The position numbers were made by a program, and so were the translations under genes. Below, piece after piece: positions 1 through 64,000 of a stretch of 64,000 nt of DNA (positions are counted from its first letter, which is position 1; every line of letters starts with the position of its first letter). The notes below the pieces were generated by a model, which was not told the origin of the DNA, ran no database searches, and saw only the letters and a list, made by a program, of their open reading frames with translations. Source of the stretch: Desulfomicrobium sp. ZS1 (lineage in GTDB: Bacteria > Desulfobacterota > Desulfovibrionia > Desulfovibrionales > Desulfomicrobiaceae). Location of the stretch: contig NZ_CP100351.1 of the NCBI RefSeq assembly GCF_024204645.1, positions 1 to 64,000 of the forward strand. The letters are read 5' to 3'.

Positions 1-1350
1 ATGATTGACGCATGGCATCGCATTTCGCTTTCTCTTGAGAAGAACCTCACTCCGGGCCATTATCAGCTCTGGATCAAGCCCTTGCAGGGGTGTCTTGACA
101 ACGACACGCTGGTGCTCTGCGCGCCCAATTCCTTTGTGTGCACGTGGGTCCGCGAGCGCATGCTCGGCAAGATCAAGGATGCGGCCGCCGAGACCCTGGG
201 TTTTATGCCGACCATAGAACTCTGCTCCGCCCAGGCCGAAGCGCCCGTGGCCGCGCCCGTCCAGCCCGCACCCGCCCGAAAGATCATGACCCGCCAGATG
301 GGCCTGCCCATGGCTCACGCCCTGCCTACGCAGACCGTGCAGAATTGGCGGCATCAGTTCGATGATTTCATCGTCGGGCCCTGCAACAATCTCGCCTATG
401 TCGCATCCCGCAGCTTTTGCCAGGACGTGCAAGGCTCGGATCAACTTTTTCTTTGCTCCGCACCGGGCCTGGGCAAGACCCATCTGGCCCAGGCCATAGG
501 CAGCGAGATCGCCCGGCAGACCAACCGGCAGCACCTGCGGGTCTGCTATCTGAGCGGGGAGGAATTCTCCTCGCAGTTGGTCATGGCCATCAAGGCCAAG
601 GCCGTGGAGCAGTTCAAGGCCCGCTTCAGGTCCAACGTGGATTTGCTTCTGCTCGAAGACGTGCATTTTTTTCAGGGCAAGGAGAAAATGCAGGATGAGC
701 TTTTGAATACTTTGAAATCGTTGCAGAATCAGGGGCGCCGGGTGGTCATGACCAGCACGTTTCTGCCCCGGGAGCTGTCCGACATCGACTCTAACCTGCT
801 GTCCCGCTTCGCGCAGGGGTTCATGGCCGTCATCGACAAGCCCGACTTTCAGACCCGCATGGGCATCATCCAGGCCAAAGTCCAGGCGTCGCAGGTCAGC
901 ATGCCGGGCAGCGTGGCCGAGCTTCTGGCCGGCAGGATCAAGACCGATGTCCGCCAGCTTGAGAGCTGCCTGAAAAACATCATCCTCAAGGCCAAGCTCC
1001 TGAACATGGACATCACCATGGATCTGGCCTGGGAGATACTGCAGAACTACAACCTCGACAGCGCCTCCATAGATCTCGACAAGATCATCAGTTTCGTCTG
1101 CCAGGCCTACGGGTTCGGTTTTGACGACCTGCGCTCCAAGAGCCGCAAGCGCGACCGGGTCATCGCCCGCAATACGGCCTTCTACCTGGCACGCAAGCAC
1201 ACGGAGCTGTCGCTCATGGATATCGGGCGTCGCTTCAACCGCAAGCACTCCACGGTCATCAAGGGCATCGCCTCCGTGGAACAGGAAGTCACCCGCAAGA
1301 CGTCTCTGGGCAACCAGCTGGCCCGCACGATCAATCAGCTTCAAGCCTGA
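1..1350 (+). CDS. dnaA: Chromosomal replication initiator DnaA
   Basis: 449-residue DnaA. It binds DnaA boxes at oriC and opens the duplex for helicase loading. Visible are an N-terminal domain I (about 1-70), a short linker, an AAA+ core with Walker A GLGKTHL (about 155-161), a Walker B-like LLLLEDVHFF (about 215-224), an LLSRF arginine-finger region (about 267), and a C-terminal helix-turn-helix. The domain IV signature, about residues 388-425, reads GRRFNRKHSTV where the usual form is GraFGGRDHTTV, so it is one residue short and divergent in the box-contacting segment. The next gene is on the other strand and is not dnaN. The upstream region lies outside the window, so the ribosome site and origin cannot be judged. 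A second DnaA paralogue elsewhere in the genome is possible. Confidence 0.95.
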   Translation: MIDAWHRISLSLEKNLTPGHYQLWIKPLQGCLDNDTLVLCAPNSFVCTWVRERMLGKIKDAAAETLGFMPTIELCSAQAEAPVAAPVQPAPARKIMTRQMGLPMAHALPTQTVQNWRHQFDDFIVGPCNNLAYVASRSFCQDVQGSDQLFLCSAPGLGKTHLAQAIGSEIARQTNRQHLRVCYLSGEEFSSQLVMAIKAKAVEQFKARFRSNVDLLLLEDVHFFQGKEKMQDELLNTLKSLQNQGRRVVMTSTFLPRELSDIDSNLLSRFAQGFMAVIDKPDFQTRMGIIQAKVQASQVSMPGSVAELLAGRIKTDVRQLESCLKNIILKAKLLNMDITMDLAWEILQNYNLDSASIDLDKIISFVCQAYGFGFDDLRSKSRKRDRVIARNTAFYLARKHTELSLMDIGRRFNRKHSTVIKGIASVEQEVTRKTSLGNQLARTINQLQA

Positions 1351-1384
1351 TTTTTGGCCGCCCGGCCGCAGCGATCAAAATAAA

Positions 1385-1417
1385 AAAGGCCCATCCGCTC
1401 CACGCGCATGGGCCTTT
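1385..1417. terminator. Bidirectional terminator between dnaA and the HD-GYP gene
   Basis: A perfect 10-bp stem (1385-1394 with 1408-1417) has an A-run on its left and T residues on its right. It sits between convergent genes, so it can serve both strands. Confidence 0.75.
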
Positions 1418-1435
1418 GTCTGTTATGGCGCAGTC

Positions 1436-3508
1436 CTATTCGCCCGCTTTTTCCAGCAGTTTGTTCCCGCGAGACGTTTCAAGGGCGGCGGCAAGGGCCT
1501 CGACGATGCGCAGGTCGTAACTGTGCGTTGACGAGCGCAGGTTGTCCAGGGCCTGCTGCGGGCTCATGGCCGGCCTGTAGGCCCGGGGGCGGATCATGGC
1601 GCAAAAGCTGTTGGCCACGCTTAGGACCCTGGCCTGGAGGCTGATCTCCTCGTCGTGCAGGCCATTGGGGTAGCCGCTGCCGTCAAGGCGTTCGTTCATC
1701 TGATAGATGGCCTCGTAAACGGGCAATTCAAAGTCGATCTGGCGCAGGATGCCCGCCGCATGGTCGACATGTTTTTGTACCAGTTCTTTTTCTTCATCGG
1801 AGAGCTGGTCGACCTTGGTCAGAATCGCCTTGTCGATGAACATCTTGCCGATCTGGGAAAGGTTGGAGGCGATCTCCACCGTGGATTTGTCTTCGGGGGA
1901 GAGGTGCAGGTTTTCGGCCAGCAGAGAGGACACATCGCGCATCAAGAGGGAATGTCCGGCCAGATAGGGGTCCGTGAACTCGATGGCTTTGACCAGGGCC
2001 TCCACGGTCTGTGAGATGGCCTGACGTTTGCGATCCTCGGCCTGCACCATGGCGGTGATGTCCCGGAATACGGAGACGATGCCTTGCGGGGTGTCGTGAT
2101 CGTCCTTCAAGGTGACCTTGGTGATCTGGAAATGGTGTTCCCTTGATTTCAGGAAGATGCGCTCGGTCACGGTCACAGGCGTTCCGGTCTGCAGGGTCTG
2201 GGCATCGGACTGCTCCAGGCGCTTGCCCGTGTCGAAGCCGAACAGGGCGACATCGTCCAGGCCGAGCACCTCGTCTTCCGGTCGGCCCACGCCTTCTGCC
2301 AAGGCCGGGTTGGCGTAGGTGTAGTTGCCGCTCAAGTTTTTAACGGCGATGAAATCCGGGATCGAGTCGTTGATGGAATCCAGGAAGTTGCGCTGCTGCT
2401 CCAGTTCCTGGGCCAGAATCTGAAACCTGCCGGCGATGCGCTTGTGGCTCTGGCCGATGGTGCGCCACCAGACAGCGCCAAAGAGCAGGCTTGTGACCAT
2501 GGCGATGAGGCCGGCGATGAGTAGGGAGATCCGGGTGTACTCCTGCAATCCTTGGGTTGCGCTGCGGGTATCCACCTCCTGGATGACCCACAGATCAAGA
2601 TCGGGGACTTTGACGCCCAGCGAAAAGACGGGCGTCTGCGCGCCCAGGCTGTTGCGTTTTTCAAAGCCGAGCCGCTGTCCCGAATCCAGTTCCGGCGGCG
2701 AGGCCAGGTGTGCGATCCCGCCCGGGTTCCACGGCACGATCTCCTGAAAGCCGGCCTCGGTCATCTGCATGATCCGGGTCCGCTCTCCGTTGGTCGAAAG
2801 CGGGGTGTTGGAGAGCAGCGAGGTGATGGTCGTGCCCGCGCTCTTGGTCAGCATGGCCACGGCCACAGCCTTCTTTTCCCCGTTCTCTTCGGCCGTGGAG
2901 AAGATCGGTACGCACATGTCGATGACCAGGCCGTTGCCTGTCTGTCGCAAGGGCGAGAAGTGGGGCAGGGGGTAGGCGAAGGTCTTTTTGATCAGCGCGG
3001 TCTGGCTGGGGCTGAGAGGGGTGACGCGCGAGTCGGACCCGATGTAGGATTGCCCGCTGCGATGCACGATGCGGCCGGACAGGAAGCCCGCGAAGACCGT
3101 GAAGTCCGCGAAGGTCTGATGCATGAGGGGAAACTGGTCGGTCAGTTGGGCCATCTGATCGTAGGATTCCCCTTCGGGGATGATGCCTGTGATGAGAAAG
3201 CTCGGATCCGCGTCGATGAGGTCCATGTCCGTGGCATAAAGCCGAAACAGGTCCGAGGAGATGAGCTTGTCCGTCTGTTCGACCAGGCCCGAAAGCCACG
3301 ACGAGAGGACTTCGGTGCGGCTGGTGGCCAGCAATTCGAGCCTGCCCCGGATCTGCTCGTGCAGCTCTCCCTGTTTGGCCCGGACGCTCCAGCCCACCCA
3401 TGTCAAAAGAGCCACGATGATCAGGGAGATGATGGCGACCCCCATGATCAGTTCTGACCTGTTCTTGCCCATGGCGGGCAGAGCCGCTTTGCTGCTTGAT
3501 GCTGTCAT
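1436..3508 (-). CDS. Membrane sensor with dCache-like and PAS domains and a degenerate HD-GYP domain
   Basis: 690 residues. Order: TM1 (about 20-42), a large periplasmic dCache-like region (about 45-320), TM2 (about 327-350), PAS (about 375-490), HD-GYP (about 505-670). Active HD-GYP proteins hydrolyse c-di-GMP with metals held by an HD dyad and further histidines. Here HDIGK is replaced by SQIGK (551-555), HHE before the GYP motif by MNE (604-606), and the later VAD by VAN, while GSGYP (610-614) remains. The domain is therefore probably not a phosphodiesterase but could still bind c-di-GMP. It lies 19 bp downstream of the LapG-like protease in the secretion operon, where a LapD-type receptor would be expected. 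Inference: it may sense c-di-GMP and control the protease. A GAGAAGGGA ribosome site precedes the ATG. Confidence 0.85.
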   Translation of the reverse strand: MTASSSKAALPAMGKNRSELIMGVAIISLIIVALLTWVGWSVRAKQGELHEQIRGRLELLATSRTEVLSSWLSGLVEQTDKLISSDLFRLYATDMDLIDADPSFLITGIIPEGESYDQMAQLTDQFPLMHQTFADFTVFAGFLSGRIVHRSGQSYIGSDSRVTPLSPSQTALIKKTFAYPLPHFSPLRQTGNGLVIDMCVPIFSTAEENGEKKAVAVAMLTKSAGTTITSLLSNTPLSTNGERTRIMQMTEAGFQEIVPWNPGGIAHLASPPELDSGQRLGFEKRNSLGAQTPVFSLGVKVPDLDLWVIQEVDTRSATQGLQEYTRISLLIAGLIAMVTSLLFGAVWWRTIGQSHKRIAGRFQILAQELEQQRNFLDSINDSIPDFIAVKNLSGNYTYANPALAEGVGRPEDEVLGLDDVALFGFDTGKRLEQSDAQTLQTGTPVTVTERIFLKSREHHFQITKVTLKDDHDTPQGIVSVFRDITAMVQAEDRKRQAISQTVEALVKAIEFTDPYLAGHSLLMRDVSSLLAENLHLSPEDKSTVEIASNLSQIGKMFIDKAILTKVDQLSDEEKELVQKHVDHAAGILRQIDFELPVYEAIYQMNERLDGSGYPNGLHDEEISLQARVLSVANSFCAMIRPRAYRPAMSPQQALDNLRSSTHSYDLRIVEALAAALETSRGNKLLEKAGE

Positions 3509-3527
3509 ATTCCCTTCTCCGTTAAGT

Positions 3528-4622
3528 TTAGTTCGCTACAGGGATGTGCGACCATCTGTGCTCCTCGTTCAAAGAGTATTGCGGAACGTAGTGTCTATAT
3601 TTGTCATGCGTGAAAATCGCGTCGGAGATGTTGTTCAGGATGTAGGCATCTCCATGCGTAAATACCGCCAGAACAGCGTGCGCGATGCCTCTGATGCGGT
3701 CCTTCAGCACGACGATGCGCAGTTCGTCCTGCGAAAAGCCGAGCTCCCGCAGGGCAAAGTACTTGATGATGGCGTAATCCTCGCAATCGCCGGAAATTTT
3801 TAAAAATTCCTGGGGCGTGGCCCACCAGTCCGAAACTCCGTAGGCGTCCTGGTCCAGGCGATAGGGCCATTTGTTGAAAAAGGAGTTGATCATCTTGAGC
3901 TGTTCCATGCGCTCCTTGCCCCTGGCCTGGTTCATGATGCGCTGCCAACTGGTCGCGCCGGGCGGACAGGTCTTGGCCGAAGCGCAGCTGCTTAGCGTCT
4001 GGATTTGCCCCTTGACCTTGGACAGAATCCGTTTCCATTTGGGCAAGGCGCTGAAATTGCCCCGAAAGGCCGCGCTCTGAAAAAGTCGCAGCGGCTGACC
4101 GCCGGTGTCTGCGCCGGCGCTCCGGGCTTGGTCCAACGGTGCTGCAGGCTGGGTCTGCGTGCCCTGGCGCCATACCGGCAGGGCTGCCCTTTGCGTCGAC
4201 GAATCCTGATTTTGCTGCGCCTGAGTTCCCTCCGGCGCGTTTGAATCCAGGTCTTGCGTCAAAGCCGCTTCTGTTTTCGTGACAGCTTCCGTGATCGGGG
4301 CCTGCTCCGCAGGGACGTTTGCCTGTGTGTCCGGGGGCTGGCTTTGTTCCGTCTGAACACGAGGATCCGCAACCTGGTCCGGTTTGTGGTCCGGTTGAAC
4401 ATCCGTTCGCATTTCTTGCGGCGAGGCCGATCTCGTGGCGTTTTGTCCCTGCTCGGGCCGGGCAGAGATCACCGTTCCGGCGTTCGTGTCTGCCCGTGCG
4501 TGCTTCGTCTGGGCAGGCTGGTCGTGCACCGGCGCGCCTCCGGTCCCCATTGCTGCGAAATCGCTTGGAAAGCACAGTGCCGCCGCAAGCAGCAAAAGAG
4601 ACGTGGAGACGGCCCATCTCAA
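3528..4622 (-). CDS. lapG: LapG-like periplasmic cysteine protease (BTLCP family)
   Basis: 364 residues. LapG proteases cut the N-terminus of RTX adhesins and release them from the cell surface. An N-terminal signal peptide (about 1-24) is followed by a Pro/Gln/Ala-rich linker (about 25-170) longer than in classical LapG, then the transglutaminase-like domain. Cys280 lies in GDCEDYAI and His315 in AHAVLAVF. The third triad position, usually Asp in a VLDNL-type motif, reads ILNN, giving Asn330. The start is TTG, four bases after the stop of the fusion-protein gene; the next ATG would remove the signal peptide. Its place between the T1SS genes and the degenerate HD-GYP gene supports adhesin processing. 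Activity with Asn in the triad is uncertain. Confidence 0.85.
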   Translation of the reverse strand: MRWAVSTSLLLLAAALCFPSDFAAMGTGGAPVHDQPAQTKHARADTNAGTVISARPEQGQNATRSASPQEMRTDVQPDHKPDQVADPRVQTEQSQPPDTQANVPAEQAPITEAVTKTEAALTQDLDSNAPEGTQAQQNQDSSTQRAALPVWRQGTQTQPAAPLDQARSAGADTGGQPLRLFQSAAFRGNFSALPKWKRILSKVKGQIQTLSSCASAKTCPPGATSWQRIMNQARGKERMEQLKMINSFFNKWPYRLDQDAYGVSDWWATPQEFLKISGDCEDYAIIKYFALRELGFSQDELRIVVLKDRIRGIAHAVLAVFTHGDAYILNNISDAIFTHDKYRHYVPQYSLNEEHRWSHIPVAN

Positions 4623-4626
4623 TCGG

Positions 4627-5955
4627 TCAACGCTCCCTCAAGGCGTTCTCCTTGGCCTTGAGAATGGGTTTCAAGAGATAGTCGAGCACGCTTTTCTTGC
4701 CGGTCAGGATGTCCACGCTGGCGGTCATGCCCGGAATGATCGGGAGCTTTTCGCCGCGATAGACAATGTTTGAGGCCTGGGTGCGCAGCTTGACCTTGTA
4801 GAAGCTTTCGCCCTTCTGGTCTTCAATGGTGTCGCCGCTGATCTGTTCGACGGAACCTTCAAGCCCTCCGTAGATGGAAAAATCATAGGCCGTGATCTTG
4901 ATCATGGCCTTTTGGCCCGGATGCAGAAAGGCGATGTCGGCGGGTTTGATGTTGGCCTCGATGAGCAGGGTGTCGTCCAGGGGGATGATCTCAAGGATGG
5001 GTTCTCCCGGTTTGACCACGCCGCCCACGGTATTCAGGATGACCTGCTTGACGGTGCCGCGCACAGGGCTGCGCACGTCCGTGCGGGTGACGCGGTCCTG
5101 TCCGGCGGACAAGGCGTGCAGCTTGGAATTGAGTTCCACCTGGTGCTGGTTCATCTCCTGCAGGGCCGTGGCCTTGAACTCGGCCATGCGCTGAGCCTGG
5201 CGTTCCTTGATTTCCTGCGCCGCCTGCTGCGTGCGCGGGATGGCGACGTTGAGGCTCTGCAGATCGCCGCGCAGGGAGCTGACCGTGCGCTGCAGGGAGA
5301 TGTATTCGACCCGGGGATACACGTTCTTCTCCATCAGCGGCTTGGCGATATCCATCTGTTCCTGAGCCAGCTTCAGGTCCTGGGCCGCCTGATTGCGGCG
5401 GATGGCCATTTCCTGGGCTTCCTGCACGCGCTGCGTGTATTGGCTGCGCAGAATGTTCATCTCCTGGGTCAGTTGGTTCATGCGTGCCTGGTATATGGCC
5501 AACTGGTCACTCACCGCTTTGGGGCTCTTGGTCTGCAGTTCTTCGGAAAATACGGGCTCCGTGCCCGAGGATTCGGCCTTGAGGCGCGCGATGGCGGCCT
5601 GATGCTCCAGCGCCTGGCTGGCCGTGTCCTTCAGGGTGCTCTGGGCCATTTCGTTGCTGATGCGGACCAGGATGTCGCCCTTCTCCACGAGCTGGTTTTC
5701 CCGCACCAGGGTTTCCACCAAAATGCCACCTTCGAGGTTCTGGATGATCTGCACCCGCTGGGACGGGATGACCTGACCCATGCCGCGCGTGACCTCGTCG
5801 AGGATGGCGAAGTGGGTCCAGACCAGGAGCGAGGCAAGGAGCAGGCAGATGGTCATGGACAGCGCGTAGGCCCAGCGGTGGCCGCGTCGATACATGGCCG
5901 CGTCGACCACGCTCATGTATTCAAGGTCTGAGTCGGAGTATACTTTATCACGCAT
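4627..5955 (-). CDS. lapC: Type I secretion membrane fusion protein, HlyD/LapC family
   Basis: 442 residues from the chosen start. It bridges the inner-membrane ATPase and the TolC-like channel. It has a short cytoplasmic N-terminus, one membrane segment (about 20-45), a long alpha-helical hairpin rich in Gln/Glu/Ala and a C-terminal beta-barrel region including a PGMTASVDI motif typical of HlyD proteins. The start at 5955 (MRDKVYSD) is preferred over 6042 because GGAG lies 6 bases upstream and the ATG overlaps the ABC transporter stop by 8 bases (ATGCGTGA), a translational coupling arrangement; starting at 6042 would overlap the previous gene by 95 bases. Confidence 0.92.
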   Translation of the reverse strand: MRDKVYSDSDLEYMSVVDAAMYRRGHRWAYALSMTICLLLASLLVWTHFAILDEVTRGMGQVIPSQRVQIIQNLEGGILVETLVRENQLVEKGDILVRISNEMAQSTLKDTASQALEHQAAIARLKAESSGTEPVFSEELQTKSPKAVSDQLAIYQARMNQLTQEMNILRSQYTQRVQEAQEMAIRRNQAAQDLKLAQEQMDIAKPLMEKNVYPRVEYISLQRTVSSLRGDLQSLNVAIPRTQQAAQEIKERQAQRMAEFKATALQEMNQHQVELNSKLHALSAGQDRVTRTDVRSPVRGTVKQVILNTVGGVVKPGEPILEIIPLDDTLLIEANIKPADIAFLHPGQKAMIKITAYDFSIYGGLEGSVEQISGDTIEDQKGESFYKVKLRTQASNIVYRGEKLPIIPGMTASVDILTGKKSVLDYLLKPILKAKENALRER

Positions 5956-8161
5956 TTTTGGCTCCGTTGCCGCGCTTTTGCAGCTCGGCCAGAACTTCAT
6001 TGCGCGGTCCGTCGGCGATGATTGATCCGCCTTCAAGGGCAATGACCCGTGTGGCCAGGGACAACAGGCTCGGTCTGTGGGTGATGAGGATGAGGGTCTT
6101 GCCTTTCAGGGCCGAGGAGAGGCGGAGTTTGAGCACGGCCTCCACGCCCACGTCCATGGAACTGCTCGGTTCGTCCAAGATGACGATGTCGGGGTCGAGC
6201 AGCAGGGTGCGGGCGATGGTGATGGCCTGGCGCTGGCCGCCGGACAGGGACAGCCCCCGTTCTCCGACCTGCAGGTTGAAGCCGGCGGGGTTGTTTTTGA
6301 TGAAATCGGTGACTCCGGCAATGGTCGCGGCGCGCAGCAGCGCCTGGTCGCTGACGTGAGGCGCGCCGAGAGTGATGTTTTCGCGCACCGTGCCGTGGAA
6401 CAGAAAATTGTCCTGGGCCATGTAGCCGATCTTGGCCCGCAATTCGGCCGGATCGATCTGGCGGATATCGAGGCCCCCGATCTTCACCGCTCCTTTCTGC
6501 GGCTCGTAGAGGCCGTTGATCAGCTTGCCAAGCGTAGTCTTGCCCGAACCCATCTTGCCGATGATCGCCACGCGCTCGCCCTGGGCGATGTGCAGGCCGA
6601 TGTGGGACAGGGCGTTGGTCAGGGCGTTGGGGTATTTGAAGCTCACGTCCTCGAAGGTGATGGTGGCGCGAAGGTCCTGATGTTCCGGATGCTGGACGTC
6701 ATCGGGGCGCTCGCTTGGGATCTGCATGAGCAGGTCCAGGTTTTTGAGCGCCATGCGGCTCTGTTGCAGGCGGGTCAGCATGGCCGCCACCGCGCCCAGC
6801 GGAGCCATGGCCCGGCCGACGAGGATGGAGCAGGCGATGAGCCCGCCCATGGTCATCTCGCCTTCGGAGATTCGGTACACGCCCCAGATGATGACGCCGC
6901 AATAGACGATCTGGGATGCGAACTGGGTGAAACTTAGGGAGAAGGTACTGAGCGACTTGGAGCGGATGGCCGATTTGGCGCCCATGCCGACGATGTTCTC
7001 CCAGCGGCCGAGCATGGAGCCTTCGGCCCGGCTGGTCTTGATGGTCTCAAGGCCGCTCACGGTTTCCACCAGCAAGGCGTTTTTCTGGGTCGATTCCTTG
7101 TAACCGCCTTCGATGGCGCGCTTCAGGGGGCCCTGCATGATGATGCCGACCAGGATGACTATGGGCGCGACCACGGCCGGAACAATGGCTACGGGGCCGC
7201 CGATGTAGAAGATGATGGTAATGAACAGGATCAGGAAGGGCAGGTCCACCAGCGCGAGCAGGGTGGTGGAGCTGAAGAACTCCCGCAGGGAATCGAACTC
7301 GCGCATGTTGTTGACCAGCGCCCCCGTGGATTCGGGCTTGTGGTCGAGCCGGATGGACAGGATGTGGCTCATCAGCTTGCTGGCGACCAGGATGTCGGAA
7401 TTGCGTCCGGCCACGTCCACGAAATAGCCGCGCAGGTTCCTGAGCGCAAAATCGAAAAAGAAGGCGATGCCGACACCCACGGCCAGCACCCATAAGGTCT
7501 CCAGCGCGTTGTTGGGCACGACCCGGTCGTACACGTTCATGGTGAAAAGAGGCGAGGCGATGGCCAGCAGGTTGATGAAAACCGTGGCCAGGATGACGTG
7601 CCGGTAAATGGGCAGAAAATGAAAGATGGTGCCCCAGAACCACTGCTTGGTGTTGAAGATCTTCAGCCCTTCGGTCCTGCCGTCCAGACTGGCCTTGGGG
7701 CGGGCGAAGACGGTGTGTCCGGTGTAGGTTTCTTTCAGCTTTTCGACCGGGGTGTCAAAGGGCGCGTCCGGGTTCTCGGGCATGATGATGCGGGCCGTGC
7801 CGGAAGCTACGCTGACCAGTACGCAGGCCGAGCCGTCCTGCATGAGCAGGACGCAAGGCAGGTTCAGGGGGGAGATTTTATCAATGGCCGGCTTGTGCGT
7901 GATCTGGGCGTCGATGCCCTCGCGCCGCGCCGCGCGGATCACCGCGTACGGGGTCATGCCTTCCTGCGTGCGCGGCAGGCCCGCTTCCAGCGCCGTGGTG
8001 CTGACGGGACGGCCCTGCATGCGGGATATGACGGACAAACACCCAACCAGCGGCGGGGTGAAATAGACCTGCGATGGGTTGATCTGGGCGGTGATCGTCG
8101 GGCGCGGCTTGGCGGCTGACTGGGGAGCGGCGATGGGAATGGCGACCTTGGGATCATTCAT
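5948..8161 (-). CDS. lapB: Type I secretion ABC transporter/ATPase, LapB-like
   Basis: 737 residues. It powers export of the adjacent RTX adhesin. Order: an N-terminal C39-peptidase-like domain (about 30-150), the six-helix membrane domain (about 175-450), and the ATPase domain (about 490-735) with Walker A GKMGSGKTTL (about 530-540), signature LSGGQ (about 638), Walker B IVILDEP and an ITH switch histidine (about 694). The C39-like domain has Cys in PLVGCLSV but the usual His region reads CVLLMQDGSACVLV, so it is probably a non-proteolytic docking domain, as is usual for RTX exporters. First gene of the operon with the fusion protein, LapG and HD-GYP genes; divergent from the adhesin. Confidence 0.93.
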   Translation of the reverse strand: MNDPKVAIPIAAPQSAAKPRPTITAQINPSQVYFTPPLVGCLSVISRMQGRPVSTTALEAGLPRTQEGMTPYAVIRAARREGIDAQITHKPAIDKISPLNLPCVLLMQDGSACVLVSVASGTARIIMPENPDAPFDTPVEKLKETYTGHTVFARPKASLDGRTEGLKIFNTKQWFWGTIFHFLPIYRHVILATVFINLLAIASPLFTMNVYDRVVPNNALETLWVLAVGVGIAFFFDFALRNLRGYFVDVAGRNSDILVASKLMSHILSIRLDHKPESTGALVNNMREFDSLREFFSSTTLLALVDLPFLILFITIIFYIGGPVAIVPAVVAPIVILVGIIMQGPLKRAIEGGYKESTQKNALLVETVSGLETIKTSRAEGSMLGRWENIVGMGAKSAIRSKSLSTFSLSFTQFASQIVYCGVIIWGVYRISEGEMTMGGLIACSILVGRAMAPLGAVAAMLTRLQQSRMALKNLDLLMQIPSERPDDVQHPEHQDLRATITFEDVSFKYPNALTNALSHIGLHIAQGERVAIIGKMGSGKTTLGKLINGLYEPQKGAVKIGGLDIRQIDPAELRAKIGYMAQDNFLFHGTVRENITLGAPHVSDQALLRAATIAGVTDFIKNNPAGFNLQVGERGLSLSGGQRQAITIARTLLLDPDIVILDEPSSSMDVGVEAVLKLRLSSALKGKTLILITHRPSLLSLATRVIALEGGSIIADGPRNEVLAELQKRGNGAKNA

Positions 8162-8665
8162 GCGTGTTTGGCCTCGAAAATATTGATATGATGCCGGAAA
8201 CTAAGTCGGGCTCCGCCATCTTGCAAGGGAAATTCGGGTTGTTTCCCGTTGCGAAGCCCGGTAAGGGCGCACCATTAAAGAAGATGGTAATATGAATATT
8301 ACAATAGTCGTTACGTAGCGTAATGGCTTTTCTCGTGGTCATTTTTGGCTTGGGGCAGAAGGGCGTGCCCCCCCTCAATTCTTCGAGGGCCTGGCATCTT
8401 TCTCGGGCCGGTGATCTGCCGGAAAATACCGAGCGTCTCAATTCATGAGAATCCATTTCAAGTCCGTGCCGGACACCGTCTTTGTGATCGGACCGGGCGC
8501 TTAATGTGTCCGTGTTCATGCGTAAGTATGAGATGCTTGGCGAGGGTGCATGACGTCCCCGTATTCATGTGTATATGTTCAATTTTTTAATCCCAAGAAA
8601 TGATTAGTTAAATCCGTCAGAGGGTACGCATTTAAGATTCATACCTTCAAAGTATTCTTTCATAC

Positions 8666-8694
8666 TTGACCCTATGCCTTCACGCCCGCATATA
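8666..8694 (+). promoter_or_regulatory. Candidate sigma-70 promoter of the adhesin gene
   Basis: TTGACC (8666-8671), a 17-base spacer and CATATA (8689-8694), overlapping an alternative TATAAA two bases downstream. It would give a leader of about 70 nt carrying the C8 tract and the GGAGG site. Consensus match only. Confidence 0.4.
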
Positions 8695-8751
8695 AAACAT
8701 CAAAGAATCTAAAATAGTTGTAAAAGGGCATTGAACCCAAATTTTACATAA

Positions 8752-8759
8752 CCCCCCCC
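8752..8759 (+). repeat. C8 homopolymer next to the adhesin ribosome binding site
   Basis: Eight consecutive C residues end five bases before the GGAGG Shine-Dalgarno sequence (8764-8768) of the adhesin. Slippage here would alter leader length and folding but not the reading frame. Confidence 0.8.
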
Positions 8760-8773
8760 AGGTGGAGGACACC

Positions 8774-11700
8774 ATGGCTGAATCACAGAATTCCAAACAG
8801 AACGTACAGGCCCCCCAGGCTGGCCAGACCGTGATCGTCAACGCGATCCCGGGCCAGGATATCGTGCTCGAGGCTGCTTTTGATCAGGCCGAAGTAAAGA
8901 TGGATGGCGGCAATGTGGTTTTCGAGTTCGCGAACGGCGGCCAGGTAGTCCTCGACTTCACGGATCTGGGCGAAGCCCAGGCCCCCAATGTGGTCATGCC
9001 TGACGGCACGGTCCTGAACATGCAGGAATTTCTCGCTTCCTTTGGCGAAGGAGATATTGAGCCTGCGGCCGGGCCGGAAGGTGGTGCGGATGGTAGTGGC
9101 GGCGTCGGTGAATACCGGGATGACGCAGGCAATCTGATCGAAGGCGTGGACAAACTGGGAGTTTTGAACCCCCGGGAGTTCACCTCGATCAGCGTGGAGG
9201 CGTTGGACGCTGATCCGTTGCTGGAGGACGCGTTACTGACTCCCGAAACCGAAAATCCACTTCCGACTGCCGGAAATGCTGGTGGAGCAGTGGATGAAGA
9301 CGGGTTGCGTATTCGCGAGTTGCGTATCAGCGATTTGCGCATGACCCCGTTTAATGGAAATAATGACGAAGCGGACGGCGATCACCCTGCCGAGGATGCT
9401 TTTTTTGTTGGAACTTTGGAATATGACTTCGGCGGGGACGGACCTGCCGCCACATCTCCTTTCGAGTGGAGCATGGACGGTCTGGTTGACAAGGGGATCA
9501 CTTCGCGTGGTTATGATTTGCAATACGAAGTGGTTGACGGTGGCCTGACCTTGAACGCCTTCTATGTGCTTGGAGAAGGCGATCCTGAAGGCCCCAGCGA
9601 TGGCGATCAGGGTGGAGATTTTTCCCTGTTCAGGGTTGTTCAAGAATATGTGCGTGTAGATGTTTTCAGTGTGCAGGTGACCGATCTTGCCTCTGGTGCC
9701 TACAGGTTTGAACTCTACCAACCCCTGGATCATCCCGAATCGACCGAAGACGACATAGTCTATAATTTCGGCTTTGTTGTGGCTGATGGATCAGGAGATA
9801 CGGCTGTTGGCGGTTTGAACATACTTGTCGATGATGATTCTCCTTTGGTCTCGGTTGATGCCGACGTACTTCCCCGCATGATTTTGGATGAATCTCTCTC
9901 CGAAGAGAACACCGTTGCGGGTGATGGAGATGGCGTCCACAGTTTGACTGAAGATTTTTCGAGCTATTTTAGCTTTAGTTATGGTGCGGACGGCCCTCAG
10001 TCTGAAGGTAGTGTGAATTATTCTCTGTCGCTGAATGGCAAAAGCGTTGCGTCTGGCATTTTTGCCGTGGGCGAGAACGGCCAGCATGGTGCTCCGATCA
10101 TGCTCAGCCTAGACGGGAATGGAGCCATCATCGGAACGGTCGGAGAGTCTGATCCATATTTTCGGATCAGTGTAGATGCGGAGACAGGAACGGTCACCTT
10201 TGAGCAGTTCCAGAATGTTTGGCACGATAACCCGGAAGAAGATGATGAAGCAGTGTATTTGACGCTGCCGGAAGGAACGATTCTTTTGGAAGCTGTTGCG
10301 GCTGATGGTGATTTGGATACTGCTTCAGCTACGATTGATCTGAGTTCGGGGGTGTTTGGGATTCAGGATGACGGTCCGAGTATCGACATCGAAAAGACTG
10401 AGGGGACTCTTGCAACATTGGTGGCGAGCGATGCGACGCTGGGCACGAATCCGACGGCGAATTTTGCCGGCAACTTCACGACCATCGCGGCGAACACCGG
10501 CTATGGCGCGGACGGGGAGGGCAGTGTCAGTTCGCTATACTCCTTGGGCGTTAAGTCCGAGGGAGCCGACAGCGGTCTGGTCGACACGGCGACGGGCGCT
10601 GCCGTGGTGCTGACGTTCAACGCCATTACGGGGGCTGTTGAAGGTCACGCAGATACCGTCTCCGGCGCTTTGGTCTTCACGGTCAGTGTGGACAGCAGCA
10701 CGGGTGAGGTGACGCTGGATCAGGTTCGCGCCGTTCAGCACGACGATGCCAGCGATCCGGTCGAGTCCGGGACGTCTGCGGCGACGCTTACCTCCTCTGA
10801 TTTGATCACGCTTACTCGTACCGACACCATCACTGATGGCGACGGTGACACTGACTCCGATTTCGCGACCCTAAACATTGGCAGTGCAATTTCGTTTGAG
10901 GATGACGGTCCGAGTATCGACATCGAAAAGACTGAGGGGACTCTTGCAACATTGGTGGCGAGCGATGCGACGCTGAGCACGAATCCGACGGCGAATTTTG
11001 CCGGCAACTTCACGACCATCGCGGCGAACACCGGCTATGGCGCGGACGGGGAGGGCAGTGTCAGTTCGCTATACTCCTTGGGCGTTAAGTCCGAGGGAGC
11101 CGACAGCGGTCTGGTCGACACGGCGACGGGCGCTGCCGTGGTGCTGACGTTCAACGCCATTACGGGGGCTGTTGAAGGTCACGCAGATACCGTCTCCGGC
11201 GCTTTGGTCTTCACGGTCAGTGTGGACAGCAGCACGGGTGAGGTGACGCTGGATCAGGTTCGCGCCGTTCAGCACGACGATGCCAGCGATCCGGTCGAGT
11301 CCGGGACGTCTGCGGCGACGCTTACCTCCTCTGATTTGATCACGCTTACTCGTACCGACACCATCACTGATGGCGACGGTGACACTGACTCCGATTTCGC
11401 GACCCTAAACATTGGCAGTGCAATTTCGTTTGAGGATGACGGTCCGAGTATCGACATCGAAAAGACTGAGGGGACTCTTGCAACATTGGTGGCGAGCGAT
11501 GCGACGCTGAGCACGAATCCGACGGCGAATTTTGCCGGCAACTTCACGACCATCGCGGCGAACACCGGCTATGGCGCGGACGGGGAGGGCAGTGTCAGTT
11601 CGCTATACTCCTTGGGCGTTAAGTCCGAGGGAGCCGACAGCGGTCTGGTCGACACGGCGACGGGCGCTGCCGTGGTGCTGACGTTCAACGCCATTACGGG

Positions 11701-14700
11701 GGCTGTTGAAGGTCACGCAGATACCGTCTCCGGCGCTTTGGTCTTCACGGTCAGTGTGGACAGCAGCACGGGTGAGGTGACGCTGGATCAGGTTCGCGCC
11801 GTTCAGCACGACGATGCCAGCGATCCGGTCGAGTCCGGGACGTCTGCGGCGACGCTTACCTCCTCTGATTTGATCACGCTTACTCGTACCGACACCATCA
11901 CTGATGGCGACGGTGACACTGACTCCGATTTCGCGACCCTAAACATTGGCAGTGCAATTTCGTTTGAGGATGACGGTCCGAGTATCGACATCGAAAAGAC
12001 TGAGGGGACTCTTGCAACATTGGTGGCGAGCGATGCGACGCTGAGCACGAATCCGACGGCGAATTTTGCCGGCAACTTCACGACCATCGCGGCGAACACC
12101 GGCTATGGCGCGGACGGGGAGGGCAGTGTCAGTTCGCTATACTCCTTGGGCGTTAAGTCCGAGGGAGCCGACAGCGGTCTGGTCGACACGGCGACGGGCG
12201 CTGCCGTGGTGCTGACGTTCAACGCCATTACGGGGGCTGTTGAAGGTCACGCAGATACCGTCTCCGGCGCTTTGGTCTTCACGGTCAGTGTGGACAGCAG
12301 CACGGGTGAGGTGACGCTGGATCAGGTTCGCGCCGTTCAGCACGACGATGCCAGCGATCCGGTCGAGTCCGGGACGTCTGCGGCGACGCTTACCTCCTCT
12401 GATTTGATCACGCTTACTCGTACCGACACCATCACTGATGGCGACGGTGACACTGACTCCGATTTCGCGACCCTAAACATTGGCAGTGCAATTTCGTTTG
12501 AGGATGACGGTCCGAGTATCGACATCGAAAAGACTGAGGGGACTCTTGCAACATTGGTGGCGAGCGATGCGACGCTGAGCACGAATCCGACGGCGAATTT
12601 TGCCGGCAACTTCACGACCATCGCGGCGAACACCGGCTATGGCGCGGACGGGGAGGGCAGTGTCAGTTCGCTATACTCCTTGGGCGTTAAGTCCGAGGGA
12701 GCCGACAGCGGTCTGGTCGACACGGCGACGGGCGCTGCCGTGGTGCTGACGTTCAACGCCATTACGGGGGCTGTTGAAGGTCACGCAGATACCGTCTCCG
12801 GCGCTTTGGTCTTCACGGTCAGTGTGGACAGCAGCACGGGTGAGGTGACGCTGGATCAGGTTCGCGCCGTTCAGCACGACGATGCCAGCGATCCGGTCGA
12901 GTCCGGGACGTCTGCGGCGACGCTTACCTCCTCTGATTTGATCACGCTTACTCGTACCGACACCATCACTGATGGCGACGGTGACACTGACTCCGATTTC
13001 GCGACCCTAAACATTGGCAGTGCAATTTCGTTTGAGGATGACGGTCCGAGTATCGACATCGAAAAGACTGAGGGGACTCTTGCAACATTGGTGGCGAGCG
13101 ATGCGACGCTGAGCACGAATCCGACGGCGAATTTTGCCGGCAACTTCACGACCATCGCGGCGAACACCGGCTATGGCGCGGACGGGGAGGGCAGTGTCAG
13201 TTCGCTATACTCCTTGGGCGTTAAGTCCGAGGGAGCCGACAGCGGTCTGGTCGACACGGCGACGGGCGCTGCCGTGGTGCTGACGTTCAACGCCATTACG
13301 GGGGCTGTTGAAGGTCACGCAGATACCGTCTCCGGCGCTTTGGTCTTCACGGTCAGTGTGGACAGCAGCACGGGTGAGGTGACGCTGGATCAGGTTCGCG
13401 CCGTTCAGCACGACGATGCCAGCGATCCGGTCGAGTCCGGGACGTCTGCGGCGACGCTTACCTCCTCTGATTTGATCACGCTTACTCGTACCGACACCAT
13501 CACTGATGGCGACGGTGACACTGACTCCGATTTCGCGACCCTAAACATTGGCAGTGCAATTTCGTTTGAGGATGACGGTCCTGAAGCAGCCCTGAAGCCT
13601 GATATGCAGGTTCGTACCCTGCTCGTCGACGAGTCGGCTGTTCCGAATCCTGCAGAAAATCCGGTTGATGACGACGGCATTGACGACGGCATCCGGAGCG
13701 CCTCTGCGGACTTCAGCGGCTACTTTGCGGACCTGGACTTTGGGACGGACGGTGCCGGCAGTGTTGGTTATGCGGTAATTTTGACTGGCACGGAGGTTGG
13801 TTCTGGCCTTTACGCGGTGGATCCCGAAGCCGATGGCGGCAAGGGTGAGCAGATTTTTCTGCGCCAGGCGGGCGATGTTGTCGAAGGCTATTTAGGCGAT
13901 CAGGTGTACTTCACGATCAAAGTTGATTCGAATCCTGATTCTCCGACCTTCAATCATGTGGTCTTCACCCAGGTGGTTTCAGAGGGTGTGAGCATCTGGC
14001 ACGCAGAGGGTGGTACCCAGCATGACGACCTTTCTTCTCTGGTCGTGGCCCCTGGTGACGGCGAAGTTCCGAACGCTCTGAATCTTGTGCAGACGGTGAA
14101 GGATGCGGACGGTGATGTCGATTCGGCGGAACTGAATCTGGGCTCTGGCGTGTTCTTGATCGAGGATGACGGTCCGACAGCCGGGGATGTCTCGCGTGAG
14201 TTTGTTGAGCAGCTGCCTGTCTACATCTCCGGTTTTCAGGCCGGTTTTGTAAATGGGGATGGCAAGTCAACATTGAATTACGTGGAAAATGACAGCGATA
14301 GTTATGCGGATGGTCTCTTCTGGGGCGTGACGAGCTCGAACACCGGTTCGGGATATCTTTTTGAGGACAATGACGAGTTGCGTGATTTTTCAGACAACGT
14401 GGCCGGTCAAACGTTTACCTTGGGTACTTTTACGCATGTCAATAAGACGATTGCGCCCAATACAAGTTTGAATTCTGTCGATTTGATCGTAAAATTCATG
14501 CTGAACGGCCGGGAAGTATCGCACACGGTGACTTTGATACATGATGAAACAACGAATGGCGGCAATGCTGATCAAAATAGGGATATTATCACGCTGTTAA
14601 ATACAACACTTACGAAGCAATTCGTAATAGATGGCCAGACGTTTGAACTAAAGATCGATGGCTTCAAGCAGGTTGGCGAAGAAACGGATGCTTTTAGTAC

Positions 14701-16504
14701 AGCCATTAAAACCTACGAGGGTCAGAACAATCCATTTGAGCTCGTGGCGTCGATTTCCCCCGTTAACTCGCCTGTCATCAGTGGGACCGTAAATCCTGGC
14801 TATGGAACGGACGGTCCCGGCGAGGTCATCTGGGATGAGATCGAGTATAATGATGAAGCAGGGGCTTATGTTTCCACGAGCGACTATGGGACATTTACGG
14901 GCTATTCTGATGGCAGTTACAATTTTGTACAGAGTTCGTACGATGTGAATGAGCCTGTGAAGCTGGATTTTGCGTATACGGTGACTGATGGCGACAACGA
15001 CACGGACAGCGCGGTTCTGAGCCTGACGGTCACTGATGCCAGTGAAGTAGTGGCGCATGACAACTACGGTCAGGCCATGATCGAGGAGTTCGATGGCGAA
15101 GAGCAGGTAGTCATTCCGGCTCTGGCTGATTTTAAGAACTGGGCTCAAAATCAAATTATCCGGACAGATGTTGAATCCTGGGGAAGAACCAGCGCGAATG
15201 ACACGGTTCGAAATTCTGATGGAAGTCTTCGCATGACGGATGGGAATGATTCCTCCAACAATTACTCAGTTGTGGTGAGCAAGGGCCTCGTGATTCGTGA
15301 CACTGCGGATGTAATAAAGTTCGAAGTCGAGGTGTCGAACGTGCATTCCCAGGCAACTACTACTGACGAGTTTTCCTGGAAGATCTATAAGCTCGTTGGT
15401 ACCGATTGGGTTTCCGTCTCTGGTGTCGGAGGAATTGTTCCAGAAACGGACGGATTTGTTGTTAAGTCAATTACTGGTTTAGACGCAGGGAGGTATCGTC
15501 TGGAATTCATAGTCAACGACAAGACAAAGAATGACAGTTCAGACGGAATTTTTTATGCAACAATCAAGAATATTACGGTTTCGACAACAGTTGATGTAGA
15601 TGATATTCTTGTATATCCTGTTATTGGTAATGTGATCACTGACCCCAATGACTATATTGCCAGCACGGATCCTTGGGGTGCTCAGGATCGTCTTGGTTCT
15701 GAAGGCGCGTTTCTATCGTTCGTCAATGGGATTGCAGTTGCTACGACCGGTATCACAACCATTAATGGCGATTATGGCACTCTTGAAATATCTGCTGACG
15801 GCTCGTACACGTACACCCCGAATGAGATTCTGGAAAATCTCGGAATGACTGACGTGTTTGTCTACACGTTGACCCAGCCCGATGGCGATTTGGATACGGC
15901 GCAACTGGTCATTACGATAGCCGAGACGCCGTACACGCCTCCTGTTCCGATTGTCGTTCCTGTGGACGGCGTATACGGCGGGTCAGACGGCAACGACGTG
16001 ATTCTTGGTTTTTCCGGAGACGATGTCCTCATGGGTGGGGATGGGAACGATCGCTTGGAAGGTGGTGACGGTGATGACACCTTGATGGGTGGCGCGGGTG
16101 ATGACATCCTGTTAGGAGGTGACGGCGAAGACATTCTGATCGGTGGTGCCGGTGATGACATCATGCTGGGGGGGGGGGGATCTGATACTTTCAAATTCGG
16201 CCTGGATGCTCTTGACGGCGGCTATGATCAGATCCTTGACTTCCAACTAGGCGAGAATGGTGATCAGCTCGACCTGAGTGGGGTTTTCGGCGAATCTGGT
16301 CTCGATCTGAAAGCCTTGCAAGACGCCGGTTATGTGAAGGTTGAAGTGGATTCGTCTGATTCTTCTAAACTGAATGTGCATGTTGATGCAGACGGAAGTG
16401 CTGGAAATGCTGGAGGAACTGTCGATATCAGCGTGTCGGTGACCGGAGATTTGGGTGACAACGCGGTAGAGACGATGCTCTCCCAGATCAATACTGAATT
16501 ATAA
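8774..16504 (+). CDS. Giant RTX adhesin, LapA-like, with T1SS-143-type repeats
   Basis: 2576 residues; a surface adhesin exported by the neighbouring type I system. The start is ATG 8774 because GGAGG lies 5 bases upstream; the upstream GTG would begin before the Shine-Dalgarno sequence. The N-terminal about 95 residues resemble a LapA retention module and end in PAAG (97-100), a LapG-type di-alanine cleavage site. Residues 532-1599 are six 178-residue repeats that appear identical at DNA level apart from one base. Divergent repeats of the same general class and cadherin-like segments follow. Residues about 2402-2474 hold eight RTX nonapeptides (GGxGxDxLx) for calcium binding, then a C-terminal secretion signal ending in INTEL. 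The protein is acidic and contains very few Cys residues, as usual for this class. A G12 tract interrupts the RTX block. Confidence 0.95.
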   Translation: MAESQNSKQNVQAPQAGQTVIVNAIPGQDIVLEAAFDQAEVKMDGGNVVFEFANGGQVVLDFTDLGEAQAPNVVMPDGTVLNMQEFLASFGEGDIEPAAGPEGGADGSGGVGEYRDDAGNLIEGVDKLGVLNPREFTSISVEALDADPLLEDALLTPETENPLPTAGNAGGAVDEDGLRIRELRISDLRMTPFNGNNDEADGDHPAEDAFFVGTLEYDFGGDGPAATSPFEWSMDGLVDKGITSRGYDLQYEVVDGGLTLNAFYVLGEGDPEGPSDGDQGGDFSLFRVVQEYVRVDVFSVQVTDLASGAYRFELYQPLDHPESTEDDIVYNFGFVVADGSGDTAVGGLNILVDDDSPLVSVDADVLPRMILDESLSEENTVAGDGDGVHSLTEDFSSYFSFSYGADGPQSEGSVNYSLSLNGKSVASGIFAVGENGQHGAPIMLSLDGNGAIIGTVGESDPYFRISVDAETGTVTFEQFQNVWHDNPEEDDEAVYLTLPEGTILLEAVAADGDLDTASATIDLSSGVFGIQDDGPSIDIEKTEGTLATLVASDATLGTNPTANFAGNFTTIAANTGYGADGEGSVSSLYSLGVKSEGADSGLVDTATGAAVVLTFNAITGAVEGHADTVSGALVFTVSVDSSTGEVTLDQVRAVQHDDASDPVESGTSAATLTSSDLITLTRTDTITDGDGDTDSDFATLNIGSAISFEDDGPSIDIEKTEGTLATLVASDATLSTNPTANFAGNFTTIAANTGYGADGEGSVSSLYSLGVKSEGADSGLVDTATGAAVVLTFNAITGAVEGHADTVSGALVFTVSVDSSTGEVTLDQVRAVQHDDASDPVESGTSAATLTSSDLITLTRTDTITDGDGDTDSDFATLNIGSAISFEDDGPSIDIEKTEGTLATLVASDATLSTNPTANFAGNFTTIAANTGYGADGEGSVSSLYSLGVKSEGADSGLVDTATGAAVVLTFNAITGAVEGHADTVSGALVFTVSVDSSTGEVTLDQVRAVQHDDASDPVESGTSAATLTSSDLITLTRTDTITDGDGDTDSDFATLNIGSAISFEDDGPSIDIEKTEGTLATLVASDATLSTNPTANFAGNFTTIAANTGYGADGEGSVSSLYSLGVKSEGADSGLVDTATGAAVVLTFNAITGAVEGHADTVSGALVFTVSVDSSTGEVTLDQVRAVQHDDASDPVESGTSAATLTSSDLITLTRTDTITDGDGDTDSDFATLNIGSAISFEDDGPSIDIEKTEGTLATLVASDATLSTNPTANFAGNFTTIAANTGYGADGEGSVSSLYSLGVKSEGADSGLVDTATGAAVVLTFNAITGAVEGHADTVSGALVFTVSVDSSTGEVTLDQVRAVQHDDASDPVESGTSAATLTSSDLITLTRTDTITDGDGDTDSDFATLNIGSAISFEDDGPSIDIEKTEGTLATLVASDATLSTNPTANFAGNFTTIAANTGYGADGEGSVSSLYSLGVKSEGADSGLVDTATGAAVVLTFNAITGAVEGHADTVSGALVFTVSVDSSTGEVTLDQVRAVQHDDASDPVESGTSAATLTSSDLITLTRTDTITDGDGDTDSDFATLNIGSAISFEDDGPEAALKPDMQVRTLLVDESAVPNPAENPVDDDGIDDGIRSASADFSGYFADLDFGTDGAGSVGYAVILTGTEVGSGLYAVDPEADGGKGEQIFLRQAGDVVEGYLGDQVYFTIKVDSNPDSPTFNHVVFTQVVSEGVSIWHAEGGTQHDDLSSLVVAPGDGEVPNALNLVQTVKDADGDVDSAELNLGSGVFLIEDDGPTAGDVSREFVEQLPVYISGFQAGFVNGDGKSTLNYVENDSDSYADGLFWGVTSSNTGSGYLFEDNDELRDFSDNVAGQTFTLGTFTHVNKTIAPNTSLNSVDLIVKFMLNGREVSHTVTLIHDETTNGGNADQNRDIITLLNTTLTKQFVIDGQTFELKIDGFKQVGEETDAFSTAIKTYEGQNNPFELVASISPVNSPVISGTVNPGYGTDGPGEVIWDEIEYNDEAGAYVSTSDYGTFTGYSDGSYNFVQSSYDVNEPVKLDFAYTVTDGDNDTDSAVLSLTVTDASEVVAHDNYGQAMIEEFDGEEQVVIPALADFKNWAQNQIIRTDVESWGRTSANDTVRNSDGSLRMTDGNDSSNNYSVVVSKGLVIRDTADVIKFEVEVSNVHSQATTTDEFSWKIYKLVGTDWVSVSGVGGIVPETDGFVVKSITGLDAGRYRLEFIVNDKTKNDSSDGIFYATIKNITVSTTVDVDDILVYPVIGNVITDPNDYIASTDPWGAQDRLGSEGAFLSFVNGIAVATTGITTINGDYGTLEISADGSYTYTPNEILENLGMTDVFVYTLTQPDGDLDTAQLVITIAETPYTPPVPIVVPVDGVYGGSDGNDVILGFSGDDVLMGGDGNDRLEGGDGDDTLMGGAGDDILLGGDGEDILIGGAGDDIMLGGGGSDTFKFGLDALDGGYDQILDFQLGENGDQLDLSGVFGESGLDLKALQDAGYVKVEVDSSDSSKLNVHVDADGSAGNAGGTVDISVSVTGDLGDNAVETMLSQINTEL
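9062..9073 (+). other. Predicted LapG cleavage site PAAG in the adhesin
   Basis: Codons for Pro-Ala-Ala-Gly, residues 97-100. LapG cuts LapA between two alanines in a TAAG-type site at about residue 108; position and sequence agree closely. Inference from the family. Confidence 0.7.
10367..13570 (+). repeat. Six 534-bp in-frame tandem repeats in the adhesin gene
   Basis: Units begin at 10367, 10901, 11435, 11969, 12503 and 13037, each opening with gatgacggtccgag. By eye they differ only at 10442 (G in unit 1, giving Gly; A in the others, giving Ser). Each encodes 178 residues beginning DDGPSIDIEK. Such identity implies recent amplification or gene conversion, and an assembly could easily have the copy number wrong. 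Confidence 0.95.
15977..16197 (+). repeat. RTX nonapeptide repeat block
   Basis: Eight tandem GGxGxDxLx units near the adhesin C-terminus. In RTX proteins these bind calcium outside the cell and drive folding after export. Confidence 0.9.
16168..16179 (+). repeat. G12 homopolymer inside the adhesin reading frame
   Basis: Twelve consecutive G residues encode the glycines of the last RTX repeat (LGGGGSD). A change of one or two bases would shift the frame about 110 codons before the stop and remove the C-terminal secretion signal. Confidence 0.9.
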
Positions 16505-16512
16505 GTCCAGTT

Positions 16513-16542
16513 CCGGGAAAGGGAGATGTCTCCCTTTCCCGG
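16513..16542 (+). terminator. Hairpin after the adhesin gene
   Basis: Perfect 12-bp stem (16513-16524 with 16531-16542) with a 6-base loop, followed only by a short T run. It may partly terminate or stabilise the adhesin transcript before the next gene. Confidence 0.65.
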
Positions 16543-16583
16543 TTTGCCAACGCTAAATATACTGGTTTTGCTCGGGACCACCA

Positions 16584-17102
16584 ATGACAATGCCCAAAGG
16601 TACTCTTCACGAACATATTCATGCTCAAACCGGCCATTTCCGCCTTCCTCCCGACGCGCCCGATTTTCAACGCGTCGTGGAATTCGCGGGTATTGCCGTG
16701 CCTGAGGACGGGTTGGTGCTGGCTCCGCCTTTTGGCGGTGAGTTGACTGTCTGGCCTGACGGGCAGTATTCTTTCGTCTGCCCCGTGTCCGGGGACGGTG
16801 GGCAGTCCATGGTTGCTACGCATTACAGCTATATTGTCGAAGCCATGGACGGCAGCACGTCTTTTGGTACCTTCGCCCTTGGCGAGCAGGCCCCGGAAGA
16901 GACCATGCCCGATTTTCAGTCCTGGTCCCTGGATGATATCCTGGCTCTTGAGGATGTTGTCGGCCTGTCCGTGGATGCGCATGGCCCTGTGGCGGAGTTC
17001 ATGGGGGTTGATGTTGGCGTGGATTTGGATTTGTCCGGGGATGCCGGCGGATTCTCGGTTGATGTTCTTGAGCAGATGATCAAGACTTCGTGTGAATCAT
17101 GA
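16584..17102 (+). CDS. Small adhesin-locus protein of unknown function
   Basis: 172 residues, not recognised as a named family. It has no clear signal peptide or membrane segment and is acidic in its C-terminal half. The segment GGELTVWPDGQYSFVCP resembles the G-x-DGxYxF strand pattern of cadherin-like repeats in T1SS adhesins, and SWSLDDILALED resembles short amphipathic motifs seen in adhesin tails. It sits between the adhesin and the TolC-like gene, same strand, and is followed by a strong terminator. It might be an adhesin fragment that became a separate gene or an accessory factor. No strong ribosome site is visible before 16584; ATG 16590 is an alternative start. Confidence 0.6.
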   Translation: MTMPKGTLHEHIHAQTGHFRLPPDAPDFQRVVEFAGIAVPEDGLVLAPPFGGELTVWPDGQYSFVCPVSGDGGQSMVATHYSYIVEAMDGSTSFGTFALGEQAPEETMPDFQSWSLDDILALEDVVGLSVDAHGPVAEFMGVDVGVDLDLSGDAGGFSVDVLEQMIKTSCES

Positions 17103-17105
17103 TTT

Positions 17106-17163
17106 GTCCTACATTCAAGTAGGACGATAATTATTATTAAAAGGGAGTGCAAACCTCCCTTTT
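17106..17163 (+). terminator. Tandem hairpins and terminator after the 172-residue gene
   Basis: A 7-bp perfect hairpin (17106-17125) is followed by a Rho-independent terminator with stem 17139-17147 and 17155-17163, loop TGCAAAC, running into six T residues. Confidence 0.8.
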
Positions 17164-17242
17164 TTCATTTACAAGCTCCACTGCGATTATTAGAAGAAAA
17201 TAAATTAAGTTCGTGTATTACTCTAGCAAGGAGAGGCTGTTT

Positions 17243-18574
17243 ATGAATGCAAAAAAATTGAGTATTACTCTTGTCCTGTCGGTGATGCTGTCGGCCGGTG
17301 TGGCTCTGGCCGAAGATAGCATCACCGTCCAGAAGAGTGTTATCGACACTCTGCGCTATGCACCTCGCCTGGAAATGATCAAACACAACCGCGAAGCAGT
17401 GGGCCATGACTTGGACAAGTCCAAGGGCCGCTGGTATCCCAAGCTCGACATTCGTGGCGGATATGGGACGGATTCATACGATCAGGAAAACAATCCTGGT
17501 GATAGTGATTGGGATTCCCGTTCAGAGGTTTCCGCGATTCTGAGCCAGCGTCTCTATGACGGTGGCGAGGGTTTCAGTCAGATTCGTCTGGATGAAAGAC
17601 GTGCGGCCTCCCTGGACTATCGCGTCTTCGACAACGCCGAGTCCCTGGCCCTGGATGCGGTCATTGCCAATATGGAAGTTTACCGTCAGCGTGAACTGCT
17701 CTTCCTGGCCGAAGAAAACGCCAAGGCCCATCGCGATATCCTGGGCTCTCTGCAGGAACGCGAAGAGGCCGGCGCGGGCAGCGTGGCCGACGTGAAGCAG
17801 ACCCAGGCCCGCTTGGCCATGGCCCAGGCCTCCATCGAAAAGACCCGTACGGCTTTACAGGCCGCCTTGAATGAATACCAGCGTCTGACCGGAGTCCTGC
17901 CCGGCAAGATCGCCATGGCGCCCTATCCTCAGAACCTCATTCCCGCATCCCTGGATGAAATGACTGCCCAGGCCATCGGCAACAATCCCAAGATCAATGC
18001 CGCAGGCGAAGACGTCAACGCTGAAACCGAGCGCGTCAACATCGCCAAGGCCAATTACCATCCCTATGTCTACCTTGAACTGTCTTCCTCTTATTCGGAC
18101 GGCGTTGAAAATCAGGATTATTGGGAGCGCACCGATGCGGCCATGGTCCGCTTCAACTGGAATCTGTTCAACGGCGGTTCCGATTTGGCTGCCCACAAGG
18201 CCACCAAGGCCCGCAAGCGCCAGGCCCAGGCCGACAAGTACGACCTGACCCTAGCGGTCGAGAACGAGACCAAGACCACTTGGGCGCAGTACAAGTCCTC
18301 GCTGAGCGAAGTGAAGGAATACACCCAGGCCGTGCAGTACAACCGCGACACCAAGGGGATCTACCTGGAGCAGTTCGGCGTGGCACAGCGCAGTTTGCTT
18401 GATGTGCTCGATTCTGAAAACGAAGTGTTCCAGTCTTCCAGTCAGTTGGTCACTTCCAGCGTGAATGAGCAGATCGCGGCCTATAAGCTTCTGGCCCTGT
18501 CCGGCAATCTGATCACCGCTCTTGGCGTTGACCCGGCCCTGTACAAGGACCCCGCCGCTCAGATTGAAGAATGA
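17243..18574 (+). CDS. TolC-like outer membrane channel of the type I system
   Basis: 443 residues. It forms the outer-membrane exit duct for the adhesin, the role of LapE in Pseudomonas. A signal peptide (about 1-24, cut near ALA-ED) precedes two repeated helical hairpin halves rich in Ala, Gln and Glu, the pattern of the outer membrane efflux family. The start is ATG 17243, six bases after AAGGAGAGG; a longer frame from 17213 would place MYYSSKERLF before the signal peptide and is disfavoured. It has its own upstream terminator and presumably its own promoter, and is followed by a strong terminator. Confidence 0.92.
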   Translation: MNAKKLSITLVLSVMLSAGVALAEDSITVQKSVIDTLRYAPRLEMIKHNREAVGHDLDKSKGRWYPKLDIRGGYGTDSYDQENNPGDSDWDSRSEVSAILSQRLYDGGEGFSQIRLDERRAASLDYRVFDNAESLALDAVIANMEVYRQRELLFLAEENAKAHRDILGSLQEREEAGAGSVADVKQTQARLAMAQASIEKTRTALQAALNEYQRLTGVLPGKIAMAPYPQNLIPASLDEMTAQAIGNNPKINAAGEDVNAETERVNIAKANYHPYVYLELSSSYSDGVENQDYWERTDAAMVRFNWNLFNGGSDLAAHKATKARKRQAQADKYDLTLAVENETKTTWAQYKSSLSEVKEYTQAVQYNRDTKGIYLEQFGVAQRSLLDVLDSENEVFQSSSQLVTSSVNEQIAAYKLLALSGNLITALGVDPALYKDPAAQIEE

Positions 18575-18624
18575 TTCGCCAGCGCGCGAGGTTGAAGGAT
18601 GACTTCGCCTCAACGTGATCTCCT

Positions 18625-18660
18625 AAGCCCTTGCCGGATTGTTTCGGCAAGGGCTTTTTT
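18625..18660 (+). terminator. Rho-independent terminator after the TolC-like gene
   Basis: Perfect 12-bp stem (18625-18636 with 18645-18656), 8-base loop and a T-run. Confidence 0.9.
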
Positions 18661-18788
18661 TACGCATAAAATCTCATGGACAGTGTTACGTGCTCACGCT
18701 AGGTAACAAAGCCTTGGTCGGCAGAAAGTGCCCCTACGCCGCCCCGGCAATGACGATATTTTGTGTACATGCATCTTAAGGAGCAGAA

Positions 18789-18887
18789 ATGCTTGCAGAT
18801 TTTGGTAAGAGATTGATCCTGGGTCTTGTGGTTGCTGCTTGCGTGGTAGGCGTGCATGCCGCCATGGTTTTTTCCTCGGTAGGATGA
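18789..18887 (+). CDS. 32-residue hydrophobic micro-protein
   Basis: ATG at 18789 is preceded by AAGGAG (18778-18783) at an ideal 5-base spacing. The product has a short N-terminus with Lys and Arg, then one hydrophobic stretch (LILGLVVAACVVGVHAAMVF) long enough to cross the membrane. No family is recognised. It stands alone between the TolC-like gene and the toxin-antitoxin pair. The good ribosome site and membrane-like composition argue for translation, but the frame is short enough to arise by chance. Confidence 0.45.
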   Translation: MLADFGKRLILGLVVAACVVGVHAAMVFSSVG

Positions 18888-18999
18888 TGCCACCGGCTTG
18901 AGATCAAGCCGCCTGCGAAGAGAGTCTGCGTTATAAGAACGCCCGATGACGACCCTGTGCTTGTGCGCGGGGTCTTTGCATTGGTGAGGACGCCCCCTG

Positions 19000-19293
19000 T
19001 CAGGGGAGGTTCTGATGGCCGGGGTGTCTTCTGGTGTGCAAAATTCTTAGGATGTGCAGGTCTGTGAATCCGACTTTATAGATGATGACAAACGGCAGTT
19101 TGGGGAGGCTGAGTTGCCGGGTCCCTTCGATTCGGCCAGGAGGTGCCGAGCCGGGAAAAAGGGCGATTTGCTCAACGGCCTTGAAGATTGTGTCGGCCAG
19201 TTTTGCAGCCTTGGCGGGGTCGTCCTCCAGAGCATGCTTGGTGGCTTCAAGGATGTCCTGCCTGGCTGGCGATGTCCATTTAATCGACAGCAA
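19000..19293 (-). CDS. parE: ParE/RelE-type toxin
   Basis: About 97 residues. The sequence from SIKWTSPARQD to LHILRILHTRRHP matches the ParE/RelE fold: N-terminal strand, two helices with alternating Ala/Asp, then GTRQLSL and the FVIIYKV strand. Such toxins inhibit gyrase or cleave ribosome-bound mRNA. No ATG fits. A TTG at 19293 lies 8 bases after GGAG and overlaps the end of the antitoxin gene by about 14 bases, so translation is coupled. A long frame starting at 19404 lies inside the antitoxin gene and is not credible. Which cellular target this toxin hits cannot be told from sequence. Confidence 0.8.
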   Translation of the reverse strand: MLSIKWTSPARQDILEATKHALEDDPAKAAKLADTIFKAVEQIALFPGSAPPGRIEGTRQLSLPKLPFVIIYKVGFTDLHILRILHTRRHPGHQNLP

Positions 19294-19522
19294 CGCCAAG
19301 GCTCCGCACAGCGTTTTTGACTTCGTCGTGGGCCACAAGATCACCTGTTTCGGAGGCGTGAAGGCCTTTGCGCACTTCATCGATAAACCAGACTTCATAC
19401 TCAAGATATCTGGTTACGGCGTCGTTGATTATCCAGGAGCGCGGCCGCCCCAGGCTGTCGGCGAGTTGATCAAGCAGAGCAAGCGTGTCCTGATCGAACC
19501 TGACGGTGGTGGTTTTCTGCAT
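19280..19522 (-). CDS. Ribbon-helix-helix antitoxin (CopG/ParD-like)
   Basis: 80 residues. The N-terminal MQKTTTVRFDQDTLALLDQLA followed by GRPRSWIINDAVTRYL is the classic ribbon-helix-helix pattern: a beta strand that enters the DNA groove, then two helices. The C-terminal half would wrap the toxin. GGGAGGGCGA precedes the ATG. A perfect 7-bp inverted repeat (19536-19552) directly upstream is a good candidate for its own operator, giving the usual autoregulation of the pair. Confidence 0.85.
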   Translation of the reverse strand: MQKTTTVRFDQDTLALLDQLADSLGRPRSWIINDAVTRYLEYEVWFIDEVRKGLHASETGDLVAHDEVKNAVRSLGVAVD

Positions 19523-19535
19523 TCGCCCTCCCTGT

Positions 19536-19552
19536 GTATTCTCTAAGAATAC
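19536..19552. promoter_or_regulatory. Candidate operator of the toxin-antitoxin operon
   Basis: GTATTCT-cta-AGAATAC is a perfect inverted repeat with a 3-base centre, 14 bases upstream of the antitoxin start. RHH antitoxins usually bind such sites to repress their operon. Confidence 0.55.
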
Positions 19553-19627
19553 TTTTGGATACGACTGAATACGGAGGCAGTCAACTGTGCCGCCTAAACC
19601 CTGCGTCGGAGCCTGTGCCTGCTGCAG

Positions 19628-20085
19628 CCATCCGCCCTCTCCTCGGTGTCATCCCCGTGCAGACGGGGATCCATGGTTTTCAAAAAAGGCATGGATTCGA
19701 GCCGTTACGGGAATGACGAACTGGCAAGCGGGGTACGCTGTGTCCTTCCCTAGAGCTGCCCTTTGCCCTCTCCTCGGTGTCATCCCCGTGCAGACGGGGA
19801 TCCATGGTTCTCAAAAAAGGCATGGATTTCCACCTTTACGGGAATGACGAACTGGCGAGCGGGGTACGCTGTGTCCTTCCCTAGAGCTGCCCTTTGCCCT
19901 CTCCTCGGTGTCATCCCCGTGCAGACGGGGATCCATGGTTCTCAAAAAAGGCATGGATTCCCACCTTTACGGGAATGACGAACTGGCGAGCGGGGTACGC
20001 AGGTGTCCTTCCCTAGATCCGCCATCCGCCCCGCCTCGGTGTCATCCCCGTGTAGACGGGGATCCATGGTTCTCAAGCCTTTTTA
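19628..20085. repeat. Tandem array of a 131-bp palindrome-containing repeat
   Basis: The motif cctcggtgtcatccccgtg recurs at 19641, 19772, 19903 and 20034, an exact 131-bp period; the last unit is truncated. Each unit carries ATCCCCGT-4 nt-ACGGGGAT, an ATCCATG/CATGGAT pair around an A-run, and a TACGGGAATGACG segment. It lies in the gap between the feoB end and the toxin-antitoxin promoter. Small frames within it are repeat artefacts. This is a REP/BIME-like element, not a CRISPR. Confidence 0.85.
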
Positions 20086-20189
20086 ACAGCATGCATCGTT
20101 TTAGCGCCTAGCGCCGGAAAAAAGTCCGGAGCGGCAGGGCGATGCTCTGCCGCTCCGGGAGGGAGGAGGGGGATTGAGGGAAAACGTTT

Positions 20190-22343
20190 CTACAGGGTCA
20201 TGCCGACCTGATAGATGGTCACGGACACTGCGTAGGCCAGGACCGTGTTGAAGCCCACGGAGAAGGCGGCCCATTTCCAGCCGATCTCGCGGCCAATGAC
20301 GGCCACGGTCACGAAGCACGGGGCGTAGAGCAGTACGAAGGCAATGAGGCTCATTGCCACCCACATGTTCCAGGCCGGGTCGGTGCGCAGTTTTTCGGAC
20401 AGGCCGGTGCTCTCTTCCGGGTCCACTTCGCCCAGGGAGTAGGCGGTGCCGAGGCTCGAAACAATGACTTCCTTGGCCGCGAATCCACCCAGAAGGGCGA
20501 TGTTGGTGCGCCAGTCAAAGCCCGCGGGCCTCGACACGGGCTCCAGCGCCGTGCCGATCATGCCGGCCACGGAGGAACGCAGGGCCTCCTGGGCCTCGGC
20601 ATTGTCAATTTCTGTCAGGGCTTTTTCCAGGGCCTGGTCGCTGTCCCAGCTCATGGCCTGGGTGGCGACGCGTTCATCCGCGAATCTGGCGGTCTGTTCC
20701 TCGGACGGGCCGGGGAAGGTCATGGCCGCCCAGAGCAGGATGGAGATGGCCAGGATTACGGTGCCGGCCTTTTTGATGTACTGCCAGACCCGTTCCCAGG
20801 TGTGCATGCACATGCCCTTCAAAGTGGGCATGCGGTAGGGCGGCAGCTCCATGACAAAGGGAGTGGCTTCGCCCTTGATCACGGTGGAGCGCAGGAGCCG
20901 GGCCGCAAGCAGGGCCGTGATCCAGCCGCCGAGGGTGATCCAGAACAGGGCGCTCGCTCCGGAGCCCGGAAAGAAGGCCGCGGCCAGGAGCAGGAAAACA
21001 GGTACCTTGGCGCCGCAGCTCAAGAACGGCGCGGTCAAAACCGTGGCGATTTTTTCCTTGGGGCTGCGCAAGGTGCGGGCCGCCATGACTCCGGGCACGG
21101 CGCAGCCGCCGGGGATGCCGCCGGAGATGATGAAGGGCATGACTGAGCAGCCGTGCAGGCCGAAGATGCGGAAGACGCGGTCGAGCATGTAGGCCATGCG
21201 CGCCATGTAGCCCGAATCCTCCAGAAAGGAGAGGAAGAAGAACATGATCATGATCAGCGGGGTGAATCCGAGCACCCCGCCCACGCCGTTGATGATGCCG
21301 GAGACGATGAGCGAGCTGAGCAGCCCCTCGGGCAATATGGCCGTGGCCGTTTCGCTCAGCCAGCCAAAAAAGGATTCCACCCAGCCCATGGGTACCTCGC
21401 CCAGAGTGAAGGTCATCTCAAACATCAGATAGATTATGGCGAACATGAGAAACGGTCCGGCCAAGCGGTTCGTCAGCACGGCGTCGAGCTTGTCGGTGAT
21501 GTCGAAGCGAGCCTGGGTGGTGGGCCGGGTTACAACCCCGTCCTTCAGGAGTCCGGTGATGAACCCGTAACGGTAGTCGGCAATGAGGCACTCCGGCTCC
21601 GTGTTCAGGGTCTTGCGGCAATGTTCGGCCAGGGCGGCGGTCATTTCCAGCAACCGCGAATGCACGTCCGGCGTGGACTGGCCCAAGGCCAGGACTTCGG
21701 CATCATTTTCCAGGTATTTGAGACCGAGCCAGCGGGACGGGTAGCGCCCATCCATAAAATTGGAGGATTCGATCACGGCCTGCATGGCGTCCAACGTCTC
21801 GTCGAGGTCATGGCCGTAGGAAATGCGTAGCTCCACGCGCACGGGGCGCCGTTCAAGCATGGCCTTGCGCGCTTCTTTCAGCAGGTCTTCGCGGCCTTCT
21901 CCCGTGCGTGCCACCATTTCGAGAATCGGCGTGTTCAGGAGTTTTGCGAGGCGCCCCGTGTCGATGTGCACGCCTTTGCGGCGAACCTCGTCCATCATGT
22001 TCAACGCCACAATGACCGGAGTGCCAAGCTCCAGGATTTGGAGCACAAGATAGAGCGAGCGCTCCAGATTGGTGGCGTCCAGCACCGTGACCACGGCGTC
22101 GGGATTTTTTTCGATCAGAAAATTTCGCGCCACCAGTTCGTCTTGGGTGTAGGCGGTCAGGGAATAGGTACCCGGCAGGTCGACCACGGTGATGTCGAGT
22201 TCTTCAATCTTGAGGCGCCCTTCGCGTTTTTCCACGGTGATCCCGGGATAGTTGCCCACATGCTGGCGCGCGCCGGTCAGGTTGTTGAACAGGGTTGTCT
22301 TGCCGGAATTGGGGTTGCCCATCAGGGCCATGGTGGCGTTCAT
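20190..22343 (-). CDS. feoB: Ferrous iron transporter FeoB
   Basis: 717 residues. It imports Fe2+ across the inner membrane. The cytoplasmic N-terminal G domain has G1 GNPNSGKTT (about 8-16), G3 DLPG and G4 NMMD, followed by the helical regulatory domain and then the membrane domain with the two Gate motifs (LTAPFLSCGAKVPVF and the C-terminal GFAAKEVIVSSLG region). The length is normal. Its start overlaps the feoA stop (ATGA), so the genes are co-translated. No long FeoC-like gene is present. Confidence 0.97.
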   Translation of the reverse strand: MNATMALMGNPNSGKTTLFNNLTGARQHVGNYPGITVEKREGRLKIEELDITVVDLPGTYSLTAYTQDELVARNFLIEKNPDAVVTVLDATNLERSLYLVLQILELGTPVIVALNMMDEVRRKGVHIDTGRLAKLLNTPILEMVARTGEGREDLLKEARKAMLERRPVRVELRISYGHDLDETLDAMQAVIESSNFMDGRYPSRWLGLKYLENDAEVLALGQSTPDVHSRLLEMTAALAEHCRKTLNTEPECLIADYRYGFITGLLKDGVVTRPTTQARFDITDKLDAVLTNRLAGPFLMFAIIYLMFEMTFTLGEVPMGWVESFFGWLSETATAILPEGLLSSLIVSGIINGVGGVLGFTPLIMIMFFFLSFLEDSGYMARMAYMLDRVFRIFGLHGCSVMPFIISGGIPGGCAVPGVMAARTLRSPKEKIATVLTAPFLSCGAKVPVFLLLAAAFFPGSGASALFWITLGGWITALLAARLLRSTVIKGEATPFVMELPPYRMPTLKGMCMHTWERVWQYIKKAGTVILAISILLWAAMTFPGPSEEQTARFADERVATQAMSWDSDQALEKALTEIDNAEAQEALRSSVAGMIGTALEPVSRPAGFDWRTNIALLGGFAAKEVIVSSLGTAYSLGEVDPEESTGLSEKLRTDPAWNMWVAMSLIAFVLLYAPCFVTVAVIGREIGWKWAAFSVGFNTVLAYAVSVTIYQVGMTL

Positions 22344-22597
22344 TGAACGTTTTCTCCGCTTGTGTTGACGTTGACCATGATCTGGTCGGCTTCATTGTTG
22401 CGCAGGGTCAGGGTGAAATCCCGCAGCCTTAAGGCCACCGGATCCTTGAGTGGGGCGCGGCCCATGATGGTGACCTGGGTGCCGGGCACAAGCCCCATGT
22501 CGCGAATGCGCCGGCCAAGCTCGCCGGAAGCGCTGATGGAATCGATGATGCCGGATTGATTGGCCTGCATGGATCTGAGGGTAACGGGTTGCTGCAT
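22340..22597 (-). CDS. feoA: Iron transport accessory protein FeoA
   Basis: 85 residues, SH3-like FeoA domain that works with FeoB. The motif LGRRIRDMGLVPGTQVTIMG-type turn and the LTLRNNEADQIMVN end match the family. It lies between the Cys-rich small protein and feoB in one minus-strand operon. Confidence 0.93.
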   Translation of the reverse strand: MQQPVTLRSMQANQSGIIDSISASGELGRRIRDMGLVPGTQVTIMGRAPLKDPVALRLRDFTLTLRNNEADQIMVNVNTSGENVQ

Positions 22598-22685
22598 GGG
22601 GGCTCCAAGTTAGTTGCGTCTAATTTAGTGGTTAAAAAAAAGACCTCTGGATAGAGGGCGTGTTGCTTAGCGAGGATTTGTCCGG

Positions 22686-22847
22686 TCAGTCTTTTTTGGG
22701 ACAACAGTCTTGCCGGGGTTTTGGTTCGAGCGTGTTCGAACAACCGGAACATCCGCAGCATGGGTTGTCTTTCTTGAAATGGCGGCGCAGGAGATAGATG
22801 GCCGCGACGGCTATTATGCCTAACGTGATGAGCAGATCAAAATTCAT
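22686..22847 (-). CDS. FeoB-associated Cys-rich membrane protein
   Basis: 53 residues. One membrane helix (about 5-20, LLITLGIIAVAAIYLL) followed by a basic stretch and a Cys-rich tail with CCGCSGC and a later CC pair. This is the usual layout of small proteins encoded with feoAB, thought to help iron handling or membrane assembly of FeoB. ATG 22847 has GGAG at a 5-base spacing; a longer frame to 23084 adds an unlikely extension. First gene of the feo operon. Confidence 0.85.
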   Translation of the reverse strand: MNFDLLITLGIIAVAAIYLLRRHFKKDNPCCGCSGCSNTLEPKPRQDCCPKKD

Positions 22848-22881
22848 AACGTCTCCAGGGAATGTTTGTCGTGACGAACTT

Positions 22882-22909
22882 ATTATGCGGACCGATAATG
22901 GGAAGTCAA
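22882..22909 (-). promoter_or_regulatory. Candidate promoter of the feo operon with overlapping inverted repeat
   Basis: Read on the minus strand: TTGACT (22904-22909), 16-base spacer, CATAAT (22882-22887), about 30 bases before the first start codon. An ATTAT/ATAAT inverted repeat (22882-22886 and 22895-22899) overlaps the -10 and spacer; it could be a site for an iron regulator but is a poor match to a canonical Fur box. Confidence 0.5.
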
Positions 22910-22995
22910 TAAAAATGTTAGGCGTGATGAATAATTTTTTTGGGGGATGTAATGCGCGGGGGGATGCGGTCGTGGTTGTAACGATTGCACCGTAG

Positions 22996-23017
22996 GGGCA
23001 GACCTGCGTGTCTGCCC
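22996..23017. repeat. Hairpin beside the feo promoter
   Basis: GGGCAGAC and GTCTGCCC form an 8-bp stem with a 6-base loop, followed by TTTTC on the plus strand. The CGTAGGGG flank is repeated near 23140. Possibly a dispersed repeat rather than a terminator. Confidence 0.4.
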
Positions 23018-23074
23018 TTTTCAGAGGCATTCCCAGGATGCGGGATATGCTGCGCGGATTGCCAGGGCCACGCC

Positions 23075-23136
23075 GGGCGGTCACGCAGGGCGGTCACGCA
23101 GGGCGGTCACGTACGGCCGAAGGCAGGGCGGTCACG
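23075..23136. repeat. Short tandem GGGCGGTCACG repeats
   Basis: GGGCGGTCACG occurs at 23075, 23088, 23101 and 23126; the first three have a 13-bp period. They lie just downstream of the DsrE-like gene. Confidence 0.7.
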
Positions 23137-23147
23137 TAGGACCGCCC

Positions 23148-23486
23148 CTACGGTTTGATATACGCGCAGCCTTGCTGCTGCAGTTTGATCAGGGCGACCA
23201 CTCCGGCGGGCACGGTTTCGCATCCGGGACAGAGGTCTGTTTCGGGGATGTCGAAGGCGCGCAGGGCGTTCTGGCACACGAAGACCGTCACCTCGGCCTG
23301 GATCAGGTTTTTGATGCGCTCCAGGAATTCATCCTCGCCGTTCTTGCGGAAAAATTTGACCGCAGGTCCATTGACCAGCAGATTGATGCGTGCTCCTGGT
23401 TTGGCGGCGCGCAGGTTTTCCATGTTGGTCAGGGCGATGCGCAGAATCTTTTCTTCGTCCAGGTCTAGGTGAAAGACGACCTTCAT
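23148..23486 (-). CDS. DsrE/DsrF-family protein
   Basis: 112 residues with the DsrE-like alpha/beta pattern: KVVFHLD at the start, INLLVNGPAVKFF in the middle and VTVFVCQNALRAFD. Cys in FVCQNA is at the position often active in sulfur relay members, and two further Cys lie in LCPGCE. Family members carry or sense reduced sulfur, but many of these stand-alone proteins have no known role. GAGGAGAT precedes the ATG. Next to the feo operon and the hydrolase gene on the same strand. Confidence 0.75.
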   Translation of the reverse strand: MKVVFHLDLDEEKILRIALTNMENLRAAKPGARINLLVNGPAVKFFRKNGEDEFLERIKNLIQAEVTVFVCQNALRAFDIPETDLCPGCETVPAGVVALIKLQQQGCAYIKP

Positions 23487-23532
23487 CGAGATCTCCTCGG
23501 TTGATATTGAAAGTTGAATGGAAACAAGCGGT

Positions 23533-24273
23533 TTACAATCCGGTGCCGATGCTACGATTTTTCATGTTGTCCCGGTGTGTCGCGGCGTAAAACGCAGACA
23601 GCCCTTCAGGCAAGAATCTGTTTTCGCCTCGGCGCAGGCTGTCGAGATAGTCGATGGTGTTGTCCAGAATGTCCTTGCCGCCCATCGGGCCGTGGGATGG
23701 AATGACCTTGCCGACCCCTTCGTGCTTGCGCCAGCGGAGCAGCGCCTCTATCCATGCATCAAGGTCGCAATTTGCGGGCACGCAGGGCAGGGGCGACTCC
23801 ACCGCATCCCCGGCCAACAGGAGTTCCATTTCCGGGATGAATCCCACGATGGTATCCGTGGTATGCCCAGGCAGGGCGTGCAGCTGGATCGTGAGGCCTC
23901 CGAGGTCAAGATCGAGGCGGTTCTTGAAGGTGATGTGCGGGGGGATGAGCTTGACCTCGTCCCATTTGCCCGGTTCGCGGGTGTGCATGTCGGCCAGGGT
24001 CTGCCGGGCCTCGATGCCGAAGCGATGGGCGCAGCTCACATGGCCGACGATAACCGGATTCTCCAAGGCCGCCGTGCCCTGCACATGGTCCCAATCGGCA
24101 TGGCTGTAGACAACGAGGCACTGCTGCCCGACGCAGATTTCGGCGAAGCGGGTCATGTCGCGCGGGCTCGTCAAGGTGTCCCAGATCAGGCAAAAACGGG
24201 TGCCTCGAATCAAGACGCTGCGGACTGAAAATTCCCCCGCGTCAATTTCGTGGATTGCGCTGAAGTGGCTCAT
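23533..24273 (-). CDS. Metallo-beta-lactamase-fold hydrolase
   Basis: 246 residues. The metal motif reads SHADWDHVQG, so the second His of HxHxDH is Asp, a known variant. A further metal region is LPGHTTDTIVG, and LLAGDAVE and IPSHGPMGG follow in the expected order. Substrate unknown; the fold covers glyoxalase II-like and other hydrolases. It is divergent from the LarE-like gene and on the same strand as the DsrE-like gene 46 bases downstream. Confidence 0.8.
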   Translation of the reverse strand: MSHFSAIHEIDAGEFSVRSVLIRGTRFCLIWDTLTSPRDMTRFAEICVGQQCLVVYSHADWDHVQGTAALENPVIVGHVSCAHRFGIEARQTLADMHTREPGKWDEVKLIPPHITFKNRLDLDLGGLTIQLHALPGHTTDTIVGFIPEMELLLAGDAVESPLPCVPANCDLDAWIEALLRWRKHEGVGKVIPSHGPMGGKDILDNTIDYLDSLRRGENRFLPEGLSAFYAATHRDNMKNRSIGTGL

Positions 24274-24351
24274 GGCGGTCGCTTACGGTGTTTTCGACGG
24301 GCAGGGAAGAGGAAACATTGAAGAAAGATCCATTTGAAATAAGGAGCGGCA

Positions 24352-25173
24352 ATGCCGATGCGTAACGACGATTTTGCCTGGGATGATCTGATTGGACTGC
24401 TAGGCGAAATAGGTCCTTTGACCGTGGCCTGTTCCGGAGGGATTGACAGCCGTTTCCTGGCCCACGCGGGGCTGCAGGCCGGGGTGCCGGTGGCGCTGGT
24501 GCATGTCTGCGGTCCTCATGTTGCTCCCGAAGAGTCTGAATACGCCCTCGCCTGGGCCGCGGGCAGAGGGCTGGGCGTCAGGCAGCTGCGGCTTGATCCG
24601 TTGCACCTGCCCGAAGTCGCGGCCGGCTCGAAAGAGCGTTGCTACGCCTGCAAGCGTTTTCTTTTCGAGCAGATCCTGTCCGTCGCCACAGCGCCTGTTT
24701 GCGACGGCTCCAACTTTTCGGATGCGAAGGGGTTTCGCCCTGGCCGGCGGGCGCTGCTCGAACTGGGTATTCGCTCTCCCCTGGCCGAGGCTGGGCTGAC
24801 CAAGGACATGATCCGTGATCTGGCCAGACGGACGGGCCTTGCGCGTCCGGACCAGCAGGCCAGGGCCTGCCTGCTCACTCGCCTCCCTTATGGCCGGACT
24901 CCAGACCCGTCGCTGCTCGCGCGTCTGGCGGAAGGAGAGCGGATAGTGGAAGAAGCGCTCACGATGGCGGGGTATGACGAATTTCCTTTCCGACTGCGTC
25001 TTTGTGACACGGGATGCCCTGAACTGCATCTTGGACGGGAAATTGATTCACCACTGTTGCTGCTCGGGCTGAACGAGATGCTTCAAACAGAAGGTTTTTC
25101 CAGTATTTTTGTGCGAGTCGTTCCGGAATTGAGTGGATATTTCGATAGAATCGGCAATGATACGAAAAGATAA
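24352..25173 (+). CDS. larE: ATP-dependent sacrificial sulfur transferase, LarE-like
   Basis: 273 residues. LarE activates a carboxylate with ATP and donates the sulfur of its own Cys while building the nickel-pincer cofactor. The PP-loop SGGIDS is at 28-33, CYACK follows at about 98, and the sulfur-donor region ACLLTRLPYG matches the LarE ACLASRIPYG motif with its Cys. AAGGAG lies 5 bases before ATG 24352. No larB, larC or lactate racemase gene is nearby, so the acceptor is unknown; members with other roles exist. Confidence 0.82.
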   Translation: MPMRNDDFAWDDLIGLLGEIGPLTVACSGGIDSRFLAHAGLQAGVPVALVHVCGPHVAPEESEYALAWAAGRGLGVRQLRLDPLHLPEVAAGSKERCYACKRFLFEQILSVATAPVCDGSNFSDAKGFRPGRRALLELGIRSPLAEAGLTKDMIRDLARRTGLARPDQQARACLLTRLPYGRTPDPSLLARLAEGERIVEEALTMAGYDEFPFRLRLCDTGCPELHLGREIDSPLLLLGLNEMLQTEGFSSIFVRVVPELSGYFDRIGNDTKR

Positions 25174-25216
25174 TCCCTTCTTGCAGAGCGATGCGCCGTG
25201 ATGCTACAGAGCGTTC

Positions 25217-25301
25217 AAGACGATTGATCAGATCCTTTGCGTACGTGCCATGGTGGTGCCGCGCTGTAATCCATGCTTGGAATGATCAATCGTCTTTTTT
25301 T
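25217..25301. terminator. Long hairpin between convergent genes
   Basis: A perfect 14-bp stem (25217-25230 with 25283-25296) encloses 52 nt and is followed by a T-run to 25301 that includes the stop codon of the minus-strand gene. It could be the larE terminator or the end of a small RNA. Confidence 0.55.
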
Positions 25302-26280
25302 ATAGCCAGCGCGACCGCTTGAAGATCAGGACGATGCCCGCCGCGGCCAGTACGACACCCAGGCAGAAAGTGGCAAATCCCCATGGGCTCGCGGCTCCGG
25401 GGATGCCGCCCACATTGATGCCGAAAAGCCCCGTCAAAAATCCGAGCGGCAGGAAGATGACCGTCACCACGGAGAGCATGAACATGCGCCGGTTCAGCTG
25501 TTCCGTGGCGTGGTTCACGAACTCTTCATGGGCGAGGGCCGCGCGTTCACGAACAGCGTCAAGATTTTCTATGTGTCGGATAAGCTCGTCCGTGGTTTCG
25601 CGGATGCGGAAATGATCGTCCGCGCTCATCCATGGCATCTGCTCGGTGGTCAGCCGTGACAGGGCTTCGCGCTGGGGAGCGAGATAGCGGCGTAGCGCAA
25701 TGGCCTGCCTGCGCAGATCCGCCAGATTCTCACGGGCCGAGGCTCCGTGATGTTCGACGATTCCCTCTTCCACATCGGCCATTTGGCCTTCCAAGTCTTC
25801 GATTACATCTCCGATGTTTTCCGTCATGAGCTTCAGGAGCACCGTCAGAAATTCCCCGCTGCTGCGCGGACCTTGCCCCGCTTCGAGCAAGGCCTGGACA
25901 GCTTGCACGGATTTGAGCCGGCGCTTACGCGTGGAGATGATCCGGCCATCCTCGATCCATAACCTTATGGAAACCATGTCCTCGGGTTCGGCACCGGGGT
26001 TGAGGTTCACTCCACGCAGCGTCAAGAGCAGCCCTTCGCCGTGATGAAGCACGCGAGGCCGTGTTTCCTCGTCCAGCAGGGACTCGGCCACGGGAATGCT
26101 CAGCAGCTCGGATCGCAGCAGCCAGTCTCGGGCTGTTGCGTCGGCATAGTTCAGGTGGAACCATGCAAGGGCGTTCTCTCGCGGCACGTCTTGTCCCGGC
26201 ATCCAGGCCTGAAGCGTGCCATGTCCGTGCCCGTCAAGAATCCAGTAGGCGTTGGGGGGCGATGAGTTTGGCGTGGTCAT
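25300..26280 (-). CDS. zntB: CorA-family transporter, ZntB-like
   Basis: 326 residues from ATG 26280. A long cytoplasmic alpha/beta and helical domain is followed by two C-terminal membrane helices (LSVVTVIFLPLGFLTGLFGINVGG and the last 25 residues). The pore motif is GIN where CorA has GMN; variants are common in ZntB-type zinc transporters. GGAG lies 8 bases before 26280. A TTG 13 codons upstream has no better site. It follows the diguanylate cyclase gene by 49 bases on the same strand, so it may be the last gene of that operon. Confidence 0.85.
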   Translation of the reverse strand: MTTPNSSPPNAYWILDGHGHGTLQAWMPGQDVPRENALAWFHLNYADATARDWLLRSELLSIPVAESLLDEETRPRVLHHGEGLLLTLRGVNLNPGAEPEDMVSIRLWIEDGRIISTRKRRLKSVQAVQALLEAGQGPRSSGEFLTVLLKLMTENIGDVIEDLEGQMADVEEGIVEHHGASARENLADLRRQAIALRRYLAPQREALSRLTTEQMPWMSADDHFRIRETTDELIRHIENLDAVRERAALAHEEFVNHATEQLNRRMFMLSVVTVIFLPLGFLTGLFGINVGGIPGAASPWGFATFCLGVVLAAAGIVLIFKRSRWL

Positions 26281-26329
26281 TTCATGTGCTCCGCTGTCAC
26301 CATGCAATGGTTTTTGCAAGGTAAAGTGC

Positions 26330-27355
26330 CTATTCCCAGGGCGACCGGCAGGACAAGGGCACGCAGTCGGCGCGGACCCAGCGATCGCGGCCTTCCTGCT
26401 TGGCCTGGTAGAGCCCCTGGTCCGCGGCCTGGATCAGGTCTGCGGGAATGCAGCCGGGAATCGGGATGACCGAGCTCACCCCCAGACTGACGGTGAGCAC
26501 GCACCGAACCGGCGAATCCGCGTGTTCGATGGCAAGCTCGGCCACGGTCTGGCGCATGCTTTCCGCCACCATCTGCGCTCCGTCCAGGCTGGTGCCCGGC
26601 AGGATGGCCGCGAATTCTTCCCCGCCATAGCGTGCGACCATGTCGGCGGGGCGGCGCAGCATGGTCGCCAGGGCCAAGGCCACGCGACGCAGGCAGCTGT
26701 CCCCGGCCAGGTGGCCGTAGCGATCGTTGAAACGCTTGAAGTGGTCCACATCCAGAATGATCAGTGAGAGGGGAGTTTTTTCGCGCGCCATGCGGTTCCA
26801 TTCGAGGGAAAGCATTTCGTCGAACTGACGCCGGTTGGGGATGCCAGTCAGTCCGTCCAGGGATGACAAGAGCTGTAGCTGGCGATTTTTTTCCTCCAGT
26901 TCGGCCTGCAGCAGATTCAGTTCGGCGATCCTGGCGTCAAGCTCCCGCGTCTTGCACTGCAGGGCCTGACGTTGGCGATGAATTTCCAGAAATATGTGGA
27001 CTTTGCAGTGGAGCATCTGCGGGTCCAGGGGTTTGAACAGATAGTCCACGGCCCCGGAATCGTACCCGCGGAATATGTGTTGATGTTCGGTATGGCTGGC
27101 GGTGACAAAGATGATGGGGATGTGCCGGGTGCGTTTGTTGCCGCGCATCAGTTCCGCCGTCTCGAATCCATCCATGTCCGGCATTTGCACGTCCAGAAGC
27201 ACCAGGGCGAAATCGTGGTCGAGCAGGCGGGCCAGGGCTTCCTGGCCGGAACCCGCGCGTACGATGTTCAGCTCCGGGTTTTCCAGGAGGTGTTCCAGGG
27301 TCAGCAGATTTTCCGGGCGATCGTCCACGATCAGAATATCAAGTGGTGTTGTCAT
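26330..27355 (-). CDS. Response regulator with diguanylate cyclase output (REC-GGDEF)
   Basis: 341 residues. Order: receiver domain (about 5-120) with phospho-acceptor Asp55 in LVLLDVQMPD, a coiled-coil linker (about 130-170), and a GGDEF domain (about 175-330) with an intact GGEEF motif and RPAD, a good RxxD inhibitory site. It should make c-di-GMP when phosphorylated. ATG 27355 overlaps the cheB stop by 17 bases; a TTG at 27367 is an alternative. Last signalling gene of the kinase-CheR-CheB operon, so its input is probably the giant hybrid kinase. Confidence 0.9.
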   Translation of the reverse strand: MTTPLDILIVDDRPENLLTLEHLLENPELNIVRAGSGQEALARLLDHDFALVLLDVQMPDMDGFETAELMRGNKRTRHIPIIFVTASHTEHQHIFRGYDSGAVDYLFKPLDPQMLHCKVHIFLEIHRQRQALQCKTRELDARIAELNLLQAELEEKNRQLQLLSSLDGLTGIPNRRQFDEMLSLEWNRMAREKTPLSLIILDVDHFKRFNDRYGHLAGDSCLRRVALALATMLRRPADMVARYGGEEFAAILPGTSLDGAQMVAESMRQTVAELAIEHADSPVRCVLTVSLGVSSVIPIPGCIPADLIQAADQGLYQAKQEGRDRWVRADCVPLSCRSPWE

Positions 27356-27929
27356 GGCTCGGTCCAATCAGGTTGTTCAGAAAGGGGGCGATGTCGCGCA
27401 GGGGCAGAACATGGTCCACGGTGGTGGACTCCAGGGCGGCCCTTGGCATGGCGTCTGCCTGGGCCGATTCCGGTGACTGCACGATGGCCACCCCTCCCCG
27501 GCGTTTGATGCGGGCCAGTCCTTTGGCTCCGTCCTGGTTGGCCCCGGTCAGGACGACGCCGATGAGCGCGGCTCCGAAAGCGTCGGACGCGGTCTCGAAC
27601 AGCACATCCACCGAGGGCCGTGAGAAATTCACTTTCGGGTCCACGCTCAAGGTCAGGCTCCCGTCCGCCTCCACCAGCAGGTGATAATCGGGCGGCGCCA
27701 CGTACGCCACGCCGGCCTGCAACAGTTCCTTGTCCTCGGCCTCTTTGACGGTGAGCCCGCTCACCTCGTCCAGACGCGCCGGCAGATAGGAGTCCGCCTG
27801 CGGCGAGAGGTGCTGCACGATGAGGACCGGCACGGCCAGATCCTTGCGCAGTCCCGGAACAAAAATCTTGAGGGCTTCAAGACCCCCGGAGGAGACTCCG
27901 ACGACCACGGCCTTGAACGTTCTTTTCAT
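27339..27929 (-). CDS. cheB: CheB-type protein-glutamate methylesterase domain protein
   Basis: 196 residues, catalytic CheB domain without a receiver. The triad is visible: Ser13/14 in GVSSGGLEAL, His40 in VQHLSP and Asp133 in TGANQDGAKG. It starts inside the cheR stop (ATGA overlap). With no receiver domain its activity is not controlled by CheA phosphorylation in the usual way; it may act on the adjacent kinase or another partner. Confidence 0.9.
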   Translation of the reverse strand: MKRTFKAVVVGVSSGGLEALKIFVPGLRKDLAVPVLIVQHLSPQADSYLPARLDEVSGLTVKEAEDKELLQAGVAYVAPPDYHLLVEADGSLTLSVDPKVNFSRPSVDVLFETASDAFGAALIGVVLTGANQDGAKGLARIKRRGGVAIVQSPESAQADAMPRAALESTTVDHVLPLRDIAPFLNNLIGPSHDNTT

Positions 27930-28759
27930 GCGTCCCTGCGCTTGCGGTATATTTTTTCCTTTTCCCGCACGATTTCAAATTTGTCCGCATGTTTGGAAAA
28001 TTTAAGGCTCTCCTTACTTCCCAGGCACAAAAAGCCGCCTGGACAGAGGCTGTCCACAAAAAGGCCCACTACCCGGTCCTGCAACTCGCGGTCGAAGTAG
28101 ATGAGCACGTTGCGACAGACGATCAGGTGCATTTCGCCAAAGACTCCGTCCGTGACCAGATTGTGCTCGGAAAAAAAGATCCGGTCTTTCAGGAACGGGC
28201 GCAGCACCGCGCGTTGGTCGTTGGCTGCATAGTAGTCGGCAAAAGAATTTTCCCCGCCCGCCTGCTGGTACTTGGTCGTGTAGTCCTTGAGCTGCGCCAG
28301 CGGAAAGGCGGCTTCCCTGGCCTGTTCCAGAATGGCGCGGTTGAAATCCGTGGCGTAGATCTGCCCCCGTTCGCGCATCCCCGCCTCGTGCAGCAGAATG
28401 GCCATGGAATAGACTTCCTGCCCGGCGGAGCAGCCCGCATGCCAGATCCTGAAGGACGGATAGGTGCCCAGCATGGGAACAATATCGTTTCTGAGCGCCT
28501 TGTAGAACGGCGGGTCCCTGAACATCTCCGAAATGTTGATGGACAGATCCTGCAAAAAAATCAGGAACATGTTTTCGTCATGCAGGACCGCGTGCTGCAA
28601 CTGCGAGATGGAAGCCAGCCCGGACAGGCTGAGTCGGTACTCGGCGCGTCGCTTGAGGTGGGCCATGGAGTAATTGCGGAAGTCATACCCGTATTTGAGG
28701 TAGATGGCTTCCAGCAGCAGGCGCAGTTCGATGCGCTCGGTCTCGGGATGAACGTTCAT
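27926..28759 (-). CDS. cheR: CheR-type protein methyltransferase
   Basis: 277 residues. N-terminal helical domain (about 1-75), then a SAM-binding Rossmann domain with IWHAGCSAGQEVYSMAILL and the later LIVCRNVLIYF. It methylates glutamates on receptor-type proteins. Overlaps the hybrid kinase stop and the cheB start by 4 bases each. No chemoreceptor, CheA or CheW gene is in the operon. Confidence 0.92.
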   Translation of the reverse strand: MNVHPETERIELRLLLEAIYLKYGYDFRNYSMAHLKRRAEYRLSLSGLASISQLQHAVLHDENMFLIFLQDLSINISEMFRDPPFYKALRNDIVPMLGTYPSFRIWHAGCSAGQEVYSMAILLHEAGMRERGQIYATDFNRAILEQAREAAFPLAQLKDYTTKYQQAGGENSFADYYAANDQRAVLRPFLKDRIFFSEHNLVTDGVFGEMHLIVCRNVLIYFDRELQDRVVGLFVDSLCPGGFLCLGSKESLKFSKHADKFEIVREKEKIYRKRRDA

Positions 28760-31700
28760 TTCCGGTACAGCCAGACGCGCAGCAGCGAGAGCAATTTGTC
28801 CATGTCCACGGGTTTGGCCAGATAGTCGTTGGCCCCGGCCTCGATGCAGGCGTTTTTATCCCCCTTCATGGCCTTGGCGGTCAGGGCGATGATGGGCAGC
28901 TCTTTGAACTTGGGGTCTTTGCGGATTTCACGCATGGCTTCGTAGCCGTCCATGACCGGCATCATGATGTCCATGAGCACCAGATCGATTTCGGGATTCT
29001 CACGCAGCCTAGTCAGGCTTTCGCTGCCGTCCCTGGCAACCGCGACCTGCATCCCTTTTTCTTCGAGGACGCTCGTCAGCGCAAAAATATTGCGCATGTC
29101 GTCATCGACCACGAGCACTGTGCGGCCGTCGAGCACGGATTCGGGCTCCGTCTCCGTCCGGAGCATGCGCTGCTTTTCCTGGGGCAGGTTGGCCTGGACG
29201 CGGTGCAGGAAGAGCGTTGTTTCTTCCAGCAAACGCTCAGGGGAGCGTGCGCCTTTGACGATGATGCTCTCTGCGTACCGCGAGAGCCTGCGCTCCTCTT
29301 CTTCGCTGAGGTCCCGGCCGGTGTAGACGACCACGGGGAGGATGGACGGCGTCGGCCCGGAGCGCAGTGTCCGCAGCACGTCAAAACCGGACATGTCGTT
29401 AAGCCCCAAATCCAGGATCATGCAATCGAAGTTCTGGGATTTGAGCAGCTCCAAAGCTTCCGCGCCTGACCCCGCGGTCACGGTCTCCACGTCGCCATTG
29501 CCGATCAGTGCGCGAATGGACTCCCGCTGCAGGGCGTCATCGTCGACCACGAGCAGTCTGCGCATGGGTTTCTTGATGAACGAGTCGATCCTTTCGAGCA
29601 GCGTGCGCAGGGTTTCCAGTTCTACGGGCTTGGTCAAGAAGGCCAGCGCGCCCATGCGCATGGCTTCCAGGCTGCGATCCTCCGCGGAGATGAAGGACAG
29701 GGGGATGTGCCGCGTCTTGGGATCGTTTTTAAGCCGTTCCATCACAGTCCATCCATTCATGCCCGGCAGGACGTTGTCGAGGATGATGGCGCTCGGACCA
29801 TGAAAGTCGGCAAAGTGCAGACCGGTTTCGCCGTCAGCCGCCAGCAGGGTTTTGAAGCCCATCTCCCGTGCCTGGTCTCGCAGGATGCGGGCAAAATGTT
29901 GGTCGTCCTCGATGATGAGGAGCGATTTGTCACCGGGTTTCAGATTGGCGCGATCATCCTGCAGATAGGAAATGGGCGCCTCGGTTTGTGTCTTTGCAGG
30001 CAGGGGGAGCGCAGTTTTTGGCTCGGCCGCGGACACCCGGGGGACTATTTCGTCCGTGGCCGCCTCGGCATGGTGGCGTAAAGGCAGGATCAGGCTGAAG
30101 GTCGAGCCTTTGCCCTCCTGACTACGCAGCCGAATTTCTCCGCCCAGAAGTTTGGTCAGCTCCCGGGAGATGGATAGCCCGAGGCCCGTGCCGCCGTATT
30201 TGCGGCTGGTGCTTCCGTCGGCCTGACGGAAGGCCTCAAAGATAGTGCCCTGCTTGTCCTCCGGGATGCCGATGCCCATGTCCGTGACCGCGATGCAGAT
30301 CGCCTCGTCGGCCGAGGGAATGCCTTCGGGCAGAGCGACTTCCGGTCCGGGGCGGGAGATGGACAGGGTCACGCTGCCGTGGTCCGTGAACTTGAAGGCA
30401 TTCGACAGGAGGTTGCGCAGGACTTGCTGCAGCCGGTGCGTATCCGTGAGTATGGTCTCGGGCAAGGCCGGATCCTGCTCGACGAGAAAAGAAACGCCTT
30501 TTTCCACCGCGACACCTTTGAAGACCCTTTGCAGGTCGGAAATCATGGATGTCAGCGGCATATCTTCCAGATGAAGTTCGACCTTGCCCGCTTCAACCTT
30601 GGACAGGTCGAGAATTTCGTTGATGAGGCGCAACAGGTCCGCGCCCGAAGAGTTGATGGCCGAAGCCGCTTCCGTCTGTTTCGGGGAAAGGTTGCCTTCC
30701 TTGTTGTGCGACAAAAGCTGGGACAGAATGAGGATGGAGTTGAGCGGGGTGCGCAGCTCGTGGGACATGTTGGCCAGGAATTCGGATTTGTATCTGCTCG
30801 CGCTCTCCAGCTCCTGGGCTTTGAGCTTGAGTTGCTCTTGGGCGCGCAGCAGCTCCTTGTTCTTGCGGCGGATGGCGCTCTTCTGTTCTTCGAGCTCCAT
30901 GGCCCGTTCGCCCAGCTTGTCGTTCACGGAGCGCAGCTCGTTCTGCTGATCCTGCATCCGCCGTTCGGACTCCTTGAGGGCGCGGGTCTGTTCGGCCAGC
31001 TCCTCGTTGGTGACCTGCAGCTCTTCCTGCTGGGCCTGCAGCTCGCTCTGGGATTCTTTGAGCATGTTGGTCTGCTCTTCGAGCTCTTCGTTGGCCACGC
31101 GCAACATCTCCTGCTGTTCCTGCGCCTGTCGCAACAGGTCCGCGATCATGCCCCGCGAGGTGGCCATGTTGAAGAGAACTGCCGTGTTTTTGGCGATGTC
31201 GGTTATGAACTGCTTGTGCAGGGGCGAAAAGGCGTACTCGCGGCCGACGAGGAATGCACCGAGCAATTCCTTGCCCATGAACACGGGCGCGGCCAGGAAA
31301 TGGGCGGGGACAATTTCGCCGGGACCGAAATGAAAAGGCGGCGCCCCGTCTTCGACTCGGGCGAAGGTCAGAATTTCCCCTTCCAGCGCAGCCTGGCCGA
31401 CCAGCCCTTCGCCTACGCGCAGCCGGGAGAACTGGCCTTGCCGGTTGGTGAAGGCATAGGAAGAGGTCAGCACCAGTTCGCCGTCATCATGCAGGAAAAA
31501 GAGTCCGATCTGGCTGTCCAGATGCTTGCATAAAAATGAGATGAAGAGCCGGGCCAGTTCTTGCGGGCTGTGTTCACCGCGCAGGGTGTCGTCGAGGCCT
31601 GTTTTGCCCTGGTTGAGCCAGTCCATGTCGCGCAGGTTGCGGGCCATGCTGTTCAGTGCCTTGGCCAGCATGCCCAGTTCGTCTTTTTGGCGCAGGTCCA

Positions 31701-32826
31701 GGCGGGCCTTCAAATCTCCGGCGGAGATGGCCTCGGCAAAGTTCACGCCTTGCTCCAGAGGCTGGCTGATGCCCTTGGCCAGGCCGTAGGCGCCGGGCGC
31801 GATCATGAGGGCCAACACCGCGCCGGTGACGCAGATGATCAGCAGGAACGTCCAGATGGGGCGCAGAATTTCGCCCTTGTTGATCTTGGAGATGAGAATC
31901 CAGTTGGTGCCCAGCACGTCCAGCGTGTTGAAGGCCACCAGCACCGTAGTGCCCGCGCTGTCGTCGTAGGTTCCGCCGCCGCCGTTAAAACCGTTGACCA
32001 CGGCGTCATGCCAGTACGCCGGCGTGCGGGGCAGGGTGTAGCCGATGACGTAGAGGCCATTGCCCATGGTCTGGATATCGCTGCGCATTTCAAACTTTTT
32101 TTGGGATTCGAGCCAGCGCAGCAGATAGGATTCGCCTGATTTGCCCAGGCCCTGCCGCGAGGGCATGATCTGGTTGATGAACTCGCCCGAGACGCGCGCG
32201 GCGATGACTCCGGCCACGCCGCCCTGCAGGTCGAGGACCGGATATCCGATGAAGGCGGCCTGATTTCCCCCGTTTGGTTCGTAGGCGCTGAAATCCTCGA
32301 AGGCCACGTTTCCACTGCGCAGGACCCTCTCCCAGAGTCTGGCCAGGGCCGTATGCCGGTAGCGTCCGGTGGCCAGGCTGGTGCCAAGCTCATCACCCTG
32401 ACCTGCTGCGTACATGACGTTGCCGCTGCTGCGGTCGATCAGATAGATGTCTTCAAAGCCGTTGACGGCAATGTAGCCTTTGAGCTGGGAGTCGTATCTG
32501 CCGTGGATTCTTTGATAGGCACTGGATTCGATGGGGTAGGGCTGGGCCGGGTCTTGCTCCCCGAGCGCGTTCAGGTCGCCCACTGCCTGCTGGGTCTGCC
32601 TCAGCCCGGCCATGAGTTTGAGACCGTTTATGCGTTCGGTCAGGGTGGTCTGCAATTTGTCGCGCTTGATGGCCTGGATGCTGCCGAGTTGCTCAAAGGC
32701 CAGATCGAGAAGGGCGTTGGACGCGGAATAGCTGCCGATGAGGGCCACGATGCCCAGAGGAACGATTCCGGTCATGATGAACAGGAACAGGAGCTTGGGC
32801 TTCATCCGGATGTTGTCGAAAATCAT
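28756..32826 (-). CDS. Giant hybrid sensor histidine kinase with three receiver domains
   Basis: 1356 residues. Order: TM1 (about 11-33), periplasmic dCache-like sensor (about 35-320), TM2 (about 328-352), HAMP (about 353-405), GAF (about 425-560), a long coiled coil with repeated EEL/QEE heptads (about 575-685), HisKA with SHELRTPLN (His about 689), HATPase (about 800-910), then receivers at about 975-1090, 1098-1210 and 1235-1350, the last with VLMDIMMPVMDGYEAM. It heads the operon with cheR, cheB and a REC-GGDEF protein. The coiled coil with many Glu/Gln residues could be the methylation target of the CheR/CheB pair; this is inference. AGGATG precedes the ATG. Confidence 0.92.
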   Translation of the reverse strand: MIFDNIRMKPKLLFLFIMTGIVPLGIVALIGSYSASNALLDLAFEQLGSIQAIKRDKLQTTLTERINGLKLMAGLRQTQQAVGDLNALGEQDPAQPYPIESSAYQRIHGRYDSQLKGYIAVNGFEDIYLIDRSSGNVMYAAGQGDELGTSLATGRYRHTALARLWERVLRSGNVAFEDFSAYEPNGGNQAAFIGYPVLDLQGGVAGVIAARVSGEFINQIMPSRQGLGKSGESYLLRWLESQKKFEMRSDIQTMGNGLYVIGYTLPRTPAYWHDAVVNGFNGGGGTYDDSAGTTVLVAFNTLDVLGTNWILISKINKGEILRPIWTFLLIICVTGAVLALMIAPGAYGLAKGISQPLEQGVNFAEAISAGDLKARLDLRQKDELGMLAKALNSMARNLRDMDWLNQGKTGLDDTLRGEHSPQELARLFISFLCKHLDSQIGLFFLHDDGELVLTSSYAFTNRQGQFSRLRVGEGLVGQAALEGEILTFARVEDGAPPFHFGPGEIVPAHFLAAPVFMGKELLGAFLVGREYAFSPLHKQFITDIAKNTAVLFNMATSRGMIADLLRQAQEQQEMLRVANEELEEQTNMLKESQSELQAQQEELQVTNEELAEQTRALKESERRMQDQQNELRSVNDKLGERAMELEEQKSAIRRKNKELLRAQEQLKLKAQELESASRYKSEFLANMSHELRTPLNSILILSQLLSHNKEGNLSPKQTEAASAINSSGADLLRLINEILDLSKVEAGKVELHLEDMPLTSMISDLQRVFKGVAVEKGVSFLVEQDPALPETILTDTHRLQQVLRNLLSNAFKFTDHGSVTLSISRPGPEVALPEGIPSADEAICIAVTDMGIGIPEDKQGTIFEAFRQADGSTSRKYGGTGLGLSISRELTKLLGGEIRLRSQEGKGSTFSLILPLRHHAEAATDEIVPRVSAAEPKTALPLPAKTQTEAPISYLQDDRANLKPGDKSLLIIEDDQHFARILRDQAREMGFKTLLAADGETGLHFADFHGPSAIILDNVLPGMNGWTVMERLKNDPKTRHIPLSFISAEDRSLEAMRMGALAFLTKPVELETLRTLLERIDSFIKKPMRRLLVVDDDALQRESIRALIGNGDVETVTAGSGAEALELLKSQNFDCMILDLGLNDMSGFDVLRTLRSGPTPSILPVVVYTGRDLSEEEERRLSRYAESIIVKGARSPERLLEETTLFLHRVQANLPQEKQRMLRTETEPESVLDGRTVLVVDDDMRNIFALTSVLEEKGMQVAVARDGSESLTRLRENPEIDLVLMDIMMPVMDGYEAMREIRKDPKFKELPIIALTAKAMKGDKNACIEAGANDYLAKPVDMDKLLSLLRVWLYRK

Positions 32827-33082
32827 GGTTCATCCTGGCGCTCTGAAGGGGATGCGTCCCCGAGGTCATGAAAAAGGGGGCCACTGTGAAATAACTAACT
32901 GCGCTTACGTTAAATTTCTTTCAAGGGCAACGCGTTAGGTGCGGATTTCAGGAGCTTTTTTGGACGTTTGCAATAAAAACTACGGCATTGGCCTTGCCTT
33001 TTGAAAGTGTCGCGCGTAGGTGTGTGCCCATCGTTTTTGTGTCCCGGACATGGTGTCCGGGCGACATGCAAAGGAGATCACA

Positions 33083-33169
33083 GTGGATTCTGGCGACAGT
33101 TGCGGCCCTAGGCCCTGCTACCGACATCATAAACTTTTTCGTCGAGCCCCCCGTCCTCATCGCGCCTGA
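33083..33169 (+). CDS. Candidate leader peptide upstream of corA
   Basis: GTG start six bases after AAAGGAG. The 28 codons are rich in Pro, Arg and His (end: FRRAPRPHRA). Pro/Arg-rich leaders control Mg2+ transporters such as mgtA in enterobacteria; any link here is inference. The frame is short and could be chance. Confidence 0.3.
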   Translation: MDSGDSCGPRPCYRHHKLFRRAPRPHRA

Positions 33170-33343
33170 CCAGGCCGCCTGACGGAGCCTCGGCGCTGCG
33201 GCAGGTGGATCATGCTTTCCCACACTTTTCGTTCCCGTGCGGTCTTTTGCCGCCGTTTCGTCCGCTCCGGACAGTTGCCCCGTGCCGCGGGTCGCTCTGC
33301 GGACCCGTACTCGTGATTCTGCAAATCGGTTTTGGGCCACGTT

Positions 33344-33374
33344 CGGGTTGTTCATGAACCCGGCGTATTTTTTT
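33344..33374 (+). terminator. Terminator-like hairpin just upstream of corA
   Basis: CGGGTT (33344-33349) pairs with AACCCG (33357-33362), followed within five bases by T7 (33368-33374), 31 bases before the corA ATG. It could be an attenuator of corA. Confidence 0.45.
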
Positions 33375-33405
33375 GCCTGTTCATACCATTTGAAGGACTC
33401 ACGAC

Positions 33406-34338
33406 ATGATCACAATCCATAAGACCATCGATGGAATTCTGTCTCCGCAGGAGCACCTCGACGCCGACTGCTGGGTCAATCTGATCAACCCCTCCGAAGA
33501 GGAGTTGCAGCGTACGTCCATCCTGCTCGGCATCCCCCTCGACCATCTGACCGATCCCCTGGACGTCGACGAACGCGCCCGCCTGGAGTTGGAGGACGGG
33601 GTGCTGCTCCTGGTCCTGCGTGTGCCCGTGGAGAATGTCTCCGATCACCGCATTCCCTACCTGACCCAGCCCATCGGCGTGATCATCACGCCCACGGCCG
33701 TGGTCACGGTCTGCCGCTCTCCGCAGGATCTGGTCACCGGGATTCTGAACGGCCGCACCCGCATCGTGGACACGGCGGACAGGATGCGTTTCGCCATCCA
33801 CCTCATGCAGCGCACGTCGCTCATCTACCTGCGTTTTTTGAAAGATATCATCAGACGCTCGGACGTGATCGAGCAGCGGCTGCAGCAATCCATGCGCAAC
33901 GAGGAGCTGATCGAGCTTTTGGGCATCGAGAAGAGCCTCGTTTATTTCACGACCTCGCTCAAGGCCAATGACATCATCATGGACAAGGTCCTGCGCATGC
34001 GCACCATCCAGTTGACCGAGGATCAGTCCGACCTGCTGGAGGATGCCATCACCGAGAACCGACAGGCCATCGACATGTCCAAGATCCACAGTGACATCCT
34101 GTCCGGGACCATGGACGCGTTTGCTTCCATCATCTCCAACAACATGAACATGGTCATGAAGTTCCTGACGGGCTTCACCATCATCCTCATGATACCCAAC
34201 ATCATCTCGGGCGTTTACGGCATGAACATCGCAACGCCGTTTCAGGGCTCGACGCATGCTTTCGCCATCGTCTCCGGGATTACCGTCGGCGGATGCCTGC
34301 TGGCCTGGCTGCTGCTGGCCAGGAAGCGCTGGATGTAG
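33406..34338 (+). CDS. corA: Magnesium/cobalt transporter CorA family
   Basis: 310 residues. N-terminal cytoplasmic domain and long stalk helix, then two C-terminal helices with the pore motif YGMNIATPF after the first, and a basic end (ARKRWM). This is the canonical CorA layout, forming a pentameric Mg2+ channel in the inner membrane. Distinct from the ZntB-like paralogue at 25300, which has GIN. A weak AAGGA site lies 13-15 bases before the ATG. Followed by a strong bidirectional terminator. Confidence 0.9.
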   Translation: MITIHKTIDGILSPQEHLDADCWVNLINPSEEELQRTSILLGIPLDHLTDPLDVDERARLELEDGVLLLVLRVPVENVSDHRIPYLTQPIGVIITPTAVVTVCRSPQDLVTGILNGRTRIVDTADRMRFAIHLMQRTSLIYLRFLKDIIRRSDVIEQRLQQSMRNEELIELLGIEKSLVYFTTSLKANDIIMDKVLRMRTIQLTEDQSDLLEDAITENRQAIDMSKIHSDILSGTMDAFASIISNNMNMVMKFLTGFTIILMIPNIISGVYGMNIATPFQGSTHAFAIVSGITVGGCLLAWLLLARKRWM

Positions 34339-34359
34339 CTTTTACGGAGCAAGAAGATG

Positions 34360-34390
34360 AAAGGCGGACCGGATGCGGCCCGCCTTTTTT
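34360..34390. terminator. Bidirectional terminator after corA
   Basis: AAAGGCGG (34360-34367) pairs with CCGCCTTT (34380-34387) and runs into T residues. It lies between convergent corA and the LysE-type gene. Confidence 0.8.
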
Positions 34391-34395
34391 CAGGC

Positions 34396-35022
34396 CTAGC
34401 GGTCGGCCCAGATCAGGCGCAGGCCGAGCAGCATGAGGATGGCACCCGCGCCCTTGTGCAGCCAGGCCGAGAGGGCGGGGCGTGCGGCCAGGCGGGAGTT
34501 GAGAGCCCCCGCGCCCAGCGCGACCAGGCCAAAGCCGAACATGGTCAGCACGACAAAGGTCAGCCCCAGAATTATCATCTGCATGGCCGGATGCCCCTGG
34601 GCCGGGCGAACGAACTGCGGAAAGAAGGCCAGAAAAAAGATCGCGACCTTGGGGTTTAAGAGGTTGGCGAAAATGGACTGGCGAAAGATGATGCGGGCCG
34701 TCTTGTGTTCTCCTTGCGCGGAGAGGAGCAGCGCCGGGTCGGCCGTCCAGAGCTTGAAGCCGAGGTAGAGCAGGTAGATGCCGCCCGCGACCTTGACCAA
34801 GGTGAAGGCCGTGGCCGACGAGGCCAGGATGGCCGAGAGCCCGAAGACCGCAAAAAGCGTGTGCCCGATGTTGCCCAGGCTGAAGCCCAGGGCGGCGGCC
34901 AGGGCGGCCGTGCGCCCCTGGGCCACGCCCCGGGTCAATACATAGATGATGTCCGGCCCCGGCGTGAAGATGAGCAGAAGCGAGGTCAGGCTGAAAACGA
35001 GAAGCTGGTCGAGACTGATCAT
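34396..35022 (-). CDS. LysE/RhtB-family exporter
   Basis: 208 residues with about six membrane helices. The N-terminal LLIFTPGPDIIYVLTRGVAQG and the central FRQSIFANLLNPKVAIFFLAFFPQF are hallmark LysE/RhtB motifs. Members export amino acids or related solutes; the substrate is unknown. ATG 35022 has GGAGG four bases upstream; the longer frame from 35082 adds 20 polar residues without a site. Confidence 0.88.
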   Translation of the reverse strand: MISLDQLLVFSLTSLLLIFTPGPDIIYVLTRGVAQGRTAALAAALGFSLGNIGHTLFAVFGLSAILASSATAFTLVKVAGGIYLLYLGFKLWTADPALLLSAQGEHKTARIIFRQSIFANLLNPKVAIFFLAFFPQFVRPAQGHPAMQMIILGLTFVVLTMFGFGLVALGAGALNSRLAARPALSAWLHKGAGAILMLLGLRLIWADR

Positions 35023-35097
35023 GATTCCTCCGGATTGTTGGGACTGACGAGTCCGGATAATCGATGATCGGGCGTCGGGCAAGCGGAGCGCGGCCGC

Positions 35098-35141
35098 AAA
35101 AAAGCATCCCCGCCGTCCGGTGCGGACGGCGGGGATGCTTT
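35098..35141 (-). terminator. Strong terminator after the FmdE/MoeA fusion gene
   Basis: A perfect 19-bp stem (35101-35119 with 35123-35141) with a 3-base loop. The A6 at 35098-35103 becomes the U-tract on the minus strand. Confidence 0.9.
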
Positions 35142-35165
35142 GGATCGTTCAGGAGAGATGGCGGC

Positions 35166-36788
35166 TTATTTGGCGAAGGTGCACTTGGGGTAGGTGCAGG
35201 TGTTGCATTGCAGGCACACGCCGCCTTCGCCGATACGGGCCAGGTCGCGGCGGGTGATGGGCACGCCGGCCAGCAGTCGGGGCAGGAGCACATCAAGGCT
35301 CGTGGTCTTGAAGAAGAGGGCGCAGGCGGGCACGCCCATGACCTGCACGCTGCCGATGCGGCCGATGAGGGTCATGGCTCCGGGCAGGATCGGCGCACCG
35401 TGCAGGGCGTCGGTCATGCCGGCGTCCTCCAGGCCTTTGCGGGTCACGTCGTCAGGGTCCACGGACAGTCCGGCCGTGGTCACGATCAGGTCCGCGCCCA
35501 AGTCCAGCAGTTTTTTCACCCCGTCGGCAATGGCTTGGCGTTCATCCGGCGTGAACTCCTCGCCCACGACCGTGGAACCCAGAGCTTCCGCCTTGGCGCG
35601 GATGATGGGCGCGAAGCGGTCTTCGATCAGTCCCTGGAAGACTTCCGTGCCCGTGACCAGTACGCCGACCTTGGCCTGGCGCAGGGGGGCGATGGACATG
35701 ATCGGCGCGTCGCCCAGGGCGGCCAGAGCGCGGCTGAAGTTGTCGCGGGAAAGAAAGAGGGGGATGGCGCGGGTGCCGCCCACCAGGCGGCCTTCTTCGA
35801 CCAGGGCGCAGTGCTGGCGCGTGGCGCACATGACATTGGGGGTCAGGTTGAAGCGTTCCAGGGCTTCAAGATCAACCTGCAGCAAGCCGGACCGGGCCGC
35901 GTGGAAGTCGATCTTGCCTTCGCGGGGCTCGCCCGAACACCTGATGCCGTCCCCGGCCATGCGTGCGGCAAAGCTCACGGCCGCGTCGTTTTCGTGCACG
36001 AACTCGCCCTGGGGCAGGCTCTCGTCCTGCACGTAGACGCTGTTGCGGCCCATCTGCTGCAACCGGCAGACATCGCCTGCGGTGATGGTCTGTCCGGCCA
36101 GAAATTCCGCACCCTTGCTTTCCCCGGGTTCTATGCGGGTCATGTCGTGCAGGGCCTTGCGCCCTACGGCCTCGGCCACGGGCACGCGAGTCGGCATGCA
36201 TTCTTCGGCCGCCATGGCGCGGGAGTGCTCGTAGGGGGCCTCGCCCTGGCAGCCACGGCAAATGGCGCCGTCGCTGACCGGGTAGGCTTCGTGGCAGACC
36301 GGGCAGCGGTCGATGCGGGTCATGTGGCTGTGTCCGAGCAGGCGCTTCTGCACTGTGACTCTTTCCAGCCGCAGGATGGTGTCGCCGGCGGTCTCGATCT
36401 CGCGGAACAGTTTCTCGGTGTCCTGGTCCTTCTTGGGCACGAGCTTTAAAAACCAGCCCTCAATCTCGGGCCAGTTTTCCAGCTTGCCCAGGTCAACGCT
36501 GACGCGCACGCCTTCCCCGGTGTACTTGTCGAAAAGGGACACGGCGTAGCGGCCGAGGTTTATGATTTTCATCCAGCCGTTGCCGATGCTGCACAGTGTC
36601 AGAAGCTGCACCGCGTCGGGCAGACATTTTTTGCTTTCGACCACGGCCTCGAACAGGATGTTCGGCGGCAGCGCGGCCTTGGCCATCTCGACCATGTATC
36701 CGCCGATCAAAAGGCCGGGGGCGGGGTAGCCGTGAAACTCGGCGGCTTTATTCTTGAATTCCTGAAACGTGTAGGATCCGATATGCAT
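35166..36788 (-). CDS. FmdE-like protein fused to a molybdopterin-binding (MoeA/MoaB-like) domain
   Basis: 540 residues from ATG 36788 (GAGG at 5 bases). N-terminal FmdE-like domain with FHGYPAPGLLIGGYMVEMA (about 15-40) and Cys-containing core, a zinc-ribbon region CPVCHEAYPVSDGAICRGC (about 160-180), then a C-terminal MoCF-type domain with VLVTGTEVFQGLIEDRF and TTAGLSVDPDD, and a final CLQCNTCTYPKC cluster. FmdE is linked to formylmethanofuran or formate dehydrogenase operons and MoCF domains bind molybdopterin. Inference: a role in molybdenum or tungsten cofactor handling, perhaps sensing or insertion for formate dehydrogenase. The gene stands alone. Confidence 0.8.
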   Translation of the reverse strand: MHIGSYTFQEFKNKAAEFHGYPAPGLLIGGYMVEMAKAALPPNILFEAVVESKKCLPDAVQLLTLCSIGNGWMKIINLGRYAVSLFDKYTGEGVRVSVDLGKLENWPEIEGWFLKLVPKKDQDTEKLFREIETAGDTILRLERVTVQKRLLGHSHMTRIDRCPVCHEAYPVSDGAICRGCQGEAPYEHSRAMAAEECMPTRVPVAEAVGRKALHDMTRIEPGESKGAEFLAGQTITAGDVCRLQQMGRNSVYVQDESLPQGEFVHENDAAVSFAARMAGDGIRCSGEPREGKIDFHAARSGLLQVDLEALERFNLTPNVMCATRQHCALVEEGRLVGGTRAIPLFLSRDNFSRALAALGDAPIMSIAPLRQAKVGVLVTGTEVFQGLIEDRFAPIIRAKAEALGSTVVGEEFTPDERQAIADGVKKLLDLGADLIVTTAGLSVDPDDVTRKGLEDAGMTDALHGAPILPGAMTLIGRIGSVQVMGVPACALFFKTTSLDVLLPRLLAGVPITRRDLARIGEGGVCLQCNTCTYPKCTFAK

Positions 36789-36883
36789 GTACGCCTCGCG
36801 GGAAAAGAGTGATGACTGAAGGTGCAAAAATAGCAGCGGGAGGGGTAAAAGAGAAGTTTGTGAAAAAGTTGGAAAGCACGCAA

Positions 36884-36910
36884 TAAAAAAGCCGATCCTA
36901 AGACCGGCTT
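36884..36910 (-). terminator. Terminator of the tRNA operon
   Basis: On the minus strand AAGCCG and CGGCTT close a stem, with two inner base pairs, followed by a T-run from the A-run at 36884-36890. It lies directly after the tRNA-Thr gene. Confidence 0.7.
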
Positions 36911-36916
36911 ATAATC

Positions 36917-36992
36917 TGGAGCCCACAAGCAGGATTGAACTGCTGACCTCGTCCTTACCAAGGACGCACTCTACCGACTGAGCTATGTGGGC
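36917..36992 (-). tRNA. tRNA-Thr (GGU anticodon)
   Basis: Complete cloverleaf. Acceptor GCCCACA (36986-36992) pairs with TGTGGGC (36921-36927), the anticodon loop is TTGGTAA with anticodon GGT, the TTCAATC T-loop is present, and CCA is encoded (36917-36919). Confidence 0.96.
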
Positions 36993-36999
36993 TTTCGTG

Positions 37000-37076
<77 letters not shown>

Positions 37077-37089
37077 ACACGAGAAGACG

Positions 37090-37118
37090 CTTCTAGGTAG
37101 ACCCTTGGGCTTTGTCAA
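37090..37118 (-). promoter_or_regulatory. Promoter of the tRNA-Pro/tRNA-Thr operon
   Basis: On the minus strand: perfect TTGACA (37113-37118), 17-base spacer, TAGAAG (37090-37095), ending 14 bases before the tRNA-Pro 5' end. Confidence 0.75.
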
Positions 37119-37466
37119 ACACTTTTTTGATTTCAATCCGAAATAACGTGGCATCTTTTGGAATCATTCGTTTTTTTAGGATGACAGAATCCGCGTCACA
37201 GGCTTGCGAAGCTGTGCGCGGGCGGAAAAAGGGGCCGCATGGATCCTTTTTCCCGCCCGCTGGACGGGCCTGGAGCTTGAATTGCGAAACCTGATCCCGC
37301 AGGCGCTCGGCGAGTTCCATTTAGCTCTGCGTTACGATCTGACTGCTTGCGGCTGTGTAATGCGTTTTATGAAGTACAATGCATACTTATCCGGCATGAG
37401 TTAATCGATGCGGGGTATTAGTAATGCGTATTTAAATGGTTCGATCACCTCTGGCGAGAGGAGCTT
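37119..37466. other. Intergenic stretch right of the tRNA promoter
   Basis: About 350 bp with no credible gene. It holds a near-perfect 15-bp inverted repeat (37218-37232 with 37245-37260, one bulged base, 12-base loop), which may end the HAD/diguanylate cyclase transcript. The AT-rich half near 37380-37440 shows nothing I can name. Confidence 0.5.
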
Positions 37467-37937
37467 TCAGGCGCGCAGGGTGGCTTTGAGGCGTGTGGGG
37501 TGCAAGAGCAGATCAAGGCCGGCTTCGATGCCGGGGACCAGGATATGGGCCGCAGAGAGGGCGGCCATGGCCACGCCTTCGGGCTGGAGCACGGCCACGG
37601 ACAGCCCCGCCTCCATAAGCATCGAGGCATCGTTGCCGCCATTTCCCATGCAGACGCAGGAACTGGCTCCGAGCGCGCGGACATACTCGGCCTTGGCTTC
37701 GCGCTCGTCTCCGGCCGGGAGGACGTGTACGGTGAAGTCGGTTTGGCCGAAGGTGGCGCGAACAGTGCCGAACGTGTCCGCAGTCAGGATGTGGATCAGC
37801 AAATCGTTCTTGAGTTGGCTCAGCCGCGAGGAGACCCCGGGCTGAATCCGGCCGTCGATAGCCAGGGTGCCGTTGTAATCCAGCACCAGGTGGTGCAGGG
37901 CGCGCTGGCCGAAGCCGGGGATGTCGAGTTCAATCAT
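37467..37937 (-). CDS. HAD-superfamily hydrolase
   Basis: 156 residues from ATG 37937. The nucleophile motif reads LVLDYNGTLA (DxN instead of DxD) and the C-terminal motif is GNGGNDASML, close to the ATPase-type HAD small phosphatases. Lack of a cap domain suggests a protein or small-molecule phosphatase, and the DxN change could lower hydrolysis. The start overlaps the stop of the diguanylate cyclase gene by 8 bases; the upstream in-frame start at 37991 lies within that gene. Confidence 0.8.
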   Translation of the reverse strand: MIELDIPGFGQRALHHLVLDYNGTLAIDGRIQPGVSSRLSQLKNDLLIHILTADTFGTVRATFGQTDFTVHVLPAGDEREAKAEYVRALGASSCVCMGNGGNDASMLMEAGLSVAVLQPEGVAMAALSAAHILVPGIEAGLDLLLHPTRLKATLRA

Positions 37938-39234
37938 AGTGTTGCGCGGTCCTTGCCGGGAGTGGGGGTGTTTTTGGGATAGAGGCATCATGGATGCCTG
38001 CCGGACCTTCTTTCGCGTGAGTCTTGTCCTCGTACATGTTCTGATCGGCGGCCTTGATAAGACTTTCCAGGCTCTGGGGAGGCTGGTGACGGCTTAAGCC
38101 GACAGAGGCGGAAACCCGCAGATCGGTGTCCAGGGAGCAGACTTGCCCAACGTCAATGCCTGCCAGGGTCTGGCGCAGGCGGGTCACGAATGCCCGGGCC
38201 ATGTGCTTGTCCGTGTCCGGGAGCAGGATCACGAATTCGTCGCCGCCAAGGCGAACCAGGATGTCGTATTTGCGGATCATGGCCTGGAGGGCTCTGGCCA
38301 CAGCCACCAGAATAGTGTCTCCCGCCTCATGTCCAAGGGTGTCGTTGACTGCCTTGAATCCGTTCAAGTCGATGAAAAGCAGATGTACCGGGAGCTTCTT
38401 GCGCGCCGCGAAATCAAGGATGCGTCCGGCATGGCGTTCCAGGTACGTGCGGTTGTTCACCCCGGTCAGGCCGTCGCGAACGGTCAGTTCCTCAAGCTGG
38501 GCGTGCTCCAGGGTAGTGATCAGGGTGCAGGCCAGGATATCGCAGAAATGACTCAGAAAATCCGTGGCCTTGTCCGGAGCGTAGCGCTTTGGGTTGGGAT
38601 CGTAGGCCGCCACGACTCCGATGATCTTGGAGTGCACATATTTGTGCCCGAGGGCAAAGATGAAGCAGGAACCGGATGGCGGGTCCTCATCAAGGCCGAG
38701 GAAAAAGCCGGGTTTTTCTATATGCCTGATCTCGCCGAGAAAGAGCCTCGGAGCGTGCGGGCTCGGAGAGAATTGTTTCAGGCGCTCCCGGATCAAGGCG
38801 GCCGAAGCCCGGCCGACTCCTTTGGGGATGCGCTGCTCGAAAAGGTCGTGGTCGAGAACAACGTGCAGGGTGTGCAGATTGCGCAGCCTGCGGATGGCAT
38901 CCAGCGTCGCGGGGAGTTCTTCCAGGCGCTTTGTCTGCTGGACAAGGTCGACGGTCCCTCGAAAGGTTTCAAAGGCGTCCAGGATGGCCTTGTAGGCGGA
39001 GATCATGGAGTCGAAGCTGATTTTTGACGCCCGTAGCCTGCGCTTCAAACCGGCGTTCTCCACTGCCAGCGCGGACGAGGAGAGCGGCACGCGCAGGATG
39101 AGTTGCTTGGCCCAGGCAACAAGCTCCTTGAGGTGCGCTTTGAGCGTGACCGAGTCGTTGGCACGCGCGCTGACTTCGATGGCGACGACGAGGTTTTTGA
39201 GTTCCGTCAGGAGGGTGCTTTGTCCGTGCGGCAT
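37930..39234 (-). CDS. Diguanylate cyclase with N-terminal helical and GAF-like domains
   Basis: 434 residues. N-terminal helical region (about 1-110), a central GAF/DUF484-like sensor domain (about 125-235) containing SGSCFIFALGHKYVHSKIIGVV, then a GGDEF domain (about 250-405) starting at LTVRDGLTGVNNRTYLE with an intact GGDEF and RKYD matching the RxxD I-site. No membrane segment, so cytoplasmic. It should make c-di-GMP under a soluble cue. It overlaps the HAD hydrolase gene. Confidence 0.88.
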   Translation of the reverse strand: MPHGQSTLLTELKNLVVAIEVSARANDSVTLKAHLKELVAWAKQLILRVPLSSSALAVENAGLKRRLRASKISFDSMISAYKAILDAFETFRGTVDLVQQTKRLEELPATLDAIRRLRNLHTLHVVLDHDLFEQRIPKGVGRASAALIRERLKQFSPSPHAPRLFLGEIRHIEKPGFFLGLDEDPPSGSCFIFALGHKYVHSKIIGVVAAYDPNPKRYAPDKATDFLSHFCDILACTLITTLEHAQLEELTVRDGLTGVNNRTYLERHAGRILDFAARKKLPVHLLFIDLNGFKAVNDTLGHEAGDTILVAVARALQAMIRKYDILVRLGGDEFVILLPDTDKHMARAFVTRLRQTLAGIDVGQVCSLDTDLRVSASVGLSRHQPPQSLESLIKAADQNMYEDKTHAKEGPAGIHDASIPKTPPLPARTAQHYD

Positions 39235-39420
39235 GACTTTTTGCTCAGACCTGCGCGTTCAGGGCTGCCGGCGCTTCGGTCGTCTGTACGTCCGCCCTCA
39301 CCGTTGGCCATGCTCGGCGGATGCCCCTTGGCGCGGAATTCTTGAAGTCGATCATGCCAAACTCCTTGGAAAGCTTACGTCCCGTAAGACTCCTAGCGCA
39401 ACGCCTAGGTGCGTGCAAGG

Positions 39421-40659
39421 TCAGGGAGCATCGGCGGCGCTGAGTCCTGCCAGGTAGCCCGTGGACAGGGCCGCCTGCAGGTTGAAGCCGCCCGTGTCGG
39501 CGTCCATGTCGAGCACTTCTCCGGCCAGAAAGAGCCCCGGGCAGAGCCTCGATTGCATGGTCTTGGGATTGACCTCGGACAGTTCCACTCCGCCGGAGGT
39601 GACGATGGCCTCACGCAAGGGGCGGTAGCCGCTGACGGTGAAACGCAGCTCCTTGAGCCACAGTCGCAGACGCTTGCGCTCCTCGGCCGAGATCTGGTGG
39701 GCGGCCTTGTCTGCGGCCAGACGGGTCTGCTCCAGGCAGACCGGAATGAGCTTGGGTGGCATCAGCCCGCGCAGCAGGTTCTCCATGTGCATCTTGCCAT
39801 GCTCCCCCAGATCGCGCAGCAGGCGGGCGTCAAGCTTGGCTGGGTCCAGGGCAGGCTTCAAGTCGATCAGGATTTCGGTCTTCTTGCGCTGATCCACGGC
39901 TCGCACGGCGGCTTTGCTCAAGGTCAGGATGAGGGGGCCGGACAACCCGAAATGGGTGAAGAGCATCTCGCCCATGTCTTCCCCGGCCTTTTTGCCATCG
40001 ACGCGCAACTCGACGCGAACATTCTTGAGCGATAATCCCTGCAGTTTTGCGGCGGTGTCTCCGGCGGTGATCAATGGTATAAGCGCCGGAGCGATGGGCA
40101 CGATGGCGTGCCCCAGGCTTTTGGCCAGCTCGTAACCGTCGCCGGTCGAGCCGGTCGCCGGGTAGGAGGCTCCGCCCGTGGTCAGGATGACCCTGTCTGC
40201 CGCGAGGACCTGAGACCCGTAGGCGACCTCGAAACCATCTTCCTTGCGGCTGATGCCGCGCACCCGGCAGCCGGTGCGGATGGTAACGCCTTTTGCCCGG
40301 GCGTTGCGCACAAAAGCGTCGACCAGATCCTGAGCGCTGTCGCTGGCGGGAAAAAGGCGTCCTCCGCGTTCTTCTTTGGTTGGAACGCCAAGGCTGTGCA
40401 ACAGTTCGACCGTGTCTTTGGTGAAAAAATGGGACAGGGCCGGACGCAGGAAGCGAAAATTCTTGCCGAAATGAGTCAGAAACTCATCCAGGGGCGCAGT
40501 GTTGCCGATATTGCCACGACCCTTGCCGCAGATTCTGAGCTTGCGGCCGGGGCGGTCCATGCGTTCGAGCAGAGTGACCGAGGCGCCTTTCGAGGCCGCG
40601 CTGGCAGCGGCCAGAAGACCGGCCGGTCCGCCGCCGATGACGATGACAGTTTTGTTCAT
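39421..40659 (-). CDS. BaiN/HI0933-family FAD-dependent oxidoreductase
   Basis: 412 residues. FAD-binding GGGPAGLLAAASAASKG at the N-terminus, KLRICGKGRGNIGNT near residue 45, ILTTGGASYPATGSTGDGY in the middle, and a C-terminal GLFLAGEVLDMDADTGGFNLQ motif typical of this family. Members include flavoproteins that reduce bile-acid or RNA-modification substrates; the reaction here is unknown. Monocistronic as far as can be seen. Confidence 0.88.
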   Translation of the reverse strand: MNKTVIVIGGGPAGLLAAASAASKGASVTLLERMDRPGRKLRICGKGRGNIGNTAPLDEFLTHFGKNFRFLRPALSHFFTKDTVELLHSLGVPTKEERGGRLFPASDSAQDLVDAFVRNARAKGVTIRTGCRVRGISRKEDGFEVAYGSQVLAADRVILTTGGASYPATGSTGDGYELAKSLGHAIVPIAPALIPLITAGDTAAKLQGLSLKNVRVELRVDGKKAGEDMGEMLFTHFGLSGPLILTLSKAAVRAVDQRKKTEILIDLKPALDPAKLDARLLRDLGEHGKMHMENLLRGLMPPKLIPVCLEQTRLAADKAAHQISAEERKRLRLWLKELRFTVSGYRPLREAIVTSGGVELSEVNPKTMQSRLCPGLFLAGEVLDMDADTGGFNLQAALSTGYLAGLSAADAP

Positions 40660-40819
40660 GGGGTTCCTTCAAAAAATATCATTCTGAAGGGTGCGGGGCC
40701 GGATGTAAAGGCGCTTGAGCCGGGATCGGGCCCCTGAGCATCAAAAAAACAGGGATTCAGGGGCGGCGTTGCCTATTCTGTCCGGCCAGGGGCCCGGTTT
40801 CGTGGTCGGGAAAAATGAT

Positions 40820-40884
40820 CAGCCCGGACGGATCGCGCGCGGCGTCCCGGTCCTGGGATGCCGCGCGCGATCCGTCGCGGGCTG
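40820..40884. repeat. Very long near-perfect inverted repeat
   Basis: CAGCCCG (40820-40826) pairs with 40878-40884, a 17-bp perfect stem follows (40827-40843 with 40860-40876), then a G/T pair and TCCC/GGGA around a 6-base loop (40849-40854). One base (40877) bulges. It is GC-rich with no T-run. It lies downstream of the stress-protein gene in the gap before the flavoprotein gene. Confidence 0.9.
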
Positions 40885-40931
40885 TGTGGCGGCTTGAGGG
40901 TGCGGGCAAAGCTCCGTCCCAAGGCTTAGAG

Positions 40932-41423
40932 TCACTCTTCGTCTTCGAAGTCGCCCGACTGGTCGAAAATGGCGCAGGATTCCTCGGAGTCGTAGCGCAC
41001 CACCAGCACGGAACACGCGGCATGCCGGACGACCTTGGCCGTGTTCGTGCCCAAGAGATAATCCTGCAATTTGAGACGATGTGCGGGCATGACGATGAGG
41101 TCCGCGTTTGTTTTTTCAGCCATGCGCAGAATTCTTCTGTAGATCGATCCCTGCGCAACAAGATAATTGGCTTCCACATCGTCAGGTATATAGATTCCAA
41201 CCATGTCGTGCAGCATTTCCTCCGCTTCGCTGACAATCTTGTCTCCTGCGTCTGGTGGAAAATAATTGGCGACAATCGGCATTCCCATGTCCGGAACAAC
41301 TGTCAGAATGTATAACTGTGCTTTGTATAAGCGGCAAAGCTCAATCGCTCTTTCCAGGCCCATGCAACGGGCGCGGTCATCAGACTCCTGCAAGTCAATG
41401 GGAACAAGAATACGTTTGTACAT
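40932..41423 (-). CDS. Universal stress protein linked to the TRAP transporter
   Basis: 163 residues, UspA fold. MYKRILVPIDLQ at the start, LIVMPAHRL and YLLGTNTAKVVRHAACSVLVVR at the end, close to the G-2x-G-9x-G(S/T) ATP-binding signature. A comparable UspA (TeaD) regulates the ectoine TRAP transporter in Halomonas. Starts 17 bases after the permease stop, so it is in that operon. A regulatory role on the transporter is inferred. Confidence 0.88.
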   Translation of the reverse strand: MYKRILVPIDLQESDDRARCMGLERAIELCRLYKAQLYILTVVPDMGMPIVANYFPPDAGDKIVSEAEEMLHDMVGIYIPDDVEANYLVAQGSIYRRILRMAEKTNADLIVMPAHRLKLQDYLLGTNTAKVVRHAACSVLVVRYDSEESCAIFDQSGDFEDEE

Positions 41424-41440
41424 GAAGCGCCTCGCCTTTT

Positions 41441-43654
41441 TTAGGTGGTGACTTTTTTCTTTTTCTTAGTCTTTTTTTGCGCCATTTGCCAAGCGACCAA
41501 AAGGAAGAAAACGCAAACTCCCAGAATCTGCATTCCCAGCCGGTCGAAGGGCAGGTACGGCGCAAAGGCGCCCGGACGGAAGGTCGTGGCGCAAATGGCC
41601 AGCAGGGCAAGACGCTCGACCCAGCTGCAGCTTTTGACCAGCCAGCCCTGGATCGCCGAGGCGAATGCGAACATGGCGATCGTTCCGGAAAAGAAGATCC
41701 AGGCGATGTGCAGGTAGTCGTCCAGCCAGATGATGTCTCCCGTGCTTGTCACGCCCGAAATCATCAAGAGATCGGTGTTGAAGAGGAAGATGAAGGGCAG
41801 GATCGCGGTGCGCAGGTCATAGGCGAAACCCTGCACACCGGTTTTAATTGGGTCGGAGCGCGCGATGGCCGCCCCCGCGTAGGCGGCGAGCCCCACCGGA
41901 GGCGTGTCGTCGGCGAGAATGCCGAAATAGAAGACGAACAGGTGGGCCGCGACGAGGGGAAAGACAAGCCCTGCGTCAGCCCCGAGCTGCACGATGACCG
42001 GCGCGGTCAGGGTGGCCATGATGATGTAATTGGCCGTGGTCGGCATGCCCATGCCCAGGATCAGGCTGGTTATGGCCGTGAAGATGAGCATCAGGACCAC
42101 GTTGCCCATGGAGATGGTGTCGATGAGGGTGATGAAACGGCCGACAAGGCCGGTGATGGTCACCACGCCGACGATGATTCCGGCCGTGGCCGTGGCCACG
42201 CCCACGGAGATCATGTTGCGCGCGCCCATGATCAGGCCGTTCCAGATGTCAACGAGACCCTGCCAGGCAGCGGCGGCGATGAACCGTTTGGTATCCACCT
42301 GCGGGTCGAGGGTGCCGGCGCGGCGATGGGCGCCCATGGTCAGAAACGCGATGATCGGACGCTGCACCAGCATGATTACGGTCAGGCTCTCGATGGCCAG
42401 GAGCGCGGAGGTCACCGGCGAGCGGCGCACGATCACCAGGAAAAAGATCAGTACCGCCAGCGGGATGATGAAGTGACAGCCCCGCAGCAAGGTCTTGAAG
42501 AAGGGCGGAAGCTGGCTGCGCGGGATGGCCTTGATGCCCAGTTTCATGGATTCGACGTGCACGACCCAAAACAGGGCCAGATAGGAAATGATCGCGGGCA
42601 GAAAGGCTGCGCGGACGACATCAAGATAGGGGATGCCGATGATCTCGGCCATGATGAAGGCCGCCGCGCCCATGACCGGAGGCATGAGCTGTCCGTTGGT
42701 GGAGGCCGCGACTTCCACGGCTGCGGCCTTGTAGGCCGGAAAGCCCACTTTTTTCATCAGCGGAATGGTGAAGGTGCCGGTGGTCACCGTGTTGGCGATG
42801 GACGAGCCAGAAACCAGACCGGTCAGGCCCGAGGCCAGGACCGCGGCTTTGGCCGGACCGCCGCGAAAGGTGCCCAGCGCCGAGAAGGCCACGTCGATGA
42901 AGTATTTTCCTCCGCCCGCACGGTCGAGCAGGGCGCCGAAGAGGACGAAAAGAAAAACGAAATCCGTCGACACGCCGAGCGGCACGCCGAATATGCCGGT
43001 GGTGGTCAGGTACATGTCGCTGATGATGAAATCGAGCGGCACGCCGCGATGACGCAGCACTTCGGGCAGATAGGGGCCGAAAATTGTGTAGGCCATGAAG
43101 ATGCCGCCCAGGATGGTCAGGGCGGGCCCGAGGGAGCGTCTGGCGGCTTCAAGCAGCAGCACGATCAGGATGATGCCCATCCAGATGTCCATGGTGTTGG
43201 GCAGACCCTGGCGGTAGATGAGCTGGTCGTAGTCCCACCAGATATACAGCGCTCCGGCCGTGGCCAGTGCTGCAAGGATCATGTCATAGTAGGGAATGTA
43301 GGTGCGTATGGAACGCCTGGCGAAATTGGGGATGACTTTTCTGGTCCATTTGACCCACATGGGCGGGGTCTGTTGCTTGTAGGCAGGATAGGCCAGGAAG
43401 GCCAGGCACACCGCAAAGCCCAGATGCCAGGCCCGGGCGATATGCGAGTCCAGGGGCTGGTAGGCCAGGTAGAGCTGGAAGCCGGACCAGCACAGGCACA
43501 AAAGCGTGATCACGCCGGAGGCGAAAAAATTCGAGGGTTCCCGCGCCCCTGCTTCGACCATGGCCACAAGGTCTTCGGCGGCCTGTTTCATGCTGGCGGA
43601 AGACTCGTGGCCGGGGGCGACGTTGTCTTGTTTGGGTGTTTCGTGTTCTGCCAT
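41441..43654 (-). CDS. TRAP transporter fused permease (DctQM-like, TAXI type)
   Basis: 737 residues with many membrane helices. The N-terminal part carries the small DctQ-like module and the rest the 12-helix DctM-like module; fusion is normal for TAXI systems. Visible DctM-type motifs include GALLDRAGGGKYFIDVA, GGPAKAAVLASGLTGLVSGSS and LGMGMPTTANYIIMA. Uses an ion gradient to import a solute bound by the adjacent TAXI protein. A Lys-rich C-terminal tail is notable. Hairpin 43711-43738 lies between the binding-protein gene and this gene. Confidence 0.92.
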   Translation of the reverse strand: MAEHETPKQDNVAPGHESSASMKQAAEDLVAMVEAGAREPSNFFASGVITLLCLCWSGFQLYLAYQPLDSHIARAWHLGFAVCLAFLAYPAYKQQTPPMWVKWTRKVIPNFARRSIRTYIPYYDMILAALATAGALYIWWDYDQLIYRQGLPNTMDIWMGIILIVLLLEAARRSLGPALTILGGIFMAYTIFGPYLPEVLRHRGVPLDFIISDMYLTTTGIFGVPLGVSTDFVFLFVLFGALLDRAGGGKYFIDVAFSALGTFRGGPAKAAVLASGLTGLVSGSSIANTVTTGTFTIPLMKKVGFPAYKAAAVEVAASTNGQLMPPVMGAAAFIMAEIIGIPYLDVVRAAFLPAIISYLALFWVVHVESMKLGIKAIPRSQLPPFFKTLLRGCHFIIPLAVLIFFLVIVRRSPVTSALLAIESLTVIMLVQRPIIAFLTMGAHRRAGTLDPQVDTKRFIAAAAWQGLVDIWNGLIMGARNMISVGVATATAGIIVGVVTITGLVGRFITLIDTISMGNVVLMLIFTAITSLILGMGMPTTANYIIMATLTAPVIVQLGADAGLVFPLVAAHLFVFYFGILADDTPPVGLAAYAGAAIARSDPIKTGVQGFAYDLRTAILPFIFLFNTDLLMISGVTSTGDIIWLDDYLHIAWIFFSGTIAMFAFASAIQGWLVKSCSWVERLALLAICATTFRPGAFAPYLPFDRLGMQILGVCVFFLLVAWQMAQKKTKKKKKVTT

Positions 43655-43710
43655 GACAGTGTCCTTACGTCAGAGAAGTGAGGCGGAAGAGGGTGAGGGC
43701 CTTTTGAAAA

Positions 43711-43738
43711 GACAAAGGGGCCGTCTGGCCCCCTTGTC
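43711..43738 (-). terminator. Intercistronic hairpin between binding protein and permease
   Basis: A 12-bp stem with one mismatch (43711-43722 with 43727-43738), loop GTCT. Such hairpins often let a binding protein be made in excess over its permease. Confidence 0.6.
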
Positions 43739-43747
43739 AGGATGAGG

Positions 43748-44707
43748 CTACATCCAGCCTTTTTCCTTGTAGTACTTGATCGCGCCGGGATGCAACGGGG
43801 CGGAGAGGCCCTGCAGCATTTCCTTGGGGTTCAAGTTGCGGAAAGCGGCGTGAGAGGCTTTGAGTTCGTCCAGATTTTCAAACACGGTCTTGACCATGTC
43901 GTAGACGACTTCTTCGGACACGGATTCACTGGAGATGACGGTGGCGGTCACGGCGTAAGTCTCGACGCCTTTGTCCACGCCTTTGTAGGTGCCGGCCGGA
44001 ATCGTGGTCATGATGTAGTAGGGGTGCTTGGCCACGAAGTCTTTGATGCCGTCGGAGTTGATGGGGACGATGTCGAGGTCGACGGATTGGGCCGGTTCTT
44101 CGACAGCGGCGCTGGGGTTGCCGACGGTGAAGAAGAAGGCATCGACCTTCTGGTCGACCAGGGCGCGGGAGGCTTCAGCCTGCTGCAGGGCCTCGGCGCT
44201 GAAATCCTTGTTGAAGTCGAGTCCGTAGATGCGCAGGACGTCCTCGGCATTGCCGCGCTGGCCGGAGCCGGGGTTGCCGATGTTGATGCGCTTGCCCTTC
44301 ATGTCCATGACGGTCTTGATGCCGGCGTCCTTGCGGGTGACCAGCAGAACGGTCTCGGGGTGCATGCTGAAGACGCTGCGCAGACCGGCGATGGGCTTTC
44401 CTTCCCAGTCGGCGGCGCCGTTGAAGCCCTGCCAGTTGCGGTCGGACTGGGCCACGGCGAAGTCGAACGCGCCGCGGTCAATGGCGTTGATGTTGAATAC
44501 GGAGCCGCCAGTGGGCCGGCCGATGTAATTGTACTTGTCGGTCGTATGCTTGTTCATCATGTTGCTGAGCTGCAGCGCGACCTGGTAGTAGACGCCGGTG
44601 ATCGATGCTCCGCCGAACAGGATGTCCTGCTTGGCCATCGCCTGGGGAGCGGACACCGCCATGCCGAGAACGACAACAAGGCCGGCCAGCCATTTTCTTC
44701 CAACCAT
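43748..44707 (-). CDS. TAXI-family TRAP solute-binding protein
   Basis: 319 residues. A signal peptide (about 1-25, ending APQAMA-KQ) is followed by the periplasmic binding fold with ILFGGASITGVYYQVALQLS and GKRINIGNPGSGQRGNAEDVL typical of the TAXI family. Substrates known for the family include glutamate and other acidic solutes; this one is unknown. ATG 44707 has GGAGG seven bases upstream; the longer frame to 44752 would precede the Shine-Dalgarno sequence. First gene of the transporter operon. Confidence 0.9.
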   Translation of the reverse strand: MVGRKWLAGLVVVLGMAVSAPQAMAKQDILFGGASITGVYYQVALQLSNMMNKHTTDKYNYIGRPTGGSVFNINAIDRGAFDFAVAQSDRNWQGFNGAADWEGKPIAGLRSVFSMHPETVLLVTRKDAGIKTVMDMKGKRINIGNPGSGQRGNAEDVLRIYGLDFNKDFSAEALQQAEASRALVDQKVDAFFFTVGNPSAAVEEPAQSVDLDIVPINSDGIKDFVAKHPYYIMTTIPAGTYKGVDKGVETYAVTATVISSESVSEEVVYDMVKTVFENLDELKASHAAFRNLNPKEMLQGLSAPLHPGAIKYYKEKGWM

Positions 44708-44760
44708 ACGCACACCTCCATCAATGAGTTGTTGTGACATGAAAAAATCCACTACATTAT

Positions 44761-44795
44761 CGATCTTCTATGCTGAAGATCGTTCGGTCTGTCAA
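44761..44795 (-). promoter_or_regulatory. Candidate promoter and operator of the TRAP operon
   Basis: On the minus strand: TTGACA (44790-44795), 17-base spacer, CATAGA (44767-44772). A perfect 8-bp inverted repeat (CGATCTTC/GAAGATCG, 44761-44782) covers the -10 and part of the spacer, a typical operator position. It could also act as a hairpin at the end of the M20 transcript. Confidence 0.45.
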
Positions 44796-44815
44796 ATTGT
44801 CCCGTGGCCGAAAAA

Positions 44816-45985
44816 TCAGCCGCTTTGCGCGTGATTCCAGATCGCTGTGATGGTTGCGGCGGTGAGCGCCGCCCGGGAGGTAAGGGAGTTTTTGAGAATA
44901 AACTCCAGATCGCTGTGGTCCAGGTCTCCCACCGGACCCAGTCCGTCCAGAACAGGCACGCCCAGGCCGGCGATGAAGTTGGCGTCGGACACGCCGGAGC
45001 GCAGTTCGTCGGGCAGTTCGTAGCCGAGGATGCGCGCCTGCTCGCGGGCGATGGCCCAGAGCCGCCGGTTCCCTTCGGATTGGGGCATGGCCGGTCGTCC
45101 GGATTGCACTGTCAGGGTGGTTGATGTCCCGGCGATGCTTTCGTGCTCGGCAATCCGGGCCAGGCTTTGCTCAAGCCGCTGCTGGCCGTCCGGGGTCAGG
45201 AAACGGGCATCGAGGGTCGCCGTGGCCAGTTCGGGCACGGTGTTCGGGCCGATGCCCCCCGTGATTTGCCCGACATTGAGCGTGATCTCCCGGCCGTCGT
45301 TCAAGCCTTCCAGGGCGATGATCTTGTGCGCCAGCTCCAGGATGGCGCTGGCCTTGGCCCCGCCTTTGGCCGCATGTCCAGCCCGGCCGCGCACGGTCAG
45401 GTGCATGCCGAGCCGCCCTTTGCGGCCGGTGACCACGTCGTTGTTTGCACCGCCGCCCTCGAAAACCAGGGCGGCCAGGGCTCCCTTCGCCTGTTCTTCG
45501 ATCCAGGGCCGGGAAGCGGGCGAGCCGATCTCCTCGTCGGAATTGCACAGCACGGTGACGGGAATGTTCTCCAGCAGGCCCAGATGGGCCAGGGCCTTCA
45601 AGGCGTAGATCGCGACCACGAGGCCGCCTTTCATGTCATAGACTCCCGGACCATGGCAACGCTCGTCGTTTTCCCGGAACGCGGTGAAATCCGTGTCGGC
45701 GGGAAAGACCGTGTCCATGTGGCCGACCAGCACGATGCCCTTCTCTCCCCTGGCGGCCGGGCTCGTCATGACCTGGACCATGTTTCCGTGCTCCGCGAAG
45801 GGCAGGATGCGCACCTCGGGCAGGATGCCGCCAAGAACTTCGGCCACGTCCACGGCCATGCGGTCGAGGCCTGGCTTGTTGCGGCTCCCGCTCTGGATTT
45901 CCACCAGCCGTCGCAAGAGATCCAAGGCCTCCCTGCGACGGGGTTCAAGATAGGACAGGATCACGTCGTGCATGGCCGGGATCAT
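44816..45985 (-). CDS. M20-family metallopeptidase/amidohydrolase
   Basis: 389 residues. Metal motifs are in order: VGHMDTVFPADTDF, GPGVYDMKGGL, SDEEIGSP (catalytic Glu), and EGGGANN; the lid dimerisation domain lies in the middle. Close to ArgE/DapE/carboxypeptidase G2-type enzymes that cleave an N-acyl or C-terminal amino-acid bond. ATG 45985 overlaps the KamA-like stop (ATGA), so it is co-translated; the frame continues upstream only as an out-of-frame shadow of that gene. Inference: it acts on a product or precursor of the upstream ligase and aminomutase. Confidence 0.9.
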   Translation of the reverse strand: MIPAMHDVILSYLEPRRREALDLLRRLVEIQSGSRNKPGLDRMAVDVAEVLGGILPEVRILPFAEHGNMVQVMTSPAARGEKGIVLVGHMDTVFPADTDFTAFRENDERCHGPGVYDMKGGLVVAIYALKALAHLGLLENIPVTVLCNSDEEIGSPASRPWIEEQAKGALAALVFEGGGANNDVVTGRKGRLGMHLTVRGRAGHAAKGGAKASAILELAHKIIALEGLNDGREITLNVGQITGGIGPNTVPELATATLDARFLTPDGQQRLEQSLARIAEHESIAGTSTTLTVQSGRPAMPQSEGNRRLWAIAREQARILGYELPDELRSGVSDANFIAGLGVPVLDGLGPVGDLDHSDLEFILKNSLTSRAALTAATITAIWNHAQSG

Positions 45986-47544
45986 TTTTCGTACTTGGCG
46001 AAGCCGAAGTCCTGCCGGGCGTATTCTTGCGGCTCGGGATCGGGATAGGTGACCTGCTCGCCGCTCCAGGGCTTTTGCATCTTCACGTGGCCCTGGCAGT
46101 GTTCGAGCACATTGGTGCGGTGCAAGGGGATCTTGCCGCCGGCCGTGGCGATGTAGCGCGGGATGGCGTCGCCGGAGATGTTGCCGTACATGCTCTCCAC
46201 AATGCTCTGGCCCACGGCCACGGGCACGCGCAGATGCTTGAACTGCGGGTTGCGGTAGCTGCAGTTGAAGACATAGTAGGGCCTCACGTAGGCTTCCTGG
46301 ATGGTCTCGCACAGCTTCCACATTTTCACGCTTGAGTCGTTGATTCCTTTCAAAAGCACGGCCTGGTTCATGACCGCGGCCACGCGTTTGGAGATGGCCT
46401 GGAAAGCGGCCTTGGACACGGGGGTGATCTCTTGGGCGGTGTTGATCTGGGTGACCACGCGCAGGGGCTTTTTGTCGTTGCTGGCTTCCAGGATGTCCAG
46501 GAGTTCGTTGTCGATGCGCTGCGGCGTGGTCACGGGGATGCGCGTGCCGAGCCGCTTCATGCGCACGTGTTCGATGGCGTCAAGCTGCCCCAGCAGCCAT
46601 TCGAGCATGGAGTTGGGCAGGACCAGGCTGTCGCCGCCGGTGACCAGCACGTCGCGGATTTCGGGGTTGGCGCGGATGTAGTCCAGGGCCTCGCCGTAGG
46701 CGTCCTTGCCGTAGAGGCGGTCCTTGGCGCCGATGTGGGCGATGCGCAGGCAGTGGGTGCAGTACATGGCGCACATGTTGGTGGCCTTGATGGTCACCAC
46801 GCGCGGGTAAAACTGGTCGATGAGCCGGGCCGGGGAATGGTCTGCGGCCACGGGCGGGATCTCGACTCCGGCGTTGTCGACCATCTCGCCGGTGGGCACG
46901 GATTGGAGCAGGACGGGGTCGTTGATCTGCCCCGGCAGGATCAGGCTCGCGTAGTAGGGGGTGAGGCGCATGCGGTAGGTCTTGGTGACCCGCAGCACAT
47001 CCTCTATGGCCTTGGCGGGCAGATCGATGACCTTGGACAGGGTCGCGACGTCCTCGATGGCGTGGCGCAACTGGCCGGAGTAGGAGTTCCAGTCGTCATC
47101 GCTCATGCTTAGCACGTTTTTGATGCGTTTTTGGTTTTCGAGCATCCGGTCCCAGACTTCGATGCCGCTGGGGGCCTCCTTGGGATGGCGGTCCAGGTAT
47201 TCGCGGACCCTGCTCTGGGCCGCGTCGACGATGGGCAGAGCCCTGCCCACGCGTCCGCCCACGGTGACGCGGTGCTCGTCTATCCCTTCGTGTTTTACAG
47301 CCAGGGCTGTAAGGGCGTCTCGCGTTATGCCCAGCTGCTCCGGAGTAAATCCTTGGTCGTTATGGAATTTTTCCAGCGCAGAGAAAAGAGCAACGATGGG
47401 CGCGGTCAGCTTTTCGGCTTCGGCATGTCTGAAGAGCTCGGCAATGGCTTTTCGCTCTGCATCCGATGGCGCGCCGTCTTTTTTCGCGGTGAACAATTTT
47501 TCAAAGAGATCTGTTGTAAATGCGTCCAAGGCATTGATGTTCAT
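45982..47544 (-). CDS. KamA-like radical SAM aminomutase with altered substrate residues
   Basis: 520 residues. Lysine 2,3-aminomutases use SAM, a 4Fe-4S cluster and PLP to move an alpha-amino group to the beta carbon. Cluster cysteines are 258, 262 and 265 in NMCAMYCTHCLR; the PLP lysine is Lys471 in ATAGGKIPLHR. The N-terminal about 170 residues are an added helical region compared with classical enzymes of about 416 residues. The two Asp residues that hold the lysine side chain in the known enzyme (in QCD and VDAPGGGGK) correspond here to NCS and ATAGGK, so lysine is unlikely to be the substrate. Tightly packed between an ATP-grasp gene and an M20 gene. Confidence 0.88.
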   Translation of the reverse strand: MNINALDAFTTDLFEKLFTAKKDGAPSDAERKAIAELFRHAEAEKLTAPIVALFSALEKFHNDQGFTPEQLGITRDALTALAVKHEGIDEHRVTVGGRVGRALPIVDAAQSRVREYLDRHPKEAPSGIEVWDRMLENQKRIKNVLSMSDDDWNSYSGQLRHAIEDVATLSKVIDLPAKAIEDVLRVTKTYRMRLTPYYASLILPGQINDPVLLQSVPTGEMVDNAGVEIPPVAADHSPARLIDQFYPRVVTIKATNMCAMYCTHCLRIAHIGAKDRLYGKDAYGEALDYIRANPEIRDVLVTGGDSLVLPNSMLEWLLGQLDAIEHVRMKRLGTRIPVTTPQRIDNELLDILEASNDKKPLRVVTQINTAQEITPVSKAAFQAISKRVAAVMNQAVLLKGINDSSVKMWKLCETIQEAYVRPYYVFNCSYRNPQFKHLRVPVAVGQSIVESMYGNISGDAIPRYIATAGGKIPLHRTNVLEHCQGHVKMQKPWSGEQVTYPDPEPQEYARQDFGFAKYEK

Positions 47545-47546
47545 TT

Positions 47547-48965
47547 CTATTCATCCTCTTCAGATTCTTGAGTTTGTGAGTGTTTGCGGATGGAGTCGTT
47601 CAGCTGCTCGATGCCCAGGCGTATGTCGTCTTCGAGCATGCAGCGGTCACGGGCCACGGCCACGACCCTGCCCAGAAAGGTGCCGGGCATGACGGCCTGT
47701 TTGCCGCCTACGTGTTCGACCACGATCACCCCGTGTTCCTGGCCGTTGCAGACGACCTGGCGGAAGAGGGTCCGCTCGTCTTCGTCCACGGGGACGATGT
47801 GGTCGGTCTCGGCTTCATGTTCGAGCTTGAAGTTGTAGGTCCTCCAGCAGATCCCGTTCAGGGCCTCTTTCATTTCCATCATGTTGTCCGGAAAACGGTC
47901 GAACATCACGGCGTGGTATTCCAGCTCAAGCAGGCCTGGGGTTTCCGGCGGTAGGGCGTTCTCAAGCGTGCAGCACATCTCCATGGTCGTGCCTTGCTTG
48001 CGGGCGTTGACCTCCACGAAAAAAATCCGCCCCTCGGCATCGACGATGTAGTCGCAGCCGAAGATGCCGCGATAGCCGCTGCGGCCCATGACCTGCCCGA
48101 TCCTGCGCGTGATCTCGCGCAGCTCCTGTTGAATGGCGTAGGGCTGCTCGGACGGGAATGTGGATCCGCGAAACTTGTTGCCGTCGTATATTTCCTGGTC
48201 GGCGGTGGCCGCGATGAACACATCCTGGGCGTTGGCCACGATCCCTAGAACCGTGGGGTCGGCCACATGCGGGATGTAGCGGCTGATGAAGAACTTGCCC
48301 CGCAGATGCGCGGTCTTGGTCTCGATCTCTTCCTGCGAATGGGCAATAAAGCTGTTCACCCCGGCCGCGGAATAGGGCTGGCTGACAAACATGCCGTCCG
48401 TCCATTCGTCCCAGAGTTCCCGGGTTATGCTCAGCATGTCCTGCGCGTCCTGACTGACGCGGTAGTTGATGACCGGCGCGACGTCTTTCAAGCGCTGCAG
48501 CTGGTAGAGCTTGTTGTTCCAGATATTGGCGATGTGTCCGCTGGGCCCCAGCACGCGTACGCCGGGGATGAGCGCCAGGGTCAGTTCCGGTACGGATTCG
48601 AAGACATGGATGAAGACGTGCCCCTGCTTGTCCAGGAGTTGGCGGATGAGTTCATTGACCGTGTCCGATGCGGAGACCAGGGACGCAAAGGTTCGCGGTG
48701 GGATGCGGAAGCTGATTTTGCGGCCTTTTTCCCGGAAAAGCTCCCGGGCCATGGGGTTTATGACCATGGTGTTTTTGTGCGGATAGGATTCGAGCACATC
48801 CGGCAGGATGGAAATGAAATCAAAAGGCCGGCCGTGAATCTTGGAGAGTGTTTCCTTGAAGAATTGATTCAGGCAATCCGTCTTTATTTCTCCGATATAC
48901 AGGAAGTAAAACGTGTCCGGGTCAAGTTTGAGGTCTGAAAAAAGAATATCTTCGTCTTCGAGCAT
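47547..48965 (-). CDS. ATP-grasp ligase-like protein
   Basis: 472 residues. N-terminal about 150 residues of unknown fold, then an ATP-grasp region: VRVLGPSGHIANIWNNKLYQ, GVNSFIAHSQEEI, GKFFISRYIP and the Mg-binding GIFGCDYIVDAEGRIFFVEVNARKQGTT with Glu and Asn. A C-terminal about 90-residue domain follows. ATP-grasp enzymes join a carboxylate to an amine or thiol. ATG 48965 has GGAGG seven bases upstream; an earlier TTG at 48983 would include the site. Its stop is two bases before the KamA-like start. First gene of the operon. Confidence 0.85.
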   Translation of the reverse strand: MLEDEDILFSDLKLDPDTFYFLYIGEIKTDCLNQFFKETLSKIHGRPFDFISILPDVLESYPHKNTMVINPMARELFREKGRKISFRIPPRTFASLVSASDTVNELIRQLLDKQGHVFIHVFESVPELTLALIPGVRVLGPSGHIANIWNNKLYQLQRLKDVAPVINYRVSQDAQDMLSITRELWDEWTDGMFVSQPYSAAGVNSFIAHSQEEIETKTAHLRGKFFISRYIPHVADPTVLGIVANAQDVFIAATADQEIYDGNKFRGSTFPSEQPYAIQQELREITRRIGQVMGRSGYRGIFGCDYIVDAEGRIFFVEVNARKQGTTMEMCCTLENALPPETPGLLELEYHAVMFDRFPDNMMEMKEALNGICWRTYNFKLEHEAETDHIVPVDEDERTLFRQVVCNGQEHGVIVVEHVGGKQAVMPGTFLGRVVAVARDRCMLEDDIRLGIEQLNDSIRKHSQTQESEEDE

Positions 48966-49174
48966 AACCACGCCTCCAGGCAACAGAATTCGGGCCCGGC
49001 AACGCCATTGTCGCGGGCATTTGTCTTGCTGGCCCTATCGATTGATTCCGCAAACTGCAAATTTTTGCTTGGACCGGCTCATTGCCGTGTCCGGACTTTG
49101 GCTCGCAGCCCCGGATTTTCGCGCGCACAGCCACCGGACTGATGTTGCGGCGATTGCCGGGCTTCTTGCGCCGC

Positions 49175-49561
49175 TCAGTCCTGCTTGATGCGCAGGGTCA
49201 TCGTGGCGGGCTTGCCGTCGGTGATGCGGTAGACAAACTTGAGCGTGTCGATGGCCGTGGACATCCCCGGAATATTGACGAGCCCCGAGGATTCTCCGGA
49301 TTTGAGCTGTACGGGGTGGCGCAAGGGGATGGGGTCGCCCTTCACCGGGATGAGGGTCAGGCTTTCAAAGGTGACTGTCGCGCCGTCGATCTTGAAACGC
49401 AGGTTGTCGATTTTGCCGAGCTTTTCACCCACCGGCAGAGTCGCGGAAGTGTCCGAGGCGGAAAGCTGGACGGGCTCAAGGGTGGTCCACGGTCCGGCCA
49501 CGGCCGCAGCAGCCGGCAGAATGCCCAGCACAAGAGTGCACAAAAGGATCAAGCTTTTCAT
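49175..49561 (-). CDS. Small secreted protein, possibly DUF2541-like
   Basis: 128 residues. A clear signal peptide (MKSLILLCTLVLGILPAAAA) is followed by a beta-rich domain containing WTTLEPVQLSAS, LPVGEKLGKIDNLRFKIDGATVTFESL and a final VYRITDGKPATMTLRI. The pattern is like small periplasmic DUF2541 proteins, but this assignment is weak. GGAGATTCTT lies before ATG 49561. Alone between the ATP-grasp operon and a divergent PAS-LuxR gene. Function unknown. Confidence 0.72.
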   Translation of the reverse strand: MKSLILLCTLVLGILPAAAAVAGPWTTLEPVQLSASDTSATLPVGEKLGKIDNLRFKIDGATVTFESLTLIPVKGDPIPLRHPVQLKSGESSGLVNIPGMSTAIDTLKFVYRITDGKPATMTLRIKQD

Positions 49562-49701
49562 AAGAATCTCCAGAACGTCTGTTTCAGTGGGTACGTACGC
49601 CGTGCATGGGCCGGGATCAAGGGGCGGGTTTGTTTTGGCGGAGGCCCGTCCCTGATGCCGGGCTGCGCGGGGCCGCAAAAAGAAGTATTCCCATAACTGA
49701 A

Positions 49702-50646
49702 ATGAGCCTTTATCTGTTTTTCATGTCACCTGATCCAGAAAAACGCCTGCGCGATCTTGAAGCTGAACTGGCGGTCTTGCAGGCCCGTTTGCGGGTTCTG
49801 GTCGACGGCTCGCCTCTTGGTATTTTTTTTGACGACGCCGGCGACAAATGTGTTTTCGTGAATACGACCTTTTGCGAGATGATGGGGCTGTCCGAGGCCC
49901 AGGCTCTGGGCGACGGTTGGGCCAGGACCGTCCATCCGCAAGACCTGCCGAGATTGCTGGGCGAGCGGGCTCGCTCCGTGGCCGGGGGAGCGCCTCTTTT
50001 TCGCGCCGAGTATCGCTACATTTGCCCGGATGGTCGGGTAGGCTGGGTGGAGGAGCAGACCCGGCCGGTTCACGGTCCGGACGGGACGCTGCTGGGGTAC
50101 GTGGGTACGCTGGCCGAGATCAGCAGACGTAAGGAAGAGGAGGCGGCGTTGGCGCGGCACAGCGAGGTGCTGGAGGAACGTGTCCGGGAACGCACCGCCG
50201 AGCTTCTGGCCCAGGCCGAGCGCTTGGCCGAGATGAACGCGGCCCTGAAAGTTCTCCTACGGCAGCGCGAGGAAGACCGCGAGGAACTGGAACAGGCCGT
50301 GCTGGCCAATGTCCGTCGTCGCATCGCTCCGACCCTGGATCGCCTGGAAGGGCTCTGCGCCGGAGAGGAGGTCCGCGTGCTGGCCGATCAGCTCCGGCAG
50401 GGCCTCAAGGAACTGACCGAGTCCTTTTGCCATCGGCTGTCCACGGTCTGCCAGGGCCTCACTCCGGCCGAGATTCAGGTCGCGGAGCTGATCCGCGAAG
50501 GGCTCGGCACCAAGGAGATCGCCGTCCGCCTCGGGGTCGGCTCCTCCACCATCGACACCCACCGCCATCATCTCCGCCGCAAGCTTGGGCTTAACTGTCG
50601 CCAGGACAGTTTACGCTCCTATCTGCTTTCTCTTGAATCCGCCTGA
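49702..50646 (+). CDS. PAS domain and LuxR-type DNA-binding protein
   Basis: 314 residues from ATG 49702. Short coiled coil, PAS domain (about 25-145) with GIFFDDAGDKCVFVN and a PAC-like end, a second coiled coil (about 150-215), then a LuxR helix-turn-helix (about 255-305) with LTPAEIQVAELIREGLGTKEIA and STIDTHRHHLRRKLG. Cytoplasmic, no receiver domain, so the PAS cue probably acts directly. The start is uncertain: neither ATG 49702 nor ATG 49723 has a good ribosome site. Possible targets include the neighbouring genes. Confidence 0.82.
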   Translation: MSLYLFFMSPDPEKRLRDLEAELAVLQARLRVLVDGSPLGIFFDDAGDKCVFVNTTFCEMMGLSEAQALGDGWARTVHPQDLPRLLGERARSVAGGAPLFRAEYRYICPDGRVGWVEEQTRPVHGPDGTLLGYVGTLAEISRRKEEEAALARHSEVLEERVRERTAELLAQAERLAEMNAALKVLLRQREEDREELEQAVLANVRRRIAPTLDRLEGLCAGEEVRVLADQLRQGLKELTESFCHRLSTVCQGLTPAEIQVAELIREGLGTKEIAVRLGVGSSTIDTHRHHLRRKLGLNCRQDSLRSYLLSLESA

Positions 50647-50744
50647 TATGGAGAAATCCTCCATATTTCCTCCGCAATAAACTGCTATTGTCATTTTGCG
50701 TCCTGCCTGTTCCAACGATTGTCCAATCTTAAATGGAGGACAGC

Positions 50745-51641
50745 ATGAAACCAAACGACGGAAATGACGATAAGACTATGCTCAATACGGGCCTAGCCCG
50801 GATGTTCAAGGGCGGGGTGATCATGGACGTGGTCAACGCGGACCAGGCCCGCATCGCCGAAGAGGCCGGGGCCTGCGCGGTCATGGCCCTGGAGCGGGTT
50901 CCCGCCGATATCCGGGCCTGCGGCGGCGTGGCCCGCATGTCCGATCCGTCCATGATTCGCGAGATCATGGCGGCGGTTTCCATTCCAGTCATGGCCAAAT
51001 GCCGCATCGGCCACTTCATGGAGGCCCGCATTCTTGAAGCCGTGGGCGTGGACTACATAGACGAGAGCGAGGTTCTGACCCCTGCGGATGAGGAATTTCA
51101 TATCGACAAGAACGCATTCAAGGTGCCGTTTGTCTGCGGCTGCCGCAATCTGGGCGAGGCCCTGCGCCGCATTGCCGAGGGTGCGGCCATGATCCGCACC
51201 AAGGGCGAGGCGGGCACAGGTGATGTGGTCGAGGCCGTGCGCCATGCCCGGGCCGTGCAAAGCCAGGTCAGGCTCGTGCGCAGCATGCCTTCCGAAGAGC
51301 TGGTCACCTTTGCCAAGGAGATCGGCGCGCCCGTGGAGCTGCTGCGTCAGGTGCGCGAGCTCGGGCGATTGCCCGTGGTCAACTTCGCGGCCGGCGGGGT
51401 GGCTACGCCGGCCGACGCCGCCCTCATGATGCAGCTCGGCATGGACGGGGTTTTCGTGGGATCGGGGATTTTCAAGAGCGGCGATCCGGCCAGGAGAGCG
51501 CGGGCCATCGTGCAGGCCGTGACCCACTTCGACGATCCGTCCATTATGGCCCAGGTCAGCGAAAATCTGGGCGAGGCCATGTCCGGCATCGCGGTTCGTT
51601 CTCTGGCTGCCGCGGAGCAGTTCGCAGGCCGGGGCTGGTGA
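50745..51641 (+). CDS. pdxS: Pyridoxal 5'-phosphate synthase subunit PdxS
   Basis: 298 residues. Makes PLP from ribose 5-phosphate, glyceraldehyde 3-phosphate and ammonia. The TIM-barrel motifs [45 protein letters not shown] and [20 protein letters not shown] are characteristic. GGAGG lies five bases before ATG 50745. Its stop overlaps the pdxT start. Confidence 0.97.
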
Positions 51642-52231
51642 TGCGCATCGGCATTCTGGCTCTGCAGGGCGCTTTTGCCGAACATGCCGAAATGCTCGGG
51701 TCACTTGGGGTGCGGGCCGGACTGGTCCGCACTTCCGCGCAGCTGGAGGGCCTGGACGGGCTTATCCTGCCCGGCGGCGAGAGCACCAGCATGCGGCGTT
51801 TGGCAGGACAATTCGGGCTTGACGCCGCCTTGCGAGATTTCGGGGCGACCCGGCCGGTCTGGGGTGTCTGCGCGGGACTCATTCTTGTGGCGGCCAGAGT
51901 GGAAGGCGAAGAGCCCTTGCTGGGGCTGATGGACATGGGTGTTGCGCGCAATGCCTACGGACGCCAGCAGGAGAGTTTTGTATCCGGCCTGTCTTTTGCG
52001 GATCTCCCGGATTCCCGGCCCTACCCGGGCGTGTTCATTCGCGCTCCGCGCGTGCTTGAAACGGGCCCTGGCGTCACGGTCCTGGCCCGCCAGGGAGAGA
52101 CTCCGGTGGCTTTGCGTCAGGGGCATCTCATGGCCACGGCCTTTCATCCGGAATTGACCGCAGACGGGCGCGTGCATGGCTATTTTCTTGAATTGTGCGC
52201 AGATCGGGCAAAGAGAGGCGCGGCCGGATGA
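51641..52231 (+). CDS. pdxT: Pyridoxal 5'-phosphate synthase glutaminase PdxT
   Basis: 196 residues. Releases ammonia from glutamine for PdxS. GILALQGAFAEH, LPGGESTSM, the nucleophile elbow VCAGLIL, and FHPELT near the end match the family and give the Cys-His-Glu triad. ATG 51641 overlaps the pdxS stop in TGATG; a GTG three bases earlier is an alternative. Confidence 0.95.
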   Translation: MRIGILALQGAFAEHAEMLGSLGVRAGLVRTSAQLEGLDGLILPGGESTSMRRLAGQFGLDAALRDFGATRPVWGVCAGLILVAARVEGEEPLLGLMDMGVARNAYGRQQESFVSGLSFADLPDSRPYPGVFIRAPRVLETGPGVTVLARQGETPVALRQGHLMATAFHPELTADGRVHGYFLELCADRAKRGAAG

Positions 52232-52248
52232 GAGCAGCGCAGCGGTGC

Positions 52249-52276
52249 GTAAAGGCCGGACCGGGCCGACCTTTAC
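52249..52276. terminator. Hairpin between pdxT and the chemoreceptor gene
   Basis: An 11-bp stem with one mismatch (52249-52259 with 52266-52276) lies between convergent genes. There is no clear T-run, so termination is uncertain. Confidence 0.35.
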
Positions 52277-52292
52277 AGTGAACCGCCGGTCT

Positions 52293-54014
52293 TTAAGATC
52301 CGCTGAACATGGCTCGCGGGTCAAAGCCCATGATGAAGGCTCCCCAATGCTTGCCGTCGACAAAGATGGGCATGGACAGGTCGTTTAATATTTCGCCGGT
52401 GTCGCGCATGTAGGTTTGCAGCAGGAGCGGGTCGGTGTGCGAGCATCTGCGCTGTTCGGTGCGGTTGTTTTGGTAGATGCGCTGATGCCTGCTGTAGAGC
52501 AGGTCCTTGGCCGGGTCGCCGGTCATGGGCTTGGACACGGCCCCGTGATGGATGGGCAGGTAGCCTTTGCGGTCGATGGCAAGGCAATAGATGGTCCCGG
52601 GGATTCTTTTCTGCGCTTCGTCGACGACGCTTTGCATTTCCTTGACAAAGGCATCGCTGAAGGCTGTGACGTACTTCTGCGGTGATGTGTTCGGAACTGC
52701 TTTGTATTGCGTGTCGAACACGTTGATTCCCCGATCCTTCATGCCTTGGATCCGGGCCTGATAATCGTCGCGGATATCTTTGGCCGTATCGATGACCGTG
52801 TCGAATTTTCCTTCCCCGGTCTTGAACCGTGCCACCAGTTCGAGCATCTGCTCGGTGACGGAGTTCAAAGCGTCCACCGAGGTGGCCGAAGAGTTCATGT
52901 CTCCGGCGATTTCCTGACTGAGCGCGTTGATGTTGTTGACCTTCTCGGTGACGTCGTTGTTGTTGGTCGATAATTCTTCGATGGCGGCCGCGATTTTGAT
53001 CAGCTGGTCGTTGGCTGTTTCAAAGTCTTCGATCATGCGTTCGAAATTGACCGTGGCTGCGGTCACGACCTGGTCCGTGTCCTTGGCATAATCCAGGATC
53101 TGTGCAGTCTCGGTCTGGGTGCGTTCGACGATCTTGACCATCGCGCCGATATTGTTGGATATTTCTTCCGTGGCAGGTTTGATCCTGCGCGAGAGTTCGC
53201 GCACTTCTTCGGCCACCACGGCAAAACCCTTGCCGTGTTCGCCGGCCCGGGCCGCCTCGATGGTGGCGTTCAGGGACAGAAGATTGGTCTGTTCGGAGAT
53301 GCCGTTGATGATGGTCACGATGCTCAGGATGTTGGCGGAGCTCGCGCCCAGATCGTCCACAGTGTTGCGGAAGGATTCGACGATGGTGTTGATTTTGTGG
53401 ATCTTGTCCGTGACGTCCTGGAGTTCGGTATGCGACCGGTGGGCGGTGTTCAGGTTGCTGGTGGTTTTTTCGGCCACGTACTGGGTGTTCTGGGCGATTT
53501 CGGAGATGGCCGCGTTGGCCTCGTTGCTGGCCACGGCCACTTCCTCGGCGATGGAGCCCTGGGCTGCGGTCTTGTTCCTGGTGTCGAACACGGACTTGGC
53601 CATACGCGTGCTGTCGAGGGCGATGTCGATGCCCATCTTGCGAATTCTTTCCACCAGTTCCCGCACGCTCGCCAAAAAGCCGTTGTAGCAGGCAGAGATG
53701 TGCTGCAAATCCGGGTTGTCCAGGTCTTCCATGGTGCAGGACAGGTCAGCCTCCTGGCCCTGGATGTTCTGGAACACGGCGTTTATGTCGGCGATGCCCC
53801 GCTGCGCCTCGCGGTGCAGAATCTTCAGCGCTGCGGCTCCGATGCCTGCGGTCACGAGCAGGATGATCCCTGCCACGCCCCATGTCAGCGGCGAGATGGC
53901 GGAGCTTGCTGTGAGGGCGATCCAGATCAGGCCTGCGGCATTGAGGGCCAGCAGGGTCAGGATTGTCGCTGTTATTTTGCCTCGCAGCGTGGAGAGCATG
54001 CCTGTTTTTTTCAT
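52293..54014 (-). CDS. Methyl-accepting chemotaxis protein with C-terminal sensor domain
   Basis: 573 residues from ATG 54014. Two close membrane helices near the N-terminus (about 10-30 and 38-58) leave almost no periplasmic domain. A HAMP-like/helical segment is followed by the signalling hairpin with [37 protein letters not shown], then a C-terminal cytoplasmic PAS/Cache-like domain (about 440-570) ending in [15 protein letters not shown]. Sensing is therefore probably cytoplasmic. GAGG lies six bases before 54014; upstream starts to 54128 are less likely. Confidence 0.88.
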
Positions 54015-54170
54015 TTGATACCTCGTGTACATGAATTGCGTGCGGGAGTGTATAACCGACCCCTTTGCAAAAGAGAAGGAGGCGCCAACCGGAAATGTTG
54101 AACCCCCCTGACCTGCGGCAGCGCTCAAAGCATCTCTATGGACAACGCCGGGGCGATGTCGTTATCAGAT

Positions 54171-54189
54171 ACCTCCAAACAACGGAGGT
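54171..54189 (+). promoter_or_regulatory. Hairpin that masks the mtaD ribosome binding site
   Basis: ACCTCC (54171-54176) is perfectly complementary to GGAGGT (54184-54189), with a 7-base loop. The right arm is the Shine-Dalgarno sequence of the following gene. Confidence 0.6.
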
Positions 54190-54195
54190 GGCCTC

Positions 54196-55476
54196 TTGAG
54201 TATCTTGATTAGGAAAGTGCGTCTGAATGGAGAGCTGGTCGACGTGCTCATCAAGGGCAATCGTTTCGATTCCATCGGAACGGACGTGGACTCGTCCGCC
54301 GACGTGGTGATCGACGGGTCGGGCAAGGCCATCCTGCCATCCTTCCACAACGCCCACACCCATGCGGCCATGACGCTGCTGCGCGGCTATGCCGACGATA
54401 TGGATTTGCATACATGGCTGGCCGATCACATCTGGCCCTTCGAGGCCCGGCTGACGGAGGATGACATCTATTGGGGCGCGAAGCTCGCCTGCCTTGAGAT
54501 GATCAAGTCCGGAACGACTTTTTTCGCCGATATGTACTGGCATTGGAAGGGCACGGCCCGGGCCGTGACGGACATGGGCATGCGTGCGGCGCTTTCTGCG
54601 GCATTTTTTGATTTCGACGATCCGGTCCGTGCCGAGACCATGAAGCGGCAGGTCATGGATCTGCACGCCGCCAGCGTCGCGTTTCCGGATCGGATTCAGT
54701 TCATTCTCGGGCCCCACGCTATTTACACCGTGTCTTCGGACTCCCTGCGCTGGCTGGGGGAGTACGCGAACCGGCACGGGCTTCTGGTGCATCTGCACCT
54801 TTCCGAGACGCAAAAAGAGGTTGAGGACTGCCTGGCCAAACATGGTAAAAGGCCCGTGGAATATCTGCACGAGCTGGGTCTTCTGGCTCCGAACCTGATT
54901 CTGGCGCATGCCGTGTGGATGACCGCGACGGAGATGGCGCTGCTGGCCCGGCACGGGGTGCAGGTTGTGCACTGCCCGGTCTCGAACATGAAGCTGAGTT
55001 CCGGGCAGTTCGACTACGCCGCCATGAAGGCTCATGGCGTGACCGTGGCCTTGGGTACGGACGGGTGTTCCTCGAACAACAATCTGGACATGATCGAGGA
55101 GATGAAGATCGCCTCCCTGCTGGCCAAGGTCACGTCCATGGATCCCACCGTCTTTCCGGCCCAGGAAGCTCTCGACGCGGCCACCGTGAACGGGGCGCGC
55201 ATGTACGGCCTGGACGCGGGACGTATCGCGACTGGCAAGCTCGCGGACTGCATTCTGGTCGATCTGGAGCATGTGCGCATGGTCCCGAACCATCACCTCG
55301 TCTCTAATCTGGTCTACAGCGCGAACAGTTCGTGCGTGGACACGACCATCTGCGACGGCCGGGTACTCATGCTCGGTGGCAAGGTCGAAGGTGAGGAAGA
55401 GATCCTGGCCCAGGTCCGCGCGACGCTGGCCCGCCTGAATGCTCCGCGCGAGCCACAGGGGGACGCATGCTCCTGA
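54196..55476 (+). CDS. mtaD: S-adenosylhomocysteine/5'-methylthioadenosine deaminase-type amidohydrolase
   Basis: 426 residues. Amidohydrolase barrel with metal motifs HNAHTHAAM, the VHLHLSET histidine, AHAVWM and GTDGCSSNNNLDM, all in the order seen in MtaD/SsnA-like adenosine-derivative deaminases. It removes the amino group of MTA or SAH for recycling; a guanine or related substrate cannot be excluded. The start is TTG 54196, seven bases after GGAGG; that site lies in a hairpin. Its end overlaps the cobalamin adenosyltransferase gene by 10 bases. Confidence 0.88.
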   Translation: MSILIRKVRLNGELVDVLIKGNRFDSIGTDVDSSADVVIDGSGKAILPSFHNAHTHAAMTLLRGYADDMDLHTWLADHIWPFEARLTEDDIYWGAKLACLEMIKSGTTFFADMYWHWKGTARAVTDMGMRAALSAAFFDFDDPVRAETMKRQVMDLHAASVAFPDRIQFILGPHAIYTVSSDSLRWLGEYANRHGLLVHLHLSETQKEVEDCLAKHGKRPVEYLHELGLLAPNLILAHAVWMTATEMALLARHGVQVVHCPVSNMKLSSGQFDYAAMKAHGVTVALGTDGCSSNNNLDMIEEMKIASLLAKVTSMDPTVFPAQEALDAATVNGARMYGLDAGRIATGKLADCILVDLEHVRMVPNHHLVSNLVYSANSSCVDTTICDGRVLMLGGKVEGEEEILAQVRATLARLNAPREPQGDACS

Positions 55477-55970
55477 TCTATACCGGCAACGGCAAGGGCA
55501 AGACCTCGGCCTGCGTGGGCCAGGCCATCCGCGCCTTGGGGCAGGGGCTTGCCGTGGCCTTCGGGCAGTTCATGAAACGGGGCGATCAGGCTGGCGAACA
55601 GACCATGCTGGCCGAATTGCTCGGAGAGAATTTTCTGGCCTCGGGTGCGGGGTTTTACCGCGACAGCGATTTTGAAAAACATCGCGAGAAAGCCGCGCAG
55701 CTTTTGCGATGGGCCGAGGAACGTCTGGATCAGGGCGTGGACATGCTCATCCTGGACGAGACCCTCTACGCCCTGAATCATGGCCTGCTCCTGGAAGAGG
55801 AAGTGCGGGCGCTCATACAACGAAGTCGGGACCAGGGGTGTCACCTGGTCCTGTCCGGCCGCAACGTGCCGCTCTGGATGGTGGAGCTTGCCGACATCGT
55901 CTCCGATGTCACCGAGGTCAAGCACATCTACGCCCAGGGCGGCAAAGCCCGGCGCGGGATCGAGTTTTAG
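55467..55970 (+). CDS. cobO: Cob(I)yrinic acid a,c-diamide adenosyltransferase (BtuR/CobO/CobA type)
   Basis: 167 residues. Adds the adenosyl group to cobalamin precursors. P-loop GNGKGKTSACVG (about 7-18), LILDETLYALNHGLL Walker B-like region and VLSGRNVPLWMVELADIVSDVTEVKH match the family. Overlaps the deaminase gene by 10 bases. No cobalamin riboswitch is visible upstream. Confidence 0.93.
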   Translation: MLLIYTGNGKGKTSACVGQAIRALGQGLAVAFGQFMKRGDQAGEQTMLAELLGENFLASGAGFYRDSDFEKHREKAAQLLRWAEERLDQGVDMLILDETLYALNHGLLLEEEVRALIQRSRDQGCHLVLSGRNVPLWMVELADIVSDVTEVKHIYAQGGKARRGIEF

Positions 55971-55987
55971 AGGGCCTTTTCCGGCGG

Positions 55988-57019
55988 TTATGCCGCTGGT
56001 CCCAGATTCTCCGGCCGGATAATCACCTGTCCGCAACCCGGGCACGCCCCTCGCTGCAATCTGTCGCGCAGGATCGTGAAGCCGCTGCGTTCCACCACCT
56101 TCTGTCCGCAACCCGGACAGTAGGTATTTTCCAGACCCGAATTCGGTACGTTGCCCACAAAGACGTGATGCAAGCCTTCGCCCCGTCCGATGTCGTAGGC
56201 CCGTTTCAGGGTGTCCAGGGGCGTGGGGGGACGGTCTTGCATTTGATGGCAGGGATGGAAACGCGAGACGTGCCAGGGCGTATCCTTTCCCAATTCATCG
56301 TGTACGAAACGGGCGATATCGGTCAGTTCCCTGTCCGAATCGTTTAAATCCGGAATGACCAGCGTGGTCACTTCGAGGTGCCAGCCCAATTTCTTTATGT
56401 GCGTCAGGTTTTTCAGCACCGGCCCAAGGCGGGCGGAGCAGATGTCTCGGTAGAATTCCTCCCGGAAGGACTTGATGTCGATGTTGGTGGCCTGGATCAG
56501 ATTTTTGAGTTCATCCAGGCATTGCGGGCTCTGGAACCCGTTGCTGACCATGATGTTCGCCAACCCTGCCTCCTGGGCCAGGATCGCGGTTTCGCGCATG
56601 AGCTCGAAGAAGATCGTAGGCTCGGAATAGGTATAGGCCACGGACGCAGCTCCCGATGTCCGCGCCTGACGGATGATTTCTTGGGGCGAAATGCGTTCTC
56701 CCTGGGGATTCGCGCCAAGCCTCGGCGGCTGCGAAAGGCTCGCGTTCTGGCAGAACAGGCAGGCCAGATTGCAGCCCTGGGTGCCCAGAGAGAGGGTGGT
56801 GGTGCCGGGCAGGAAATGAAAGAGGGGCTTTTTTTCCACCGGATCGAGGTTCAGGGCCGCGACCTTGTCATGGGACAGGGTGTAGAGTTTGCCATCCCTG
56901 TTTTCGCGGACTCCGCATTGGCCGCGTTTGCCGTCTTCGATGCGGCAGAAATGGGCGCAAAGCTGGCATTGCAGGGTGGTGTCTTCCAAGGGACGCCAAA
57001 GTAGCGCGGGTGTGTCCAT
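55988..57019 (-). CDS. amrS: AmmeMemoRadiSam-system radical SAM enzyme
   Basis: 343 residues. N-terminal Cys motif CQLCAHFCRIEDGKRGQCGVREN, then the radical SAM cluster GCNLACLFCQN (CxxxCxxC), and a C-terminal tail with two CPGCGQ zinc-like motifs. This is the AmrS protein usually found with AMMECR1 and Memo proteins; neither partner is in the window. AAGGAG precedes the ATG. It begins 3 bases after the small exported protein gene. Confidence 0.88.
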   Translation of the reverse strand: MDTPALLWRPLEDTTLQCQLCAHFCRIEDGKRGQCGVRENRDGKLYTLSHDKVAALNLDPVEKKPLFHFLPGTTTLSLGTQGCNLACLFCQNASLSQPPRLGANPQGERISPQEIIRQARTSGAASVAYTYSEPTIFFELMRETAILAQEAGLANIMVSNGFQSPQCLDELKNLIQATNIDIKSFREEFYRDICSARLGPVLKNLTHIKKLGWHLEVTTLVIPDLNDSDRELTDIARFVHDELGKDTPWHVSRFHPCHQMQDRPPTPLDTLKRAYDIGRGEGLHHVFVGNVPNSGLENTYCPGCGQKVVERSGFTILRDRLQRGACPGCGQVIIRPENLGPAA

Positions 57020-57022
57020 GTC

Positions 57023-57337
57023 TTACTCCTTGATGTGGATCTCCGGTACAATGATGATGGGGCTGGGCTCGGAATCTTCCTCCGGGGGCGCTGGCGGCGG
57101 CGTGACCTGCATCAGCGAACCGTTGTCCGGGTCTGACTGGATGATTATGCTTCCGGCATCGTTTTGGTTTCCTGCGCCGCCGACCTGCATCACGGTGTCC
57201 TGTCCTTCGCCGGAATCAATGATGATACCTGCCAGGGCCGCCTGGGCGATGAAAAGGAAAAGAAAGACAGGTACAAGAACCGACCTTGCCAACGACGTGT
57301 TTTTTGCTTTACTTGGACCATCCGTGAGTTTATGCAA
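57023..57337 (-). CDS. Small exported protein upstream of amrS
   Basis: 104 residues from TTG 57337, which has GGAGG five bases upstream; the longer frame to 57424 would run into purM. Basic N-terminus and a hydrophobic signal (SVLVPVFLFLFIAQAALA) are followed by GIIIDSGEGQDTVMQVGGAGNQN and a Pro/Glu-rich tail ending HIKE. No family is recognised. Three bases from amrS, so likely co-transcribed with it. Confidence 0.7.
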   Translation of the reverse strand: MHKLTDGPSKAKNTSLARSVLVPVFLFLFIAQAALAGIIIDSGEGQDTVMQVGGAGNQNDAGSIIIQSDPDNGSLMQVTPPPAPPEEDSEPSPIIIVPEIHIKE

Positions 57338-57407
57338 CGTGGCCTCCAGATGAAGAACGATTTGCAGTAATGTAGCTGGTTGAAGGCGAAGAAACAAGGA
57401 GTTGTAA

Positions 57408-58469
57408 ATGTCCCAGCGAGACAAGGCCTATAAGGATGCCGGAGTTGATATCGAGGCGGGCAACACGTTCGTTTCCCGGATCAAATCTCTGGTCGCATCG
57501 ACCTACACCAAGGGCGTTGTCAACGATATCGGTGGTTTCGGCGGTCTTTTCAAGCCGTCCATGTCCATGGTCAACGAGCCGGTGTTGGTGGCTTCCACCG
57601 ATGGAGTGGGCACAAAGCTCAAGCTGGCCTTCATGTTCGACAGGCACGACACCGTCGGTATCGATCTGGTGGCCATGAGCGTCAACGATATCATTGTCCA
57701 GGGTGCGCGGCCCCTGTTTTTTCTTGATTATTTTGCCACTGGAAAGCTCGATATCGACAAGGCCGAAGCGGTCATAAAGGGCATAGTAGACGGCTGCAAG
57801 GAAGCCCAGTGCGCTCTCATTGGCGGCGAGACCGCCGAGATGCCGGATTTCTACGCCGACGGGGAATACGATCTGTCGGGGTTCTGTGTCGGCATGGTTG
57901 ACAACGACAAGGTCGTGGACGGCTCCAGCATCGGCGTGGGCGACATCATCATCGGCCTGGCCTCCTCGGGCGTTCATTCCAATGGGTATTCCCTGGTGCG
58001 CAAGCTTTACGCCCAGTCGGGGATGCAGCCAACGGACATTTTTCCCGGTACGGACCAGACCGTGGCCGAGGTTCTGCTCACGCCCACCCGCATCTATGTC
58101 GAAGCCGTGCGCAACGTCATCCGGGACTGGGAGATTCATGGCATGGTCCATGTCACTGGCGGCGGGTTCTATGACAACATCGTGCGCATCCTGCCCAGGG
58201 GCGTGACCGCGCAGATTCGTTTCGGCTCCTGGAGCATCCCGCCCGTGTTCGAGTGGCTGCGGACCCAGGGGACGCTGAGCTGGGAGGAGATGCTGCAGAT
58301 CTTCAACAGCGGCATCGGCTACATCATGGTCGTCAAGAAGGATGTGGCCAAGGATGTGGTGCACCGGCTAGGCGCCCTGAAGCAGGACGCCTGGATTATC
58401 GGCGAAATTGTCGAAAGGGCCGAAGGCGAGGAGCAGGTCCGCATAGATTTTCCGGTCGCCGACGCCTAG
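57408..58469 (+). CDS. purM: Phosphoribosylformylglycinamidine cyclo-ligase PurM
   Basis: 353 residues. Fifth step of purine synthesis, forming AIR. YKDAGVDIEAGNTFV, LVASTDGVGTKLKLAF, GIDLVAMSVNDIIVQGARPLFFLDYFA, CALIGGETAEMPDFY and GLASSGVHSNGYSLVR are diagnostic. AAGGAG lies six bases before the ATG. Divergent from the amrS operon. Confidence 0.97.
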   Translation: MSQRDKAYKDAGVDIEAGNTFVSRIKSLVASTYTKGVVNDIGGFGGLFKPSMSMVNEPVLVASTDGVGTKLKLAFMFDRHDTVGIDLVAMSVNDIIVQGARPLFFLDYFATGKLDIDKAEAVIKGIVDGCKEAQCALIGGETAEMPDFYADGEYDLSGFCVGMVDNDKVVDGSSIGVGDIIIGLASSGVHSNGYSLVRKLYAQSGMQPTDIFPGTDQTVAEVLLTPTRIYVEAVRNVIRDWEIHGMVHVTGGGFYDNIVRILPRGVTAQIRFGSWSIPPVFEWLRTQGTLSWEEMLQIFNSGIGYIMVVKKDVAKDVVHRLGALKQDAWIIGEIVERAEGEEQVRIDFPVADA

Positions 58470-58497
58470 CATCGCAAAAGCTCCTTCAAGGACAAGT

Positions 58498-58534
58498 AAA
58501 CCCCCGCAACGGATTCCGTGGCGGGGGTTTTTTT
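58498..58534 (+). terminator. Strong terminator after purM
   Basis: AAACCCCCGC (58498-58507) pairs with GCGGGGGTTT (58521-58530), with an inner ACGG/CCGT pair, followed by T residues to 58534. Confidence 0.92.
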
Positions 58535-58573
58535 CGGGCGCGGAAAGCGGATTTTCCGGGTTCGGCCGAGTGT

Positions 58574-59854
58574 CTAGGTCCAGAGCAGCGGCGTGCCGTT
58601 TTCGAGATAGGGATTGAAATAGCCGTAATTGATCCAGGGGCAAGCCTTTTTGAGTCGCTTCATAAAATTCCCCAGACCCATGGACGGCTCTGTCGGATCT
58701 CCGACACAGCCTAGGTACAATTCGGGGTCAAGACTGAGGTTGCGCATCTGGATATAATCGGGGCGGACCGAAGAGACGAGTTCTGTCAGGGCTTCAAGCT
58801 CGCTCTCAACGTCATTTACGCCGGGAAAGAACAGGTAGTTGAGCGACACGAAAAGTCCGTGTTCCTTGGCCGTGGCGATGGTGCGGCAGACATCGGCGAA
58901 GGTGTAGCCGTGCGGGCGGTAGTAGCTGTTGTAGATGGATTCGCGCGCGCTGTTCATGCTCACCCGGATGGAATTAAGGCCGGCCTTGGCCAGGCCGGGG
59001 ATGGTGTCCGGCAGGCTTGCGTTGGTGTTGATGTTGACCGTGCCCCGGCCTCCGCCGCTACGGAAGAGGGCAATGGCTTCGGTCAACAGCGCGGCCTCGG
59101 TCAGGGGTTCGCCTTCGCAGCCCTGACCGAAAGACATGACCGGATTTTTGGCCCGCTTGGAGTGCAGGTGCATGATCTCGACAATTTCTTTTGTCGTGGG
59201 CGTGAAATCAATGCGATTCTGAGAGGATGGAAAGCCCGAGTCCGCTGGTTGATGCGAGATGCAGCCGTAGCAGCGGGCATTGCAGGTTCGGGCCGTGGGC
59301 AAGGGTGCTTCGAAGCGGCCCAGGGCCAGGTTTTTGGCGGCGGGACAGCAAAAGGTCAGGGCGCAGCGCGAAAGATGCGAGATCAGACGGTTTTCGGGAT
59401 AACGCTTGAGCAGATCTTGGGCGCCTTTGGTGATCCGTTCCGGCGCAACCTGGGTGAAGACCTGCCTTCTGTCCTTGTCGACCTGGGTGGCCGTGACCCA
59501 GAATCTGTCCTTGGCGAAGCCGATGGCTCCGTAAGCGAACAAGGGCAATTTGGGGGCATCTGCGTCTGACAGGTAGGCCGCAGATGCGGACAGGGTGTAG
59601 GATGGACAGACAAATGCGGCCACGGCCCGCTCTTCCATGGCCTCGGCCTTGCCCGTTTCGGGGTCGAGTCCCAGGGCGTGGCGGCCGGGCAGGAGATACA
59701 GGTCGCTGCCTTCGGGCAGGGGAATGAGCTCGTCCGGGCGGGGCAGCGTCAGTTCGCGGCCACGGCGCACGAGCATGAGCAGGTCGGGATGGTCGTACAC
59801 ATTGCCGTCCGCATCCGCGTAAACCATGACGGGCTGGATTTTTTTGCTGCTCAA
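58574..59854 (-). CDS. Radical SAM protein with unusual N-terminal domain
   Basis: 426 residues. The first about 180 residues form an unrecognised domain (KIQPVMVYADADGNVYDHPDLLMLVRRG and onward). The radical SAM core has ARTCNARCYGCISHQ (CxxxCxxC), FGQGCEGEPL, and VSMNSARESIYNSYYRPHGYTF. The Cys and GE motifs suggest a SAM-cleaving enzyme of the molybdenum-cofactor or peptide-modifying superfamily, but no substrate can be named. The start is TTG 59854 with AAGGAG five bases upstream. Downstream of rpsI past a terminator. Confidence 0.8.
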   Translation of the reverse strand: MSSKKIQPVMVYADADGNVYDHPDLLMLVRRGRELTLPRPDELIPLPEGSDLYLLPGRHALGLDPETGKAEAMEERAVAAFVCPSYTLSASAAYLSDADAPKLPLFAYGAIGFAKDRFWVTATQVDKDRRQVFTQVAPERITKGAQDLLKRYPENRLISHLSRCALTFCCPAAKNLALGRFEAPLPTARTCNARCYGCISHQPADSGFPSSQNRIDFTPTTKEIVEIMHLHSKRAKNPVMSFGQGCEGEPLTEAALLTEAIALFRSGGGRGTVNINTNASLPDTIPGLAKAGLNSIRVSMNSARESIYNSYYRPHGYTFADVCRTIATAKEHGLFVSLNYLFFPGVNDVESELEALTELVSSVRPDYIQMRNLSLDPELYLGCVGDPTEPSMGLGNFMKRLKKACPWINYGYFNPYLENGTPLLWT

Positions 59855-59870
59855 AGAGTTCTCCTTTAAA

Positions 59871-59904
59871 AAAAAGAAGGCAGAGGTGCGCATGCACCTC
59901 TGCC
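59871..59904 (-). terminator. Terminator after rpsI
   Basis: GGCAGAGGTGC (59879-59889) pairs perfectly with 59894-59904, loop GCAT; the A-rich run to its left gives a T-run on the minus strand. Confidence 0.88.
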
Positions 59905-59931
59905 CCAGTGTGTTCGAAAACCAGAGGGCGA

Positions 59932-60324
59932 TTAACGCTTGGAGTACTGGAACCGGGCACGGGCAGCGCGCTGGCCGTACTTCTTTCTTTCCTTGACGCG
60001 GGAATCGCGGGTCAGGAAACCGGCGCGCTTGAGGACGCCGCGCATTTCCGGATCGAATTCGAGCAGGGCGCGGCTGATGCCGTGGCGCACGGCCTGGGCC
60101 TGTCCGGAAAGACCGCCGCCGGTAACACGGCAGGCGATGTTGAATTTTTCGAGGGTCTTGGTCAGCTTCAGCGGCTGACGAATGATCATCTGCAACGTGG
60201 CCCGGGGAAAGTAATCACCCAGTTCGCGACCGTTGACAGTGATGGTCCCTGTGCCTTTATACAGTCTGGTCCGGGAAACGGATGTCTTTCTTTTGCCGGT
60301 ACCGTAGAAGAAATCTTGACTCAT
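59932..60324 (-). CDS. rpsI: 30S ribosomal protein S9
   Basis: 130 residues. [20 protein letters not shown] at the start and [29 protein letters not shown] at the end are diagnostic. ATG 60324 has GGAG six bases upstream. Second gene of the rplM-rpsI operon. Confidence 0.97.
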
Positions 60325-60342
60325 AATCTTCTCCATCCCTGA

Positions 60343-60771
60343 TTAGATGTCCAGCACTTCAGGCTGCTGAGCCTGGTGAGGATGTTCCGTGCCGGTGTAT
60401 ACTTTCAGTTTCTTGATCATCTGAAAGCCCAATGCGCTTTTGGGCAGCATGCCTTTGACCGCCTTGGTGATGACCGTTTCCGGGCTTTTGACCATCATCT
60501 CTTCCAGAGTGGTCTCCCGAAGTCCGCCTACGTAACCGGTGTAACGGTAGTAGGTTTTCTGGGTAGCCTTCTGGCCGGTTACCTTGATTTTGTCCGCGTT
60601 GATGACGATGATGAAATCACCGTTATCCATGTGCGGGGCGAACTCGGCCTTGTGCTTGCCGCGGAGGCGGGTTGCTATTTCCGTTGCAAGTCGGCCCAGG
60701 ACCTTGTCCTTGGCGTCGACAAGATACCATTTGTGGGTCAGTTCACTTGCTTTGGGACTGTACGTCTTCAT
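60343..60771 (-). CDS. rplM: 50S ribosomal protein L13
   Basis: 142 residues. [36 protein letters not shown] and [21 protein letters not shown] are diagnostic. ATG 60771 has AGGAG upstream; the longer frame to 60891 adds 40 residues not found in L13. Eighteen bases from rpsI. Confidence 0.97.
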
Positions 60772-61013
60772 TTCTGTGGCTCCTGCCTGATAAACCCGAG
60801 TCGTTGCGGGTGCTTTCAACCTTGAGATCGGTGGTAACATGCACAAATGGTTGTGCTTTACCGCCGTAACCGCTACAACGTAACGAAACAATGCGTGTGG
60901 GATAAGGGAAGAAACAGCTATCTGTCCTGCGACGGCTTGTAAAGTATTTTTCTTGAATTTCGAAGAAAAAAATTCATCCGCCGATCATGTTCGGCACGAG
61001 CGGGAGGTTTACG

Positions 61014-62264
61014 GTGGCCAGTATACGCAAGGGTCTGCTTCAGCTTGTCTTTTCCGGAAGTTTCATGAAACGCTGGAACGACAAGATGCGCCCTATGGAG
61101 CTTGTGGAGGTCGACAAGCAGGCCCACAAGATGATCGTTGCCTGGCTGCTTTTTGAGCTCAACTCCCAGAATCTTTCAGCCGGCGACCGGACCGTCCTTG
61201 GTGAGGACATCGTGCGCGGAGGGATTTACGATTATCTCTACCGCCTGGTCATTACCGATATAAAGCCGCCCATCTTCTACCAGATCAAGTCCAACCCGGC
61301 CCATTATCAGAAACTCACGGCCTGGGTTCTCAATGAATTGCAGCCACGTGTCCAGCCGCTGGGCAAGGACTTCTGGGACGGCATGAAGGATCATTTCGAG
61401 CGGCAGGTCAGCGGCGACGCGAGCCTGGCCTCGCGTATTCTTGACGCCGCGCATCTTTTCGCCAGCAGATGGGAATTCCATCTCATCCGGGACATGAACA
61501 AATGGGATGAGGAAATGGACGACATCGAGGACAACTTCAGACGCGGCCTGGAGGCGCATCTGGATCTGACCGGCGTGCGTCAGCTGATCGAGGGGCCGAG
61601 CACCCGGCTCGGCAAGTTTGCCTTCATGTGCGGACAGCTCAGGTTCCAGAAGCGCTGGTCCCAGACCCCGCGCATCCCTGAGACTTCCGTTCTGGGGCAC
61701 ATGTTCATCGTGGCCTGCCTGGCCTATTTTTTCAGCATTGCCGTGGGCGCGTGTCCGGTGCGCAGAAAAAACAATTTCTATGCAGGGCTTTTTCACGATA
61801 TACCAGAGCTTCTGACTCGGGACATCATCTCTCCGGTCAAGAGTTCGGTCCAGGGCATCGGGGATCTGATCCGGGAATACGAAGGCCGGGAACTTGAGCG
61901 GCGCCTCTTTTCCATACTCGACAGGTCGGTGTATGGTGGGCTTGTGGATCGACTGGAATATTTTCTGGGCATAGAGGTCGGCTCGGAGTTCGAGTCCACC
62001 ATCATGCGGAACGGCCGGGCTGAAATCGTGAGCTGGGACCAGTTGCAGGGGCCGTATAATCGGGATGAATTCTGTCCCAAGGATGGCCGGATGTTGAAAG
62101 TTTGCGATCACCTGGCCGCGTTTCTCGAAGCCTATACGGCCTTGTCCAACGGCATCACCAACGCCCATCTGCAACAGGCTTCGTGGCGCATCAGGACACT
62201 GTACCAGAATCAGTCTCTGACCGAGGAACTGCACATCGGCGCTCTGCTGGCCGACTTTGATTGA
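61014..62264 (+). CDS. HD-domain phosphohydrolase, YfbR-like, with large N-terminal domain
   Basis: 416 residues. The catalytic region includes SVLGHMFIVACLAYFFS, NNFYAGLFHDIPELLTRDIISPVK and KVCDHLAAFLEAY, the H..HD..D set of HD-superfamily nucleotidases such as YfbR. About 200 residues precede it, including a repeated His-rich helical region (KQAHKMIVAWLLFEL). Likely a metal-dependent phosphohydrolase acting on a nucleotide. The start is GTG 61014 with GGGAGG six bases upstream; an ATG at 60987 lacks such a site. Confidence 0.82.
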   Translation: MASIRKGLLQLVFSGSFMKRWNDKMRPMELVEVDKQAHKMIVAWLLFELNSQNLSAGDRTVLGEDIVRGGIYDYLYRLVITDIKPPIFYQIKSNPAHYQKLTAWVLNELQPRVQPLGKDFWDGMKDHFERQVSGDASLASRILDAAHLFASRWEFHLIRDMNKWDEEMDDIEDNFRRGLEAHLDLTGVRQLIEGPSTRLGKFAFMCGQLRFQKRWSQTPRIPETSVLGHMFIVACLAYFFSIAVGACPVRRKNNFYAGLFHDIPELLTRDIISPVKSSVQGIGDLIREYEGRELERRLFSILDRSVYGGLVDRLEYFLGIEVGSEFESTIMRNGRAEIVSWDQLQGPYNRDEFCPKDGRMLKVCDHLAAFLEAYTALSNGITNAHLQQASWRIRTLYQNQSLTEELHIGALLADFD

Positions 62265-62319
62265 GGACGCGTCTTAAGGGCCGCTGGGCCTGTTACTCAT
62301 TACCATAGAGGAAATAATC

Positions 62320-62796
62320 ATGATGTTACGCAAACGGGTCTGGGATATCATGCGTGAGGATTTCGCCTCTGTCCGCGAGGATGCGACACTTTCCGAGGCT
62401 ATCACGGCCTTGCGCGAGATCCGTTCCAGGCAGGCGGACACAAGCTTCGTGCTGGTCTTTTCGAAGAACGACAAATTCATGGGCGTTCTGTCCATGTGGA
62501 ATCTGATCCAGGGCATCGGCCCCTGCCTGCTCAAAGGGTCGGTCCTGGACGGCAACGAGGTTGACTGGGACAGCGCCTTTGCTTCGGCCTGTCGCAGTTG
62601 CTCGCAGGTACGCATCTCGGACTGCCTGCAGCATGACATCCCCATGCTCAAACCCAACGACCCGCTGGCCAGGGTGCTTGAGGTCTTTCTCGACTACCGC
62701 CGTGGACGGGCCGTGGTCGAAGAGGGCGGGCGCATCATCGGCGTGGTCTGCATGGCCGACCTGTTCAAGGAAATCAGCGATTCGCTCATGCCGTAG
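62320..62796 (+). CDS. CBS-domain pair protein
   Basis: 158 residues with two CBS motifs: RVWDIMREDFASVREDATLSEAITALREI and the later SCSQVRISDCLQHDIPMLKPNDPLARVLEVFLDYRRGRAVV. CBS pairs bind adenine nucleotides and regulate partners. No other domain is present. AGGA lies 8 bases before the ATG pair. Fifty-five bases downstream of the HD gene on the same strand. Confidence 0.85.
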   Translation: MMLRKRVWDIMREDFASVREDATLSEAITALREIRSRQADTSFVLVFSKNDKFMGVLSMWNLIQGIGPCLLKGSVLDGNEVDWDSAFASACRSCSQVRISDCLQHDIPMLKPNDPLARVLEVFLDYRRGRAVVEEGGRIIGVVCMADLFKEISDSLMP

Positions 62797-62843
62797 CCGG
62801 ACTTTTCACTTCAGCCATGCCTGGCGGCGAGGGGAGCTTGACC

Positions 62844-64000
62844 GTGACGACCGGGATTTTATTCCTTTTCGGGTTTGTGAGCCTTTCGCTCGCGCTGGTC
62901 GCTACCATGGTCTGGAACCGTCGCCTTCACCGCACGATCCAGACCATGGCCGATGATCTGGAGGGGTCGCGGCGGGCGTCTGCGGAGAGGGAGGACAAAT
63001 ATCGTCTTCTCGTCGAGCATCAGACCGATCTGGTGGTCAAGGTCGATGTCGAGGGGCGGTTCCAGTACGTCAGTCCGACCTACTGCCGGGTTTTCGGCCG
63101 CTCCGAGGAGGAACTGCTGGGCATGGCGTTCATGCCGCTGGTCTTTGAAGATGATCGGCAATCGACACAGGAGGCCATGCAGAGCCTCTTCGTCCCGCCC
63201 CATACTGCGTACATGGAGCAGCGTGCCATGACCGTTAGCGGCTGGCGCTGGCTGGCCTGGAACGATTCGGCCATCCTGGGGCCCGGCGGGGAAATCGAGG
63301 CCATCATCGGTGTGGGTCGGGATATCTCCGAACGCAAGCAGGCCGAGGAACTGTTGCGCCAGAGTGAGGAGCGCTTCGCCAAGGCCTTCCACTCCAGCCC
63401 AGCCCCTCTGATTATCTCCGACATAGCGAGCGGCCGCTTCATCGACGTCAATGCGCGCTGGGTGGACATGCTCGGTCACGCCAAGGAAGAGCAGATCGGC
63501 CGGACTTCGAAGGAGGTCGGTATCTGGGCCGATCCGCGCCAAAGGGACGAAGCCATACAGATCCTGCGCAAGGACGGTTTTTTCAAGGAGTTTCCCATCG
63601 AGTTTCTGACCAAGACGGGAGAAATCCGTTCGGCCCTCTGGTCTGCCGAAATTATCATTCTTCAGGATCGGGAGGTCATGCTGTCCCTGATTCTCGACTA
63701 CACGGAGAGAAAAAGGGCTGAGGAAGCCCTGCGCAAAAGCGAGAAATTATATCGCTCCGTCATCGACAACATACATGACGTTTTCTACCGCACCGACGCT
63801 AAGGGGCGTCTGGTCATGGTCAGTCCTTCGGGAGTCCGCCTGCTCGCCTACGAGCACGCGGAGGAGATGCTCGGGAGATCCAACGAGGAATTCTGGTTTG
63901 ACCCTGCAGCCCGTCAGGCATTTTTGGAGCGCATCCAAAGGGATGGCTTTGTCGCGGATTTCGAGGTGGTGCTCAAACGAAAAGATGGCGAACCCGTGCT
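62844..64000 (+). CDS. Multi-PAS membrane sensor protein, 3' truncated by the window
   Basis: About 385 codons are inside the window with no stop. One N-terminal membrane segment (GILFLFGFVSLSLALVATMVW), then PAS domain 1 (about 50-170), PAS 2 (about 175-295) and PAS 3 (from about 300), each PAC ending in E-R-K-x-A-E-E-L/A. The output domain (kinase, GGDEF or other) lies beyond the edge. GTG 62844 has GGGGAG seven bases upstream; ATG 62817 is in frame but has no ribosome site. Confidence 0.8.
   Translation, partial: MTTGILFLFGFVSLSLALVATMVWNRRLHRTIQTMADDLEGSRRASAEREDKYRLLVEHQTDLVVKVDVEGRFQYVSPTYCRVFGRSEEELLGMAFMPLVFEDDRQSTQEAMQSLFVPPHTAYMEQRAMTVSGWRWLAWNDSAILGPGGEIEAIIGVGRDISERKQAEELLRQSEERFAKAFHSSPAPLIISDIASGRFIDVNARWVDMLGHAKEEQIGRTSKEVGIWADPRQRDEAIQILRKDGFFKEFPIEFLTKTGEIRSALWSAEIIILQDREVMLSLILDYTERKRAEEALRKSEKLYRSVIDNIHDVFYRTDAKGRLVMVSPSGVRLLAYEHAEEMLGRSNEEFWFDPAARQAFLERIQRDGFVADFEVVLKRKDGEPV

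Follow-up and report, generated by a model that had tools for sequence, protein, structure and literature searches.

Identification of a degenerate HD-GYP protein in an adhesin locus

Does a membrane protein with a degenerate HD-GYP domain, encoded beside a LapG-like protease, serve as a c-di-GMP receptor that controls adhesin release, and does it do so in the manner of LapD? The question arises at the start of the single-contig 3.87-Mb genome of Desulfomicrobium sp. ZS1, whose first 64,000 nucleotides were analyzed here as a whole (the window). The protein is very probably the Desulfomicrobium ortholog of DvhD and, judging by homology, a c-di-GMP receptor that restrains the protease DvhG and hence adhesin release. 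The genes concerned are as follows:

1436..3508, minus strand: predicted DvhD ortholog, 690 aa, read from ATG to TAG; Pfam HD_5 and PAS_4, phmmer matches to DvhD structures
3528..4622, minus strand: DvhG ortholog (LapG-like cysteine protease, Peptidase_C93), 364 aa; profile matches
4627..6042, minus strand: HlyD-family type I secretion adaptor, LapC-like; TIGR01843, 380 bits, above cut-off
5948..8161, minus strand: LssB-type type I secretion ABC transporter, LapB-like; TIGR03375, 922 bits, above cut-off
8762..16504, plus strand: large RTX adhesin, 2,580 aa; DUF5801 repeats and C-terminal RTX repeats
16584..17102: 172-aa ORF between the adhesin and tolC; no Pfam or NCBIfam match
17213..18574, plus strand: TolC-family outer-membrane component, LapE-like; TIGR01844, 255 bits, above cut-off

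By sequence, the window carries a complete predicted Dvh/Bfs set, comprising DvhD, DvhG, HlyD, the ABC transporter, the adhesin, and TolC. The original prediction had placed the protein in one operon with a LapG-like protease. Read against the transcriptional direction of the minus strand, the DvhG gene lies 19 bases from that of DvhD, the HlyD gene follows after 4 bases, and the end of the ABC transporter gene overlaps the HlyD gene. The adhesin and TolC-family genes are divergent from this cluster. A promoter scan found no sigma-70-like site. By eye, a DnaA-like ORF occupies window positions 1–1350 at the contig start; in the closest relative found (genome G039), whose DvhD is 97% identical to the window protein, the DvhD gene lies within the first 4 kb of contig C1, so that the adhesin switch is beside the contig start there as in ZS1.

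The substitutions read in the original prediction, namely SQIGK for HDIGK, MNE for HHE, and VAN for VAD, with GSGYP kept, were all confirmed in the ORF at residues 551–555, 604–606, 631–633, and 610–614, respectively. Pfam placed HD_5 at residues 504–666 (E 1.1e−38, 133 bits) and PAS_4 at residues 381–486 (E 1.1e−15), and dCache_1 matched residues 49–241 below the cutoff (E 1.8e−5). Hydropathy indicated two helices, at approximately 16–44 and 324–348, framing a dCache-like periplasmic domain of about 280 aa (approximately 45–323), in keeping with the large periplasmic domain that had been predicted.

When the protein was compared with PDB chains using phmmer, the top matches were all three crystal constructs of Desulfovibrio vulgaris DvhD: 9rc0 (PAS/HD-GYP; E 4.7e−86, query residues 369–687), 9rbz (HD-GYP; E 1.9e−54, residues 483–687), and 9rc2 (dCache; E 5e−45, residues 53–314), which jointly span almost all of the window protein. 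The homology to DVU1020, a dCache-PAS-HD-GYP membrane protein, therefore extends over all domains, and the receptor role carried over from D. vulgaris DvhD on this basis is supported. The sequence is nevertheless well diverged from that of the characterized protein, which counts against a DvhD-type reading. The comparable Lap-like system in D. vulgaris that the original prediction had mentioned is the published DvhD/DvhG system (PMC13090378, PMC11784015), and its D. vulgaris receptor is of a domain class other than LapD and controls a LapG-like protease (PMC13090378), as had been proposed for the window protein. The DvhD-type system is thus already published, and the window protein adds its Desulfomicrobium version; our literature search found no experiment on this species.

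Association of DvhD-like receptors with the protease

Relatives were collected from 199 genomes of the order and eight further contigs, and a relative was called "linked" when a DvhG match occurred within the same fetched stretch (n = 71). The alignment covered the C-terminal portions of the window protein and of D. vulgaris DvhD, together with those of these relatives and of the other HD-GYP proteins of the same genome. DvhD of Desulfomicrobium metagenome-assembled genomes was 79–80% identical to the window protein, and a DvhG match lay beside DvhD in every same-genus locus fetched.

Some more distant loci raise the alternative that the window protein is a c-di-GMP receptor acting directly on the type I secretion machinery, instead of or besides the protease. 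Relatives with the same SQ loss directly follow HlyD with no protease gene nearby (L097, L101, L107, L115, L118–L121, and L124–L127), and Peptidase_C93 was undetected in six genomes of one genus, g28 (G099, G100, G127, G152, G154, and G175), where the window DvhG used as the query gave only matches with E > 0.1. The six genomes checked of a Desulfovibrio-type genus (g12) each contain one Peptidase_C93, located either elsewhere or with a second DvhD copy. These protease-free relatives are, however, divergent, whereas the window lineage has the adjacent protease in all loci fetched, and DvhD reconstituted in Pseudomonas fluorescens regulates DvhG in a c-di-GMP-dependent manner (PMC13090378, PMC11784015). 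We therefore consider direct action on the secretion machinery unlikely for the window protein. DvhD-like receptors may work with a partner different from the protease, but the reading of the window protein as a receptor restraining DvhG is unchanged.

The g28 operons also contain a gene for a protein of about 300 aa between a Big-repeat adhesin and the ABC transporter (L124, 14379–15266; L125, 4534–5478; L127, 15598–16494). It has an N-terminal helix and weakly resembles ExbD and PRK09039 peptidoglycan-binding proteins; one guess is that it takes the place of the protease as a channel or anchor.

Conservation of the c-di-GMP contact sites

Seven canonical contacts of D. vulgaris DvhD (Y523, L577, K582, Y621, M646, R650, and Y652) are identical in the window protein, where they are Y515, L569, K574, Y613, M638, R642, and Y644. 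The sole canonical-site difference is the base contact E668, which is S660 in the window protein and is variable across the family. This conservation argues against the reading that the protein answers mainly a periplasmic ligand through dCache, or a PAS cofactor, with the HD-GYP domain as a structural dimerization unit only. Although dCache and PAS are both sensory folds, the D. vulgaris dCache structure has no ligand density (PMC13090378), and we regard this reading as very improbable.

In D. vulgaris DvhD, P567 stacks on a third, dimer-bridging c-di-GMP, and the P567T mutation weakened stabilization by c-di-GMP and increased apo dimerization (PMC13090378). The bridging residues K520, P567, and R569 correspond to T512, D559, and A561 in the window protein, and their replacement, together with that of E668, counts against the DvhD-type reading. 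A ConSurf mapping of 78 homologs reported both the canonical and the bridging sites as conserved (PMC13090378). Among the 71 linked sequences, 53 have Pro at the P567 column, 17 have Asp, and the remaining one has Ala, while Lys occurred at the K520 column in a single sequence and Arg at the R569 column in none. Our residue table agrees with the published mapping on most canonical residues and on Pro in most of the family, but disagrees on K520, R569, and on Pro in the Desulfomicrobium clade. Because K520 and R569 are so rare in linked members, the bridging site is not treated as defining the DvhD family.

The Asp-bearing sequences and the window protein formed one group of 18 rows (support, 93) in a tree that itself included the P567 column. 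Since Pro also occupies this column in 8 of 11 active HD-GYP paralogs of the genome, it seems to belong to HD-GYP domains in general and may have been lost in the Desulfomicrobium clade. In Desulfomicrobium and its near relatives, the bridging site has Asp for P567 and neither K520 nor R569, although most of the canonical site is retained; this alteration appears to be new. It is conceivable, although we lean slightly against it, that the DvhD receptors of this clade, together with the related copies in Desulfuromonadales, have lost the third, bridging site and switch through the two canonical sites only, possibly with another nucleotide preference. If so, this clade would bind two c-di-GMP molecules per dimer instead of three, and the third site would be a lineage feature outside the general DvhD mechanism. 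The family alignment suggests that the general parts are the dead metal site and the Arg and Tyr of the canonical site, and that the bridging site may be local to D. vulgaris.

Loss of the metal site

The seven ligand columns of the window protein read H519, S551, Q552, H580, M604, N605, and N633, so that five of the seven ligands are lost, with S, Q, M, N, and N standing in for the H, D, H, H, and D of active HD-GYP enzymes. The genome has 14 HD_5 matches, that is, 13 HD-GYP domains besides the window protein, and the 11 paralogs that could be aligned all have H, H, D, H, H, H, and D in these columns. In the linked relatives, the HD columns are Ser and Gln in 71/71, the HH columns Met in 69/71 and Asn in 56/71, and the last Asp column Asn in 71/71. 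The original prediction had suggested looking in Desulfovibrionales loci for the same pairing with lost ligands; SQ and the last Asn are invariant among the 71 linked relatives. Judged from this alignment, the degeneracy is not due to chance, because every alignable paralog of the same genome keeps all ligands and the losses recur in 71 linked orthologs. Metal-ligand loss is common to the DvhD-like proteins of this sample. With two same-genome paralogs as the outgroup, all DvhD-like sequences fell into one group in a quick tree with long outgroup branches, as would be expected if catalysis had been lost once, in the common ancestor of the family.

In D. vulgaris Hildenborough, DvhD (DVU1020/BfsD) likewise carries SQ in place of HD and Met-Asn in place of His-His; it showed no hydrolysis with any ion tested and bound c-di-GMP at about 99 nM (PMC13090378). 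The high HD_5 score, the GSGYP motif, and the two remaining ligand histidines (H519 and H580) could suggest a working phosphodiesterase with an altered metal site that lowers local c-di-GMP near the secretion system, but five ligands are gone, and their losses are close to fixation in the 71 orthologs. DvhD of D. vulgaris, which has the same losses, was inactive with every ion added (PMC13090378). In view of the ligand residues and of these published assays, this extremely improbable alternative was rejected.

Search for a LapD-type receptor

The original prediction had likened the protein to LapD. The receptor role in this likeness stands on the DvhD precedent, but a LapD-like periplasmic domain and mode of sequestration do not: the Pfam content of the window protein is dCache, PAS, and HD, without LapD_MoxY_N or GGDEF-EAL, and the authors of the D. 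vulgaris work argue for a control of DvhG other than the tryptophan-pocket sequestration by which LapD holds LapG (PMC13090378). A search of the genome for LapD_MoxY_N (PF16448) gave no match, and neither did the control genomes. Pfam scans of 7 of the 10 EAL matches, some of them N-terminally cut by the 1.5-kb flanks, showed no LapD_MoxY_N, and the remaining EAL proteins (L030, L032, and L033) were judged by eye from their sequences. None was recognized as a LapD in this genome, with a PF16448 search that lacked a working positive control.

L031 (1–2223; G000:C1 551716–555393), a degenerate PAS-GGDEF-EAL protein of this genome that has neither the GGDEF nor the EAL signature motif, was considered as a LapD and rejected, as it matches PAS-GGDEF-EAL; it is possibly a c-di-GMP receptor.

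The protease and its predicted target

The DvhG ortholog, the one Peptidase_C93 member found in the genome, consists of an N-terminal hydrophobic segment, a linker of about 190 aa, and a BTLCP domain. Its DCE motif and His are kept in the alignment. The presumed catalytic-Asp column of LapG-type proteases holds Asp in 70 of 78 aligned sequences and Asn in 7, the latter being the window DvhG and its closest relatives, with ILNN for VLDS locally; this Asn counts against the DvhD-type reading.

Near the N-terminus of the adhesin, [TAP]AAG matches once in the whole protein, as PAAG (residues 101–104), which fits the LapG/DvhG cleavage consensus; shuffled sequences had one or more such matches among their first 130 residues with a probability of 0.026. 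The D. vulgaris adhesin is cut at 106AA107 (PMC11784015). The DUF5801 repeats gave eight matched stretches that are near-identical. Several of them look letter-for-letter equal in translation, which points to recent repeat expansion or homogenization.

Proposed mechanism of adhesin release

At high c-di-GMP, the catalytically dead HD-GYP domain of the window DvhD would bind the nucleotide, and the stalk helices of the bound dimer would splay; a conformational change is established for D. vulgaris DvhD (PMC13090378). The signal would travel from HD-GYP via PAS and both membrane helices into the dCache domain, and dCache would restrain the neighboring DvhG. With DvhG restrained, the RTX adhesin would, after export through the neighboring type I system, remain anchored by the retention module at its N-terminus; a fall in c-di-GMP would free DvhG to cut it at PAAG 101–104, and the cell would let go. 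The DvhD-DvhG adhesin switch is hereby placed in Desulfomicrobium. Biofilms of sulfate reducers matter for corrosion and metal cycling, which makes the control of adhesin release of practical interest.

Comparison with known systems

The closest characterized system is DvhD/BfsD (DVU1020), which shares with the window protein its domain order, the SQ, Met-Asn, and Asn substitutions, the canonical residues, and a position adjoining a DvhG-type protease and a type I adhesin system. It differs in its well-diverged sequence and in having P567, K520, R569, and E668 in place of D559, T512, A561, and S660. The adhesins also differ: DvhA of D. vulgaris is described as combining a vWF-A domain with a serralysin-like domain at the C-terminus (PMC13090378), whereas the window adhesin has DUF5801 and RTX repeats. 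Active HD-GYP phosphodiesterases (PmGH, 4mcw; cGAMP phosphodiesterase, 5z7c) have the same HD-GYP domain by sequence, and the Arg and Tyr nucleotide contacts are common to the window protein and the active paralogs of its genome; however, the active enzymes keep the HD and HH metal ligands that the window protein is without. LapD of P. fluorescens is, like DvhD, an inside-out c-di-GMP receptor derived from a dead enzyme and partnered by a protease of the LapG type and a type I adhesin (PMC13090378), but it combines a LapD/MoxY periplasmic domain with HAMP-GGDEF-EAL, to which the window protein bears no sequence or domain resemblance.

Follow-up and report, generated by a model that had tools for sequence, protein, structure and literature searches.

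A conserved operon of ATP-grasp ligase, KamA-family aminomutase and M20 peptidase genes with a possible role in a beta-amino-acid amide pathway

Three tightly coupled genes on the minus strand of a sulfate-reducer-like bacterium encode an ATP-grasp ligase, a KamA-family aminomutase and an M20 peptidase (Table 1; positions are those of the window, the whole stretch of 64,000 nucleotides analysed). The operon is a genuine conserved unit and not the product of chance, since its gene order is kept in many other genomes and the altered pocket residues of the aminomutase are invariant, or nearly so, within the subfamily. To judge from sequence comparison, the aminomutase is not the lysine enzyme of the cell and forms a subfamily of its own. 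The reading favoured here, tentatively and at somewhat less than an even chance, is a beta-amino-acid amide pathway in which glutamate is converted to beta-glutamate and then to an amide that the M20 enzyme hydrolyses, the amide perhaps being an osmolyte. The substrate, the amide partner, the direction and the role of this pathway are what we infer from the comparisons below.

Table 1. Features of the operon and of the genes downstream of it
Feature	Position	Strand	Basis
ATP-grasp carboxylate-amine ligase, 472 aa	47547..48965	-	Pfam, solved-relative search, AF2 model
KamA-family radical SAM/PLP aminomutase, 520 aa, side-chain pocket altered	45982..47544	-	TIGR00238, AF2 model
Aminomutase N-terminal extension, residues ~1-109	47218..47544	-	Beyond glutamate 2,3-aminomutase model
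Aminomutase pocket motif FNCSYRNPQ, residues 426-434	46243..46269	-	Ser429 = LAM D293; Arg431 invariant
M20 metallopeptidase/amidohydrolase, 389 aa, carboxypeptidase G2-like	44816..45985	-	Pfam M20, CPG2 match
TAXI-type solute-binding protein of TRAP transporter, next gene downstream	43748..44752	-	TIGR02122, 314.5 bits
TRAP fused permease	41441..43654	-	TIGR02123, 672.1 bits

The spacing of the genes, read from the sequence, agrees with what an earlier note on this DNA had reported: 2 bp lie between the ligase stop codon (ending at 47547) and the aminomutase ATG (starting at 47544), and a 4-bp overlap (ATGA) joins the aminomutase TGA to the M20 ATG, placing the M20 start at 45985. The longest M20 reading frame, from 46321, overruns into the aminomutase gene; relatives align with the 389-aa form, which begins at 45985. 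The TAXI-type binding protein and the TRAP permease are possible operon partners. Promoter and terminator scans gave about as many hits as expected from shuffled sequence (1 against 1.3 and 7 against 6.0, respectively) and were given no weight. Sodium riboswitches are tied to ablA and eam genes in other organisms in the available part of one report (PMC9337991), and a Rfam scan at gathering scores of the window and nine of 118 loci returned tRNAs and an RNase P RNA only, with no riboswitch.

Linkage of the three families was followed in the best 80 of 99 aminomutase relatives from one-genome-per-species contigs, all 80 loci being inspected with profiles made from aligned relatives. The ligase was scored as directly upstream if it lay on the same strand with a gap of less than 800 nt; loci entered the upstream count with 1500 nt or more of flank and the downstream count with 1300 nt or more. 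Of the 80 loci, 70 qualify on the upstream side, and 60 of them have the ligase directly upstream; 67 qualify downstream, of which 48 have M20 as the next gene and 19 do not. Both flanks are long enough in 58 of the 80 loci, which divide into 35 with the complete triad, 14 with the ligase only, 7 with the M20 gene only and 2 with neither. Record titles assign most of these best 80 relatives to Desulfo- lineages and the rest to Campylobacterota, Spirochaetales and other groups. In a sample of the order, 69 of 199 genomes match the aminomutase at E 1e-60 or better, a figure that includes AblA-type paralogues near the limit and is not a count of triads; in a sample of 395 genomes of the phylum, the aminomutase was found in 4 at E 1e-120 and the ligase in 8 at E 1e-60. 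A full-text literature search in which few subscription journals were covered yielded no paper recognised as describing the triad.

The aminomutase passes the model for KamA-family radical SAM proteins (TIGR00238, 236.1 bits, cut-off 199.2). Its AF2 model (pLDDT 83.7) superimposes on lysine 2,3-aminomutase (LAM; pdb:2a5h) with Z 37.5 over 328 residues at rmsd 2.1, a comparison covering mainly model residues 233-499. Cys258, Cys262, Cys265 and Lys471, which the earlier note had named as the cluster cysteines and the PLP lysine, align with C125, C129, C132 and K337 of LAM. The CxxxCxxC cysteines, the PLP lysine and Arg267, the equivalent of LAM R134, are invariant in all 110 rows of an alignment made up of 30 sequences from the order sample and the 80 best relatives, some genomes occurring twice. 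R134 is taken here to contact the substrate carboxylate. The side-chain pocket is a different matter. The two aspartates D293 and D330, which presumably bind the lysine side chain in LAM, are both missing, as the earlier note had seen; they are replaced by Ser429 (Ser in 110/110 rows) and Thr467 (Thr in 105/110 rows, Ala in 5). The large N-terminal extension is likewise borne out, since residue 144 is the counterpart of LAM residue 9, and residue 110 that of position 14 in the glutamate 2,3-aminomutase model (TIGR04368). Near the end of the extension is a conserved motif, E90-H91-x-V93 followed by GGR at 96-98.

An ordinary lysine 2,3-aminomutase locus is what the overall LAM fold and the retained radical SAM and PLP residues might lead one to expect. 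This is scarcely credible, as the lysine-binding aspartates have given way to Ser and Thr, the protein reaches 286.3 bits against the lysine 2,3-aminomutase model (TIGR03820) with its cut-off of 525.4, and the host genome carries a clear AblA as a separate KamA protein (770.6 bits with the same model). The substitutions and the separate AblA are the grounds for setting the window enzyme apart from the lysine enzymes. The best-scoring curated family is instead glutamate 2,3-aminomutase (TIGR04368), whose cut-off of 650 is also missed by a wide margin (342.1 bits).

The two flanking enzymes belong to large superfamilies. The ligase passes the Pfam models ATP-grasp_3 (24.7 bits, cut-off 23.2) and RimK (23.4 bits, cut-off 21), and its AF2 model (pLDDT 90.7) has a PurK/PurT/PylC-like fold. 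The best structural match is PurK (pdb:3k5h; Z 26.9, 354 residues, rmsd 3.9), but the matches are generic, with PurK, PurT, PylC and biotin carboxylase all at Z ~24-27, and are silent on the substrate. A parallel with pyrrolysine synthesis, in which the earlier note had pointed to a pairing of radical SAM and ATP-grasp enzymes, finds no backing beyond this common ATP-grasp fold and was set aside. The M20 protein passes PF01546 (97.1 bits, cut-off 24.6) and matches carboxypeptidase G2 (CPG2; pdb:1cg2) with E 2.6e-30. Its H89, D117, E151, E152, E176 and H357 are invariant across the 21 members aligned and are shared by CPG2, where we take them to be the metal-binding and catalytic residues; because these equivalents are kept, the M20 protein should be catalytically active. 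It is also distinct within its own genome, scoring 568 bits with the M20 profile as against 60 and 39 for the two other M20-type matches.

The most informative evidence on the substrate comes from an alternative form of the operon, seen in six other genomes (loci L141, L142 and L161-L164). There the ligase, the aminomutase and the M20 gene occur in that order with an aminomutase that has Lys at the position of LAM 293, presumably the substrate-binding residue of glutamate-type aminomutases. The four of these enzymes that were scored reach 605-632 bits with TIGR04368, close to its cut-off of 650. Among the matches listed for 297 genomes of the phylum, one aminomutase exceeds that cut-off (L127, 716 bits), and it too has Lys at 293; five further matches score 632 (L128), 608 (L129) and 504-520 (three proteins). 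The L128 and L129 aminomutases both occur with a ligase of the same family as that of the window, in loci L142 and L141. The ligase and the aminomutase are fused in two of the Lys293 loci, L141 (922 aa) and L162 (918 aa), which suggests that the two activities follow one another; in L141 the 922-aa polypeptide is followed by the M20 gene, whereas in L142 the genes are separate.

In 55 genomes of one class the ligase profile found eight positives, five with the Lys293 operon (one of them already known) and three of the window type, one of which breaks off before the pocket. Overall, the ligase was found in 15 genomes: six of the window type, six of the Lys293 type and three, from a single genus, with no aminomutase next to it. 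In the ORF lists of two of these solitary loci (L149 and L150) the ligase appears without any KamA label; the list of the third (L148) also lacks a KamA label, and the ligase itself was missed by ORF picking.

The ligases and peptidases of the two operon forms were compared at conserved columns. The ligases of L141 and L142, two of the six, keep 68 of the 72 near-invariant ligase columns, as against 46 of 72 in two solitary relatives with no aminomutase within the surrounding 16-18 kb. Of 63 invariant M20 columns, the two Lys293-operon proteins tested retain 60 and 59, compared with 28 and 25 for control M20 domains from the fusion proteins of L107 and 34 for CPG2. Given these shared columns, the ligase and the peptidase probably handle one compound in both types of operon. 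That two different pockets go with one kind of ligase and peptidase is most simply read as a sign that they lead to the same product.

This comparison moderately favours glutamate, or one of its close derivatives, as the substrate of the window enzyme, since in the six Lys293 genomes a glutamate-type aminomutase stands with these very ligase and M20 subfamilies. The pockets agree elsewhere: at LAM positions 230, 290, 291, 292 and 330 the window subfamily has the same residues as the six Lys293 enzymes (Q, F, N, C and T, the last in 105/110 rows), and all of these except 292 differ from LAM. In a phylogenetic tree the window subfamily groups with the glutamate-type enzymes (98/99) to the exclusion of LAM, although the branch of the subfamily is very long (5.56), the bootstrap is unsettled and the joint clade may in part be artefactual. 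Overall identity shows no excess toward the glutamate type (35.6-37.0%, as against 37.5% to LAM). Arg431 is invariant among the aligned rows and, as a guess from the alignment, could replace Lys293 in binding a carboxylate.

The wide shortfall against TIGR04368 and the missing Lys leave room for other substrates. The invariance of Ser293, which sets the subfamily apart from every other aminomutase compared, and the long branch would fit a different amino acid, for example, aspartate, alanine or glutamine, the Lys293 operons then being a sister pathway to a similar but different product. As both operon types share nearly all the conserved ligase and M20 residues, this seems distinctly improbable. 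The steps could also run in the reverse order, with the ligase making a neutral gamma-glutamyl amide or dipeptide, the aminomutase rearranging this larger uncharged substrate by means of the Ser/Thr pocket and the N-terminal domain, and the M20 enzyme freeing the beta-amino acid. Such an order would account for the loss of charge at position 293, for the invariant EHxV...GGR motif of the extension, which is absent from glutamate-type enzymes, and for the other amide hydrolase homologues of some loci, and the ligase distantly resembles BesA, named a propargylglycine-glutamate ligase. It is nevertheless rather doubtful, since the same ligase and M20 subfamilies serve the Lys293 enzymes, which are expected to bind a free carboxylate, and Arg431 is invariant.

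Some loci dispense with the ligase. Among the best 80 of 99 relatives, 10 of the 70 loci that qualify upstream lack the ligase on that side; one of these (L071) has it downstream on the opposite strand. A ligase query that matched other genomes found none elsewhere in nine genomes with ligase-free loci (0/9, L084 and L109 included; the genomes are perhaps incomplete), and on this evidence the ligase appears dispensable in some genomes. A gamma-glutamyltransferase homologue is present in seven of the 80 loci, none of which has the ligase, either in the locus or in the part of its genome covered, and dipeptide-type ABC transporter genes accompany it in five of the seven, a form that suggests scavenging use elsewhere. 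The homologue scores 369 bits, over the Pfam cut-off and 3 bits under that of TIGR00066, and one member was compared with solved enzymes. In 5/7 Campylobacterota loci the third gene seemed to be swapped for a small downstream gene, which was considered as a gamma-glutamylcyclotransferase and left unassigned: its Pfam AIG2_2 matches (E 0.001 and 0.19) are below the cut-off and it has no convincing solved relative. Given the weak AIG2_2 and TIGR00066 support, the idea that all neighbours act on gamma-glutamyl bonds was dropped. Other amide hydrolase homologues are present in some loci.

It is conceivable that the operon as a whole serves scavenging, with imported beta-amino acid amides being cut by the M20 enzyme or the gamma-glutamyltransferase homologue, the aminomutase running in reverse to give an alpha-amino acid and the ligase trapping or activating the substrate. 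The transporter-rich ligase-free loci would fit, as would the GntR-FCD regulator found in 18 of the best 80 of 99 relatives' loci and the TAXI-TRAP genes adjoining the window operon; a TAXI or TRAP gene occurs in 20 of the 33 of these loci with 7 kb on each side. An ATP-spending ligase lies directly upstream in 60/70 loci, however, and two Lys293 operons encode it as a fusion with the aminomutase, and scavenging as the general function is unlikely.

In the favoured pathway, from glutamate to a beta-glutamate amide, the aminomutase would shift the C2 amino group to C3 in L-glutamate or in an acidic compound very closely derived from it. The ligase would join the resulting beta-glutamate to a partner at the expense of ATP, the partner perhaps being an amino acid such as glutamate, and the M20 enzyme would return the amide to its parts when the pool must shrink. 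The earlier note had supposed that M20 trims a protected intermediate; turnover is at least as likely. Its broader proposal, a beta-amino acid or an amide made from it, remains a good reading of a non-lysine aminomutase with a linked ligase and amide hydrolase, the substrate now being refined toward glutamate. The likeliest use would be as a compatible solute or a nitrogen reserve out of the reach of protein synthesis, and the neighbouring TAXI-TRAP transporter may recapture the product.

A wider and more doubtful proposition, though by no means a negligible one, is that a beta-glutamate amide or dipeptide is an unrecognised widespread metabolite, which sulfate reducers and Campylobacterota from saline environments and sediments make with this operon and others consume by way of the ligase-free variant, with the aminomutase as a new glutamate-acting subclass in which Lys has been replaced. 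Beta-aminoglutarate occurs in the water of anoxic marine sediments, and such a cycle, if real, could help to explain it. This would add a bacterial pathway in which a beta-amino acid solute is completed by ATP-driven amide formation instead of acetylation, and would supply a defined gene set to seek in anoxic sediments. The Lys293 and Ser293 operons would form a natural pair whose shared ligase and peptidase could show whether two differently built aminomutases yield one product, so that substrate selection in this enzyme family becomes directly testable.

Several known systems resemble parts of the operon. Glutamate 2,3-aminomutase (TIGR04368) shares the KamA fold, the residues at LAM 230 and 290 and the clade; the window enzyme differs in having Ser for Lys at 293, the extra N-terminal part and an operon with a ligase and M20. 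For the ligase, BesA (L-propargylglycine--L-glutamate ligase; pdb:8yi6) is the best sequence match of solved structure, in which only part of the protein, residues 232-333, is aligned (E 2.4e-9), and the score of 35.6 bits is far below the cut-off of 750 for the BesA model NF042917. PboF-PboG of Pseudomonas also places a LAM-like radical SAM gene beside an ATP-grasp gene resembling L-amino acid ligases, but its gene content is otherwise different and its description, in the part available and the sole basis of comparison, includes no M20 (PMC8473136). AblA and AblB, which make the osmolyte N-epsilon-acetyl-beta-lysine, follow the same beta-amino acid logic of an aminomutase and then an amide-forming enzyme, and the host has AblA; the window operon differs in lacking the lysine-binding aspartates, in using an ATP-grasp ligase for the acetyltransferase and in adding M20. 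Osmolyte operons have no need of a hydrolase, a point against the favoured reading, although the operon for the dipeptide osmolyte NAGGN (asnO-ngg-peptidase), in the available part of its description, has one and so sets a precedent. Like the window operon it combines amide-forming enzymes with a peptidase; unlike it, it has no aminomutase in that account, starts from glutamine and has a peptidase annotated as a glutamyl aminopeptidase (PMC8070244). Beta-glutamate and its amide beta-glutamine serve as solutes in methanogens, where, in the part of the review available, NMR evidence speaks against an aminomutase route and glutamine synthetase makes the amide; the solutes are the same as those proposed here and the route is another (PMC1224877).

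The coordinates of variant loci of the operon, with those of related genes elsewhere, are collected in the table. At five of the seven Campylobacterota loci, a small conserved gene stands where that of the M20 peptidase would be. Beside a ligase-free aminomutase locus, L107, the domain scan of one of two genes for long M20-domain proteins shows a D-Ala-D-Ala-ligase-like ATP-grasp domain fused with M20. At the fetched locus L053, the glutamine synthetase-like gene scores 364 bits against GlnA, below the cut-off, and the second KamA protein has Glu and Thr at the lysine-binding positions 293 and 330 of lysine 2,3-aminomutase; this gene set is possibly a beta-glutamine arrangement.

The two solitary ligase relatives keep 46 of the 72 conserved columns of the operon ligase alignment, and no aminomutase was seen near them. 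The KamA-like genes of L058, L098, L101 and L085, a 599-aa form among them, lie divergent from the operon and fall outside the window-type subfamily. The divergent aminomutase at L126 has changed pocket residues, and its short contig carries no ligase or M20 label. Besides the operon's aminomutase, the window genome encodes a second KamA protein, a lysine 2,3-aminomutase AblA; at L120-L122, judged by eye, AblA is followed by an apparently AblB-like gene.

Features at fetched loci (L) and genome:contig positions (G:C)
Feature	Location	Remarks
Solitary relatives of the operon's ligase	L149:7532-8959; L150:7970-9397	one genus
Glutamine synthetase-like gene and second KamA protein	L053:4176-6629	adjoining ligase-aminomutase pair
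AblA, second KamA protein	L119:6363-7763; window genome G000:C1, ~2698 kb	770.6 bits
Small conserved gene	L112-L115, L118	downstream of aminomutase; weak AIG2_2 match
Two neighbouring genes for long M20-domain proteins	L107:9748-14142	beside ligase-free aminomutase locus
Other KamA-like genes	L058, L098, L101	opposite strand, upstream of ligase
Other KamA-like gene	L085:3025-4824	
Divergent aminomutase of window-type subfamily	L126 (G464:C614)	606 bits
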